In this document: in pieces, positions 1 through 12,439 of the stretch | Layout of the letters: every line of letters starts with the position of its first letter | Numbering within the stretch: position 1 is the first letter of the stretch | Source: Eggerthellaceae bacterium | Lineage (GTDB): Bacteria > Actinomycetota > Coriobacteriia > Coriobacteriales > Eggerthellaceae | Direction: 5' to 3' | Assembly: GCA_017459485.1 (NCBI GenBank) | Contig: JAFUCW010000051.1 | Location: forward strand, 1 to 12,439 | DNA length: 12,439 nt | The notes under the pieces: generated by a model | Databases searched by the model: none | What the model saw: only the letters and a program-made list of their open reading frames with translations | What the model was told of the DNA's origin: nothing | Position numbers and translations under genes: made by a program

Positions 1-147
1 CAGGCTGAGCTCAAGGGGTCCTACGATGAGGCCATCGAAGTCCTCGGCTTCGGAGGGGCCATCAAGTTCATGAGGCGGTTCTCCAAGGTGGCAAAGGCTG
101 CGGGCAAGACCAAGAAGGACCTGAAGGCCCCTGGAGTAAGGGTATAA
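1..147 (+). CDS. C-terminal end of an unidentified protein (5' end outside the window)
   Basis: Frame 1 is open from the first base to a TAA at 145-147, giving the last 48 residues of a protein whose start lies upstream. The segment is short and becomes rich in Lys and Arg towards the end, with a Gly-rich patch (GFGGAIKFMRRF) in the middle. I do not recognise the family. The stop lies about 14 bp before the presumed end of an IS3-family remnant, so the gene may end naturally here or may have had its 3' end altered by that insertion. The codons are GC-rich at third positions, as in other native genes of the window, which supports real coding. Confidence 0.45.
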   Translation, partial: QAELKGSYDEAIEVLGFGGAIKFMRRFSKVAKAAGKTKKDLKAPGVRV

Positions 148-161
148 GTCTTCCAGCGGAT

Positions 162-790
162 TGTGTCAATATTTCGGACACAGAATCTTGAGGAATCAGG
201 CTGCCTGAACTGCCTTCCTGCCGCTGCCTGATGCAGCAACATCGTTTGCCTCCGCCTCTTCCGCGAAAGCGTCCCTTGCCCTGCCGAAGAACGCCTGCAT
301 GCATGCGGCCGGTATCTGGTAGCCGATCGAGCTGTGGGGCCTCTTGCGGTTGTAGAACGCCTCGACGAACTCGACGACGCAGGCGCGCGCGTCGCCGCGC
401 GTCCTGCAGCTCCTGCCCTCCGCGTACATGTGCTCCGAGAGCGACCAGCCGACGGCCATCCGCGTGTTCGGGTCCATGACGGCCGCCAGGTACGGCAAGC
501 CCTGCCCCGTGCGCAGGTAGGTGATGTCCCCCACCGGCTTGTAGGTGGGAACAGGGCTCGTGAAGTCGCGCCGCACCAGGTCGGGACGCGCCGGGGCGTC
601 CTCGTCGGGGACGGTGGCGCGTTTCTTCGCCTTGGGTGCGATCCCGTGGATCCCAAGCTCTCGCATGGTCTTCTGCACGCGGTAGGGCGTCAGATGCGGG
701 AGCGCGCTCTGCACGAACCGGACGTTGCCGTCCGCGTCGAACAGCAACGTGACGATCCTGTGCGTGCCCCATCCCCATGGGAAAGGGAGC
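162..790 (-). mobile_element. IS3-family insertion sequence remnant
   Basis: This is a decayed insertion sequence on the minus strand, containing the transposase fragment at 196-747. The downstream terminus is probably at 162-182, where TGTGTC and GACACA arms flank an AT-rich centre just after the transposase stop. Such a TGT...ACA sequence fits an IS3-type end. I found no matching terminal repeat on the other side (about 750-890), so the 5' end with orfA and the start of orfB has been lost. The right boundary is approximate: transposase-like protein sequence fades around 750-790. Confidence 0.65.
196..747 (-). pseudogene. IS3-family transposase (OrfB-type), N-terminally truncated and internally deleted
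   Basis: The frame encodes 183 residues from a TTG. It matches the rve/DDE integrase core of IS3 orfB: VGDITYLRT with the first catalytic Asp (about residue 74), then MDPNTRMAVGWSLSEHM, and the C-terminal EAFYNRKRPHSSIGY motif. Between SEHM (about 107) and the YAEGRS stretch, the roughly 70-80 residues that normally hold the second catalytic Asp and the Glu are missing, with the frame kept. The N-terminal helix-turn-helix part is also gone. The upstream frame continues a little but meets a TGA near 790, so this TTG is only the edge of the open frame. It cannot be an active transposase. Identity as IS3 family is firm; the subgroup is not determined. Confidence 0.8.
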
Positions 791-883
791 TTTCGTATTC
801 AGGTGAATGGGGCGAAATCATCGCACCCCGTCGCAGCCCTGCGCATGCCTTAGAATTGGCCCGAGCGACAAATCGGGATTTGC

Positions 884-890
884 AGAGGAG
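884..890 (+). promoter_or_regulatory. Ribosome binding site of the cyclase-family gene
   Basis: AGAGGAG lies 8 nt before the ATG at 899 and fixes that start. A possible -10 (TAGAAT, 851-856) is upstream, but no convincing -35 accompanies it. The short dyad AAATC-GG-GATTT at 870-881 lies between them. Confidence 0.6.
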
Positions 891-898
891 CGTCTTAC

Positions 899-1543
899 AT
901 GAGGGTGATTGATTTAACACACGTTATTGAAAGTACGATGCCTGTTTATCCGGGTACGGAACCACCAACCTTTGAACCGGCTGGCACGTATGAGAAAGAT
1001 GGGTTCAAGGAAACAAGATTTTCCATGTTCACGCATACGGGAACTCACATGGATCCACCCGCTCACCTTTTCCGGGACAGGACCACATTGGACGCTTTCC
1101 CTCTGGACCAATTCATCGGCAAGGCACTGGTTGTTGACTGCACTTCGTTAAAAGAGGGCGAGCCAATCACAATGGAGCATTTGCTGCCTTATGGAGAGAA
1201 GGTAGAACAGGCTGATTTCCTGTTGTTCTATCTTGGATGGGATGAGCGCTGGGGCACAAAGGAATACTTCGGGGACTACCCGTGTATTGAAGATCGCGTT
1301 CTGGATCACGTCCTTGATGGTAACTACAAGGGGATAGGATTCGACGTGATGGGCCTTGACCCTATTGCAGACGCAAACCTCACACGGCACAAGAAACTGT
1401 TCAGGAACAAGGATATTGTCAATATAGAAAACCTCTGCAATCTGGGAAAATGCGGTTCTGAGCTTTTTTGGTTCAGCTGCTTTCCGCTGAAGCTCGCAGA
1501 TTGCGATGGGTCCCCAATACGTGCGGTTGCGTGGTTTGAGTAG
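899..1543 (+). CDS. Cyclase-family protein (kynurenine formamidase-like metal-dependent hydrolase)
   Basis: The protein has 214 residues, the normal size for the cyclase family (PF04199), whose members include kynurenine formamidase and isatin hydrolase and act as metal-dependent amide or ring hydrolases. The N-terminus (MRVIDLTHVIESTMPVYPGTEPP) is typical, and the metal-binding motif HTGTHMDPPAH lies at about residues 47-57. The C-terminal part (GIGFDVMGLDP, then FWFSCFPLKLADCDGSPIRAV) also fits the fold. The protein is probably cytoplasmic, as no signal peptide is seen. The ATG at 899 has a good AGAGGAG site 8 nt upstream. The gene stands alone between an IS3 relic and the convergent purL. 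Its codons are visibly more A/T-rich at third positions than purL or the transposases, which suggests a different history. The substrate cannot be told from sequence; kynurenine formamidase itself is unproven because no tryptophan-catabolism neighbours are present. Confidence 0.9.
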   Translation: MRVIDLTHVIESTMPVYPGTEPPTFEPAGTYEKDGFKETRFSMFTHTGTHMDPPAHLFRDRTTLDAFPLDQFIGKALVVDCTSLKEGEPITMEHLLPYGEKVEQADFLLFYLGWDERWGTKEYFGDYPCIEDRVLDHVLDGNYKGIGFDVMGLDPIADANLTRHKKLFRNKDIVNIENLCNLGKCGSELFWFSCFPLKLADCDGSPIRAVAWFE

Positions 1544-1690
1544 CGCAAACCCCAGTTTGTGGGCACCGCTTCAGCCCTGCCAGCCACCCATAGGAAAGAC
1601 GCCTTATACTGGCCTTCCTGGCCTTGCGCGCAGCATGCACACGGCTGCCGAGCTCGCGCCGCTACGCGTTCATCTGCACCTGTCGGCATC

Positions 1691-1734
1691 GGGGAAAACG
1701 AAGAGCGCCCGACTGCGATAATGCCGCCGGGCGC
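1691..1734 (-). terminator. Rho-independent terminator of purL
   Basis: On the minus strand, a perfect 7-bp GC stem (CGGGCGC at 1728-1734 written on plus, pairing with GCGCCCG at 1705-1711) is followed by a T-rich tract read from plus bases 1691-1704 (CTTCGTTTTCCCC). It lies 24 bp beyond the purL stop, the expected place for an intrinsic terminator. The loop is 16 nt, longer than ideal. Confidence 0.6.
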
Positions 1735-1757
1735 CCTGTCCGCACATTGTGCGCGTG

Positions 1758-4700
1758 CTACCCTGCGAAGTACGCAACGCCGCCTTCGATCAAGGGTTGG
1801 TAGGTGTAGTCGGGGATGTTTTTGTACAGGCCGGCGCCCGAGCGTTCGGTGTGCCCCATCTTGCCAAGGATGCGCCCGTCGGGGCTGGTGATGCCCTCGA
1901 TCGCCCAGATGCTTCCGTTGGGGTTGGCGTCAAGGTTCATGGAGGGCTCGCCGCCTTCGTTGACGTACTGTGTGGCAATTTGGCCTGCCTGCGCCATCTG
2001 GTAGAGCAACTTTTCGCTGGCAACGAAGCGGCCTTCGCCATGGCTGATGGGGACAGTGTGGACATCGCCCACGCTGCAGCGCGAAAGCCACGGCGACAGG
2101 GTGGACCCTACGCGCGTGCGCACCATCTTAGATTGGTGGCGGCCAAGCGTGTTGAACGTGAGCGTGGGGCATTGTGCGTCCATGTACTGGATGTCGCCGA
2201 ATGGCACCAGTCCTAGCTTCACAAGTGCCTGGAAACCGTTGCAGATTCCCAAGATCAATCCGTCGTTGGAAAGCAGCTCGCGCACGGCTTCGGTTACCTC
2301 GGGTGCGCGGAAGAAGCTGGTGATGAACTTTGCGGAGCCGTCGGGCTCGTCGCCGCCGGAAAAGCCGCCGGGGATCATGAGGATCTGCGCTTTGCGAATG
2401 CGCTCGGCAAGCTCGTGCGTGCTTTCGGCGACTGCGGCAGGGGAGAGGTTGTTCACGATGAAGGTTTCGGCCGCAGCGCCCGCACGTTCGAACGCCGCCG
2501 CACTGTCGTATTCGCAGTTGTTGCCGGGGAACACGGGGATGATGACGCGGGGTTTTGCCGCTGCTGCAACCAGCGGGGCAGTGGCACGCGCCCCTTCTGT
2601 TCCTGCGTCCTCTTCGTCTTGCGCCACGCGGTCAAGGATGTCCGCGCCTTGCGGACCATGGAGGCCAGAATCGGAGAGGGGGCTTGCCGCGTCCTGGTCG
2701 ACTGACGTTGTGCGGTATTCCGGAACGGGATTGAGCGTGTCCCCGTCTGCGCGATAGGGGAACACGGGCTCGAGCGTGCGCTCCCATGCCTCTTGAAGCT
2801 GCGCAAGGTCGATGGTTTCGCCTGCTGCTTGCCAGGCGTACGTGTCCGAGACCGTGCCGATGCGCGCGACGTTCACACCCGGGTTTCCCTCCAGCGGTGC
2901 CGCATTCGCATCAAGCTCCATGACGAACGCACCGTGGGTGGGCGCAAACATCATGTCGGCGCTGGCGATGGCGGGCAGTTCCAGGCCAAGCTGGTTGCCT
3001 ACGCACATCTTGAACAGCGCGTCTGCCATGCCGCCCGACCCGATGGCGCTGGCGGCCTTCACGGCCCCGCTGGCAATCAGCTGCTGCACGAAGTCGAACG
3101 TTTCGGTCATCGACGCTGGAACGGGGCGCAGCGACCCGGCTTCGTAGCGCGGGGCAACAAGCACCACTTGGCTGCCTGCTTGCTTGAACTCGGGCGACAC
3201 GATGTCTTGGACATGGCCCGTTCCCACGGCGAAGGACACAAGCGTCGGCGGTACGTCCAGGTCCTCGAAGCTGCCGGACATGGAGTCCTTTCCGCCGATG
3301 GCGCCAACGCCCAGGTCCACTTGTGCCATGAGCGCGCCAAGCACTGCGGCGGTCGGCTTGCCCCAGCGTTCGGGAACGTCGCGCAGCTTTTCGAAGTACT
3401 CCTGCAGCGTCAAGTACATGGTTTCGCGTGCGAACCCGGTGGCGATCAGCTTCGCGATGCTGTCGACCACGGCCAGGTAGGAGCCGGTAAACGGGTCGGC
3501 GGAAGAAAGGTAGGGGTCGAAACCCCAGGCCATGCCCGACACGCTGGTGGTCTGTCCCAGCACGGGGAATTTGGCCACCATGGCCTGTGCGGGCGTTAGC
3601 TGCATGCGTCCGCCGAAGGGCATGAGCACCGTGCCCGCCCCAATGGTGGAGTCGAACCGCTCCACCAACCCTTTGCGCGAGCAGTAATTAAGGTCGCTCA
3701 CCAAAGCGTGCATCCGTTCGGCAAGTGTCTCGCCGGCAAACTGCGGCCCTTCCTTTTGCTCAATTTGGTGGTCATTCGAAGGAGTGCCAGCCGCAGGAAC
3801 AGGCACAACCACTCTGCCTTCTGCAGGTTCCGCCAGACGGGTACCAGTGTAGGGCGCGGGGCCGGGGGCCCCTTGCGTCCCGGGTTCCGCCAGGCCAGCC
3901 CCAGCGTAGGAGGGCGCAACCGAGGGGGCCGGAGCCCCATCTGCGACCGTCTGAACACCATTCCTGCTAGCCTGCGAAGCAGGCTCGTAAGATGCATGAA
4001 GCAGCGGAGCGCACGATGAACCTTCCGAATCGGCGAAGCCTGATTCGGAAGTTCGAGCAGCGAAGCGGCGCGTCGCAGATGGGGCTCCGGCCCCCTCGGT
4101 TGCGCCCTCCGGAGCGACCACGTGCACGTCTTGCGACTTGGGCGCGCCGTTGGAGGCAAGGAATGCGCGGCTTACGTCCACGATGGTCGTGCCCCTCCAC
4201 ACCATGCGCACGCGCGCGTCGTCGGTCACCGTGGCAACGGGCGTGGCCTCCAGGTTCTCTTCGCGCGCATAGCCCAGGAACTCTTCGACGTCTTCGGGGG
4301 CAAGAGCAACCGCCATGCGCTCCTGCGACTCGGAGATTGCAAGTTCGGTGCCGTCAAGGCCGTCGTATTTCTTCGGCACCTTGTCCAACTCGATGAACAG
4401 GCCGTCGGCAAGTTCGCCAATGGCGACCGACACGCCGCCTGCGCCGAAGTCGTTGCAGCGTTTGATCAGGCGGCAAGCGTCTTTGCGGCGGAACAGGCGC
4501 TGGATTTTGCGCTCGACCGGGGGATTGCCCTTCTGCACTTCGGCCCCGCAGGTCTCCAGGCTTTCCACCTTGTGTGCTTTGGAAGACCCGGTGGCGCCGC
4601 CGATGCCGTCGCGGCCCGTGCGCCCGCCCAGCAGCACGACCACGTCGCCCGGGGCAGGTTCTTCGCGCCGCACGTGGCTGGCGGGCGTGGCACCGAGCAC

Positions 4701-4895
4701 CGCGCCGATCTCCATGCGCTTGGCGGCGTAGCCGGGGTGGTAGAGCTCGTCGACCTGGCCGGTGGCAAGGCCGATCTGGTTGCCGTAGCTGGAGTAGCCT
4801 GCAGCTGCGGTGGTCACCAGCTTGCGCTGGGGCAGCTTGCCGGGAATCGTCTCCGAAACGGGGACGAGCGGGTTGGCGGCGCCAGTCACACGCAT
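1758..4895 (-). CDS. purL: PurL C-terminal fragment (after amber codon), with palindromic insertion
   Basis: This open frame of 1,045 residues continues PurL in the same frame and begins at an ATG only one codon after the TAG (TAG GCC ATG). Translation could therefore resume by termination-reinitiation, although no Shine-Dalgarno precedes this ATG. It carries the rest of the first synthase half (VVLLGGRTGRDGIGGATGSS), the second half (ERFDSTIGAGTVLMPFGG, then AVGTGHVQD) and the complete glutaminase with Cys in GICNGFQ and the His-Glu pair in GKMGHTER. The stretch encoded at about 3740-4118 is Ala/Pro/Gly/Ser-rich and absent from typical homologues; it coincides with the inverted-repeat insertion. 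A second low-complexity linker (about 2545-2750) precedes the glutaminase. Without readthrough or complementation by the N-terminal fragment this piece is probably inactive as a synthase, though the glutaminase fold should still form. Confidence 0.75.
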   Translation of the reverse strand: MRVTGAANPLVPVSETIPGKLPQRKLVTTAAAGYSSYGNQIGLATGQVDELYHPGYAAKRMEIGAVLGATPASHVRREEPAPGDVVVLLGGRTGRDGIGGATGSSKAHKVESLETCGAEVQKGNPPVERKIQRLFRRKDACRLIKRCNDFGAGGVSVAIGELADGLFIELDKVPKKYDGLDGTELAISESQERMAVALAPEDVEEFLGYAREENLEATPVATVTDDARVRMVWRGTTIVDVSRAFLASNGAPKSQDVHVVAPEGATEGAGAPSATRRFAARTSESGFADSEGSSCAPLLHASYEPASQASRNGVQTVADGAPAPSVAPSYAGAGLAEPGTQGAPGPAPYTGTRLAEPAEGRVVVPVPAAGTPSNDHQIEQKEGPQFAGETLAERMHALVSDLNYCSRKGLVERFDSTIGAGTVLMPFGGRMQLTPAQAMVAKFPVLGQTTSVSGMAWGFDPYLSSADPFTGSYLAVVDSIAKLIATGFARETMYLTLQEYFEKLRDVPERWGKPTAAVLGALMAQVDLGVGAIGGKDSMSGSFEDLDVPPTLVSFAVGTGHVQDIVSPEFKQAGSQVVLVAPRYEAGSLRPVPASMTETFDFVQQLIASGAVKAASAIGSGGMADALFKMCVGNQLGLELPAIASADMMFAPTHGAFVMELDANAAPLEGNPGVNVARIGTVSDTYAWQAAGETIDLAQLQEAWERTLEPVFPYRADGDTLNPVPEYRTTSVDQDAASPLSDSGLHGPQGADILDRVAQDEEDAGTEGARATAPLVAAAAKPRVIIPVFPGNNCEYDSAAAFERAGAAAETFIVNNLSPAAVAESTHELAERIRKAQILMIPGGFSGGDEPDGSAKFITSFFRAPEVTEAVRELLSNDGLILGICNGFQALVKLGLVPFGDIQYMDAQCPTLTFNTLGRHQSKMVRTRVGSTLSPWLSRCSVGDVHTVPISHGEGRFVASEKLLYQMAQAGQIATQYVNEGGEPSMNLDANPNGSIWAIEGITSPDGRILGKMGHTERSGAGLYKNIPDYTYQPLIEGGVAYFAG
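3909..3947 (+). repeat. Left arm of 39-bp perfect inverted repeat in purL
   Basis: This is identical over 39 bp to the reverse complement of 4072-4110; the match stops at both edges (3908 and 3948 mismatch). It begins GGAGGGCGCAACCGAG on the plus strand. Confidence 0.95.
4072..4110 (-). repeat. Right arm of 39-bp perfect inverted repeat in purL
   Basis: This is the reverse complement of 3909-3947 without mismatch. Because purL reads through both arms on one strand, the two copies are translated in opposite orientation. They give different Pro/Ala/Gly-rich peptides (EGATEGAGAPSAT and DGAPAPSVAPS). Confidence 0.95.
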
Positions 4896-4898
4896 GGC

Positions 4899-5954
4899 CT
4901 AGTAGACGTACGAACGGCCGGAAAGCGGGTCACGGATGGCGCCTCCCACGCAGGTGGCCGCACCGCCGAAGGGCTCGATTTCGGTGGGATGGTTGTGTGT
5001 TTCGTTCTTGAACAGGAACAGCCAGTCCTCGTCAGTGCCGTTCACGTCCACTTTCACCTTCACGGTGCACGCGTTGATTTCAGCGGATTCGTCAAGGTTT
5101 GTCAGGATGCCGCGGCTGTTCAGGTATTTGGCGCCGATGGTTCCCATGTCCATTCGGCACAGCGGCTTGTCCTCGCGGCCCAGTTCGCGCCTCATGGCAA
5201 GGTAGCGGTCGAACGCTTCCCGTACCGCATCGTCGTCGATCTGCACGCGGGTGAGTTCGGTGCCGAACGTGGTGTGGCGGCAGTGGTCGGACCAGTAGGT
5301 GTCGACCATCTTCACTTCGGTGATCGTGGGCGGACGGCCCTCTTCGCGGAAGTAGCTTTGGAACAGCTTGATGTCGGCCAGGTCCATGGCAAGTCCACGT
5401 TGCTCGATGAACGCGGCAAGCTCGGTTTCGTCAAGCGCGTCGAATCCTTCAAGCACTTCCACGTCGGCGGGTTCGGTGTAGTCCATGGCCAGCGTGTCGG
5501 GCAGGTCCATGAGCGCGGCACGCGCTTCCACGGGGTTGATGACGTAGTTCATGATGGCGGGCAGGTCGGCGCGGCGCAGATGCCCGTAGAGCACGTAGAC
5601 CCTCGCGCTGCGTACGGTGGGGCGCTCGCCGCACGATATCAGCTGGATGCACTCGCTGGCAGAGTCGGCGCGCTGGTCGAACTGTCCGGGCAGGTACTCC
5701 ACGGGGAATGCGGCAGCGCAGCCTTCTATCTCGCGCTCGATGTTGCGGTAGGTCAGGTCCACCTGCGGTTCGGAGAACACGGTGGGAATGCAGTCCTCGA
5801 ACAGGCGCTGCCCAATACCCTCCACGTCGTAGCGGTTGATGATGCGCAGGTTTTCCAGACGTTCGATGCCCAGGATGTCGCGCAGTTCCGAGAGCAACTG
5901 CTGAGCCTCGACGTCGAAACCGGTTTTCTTTTCAACGAATACGCGATAAACCAT
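4899..5954 (-). CDS. purL: PurL N-terminal fragment (to amber codon)
   Basis: This is the 351-residue upstream part of PurL: the PurS-like N-terminal domain, the linker (KLFQSYFREEGR) and the start of the first AIR-synthase-like ATP-binding domain, ending at GGAIRDPLSGRSYVY. It stops in the middle of that domain, so it cannot be a natural stand-alone subunit of the PurS/PurL/PurQ type. The MVYRVF start at 5954 is preferred over an in-frame ATG 63 nt further up because only the former has a Shine-Dalgarno (AAAGG, 7-nt spacer) and matches the family's usual N-terminus. Confidence 0.75.
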   Translation of the reverse strand: MVYRVFVEKKTGFDVEAQQLLSELRDILGIERLENLRIINRYDVEGIGQRLFEDCIPTVFSEPQVDLTYRNIEREIEGCAAAFPVEYLPGQFDQRADSASECIQLISCGERPTVRSARVYVLYGHLRRADLPAIMNYVINPVEARAALMDLPDTLAMDYTEPADVEVLEGFDALDETELAAFIEQRGLAMDLADIKLFQSYFREEGRPPTITEVKMVDTYWSDHCRHTTFGTELTRVQIDDDAVREAFDRYLAMRRELGREDKPLCRMDMGTIGAKYLNSRGILTNLDESAEINACTVKVKVDVNGTDEDWLFLFKNETHNHPTEIEPFGGAATCVGGAIRDPLSGRSYVY

Positions 5955-6015
5955 GAACGGACCTTTCTGCCGCACGGAAAAGAGTGCATTTGGGCTGCAT
6001 TTGGGACAGTTCATC

Positions 6016-6021
6016 ATTATA
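6016..6021 (-). promoter_or_regulatory. Putative -10 element of the purL promoter
   Basis: A perfect TATAAT on the minus strand would place transcription start near 6009 and give a leader of about 55 nt before the purL ATG. No good -35 hexamer lies 16-18 bp upstream, so the promoter may need an activator or may not be the real one. Confidence 0.4.
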
Positions 6022-6069
6022 CATGCGCAGAGGCGCCTTCTGTGCTGCCGTAGGAGCGGTCGCAGCTCT

Positions 6070-6107
6070 CGTTAAACCATGGCAGGTACCCCGCTAAACC
6101 ATGGCAG
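6070..6107. repeat. Direct repeat of 16 bp with CCATGG core upstream of purL
   Basis: CGTTAAACCATGGCAG (6070-6085) and CGCTAAACCATGGCAG (6092-6107) differ at one position. Their starts are 22 bp apart, about two helical turns. They lie just upstream of the putative purL promoter. They resemble neither the Bacillus PurBox nor the E. coli PurR site. Confidence 0.6.
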
Positions 6108-6112
6108 CTACA

Positions 6113-6190
6113 AAATGTGTACATTTTTTCATATTATGAACTACAATAGAATGCAAACTAAGGTTATACAACGAATAAATGTACACATTT
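6113..6190. promoter_or_regulatory. Inverted pair of TGTACA-centred sites (purL side)
   Basis: AAATGTGTACATTT (6113-6126) is matched by its exact reverse complement AAATGTACACATTT (6177-6190), enclosing 50 bp. Each arm is itself a dyad (AAATGT-nn-ACATTT). The inner 12-mer AATSTGTACATT also occurs as a pair ahead of the AbiEi-like gene at identical spacing (64 bp between copies, 62 bp between TGTACA cores). It most likely binds a regulator; which one is unknown. Confidence 0.7.
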
Positions 6191-6306
6191 ATCAAAAGAT
6201 GGCGAGGATTTCACCGCGGCCGCGGAAAAGCACTGCGACGACCCCATTCCGGTGGCGCGTCGTGCCCGAAGGCATTCGAATGCGGTGAAGCAGGATGTGG
6301 CGCGGC

Positions 6307-7524
6307 CTACAGTTCGACCATGCACTCGATTGCTTCCTGCGGGCCGTCTACGACCTTGAAGCCGCCGACGAATCTGGCCAGTTTGATGTCGCGTTCGTGC
6401 TTGCCTGGCAAAAGAGACATGACAAGCTTGTGGCGTTCGTCGGTGAGCGCCATGAGCGAACATGCGCGGCGCTGTGCTTCGAGCGACTGTCCCGTTTCGC
6501 TTTCGACAGCGGCAATCAGCCGCATGACCAGCTGCTCTATTCCGCCAGGCTCGATCAGGTCTTCTTTCACGACAGGGAGCACGGTGTAGCCGGCAGATGC
6601 AAGCTCGCGGTTGCGCCGCAGGTCGTCGACGGCTTTGGCGCGCACGTGGGACATCGTTGTTTCAAGAATCTCTTGGGGATACGCGCTTTCTGGGTGGGTT
6701 GCTGCCTCGGCGGCGGCACGCGCGACAGCAGCAAGGTCAAGATGAACCATGCCGTCGTAGTTCAGGCCAACTTTCGTGCCCGAGACCAAGATATCGGGAA
6801 CGCGCGTGCTGTCCTTTGTTGCCTCTTCGCCATCCTGAATGGAAACGCGAGGGTTGAGGACAAGGGAGTCGAAGCTAAAGCCAAGGTCGTCTGCACGCAT
6901 GCGCAAGAGGGCGGCGACAAGGGACTCCATGGGCGACCAGGCGTTGTCGTCCACGAAGCGCACCATTTTGCGGGCCACCTCTTTTCCGCGGACGTTTTTG
7001 ACCTGATCGATGAAGGCAGCGATGCGCTCTGCCGACGTGACCGGCTCGACGCCGAAGGTGACGGGCCCGCACGCGGGGTCGGCGGCGTCGCGGGAGAAGG
7101 TGCCGCACAGTTCGTGCCCGAGCATCACGAGCTCCATAGGGGACAGCACTGTAGCCATTTCGATGAAGACCAACTCGGGGCAGCTGAACACCGTCTGGTT
7201 CGATGCCCCTTTGCTTTCCGCGTTTTCCACAGGGACGAACGATTTCGGCGGAATGCCCGAGGCGTAGACCGAGCAGGTGGAGTTCACCAGGCGCACGCGA
7301 GCTTCGGCATTGGGGACGGCAATGTCGAGCGGGGTTGCCTTGTCCAAGCATGACCCAAGCCCAAGCGCTTCGAACCCGAACGCCGAGCGCGTCCATTTCT
7401 TGCGAGACGAATGGGACGGAAGGGGAAGGTCGGTCCGCTTTTCGAACATGGTGCGGGGCGATCCGTTTGCACGAAGCGCGCGAATAACGCTCAGTGCGCT
7501 CCTTTTGTTCAAGGCGATGGACAT
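6307..7524 (-). CDS. AbiEi/DUF559-like protein with degenerate PD-(D/E)XK endonuclease fold
   Basis: The protein has 405 residues. The middle (SCPELVFIEMATVLSPMELVMLGHELCGTF, about 114-143, then DNAWSPMESLVAALL, about 193-207) matches a family often found in Coriobacteriia and annotated as hypothetical or AbiEi-related. The C-terminal part (about 215-345) resembles a DUF559/Vsr-type nuclease: PDILVSG with Asp244, KVGLNYDGMVHLD, then DDLRRNRELASAGYTVLPV. Where homologues have an acidic residue before YDG (usually VEYDG), this one has Asn255, so nuclease activity is doubtful. The ATG at 7524 has AAAGGA 8 nt upstream. It stands alone between purL and a transporter, with no partner toxin or antitoxin next to it. 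A paired TGTACA operator lies upstream. Function is unknown; phage defence is only an inference from distant AbiEi likeness. Confidence 0.75.
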   Translation of the reverse strand: MSIALNKRSALSVIRALRANGSPRTMFEKRTDLPLPSHSSRKKWTRSAFGFEALGLGSCLDKATPLDIAVPNAEARVRLVNSTCSVYASGIPPKSFVPVENAESKGASNQTVFSCPELVFIEMATVLSPMELVMLGHELCGTFSRDAADPACGPVTFGVEPVTSAERIAAFIDQVKNVRGKEVARKMVRFVDDNAWSPMESLVAALLRMRADDLGFSFDSLVLNPRVSIQDGEEATKDSTRVPDILVSGTKVGLNYDGMVHLDLAAVARAAAEAATHPESAYPQEILETTMSHVRAKAVDDLRRNRELASAGYTVLPVVKEDLIEPGGIEQLVMRLIAAVESETGQSLEAQRRACSLMALTDERHKLVMSLLPGKHERDIKLARFVGGFKVVDGPQEAIECMVEL

Positions 7525-7579
7525 GGGCCAGTTCCTTTCGTTGGTGCAATGCGCACAGGGGCGTGGTCTTCAGCCAGAA

Positions 7580-7655
7580 AATCTGTACATTATTTCTCGC
7601 AATGTATCATGATAGGCTGAAATAGAGAAGAGCTGATTGAAAAAATGTACAGATT
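7580..7655. promoter_or_regulatory. Inverted pair of TGTACA-centred sites ahead of the AbiEi-like gene
   Basis: AATCTGTACATT (7580-7591) and its exact reverse complement AATGTACAGATT (7644-7655) enclose 52 bp. The proximal copy is about 55 bp upstream of the ATG at 7524, where it could cover or flank a promoter. Copies start 64 bp apart, exactly as in the purL-side pair. A third TGTACA at 7662-7667 lies outside the pair. Confidence 0.7.
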
Positions 7656-7669
7656 ACTGCGTGTACAAA
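7636..7669 (-). terminator. Possible terminator of the NSS transporter gene
   Basis: On the minus strand, 28 bp after the transporter stop, two TGTACA copies (7662-7667 and 7646-7651) can pair as a 6-bp stem with a 10-nt loop, followed directly by ATTTTTTC. The stem is short and AU-rich, so termination would be weak, and one copy is shared with the operator-like pair. Confidence 0.3.
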
Positions 7670-7694
7670 CCAACTTTGCGCGAAGGGAACAGCG

Positions 7695-9074
7695 CTACCC
7701 GGTGACTACGGGCACCCAACCCATGATGAGCACCACGATGATCAGCACCGGAACGACATAAGTCATGTAGGCGCGGGCCCATTTGGGGTACTTCGCCCCT
7801 GTGCCCTTGTCTGCTTCGGCGACGAAATTGTCCCATCCCCAACCGCTTTTGCGCGTGCAGAACAGCAGAATGACCAGCGCTCCTATGGGCAGCAGGTTGT
7901 TCGACACGATGAAGTCCTCGCTTGCCTGGATGTCGCCGATGTGGGGAAGGGTGCAGCCCGACCACACGTTGAATCCCAGGGCGCAGGGAAGGGACAGCAG
8001 AACAAGCAAAACGCCGTTGATCAGCGTAGCCTTGCCGCGCGGCATGTTCCACTGGTCCATGGAAAACGCGATGATGTTCTCGAACACGGCAATGACAGTC
8101 GAAAGCGCAGCGAAGCTCAAGAATACGAAGAACAGCGTGCACCACAGCTGCCCCAAAGGCATCTGGCCAAACACGTTCGGCAGCGTAACGAACACAAGGC
8201 CAGGGCCCGCGCCTGGCTCGACGCCGACTGCGAAGCAGGCGGGGAAGATGATCAAGCCGGCCATCAGTGCAACGCCTGTGTCGAGCGCCCCGATGCGCAG
8301 GGACTCTCCCATAAGCGAATGGTCGCGACCAATGTAGCTGCCGAATATAAGCATGGACCCGATACCCAGCGAAAGCGTGAAGAACGCCTGGCCCATGGCA
8401 GCATATGCGGCCTGCCCGAAGCCGGACAGGCCCCCGCCGAGCAGGTTGCCGAAGTCGGGCATAAGGTAGAACTTGATGCCTTCGGCAGCCCCCGGCAGGG
8501 TCATCGAGCGGATCACCAGCAGCGCCATGACCAATAGCAGCGCGAGCATCATGATCTTGGTGACGCGCTCGACGCCTCCTTGCAGCCCAGCAGCGCATGC
8601 CGCCAGGCCGATTGCGCACACGACCACCATCCACAAGATCATTTCCCCGGGGTTGGCGAGCAGTGTGTCGAACACGGCTCCCACTTGGTCGGGTGTGGCG
8701 CCGTTGAACGTGCCTACGGCGCTTTTTTGCACGTAGGCAAGCATCCATCCTGCCACGGTGGTGTAGAACATCATGAGCAGGTAGTTGCCCACGAGCGCCA
8801 TCCATTTGACCATGTGCCACTTGCTGCCTTTAGGCTCGAGCACGTCGTAGGCACGCGCGGGTCCGCGTTGGGCGCCGCGGCCAACGGCGAATTCCATAGC
8901 TAGGATTGGCAGGCTGAACAGTACCAGAAACAAGATGTACATGATCACGAAGGCGCCCCCACCGTATTGCCCGGTGATGTAAGGGAAGCGCCATACGTTG
9001 CCCAGGCCAATTGCGCAACCAGCACTGATAAGTAGGAATCCAAGTCGGCTTGCGAACTGTTCTCGTTGTGCCAC
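7695..9074 (-). CDS. Sodium-dependent transporter, neurotransmitter:sodium symporter (NSS/SNF) family
   Basis: The protein has 459 residues, normal for bacterial NSS proteins, which import amino acids or related amines using Na+ with a LeuT fold. TM1 has the family signature ISAGCAIGLGNVWRFPY, with the unwound region that binds Na+ and substrate. TM6-like SLGIGSMLIFGSY and TM8-like FLSFAALSTVIAVFENI segments also fit. About 11-12 hydrophobic helices are visible and no C-terminal extension. I chose GTG at 9072-9074 because AGAAGGAG lies 5 nt upstream and the result (VAQREQFASRLGF) matches family N-termini; the open frame extends to 9101 without better signals. An ISL3 element begins only 39 bp upstream of this start, so the native promoter has been displaced. 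Transcription may now come from the IS or from read-through. Substrate is unknown. Confidence 0.92.
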   Translation of the reverse strand: MAQREQFASRLGFLLISAGCAIGLGNVWRFPYITGQYGGGAFVIMYILFLVLFSLPILAMEFAVGRGAQRGPARAYDVLEPKGSKWHMVKWMALVGNYLLMMFYTTVAGWMLAYVQKSAVGTFNGATPDQVGAVFDTLLANPGEMILWMVVVCAIGLAACAAGLQGGVERVTKIMMLALLLVMALLVIRSMTLPGAAEGIKFYLMPDFGNLLGGGLSGFGQAAYAAMGQAFFTLSLGIGSMLIFGSYIGRDHSLMGESLRIGALDTGVALMAGLIIFPACFAVGVEPGAGPGLVFVTLPNVFGQMPLGQLWCTLFFVFLSFAALSTVIAVFENIIAFSMDQWNMPRGKATLINGVLLVLLSLPCALGFNVWSGCTLPHIGDIQASEDFIVSNNLLPIGALVILLFCTRKSGWGWDNFVAEADKGTGAKYPKWARAYMTYVVPVLIIVVLIMGWVPVVTG

Positions 9075-9113
9075 GACATCTCCTTCTGCTCTTAGGAACA
9101 AGTAGACATTTTA

Positions 9114-9164
9114 GGCCCTTCGCGGTTTTTAGTGGGTAGCACAGGCGGGCAGCTGGGGGAAGTG
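9114..9164 (+). repeat. ISL3 left inverted repeat
   Basis: 51 bp are identical to the reverse complement of 10461-10511. One mismatch and then five further matching bases extend the similarity to 9170. Confidence 0.95.
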
Positions 9165-9194
9165 TAGTTTCGCGCGGGGCCGAGCGGTATCATT

Positions 9195-9221
9195 CTCCAC
9201 GTCAACGGAGGAACGTGGAGG
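9195..9221 (+). promoter_or_regulatory. Hairpin sequestering the ISL3 transposase ribosome binding site
   Basis: CTCCACGT (9195-9202) pairs perfectly with ACGTGGAG (9213-9220) around a 10-nt loop. The right arm contains all but the last base of the Shine-Dalgarno GGAGG (9217-9221) for the ATG at 9228. Transcripts entering from outside would carry the fold and have the site blocked, a control known in principle from other insertion sequences. Confidence 0.55.
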
Positions 9222-9227
9222 CAACCG

Positions 9228-10496
9228 ATGAACCCTCAATCTCAGATGCTGGCAGCCCTGATCTCGAAATCGCTCAACCTCGGCCCGGAGTGGACGGTGG
9301 TCGACGTCGAGATGCGCGAGTGCGACCCGGAGCCCGACGAGCTGCACGTCTACGTCGAGCGGACGCCCGGGCACGCCCTTAAGTGCCCGAAGTGCGGCGC
9401 GATGCACGGCGCCTACGACACGCGCAAGCGCACGTGGCGCCACCTGGACATCTGGCAGTACAAGACCTACATACACTGCGAGGTCCCGCGCCTGGACTGC
9501 GGCGACGGCAAGCCCGTCACCGCCGAGGTGCCCTGGGCTGCGCCCGACGCCAAGCACTTCACCGCGCTGTTCGAGGCGCAGGTGCTGGTCATGGCGATGT
9601 CGTCGATGCCGGTGGCGGGCATAGCCGGGGTCGTGCGCGAGCACGACACGAGGATCTGGGCGATGCTGGGCCGCATCGTGTCGAAGGCCCACGCGGAGGC
9701 CGACTTCTCCGGCGTGACCGACGTGGGCGTCGACGAGACCGCCCGCAGGCGCGGCCACAACTACCTCACGAGCTTCGTCGACCTGGACGGCGAGCGCGTC
9801 ATGGTCTGCGCGCTCGGGCGCGACGCCGGCACGGTGGCCGAGTTCGCTCGCGAGCTGGAGGCGCACGGCGGCGACCCCGGGGCCGTCGCGGTCGTCACCT
9901 GCGACCTGTCGCCTGCGTTCGCCAAGGGGGTCGCCGAGCACCTGCCCAACGCGGAGCGCGTGGCCGACCGCTTCCACGTGATCCAGCTCGCGACCAGGCA
10001 GCTGGACAAGGTGAGGGCCGCCGAGGCCAAGGAGTCCAAGGAGAAGAGGGCGCTGCTGTCCCGCACGAAGTACATCTGGCTCAAGAACGAGTCGAGCCTC
10101 ACCGAGGGGCAGGCGGAGAGGAAGCGCAGCCTGGCCAAGGAGCACTTGAAGACCTCGCGCGCCTGCGCGATGAAGGAGGCGCTGCAGGCCGTCTACGAAT
10201 GCGGGACGCGCGAGGAGGCGGAGTCGGAGCTAGACGCGCTGTGCAGCTGGATCATGCACTCGAACGTGCCGCAGATGAAGGCCGTGGCCAAGACCATACG
10301 GGAGAACAAGGCCGAGATACTCAACTACTTCGACCACAGGCTGACCAACGCCGTGCTGGAGGGCATGAACTCGGTCATCCAGTCGGCCAAGAGGCAGGCG
10401 CGCGGGTTCAGCAACCTGGAGTACTTCAAGACCATCATCTACCTGAAACTGGGAAAACTGCACTTCCCCCAGCTGCCCGCCTGTGCTACCCACTAA
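9228..10496 (+). CDS. ISL3-family transposase
   Basis: The protein has 422 residues, full length for ISL3. An N-terminal zinc-finger-like domain has CPKCG (Cys53, Cys56) and paired Cys84/Cys91. The DDE catalytic core shows Asp169 in VGVDETARRRGHNY, Asp226 in VVTCDLSPAF, and the Glu at about 378 in NAVLEGMNSVIQSAKRQARGF. VADRFHVIQL downstream of the second Asp is also characteristic. No frameshift or stop is seen, so the enzyme is probably active. The ATG at 9228 has GGAGG 6 nt upstream, itself inside a hairpin. The C-terminus is encoded by the right inverted repeat. Strong G/C bias at third positions, more extreme than the flanking genes, marks it as an incoming element. Confidence 0.95.
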   Translation: MNPQSQMLAALISKSLNLGPEWTVVDVEMRECDPEPDELHVYVERTPGHALKCPKCGAMHGAYDTRKRTWRHLDIWQYKTYIHCEVPRLDCGDGKPVTAEVPWAAPDAKHFTALFEAQVLVMAMSSMPVAGIAGVVREHDTRIWAMLGRIVSKAHAEADFSGVTDVGVDETARRRGHNYLTSFVDLDGERVMVCALGRDAGTVAEFARELEAHGGDPGAVAVVTCDLSPAFAKGVAEHLPNAERVADRFHVIQLATRQLDKVRAAEAKESKEKRALLSRTKYIWLKNESSLTEGQAERKRSLAKEHLKTSRACAMKEALQAVYECGTREEAESELDALCSWIMHSNVPQMKAVAKTIRENKAEILNYFDHRLTNAVLEGMNSVIQSAKRQARGFSNLEYFKTIIYLKLGKLHFPQLPACATH

Positions 10497-10511
10497 AAAC
10501 CGCGAAGGGCC
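10461..10511 (-). repeat. ISL3 right inverted repeat, overlapping the transposase 3' end
   Basis: This is the perfect complement of the left repeat. The last 12 codons of the transposase (ending LHFPQLPACATH) and its TAA lie mostly inside it, so the repeat is also coding sequence. Confidence 0.95.
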
Positions 10512-10600
10512 TCTTTTTCTTTGGATGGAACAAGTGCGTCGATGTTGCTGGTCTCGTTGATTTCGATGTTTTCGTTGCTGGTTGATTGGTGCTCGTCCAT
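10493..10600 (-). pseudogene. Small leader ORF truncated by the ISL3 insertion
   Basis: The start ATG at 10598-10600 has a strong Shine-Dalgarno (AAAGGAG, 6-nt spacer) and, further up, an extended -10-like TGCGATAAT (10630-10638, minus). About 29 native codons (MDEHQSTSNENIEINETSN and on), polar and rich in Asn, Glu and Ser, precede the ISL3 end, after which the frame runs six codons into the inverted repeat and stops. It was probably the start of a gene or leader peptide in front of the NSS transporter. If the IS is removed at 9114/10511, the frame gives 36 codons ending 17 nt before the transporter GTG. If one more base belongs to each IS end, the frame instead runs straight into the transporter. 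I do not recognise a family, and no membrane segment is present. Confidence 0.55.
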
Positions 10601-10629
10601 TGCCCACTCCTTTCACGGGGTTGTTGAAC

Positions 10630-10638
10630 ATTATCGCA
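10630..10638 (-). promoter_or_regulatory. Putative extended -10 promoter for the truncated leader ORF / former NSS operon
   Basis: The minus strand reads TGC-GATAAT, an extended -10 match, about 30 bp upstream of the leader ATG. No clear -35 is seen. This may have been the native promoter of the transporter before the ISL3 separated them. Confidence 0.4.
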
Positions 10639-10658
10639 TTACTGCGGAATCCGATTAT

Positions 10659-10671
10659 TAGCTGGCAGCTA
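10659..10671. promoter_or_regulatory. Palindrome between divergent promoters
   Basis: TAGCTG-G-CAGCTA is a perfect 6-bp-arm dyad lying between the minus-strand leader promoter and the plus-strand GIY-YIG promoter. This is a plausible operator position, but there is no other support. Confidence 0.3.
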
Positions 10672-10724
10672 TTGTAGCTTTGTTATTGCAATCTTCACGA
10701 GCGCTTAGAAGAGTCGATCGGGCA

Positions 10725-10730
10725 TATAAT
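10725..10730 (+). promoter_or_regulatory. Putative -10 element for the GIY-YIG/CMD gene
   Basis: A perfect TATAAT would put transcription start near 10737, leaving about 30 nt before the chosen ATG at 10767. This argues against the TTG-initiated longer frame at 10680. The -35 region is weak (CGCTTA at 17-bp spacing). Confidence 0.5.
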
Positions 10731-10766
10731 TACGCATATGTGCAACAGATGAGGGATGGGCTCGGT

Positions 10767-12194
10767 ATGAAAATCGGCAAGCTAACCTTCAAAGAGCTGG
10801 ACGTAGAAGGCCGCGCCTCCATATCCACGGATCTTTCAGACGAGGATGCACGGGGCATTTACGCTTACGAATTCTCCGATGGCACCTGGTACGTGGGCAA
10901 GTCTGTCGATGTGCGCGACAGGCATGTGCAGCACATGCACGAATACCGGCACATGGACCCGCCCCTGCATGCAACAAAGATGCTGTGGGCGTCTGTTACG
11001 GGAGATGGTCAGGAGCTTGACTATGCAGAATCTGGGACAATCGCTTGGTTCGAGACCAAGGGTTACGACCTACGCAACAAGGCTAAAACGGGACGCCCAG
11101 GTGGCAGCCTCGAGGTTATGGTGGATACAGGCAACGGGTGGGGCGTTTCCATTCCGTGGGACCGAGATAGAATTCCTGCGAGCACCCGTGAATTTACCTT
11201 CGAAGAGCAGCCGAAGATGCTGGAGAAGTTTAAGAAGCTGCAATCGATTCCTGAATACGACTCGCTGATAGCTACGCTTGCATGGTATGTCCACAACACC
11301 ATTCCAGCACCTGCAGATACCGCGGGCAGCCTTTGGGTGGTTACAGCCATGCCGTCCACATACGGCCGTCTGTGCTGCATCACCTGCCAGAACGTGGAAA
11401 CGTTCGTGGTGTTCGAAGATGGCGCGTTCGACAAAAAGGGCCCATGGGCTTTTGTCAATCTCAAGCCAGCAGAGGATATGCTCGTTCCTGACTGGGGGAA
11501 GGGCGATCTAGGCAACTACGAGAACCTGAGGAATTGCATCAGATTTACGTTCGACTCGCTCGACGAAGTGGACTACATGCTTGCAAGCGAAAGGATGCTC
11601 GACTGCTGTTATCGCGTGAATTCCGAGCTGATGCGCAAAGGTGCTTCCATGATGAAGCGCTACAACAATCCCTACCTTGTTGATGCAATACTCAACTACA
11701 ACTTGCCCGAGCGCGAAGAAGTCCAGGCCGATGAGCATGTTCTCAGAATATCAAAGAAGATACTTGATCCTTTGAAAACGCCCGAGTTCGTCCCTTTCGA
11801 GCCCGACGTTGCACCCGGTGTTTTCTGGGATATCATCGATTCTGGTTGTTTAGAAAAGGAGCCCACTATGGCAGACAGAATCGTGCAGACTGCAGGACGT
11901 GAGGCGTTGGGACAGTTCGCTCCGGACTTCGCCCACTTCAACGACGACGTCCTTTTTGGGGAGAACTGGAACAACCAGGACATCGACCTGAAGACGCGTT
12001 GCATCATAACCGTGGTTGCGCTCATGGCGCAGGGCATCACCGACAACTCGCTCAAGTACCACCTGGAGAACGCTAAGGTGCATGGCGTGTCGCAGAAGGA
12101 AATGGCGGCAGTGATCACGCATGTGGCGTTCTACGCCGGCTGGCCCAAGGCTTGGGCGGTGTTCAACCTGGCAAAGGAGGTTTACCGCGAATAG
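10767..12194 (+). CDS. GIY-YIG nuclease-like protein fused to a C-terminal carboxymuconolactone decarboxylase (CMD) domain
   Basis: The frame encodes 475 residues. The N-terminal GIY-YIG domain (about 29-110) has all hallmark residues: GIY (30-32), YVG (42-44), Arg50/Arg52, Glu88 and Asn104. It could therefore be a metal-dependent endonuclease. Residues about 115-365 form a domain I do not recognise, with several Cys (for example GRLCCITCQ). From Met368 the sequence is a complete small CMD/AhpD-like domain of 108 residues (CIITVVALMAQGITDNSLKYH, then HGVSQKEMAAVITHVAFYAGWP) without the CxxC of AhpD. Met368 is preceded by AAAAGGAG with a 6-nt spacer, so the CMD part can also be made alone. I chose ATG 10767 because the -10 at 10725-10730 leaves no room for the earlier TTG; ATG 10749 is an alternative. 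The pairing of nuclease and CMD is unusual and may reflect a lost stop codon. Confidence 0.75.
   Translation: MKIGKLTFKELDVEGRASISTDLSDEDARGIYAYEFSDGTWYVGKSVDVRDRHVQHMHEYRHMDPPLHATKMLWASVTGDGQELDYAESGTIAWFETKGYDLRNKAKTGRPGGSLEVMVDTGNGWGVSIPWDRDRIPASTREFTFEEQPKMLEKFKKLQSIPEYDSLIATLAWYVHNTIPAPADTAGSLWVVTAMPSTYGRLCCITCQNVETFVVFEDGAFDKKGPWAFVNLKPAEDMLVPDWGKGDLGNYENLRNCIRFTFDSLDEVDYMLASERMLDCCYRVNSELMRKGASMMKRYNNPYLVDAILNYNLPEREEVQADEHVLRISKKILDPLKTPEFVPFEPDVAPGVFWDIIDSGCLEKEPTMADRIVQTAGREALGQFAPDFAHFNDDVLFGENWNNQDIDLKTRCIITVVALMAQGITDNSLKYHLENAKVHGVSQKEMAAVITHVAFYAGWPKAWAVFNLAKEVYRE
11853..11861 (+). promoter_or_regulatory. Internal ribosome binding site before the CMD domain
   Basis: The purine-rich GAAAAGGAG, inside the upstream coding frame (encoding LEKE), ends 6 nt before ATG 11868. 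It decides the internal start proposed for the CMD protein. Confidence 0.6.
11868..12194 (+). CDS. Carboxymuconolactone decarboxylase-family protein, internal start
   Basis: This is the 3' part of the fused frame, with independent initiation signals: AGAAAAGGAG ends 6 nt before ATG 11868. The 108-residue product spans a whole CMD domain, the normal size of stand-alone family members, which are small helical oligomers acting in aromatic catabolism or as peroxidase-like AhpD relatives. The codons become more GC-rich (GAC, AAC, CTG) right after this ATG than in the GIY-YIG part, consistent with separate origins. It may be translated both alone and as the tail of the fusion. The substrate is unknown. 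Confidence 0.6.
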   Translation: MADRIVQTAGREALGQFAPDFAHFNDDVLFGENWNNQDIDLKTRCIITVVALMAQGITDNSLKYHLENAKVHGVSQKEMAAVITHVAFYAGWPKAWAVFNLAKEVYRE

Positions 12195-12207
12195 GGGAAC
12201 ATCCGCT

Positions 12208-12227
12208 TTACCCGCCACTGGCGGTAA
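12208..12227 (+). terminator. Possible terminator hairpin after the GIY-YIG/CMD gene
   Basis: TTAC(C)CGCC pairs with GGCGGTAA around ACT, 13 bp after the stop codon. There is no clear T-run after it, so it may be a weak or factor-assisted terminator or an mRNA 3'-end hairpin. Confidence 0.35.
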
Positions 12228-12378
12228 TAATGTGTGTAGCCTTCCTTCCACGATCTCCAGCAGCTCGCGCGCCTGCATGCAGCCAACCTTCTCGAGGAGC
12301 CAGTCGTCCAATGCTCCGCTTCTTGGAGGGTTTTCCGCTTTTCGAGGCAACGAGCATCGCGCCTGGTTGTTTCTGTAC

Positions 12379-12407
12379 TATAATTCCAAAAGTTAGAAAG
12401 TTGGAAT
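12379..12407 (+). promoter_or_regulatory. Promoter -10 with overlapping palindromic operator
   Basis: TATAAT (12379-12384) is overlapped by an inverted repeat ATTCCAA (12383-12389) / TTGGAAT (12401-12407) with an 11-bp spacer. The copies are 18 bp apart centre to centre. A repressor dimer here would block the promoter of the gene starting at 12424. The -35 is not evident. Confidence 0.5.
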
Positions 12408-12423
12408 AGTGATTGGAGCTGGC

Positions 12424-12439
12424 ATGCTCGCAGAGCTCA
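12424..12439 (+). CDS. Start of a following gene (only first five codons in window)
   Basis: ATG at 12424 has GGAG 5 nt upstream and follows the TATAAT/operator at 12379-12407. Only MLAEL is visible, so no family can be named. Confidence 0.45.

Follow-up and report, generated by a model that had tools for sequence, protein, structure and literature searches.

Intergenic elements with paired inverted arms and a conserved core in an Eggerthellaceae genome, possible duplex docking sites for a putative protein

The window analysed here, a stretch of 12,439 nucleotides from an Eggerthellaceae draft genome, carries purL, a gene for a 405-aa hypothetical protein (6307..7524, minus strand), an SNF-type transporter gene and two 76-bp intergenic elements. 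Element 1 (6114..6189, minus strand as judged from its core) has the 405-aa protein gene on one side and purL on the other, and element 2 (7580..7655, minus strand) has the transporter gene on one side and the 405-aa protein gene on the other. A preliminary description had reported four exact copies of the 12-mer AATSTGTACATT at 6114-6125 (+), 6178-6189 (-), 7580-7591 (+) and 7644-7655 (-), forming two pairs in inverted orientation whose starts are separated by 64 bp, all of which we could confirm; the enclosed DNA, given there as 50-52 bp, is 52 bp in both pairs. With up to two mismatches allowed, the window contains six matches to the 12-mer against 0.54 expected, the highest count in 200 shuffles being four.

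Element 1 consists of a left arm, AATGTGTACATT, with its T-tract (6114..6130, +), a conserved core, TGCATTCTATTGTAGTTCAT (6136..6155, -; two mismatches to the core pattern), and an inverted right arm (6173..6189, -). The corresponding parts of element 2 are a left arm, AATCTGTACATT, with a T-rich tract (7580..7596, +), an inverted right arm (7639..7655, -) and a degenerate core position (ATTTCAGCCTATCATGATACAT; 7602..7623, -) which was placed by alignment and is weaker, having been missed by the three-mismatch core search. Abutting element 1, at 6070-6111, are two similar 20-bp copies 22 bp apart (CGTTAAACCATGGCAGGTAC / CGCTAAACCATGGCAGCTAC). Plasmid and phage searches gave no match for 6050-7700.

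The gene between the two elements had been labelled AbiEi-like, a name which its product does not bear out, with no Pfam match over the cut-off, no NCBIfam match and no PADLOC match. The 405-aa protein has a confident predicted structure (pLDDT 90.3) and named relatives in an Eggerthellaceae bacterium and Olsenella; comparison of the model with the PDB gave no match with E < 0.001 and a weak hint of a Vsr endonuclease (probability 0.44). From its residue pattern we presume that it may have a Vsr/DUF559-type nuclease fold. In four sister genomes this gene does not lie between purL and the transporter gene. An in-frame TAG at 4899-4901 (-) divides purL of the window into ORFs at 4899-6017 and 1758-4895, while the purL region of the sister genomes G001, G002 and G005 has open frames of 1028-1266 aa; the TAG may be a genuine nonsense codon or a mistake of the assembly. 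Inserts that keep the frame and seem to derive from repeats apparently occur in purL (window ~3760-4150), where the insert aligns to its own inverse (70 %), and in dxr (L029 847-1056), where it matches other places in loci of the same genome (L029, L019, L017) and in loci of sisters (L201, L149, L199). Such inserts recall the protein-coding palindromic elements of Rickettsia. An insertion sequence of the ISL3 family occupies ~9113-10512 beside the transporter gene; its transposase is encoded at 9228-10496, and its inverted ends are long and nearly identical to each other.

The two window pairs are copies of one genome-wide intergenic element family. We identified 31 full elements, 28 from fetched loci and three by model search, in the draft genome (2.43 Mb in 504 contigs, 72 % complete, with several elements at contig ends; the sole strain of its species in the analysis). 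Each is 74-76 bp long with inverted ends and a conserved core, and all elements found lie between genes. Model R1, whose training set comprised 28 of the 31 copies, both window elements among them, scores element 1 at 56.0 bits and element 2 at 49.4 bits. A search of the same genome to E=10, in which 150 of 214 candidates were scored, recovered the same 31 elements; every full-length copy scored at least 37 bits on its better strand. Lengths are 76 bp in 17 elements, 75 bp in 12 and 74 bp in two, with arm starts 64, 63 and 62 bp apart respectively, so that the spacing seen in the window proved nearly fixed without 64 bp being universal; genome-wide, the inverted pairs are not randomly spaced but stand 62-64 bp apart in 31 of 31 full elements. 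The exact 12-mer occurs 37 times in the genome (none for the reversed-pattern control), 34 copies falling inside 25 of the full elements and the other three at two contig ends (C132, C183) and in one broken copy (C273:7810); it is absent from six of the 31.

Partial copies run off the ends of contigs C353 (72 of 76 positions), C183, C319, C152 and C132, that on C132 overlapping the end of C22 by sequence. Contigs C132, C152, C183, C319, C353 and C388 end inside elements, for which population variation was considered as a cause; we do not use this as a sign of such variation, since short repeated arms alone can break an assembly. The sole broken copy away from contig ends is connected with the element at L026 3086-3161, a flanking segment of which is repeated ~4.6 kb off, at 7711, with the left arm kept and the rest of the element lost.

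The elements share three blocks at nearly fixed distances, namely a 17-bp arm with an inward T-tract, a core of ~20 bp and an inverted arm, with a left spacer of ~15 bp that carries little information and a right spacer of ~5 bp on either side of the core. The arm consensus is AATSTGTACATW, built on the dyad AATGT-GT-ACATT, and on its inner side runs into the T-tract and then mostly pyrimidine; of 60 arm ends, 56 have a purine as the base just outside the arm. Over the 24 arm positions there is no departure from consensus in 22 of the 31 elements, one in seven and three in two, a conservation partly selected by the search, as the elements were found through their arms. Literature text searches returned the arm 12-mer just in papers on other subjects, and a 10-base part of it combined with operator and repressor only in a paper on nattokinase production.

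The interior had been described as unconserved, which holds for the spacer part and fails for the ~20-bp core. With 28 elements mutually oriented, inner information amounts to 17.3 bits compared with 6.6-7.8 bits in six shuffled-interior sets treated alike, an excess due to the core. This takes a form A, approximately TTSMAKACWATAGTAGTTCAT, in the 76-bp elements, element 1 among them, and a form B, approximately TGTTRCWTATAWGYATAA, in most 74/75-bp elements (both consensuses written by hand). The genome-wide core search used the form A pattern, not form B alone, and at up to three mismatches gave 20 matches, 17 of them in elements, compared with four for the reversed control; as the three outside all have three mismatches, form A is confined to elements. 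Left spacers look near random apart from a slight excess of pairs at 10/15 identity (four pairs against 0.5 expected), which we tentatively ascribe to position-wise base preference. Element GC is 28 % as against 58 % across the fetched loci of this genome.

Inverted arms could be conserved as the stem of a hairpin or as two duplex sites, which differ in what they predict for paired positions. Arm pairing stands at 89.3 % of cells as against 88.7 % with shuffled partners, and 63 of 500 shuffles attain the observed arm covariation score. Unpaired arm positions are found at position 12 in 16 of 28 elements and at position 4 in five of 28, the covariation term of the consensus fold is ~0, and the only compensatory sign is a C-G for G-C at position 4 in three sequences. 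Single copies do fold well (z < -2.5 in five of the six folded), owing to their inverted arms. The independent variation of the arms argues for recognition as duplex rather than as a hairpin. A hairpin or RNA element was set aside on the lack of arm covariation and on Rfam, which returned nothing for 5900-7800 at an E cut-off of 1. Arm centres lie 62-64 bp apart, which at a helical repeat of 10.5 bp makes 5.9-6.1 turns and puts them on about one face of the helix. The earlier suggestion of a protein that binds two sites on one face is thus consistent with the nearly fixed spacing and the independent arms; the part of it that had purL and the AbiEi-like gene share this protein did not survive.

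The neighbouring genes are diverse and mostly housekeeping, without an evident common function. They include aconitase, purL, DXP reductoisomerase, cytidylyltransferase, HisB, an aminotransferase, DNA ligase, peptidyl-tRNA hydrolase, a YchF-type GTPase, a response regulator, a histidine kinase, pyruvate ferredoxin oxidoreductase and transporters (gene calls were made with a simple script of our own, and the names cdsA, dxr and hisC were assigned from Pfam families). Both neighbours were called for 25 of 28 elements, of which 22 lie between co-directional, two between convergent and one between divergent genes; the three later elements, read from ORF lists, add two convergent and one co-directional, for totals of 23, four and one. 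At least one gene end precedes 27 of the 28. Divergent sites (1/25) compare with 17.3 % of gap length (P=0.054) or 14.6 % of gaps (P=0.10), and in co-directional gaps the upstream stop is the nearer to the element in 16 of 22 (P=0.052), a bias towards 3′ ends that is suggestive only. BIME-1-type elements are reportedly located at the 3′ ends of transcription units.

A repressor that draws the two arms together in a DNA loop and so controls the genes downstream, at ~35 sites that include those of purL and the AbiEi-like gene, would account for the duplex-type conservation, the same-face spacing and the location of 23 of the 28 elements between co-directional genes. Element 1 contains one promoter-like match, in which the TGTACA of its left arm and the TACAAT of its core stand 18 bp apart, and a promoter role for its arm and core is a possibility. 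Yet this is the sole sigma-70 promoter-like match in 5900-7800, where 0.9 are expected; four of the 28 elements lie between convergent genes, preceding no gene start; the neighbours lack a common function; core orientation relative to genes is mixed by our own reading; and sister genomes are without the element. We consider such an operator quite improbable. The narrower idea that purL and the AbiEi-like gene form a regulon was dropped, since the pair is one of many such elements across the genome, next to genes of unrelated kinds; nor is it conserved upstream of orthologues, no copy having been found in five same-genus genomes.

The flanking of the AbiEi-like gene by two elements, together with its absence from this position in four sisters and a three-block layout resembling arm-and-core sites, would also suit a cassette system in which that gene is the cassette and the elements are its attachment or recombination sites. 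Most elements, however, do not flank a gene in pairs, a scan of 40 neighbouring genes turned up no recombinase or transposase, and the gene between the two L010 elements is conserved next to aconitase in four sisters, so that we rejected a cassette or att site as very unlikely. Hardly any weight falls on a very short invertible segment, for which the inverted arms around ~50 bp and the presence of cores in both orientations relative to genes would speak, as no invertase is present among the genes identified in the window, no copy was found in two orientations and the neighbours are unrelated.

To trace the history of the family we searched 59 relatives with the model (60 genomes in all, under stricter filters and with at most 80 candidates scored per genome); only the genome of the window gave full matches, the best E value elsewhere being 0.044 for a partial match, and the five same-genus genomes had no match. 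The exact pair pattern, searched with no candidate limit, was found in 0 of 40 relatives. For 12 of 15 elements whose neighbours were sought in same-genus genomes, both were adjacent in at least one sister, the exceptions being L028 and the two window elements, and at all 12 loci with shared gene order the sisters are without the element. The estimated gap is shorter in sisters at 11 of the 12, while L032 has a longer gap in two of three sisters. Between cdsA and dxr the gap is 128 bp, 74 of them the element, as against an estimated 70-72 bp in three sisters and 29 bp in a fourth; the hisC-hisB gap is 298 bp against 32-54 bp in three sisters, and the ligA-side gap 169 bp against 46-94 bp in three. 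The excess is seldom the length of the element (18 to 149 bp at L024, ~400-440 bp at L011), so other DNA must have been gained or lost too. Gap estimates with large unaligned ends are unreliable (L023 in G003, L019 in G005, L030 in G002, L014 in G005), and sister intergenic DNA is too diverged for exact junctions. These comparisons make it likely that the element spread by lineage-specific insertion. A near-duplicate of at least 5 bp, as expected of a target-site duplication, was found in 0 of 30 flank pairs, the shuffled mean being 1.4.

Other inverted-pair families in the sisters were sought in G002 (400 kb), G004 (49 kb) and G001 (46 kb), with loci of our genome as positive control, and no cluster was found apart from two G002 arms with one similar pair each. 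Viral contigs contained no exact pair, with a single arm in eight of them, and the GTDB species collection contained one, of 74 bp, on a Christensenellaceae contig (L078 3563-3636); both collections may omit the species of the window. The Christensenellaceae pair has no core and no T-tracts, scores 14 bits and lies upstream of what we read as an XRE-type-looking regulator gene, and we take it for a coincidence or for an operator with no relation to the family. It may nonetheless point to a type of regulator able to read TGTACA palindromes.

Among 203 same-length pairs of interiors, core included, no two are more than 66 % identical. This speaks against young copies, whose interiors would match. 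Old and useless copies would have lost arms and core to decay, and we found no decayed full-length copy in a search that recognised elements by their arms. On the simplest reading the elements would have inserted long ago, with selection then acting on each copy, although a copying mechanism that renews the spacer could also account for the pattern. Independent arms, unlike interiors and the lack of any decayed full-length copy in the search are better explained by protein sites maintained in duplex DNA than by newly moved copies or by hairpins under selection.

In the accounts consulted here, dispersed bacterial palindromic repeats are described mainly as GTAG/CGTC-type REPs, the GTAG type being tied to RAYT transposases. 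The closest kinds to the present family are BIME-1 and REPIN repeats, and we file it as a variant of the dispersed inverted-repeat kind. In enterobacteria BIME-1 or RIB elements are described as two inverted REPs around an IHF site (PMC2817692), and share with our elements two close, opposed palindromic units around a core in intergenic DNA, a likeness of arrangement only, with binding predicted. They differ in that the arms reported here are A+T-rich, without the REP consensus, where BIME-1 as described in PMC2817692 is made of GTAG-type REPs, and in that the starts are 62-64 bp apart and ~35 copies occur in one genome. To our knowledge the core resembles no IHF consensus.

REPINs, as outlined in PMC3116915, have inverted conserved ends, a less conserved spacer and fixed end distances, and all 31 elements agree with this outline; in contrast to them, ours show no arm covariation, almost no singlets and an internal conserved core. 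The GTAG or CGTC tetranucleotide tag of REP ends described in PMC3733652 is absent from the element ends, all 62 arms beginning with AAT or AAA. Two RAYT-type genes are present in the genome (C405 and C279), and no arm at up to two mismatches was found at either locus, the C405 gene being cut by a contig end in a genome 72 % complete; these loci gave no support to a RAYT link. Because the arms are non-REP, show no GTAG and no covariation, and no RAYT with such flanks was seen, we do not claim membership of either class. MITEs are likewise short, with inverted ends, many copies and, as is likely here, lineage-specific insertion; the present elements differ in having unrelated interiors and no target-site duplication, and exact arms in the incomplete assembly occur only in elements, at contig ends and in the one broken copy, and no parent transposon bearing element ends was found there. 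A literature search for MITE together with Coriobacteriia returned nothing, and none of the matches listed for Eggerthella with repetitive extragenic held Eggerthella.

A selfish miniature transposon of REPIN or MITE type, without host function, which a transposase acting in trans moves either as a hairpin or through its inverted ends, would explain the conserved inverted ends, the less conserved spacer of nearly fixed length and the intergenic, lineage-specific distribution; the REPIN account (PMC3116915) gives the same outline, and the genome has RAYT-type genes. We nevertheless find it unlikely, if a serious possibility: covariation, tag and target-site duplication are all wanting, neither RAYT locus has arms nearby (one of the genes runs off its contig), there are no recent near-identical copies, and the one broken copy is the only single arm found away from contig ends. 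Two further systems were compared with the family. Stoperators of cluster A mycobacteriophages are described as many dispersed asymmetric sites for one protein in phage genomes (PMC9283540), similar in their dispersal and different from paired, three-block, chromosomal elements. The AbiEi operator comprises, according to PMC7319586, two inverted repeats of 23 bp within the promoter of abiE, 3 bp apart, with 13 bp within each pair for Rv2827c, as against 17-bp arms with starts 62-64 bp apart next to a protein that has no AbiEi family match.

We put at about even the reading in which the family is a predicted docking site in duplex DNA for a putative protein with an insulating or topological role. 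The elements would have spread by insertion between genes through an enzyme acting in trans, none being apparent in the incomplete assembly. A dimeric protein might then occupy both arms, some six helical turns apart on one face, with the A/T tracts helping the DNA to bend and the core read by the same protein or a second, and the complex at gene 3′ ends could serve as an insulator or topology site, as BIME-1/RIB elements may. Protein, bending, movement and role are here all inferred from the arrangement and conservation of the sites. A bolder version, to which we give distinctly less credence and which we think rather improbable as a whole, envisages a species-specific network of ~35 or more three-block docking sites that was spread by insertion, is now kept copy by copy by selection and is read by a lineage-specific DNA-binding protein so as to insulate or organise the chromosome, which would make it a new, non-REP architectural class in Actinomycetota.

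The family thus has the outline of known dispersed repeats under another rule, with a helical phase that is nearly constant, arms of duplex type, a core set apart from them and neither decayed nor recent copies found. If the docking-site reading is true, it would suggest that elements of this sort originate independently and can turn into protein sites maintained one by one. One 76-bp duplex is a concrete bait for finding the protein, and the 31 sites are a natural set for measuring the effect of the element on neighbouring transcription. A possible second inverted-repeat family was observed at L011 ~2793, with the arm GTAGTAAAAATG and a spacing of 54, and a similar pair is present in two other loci.
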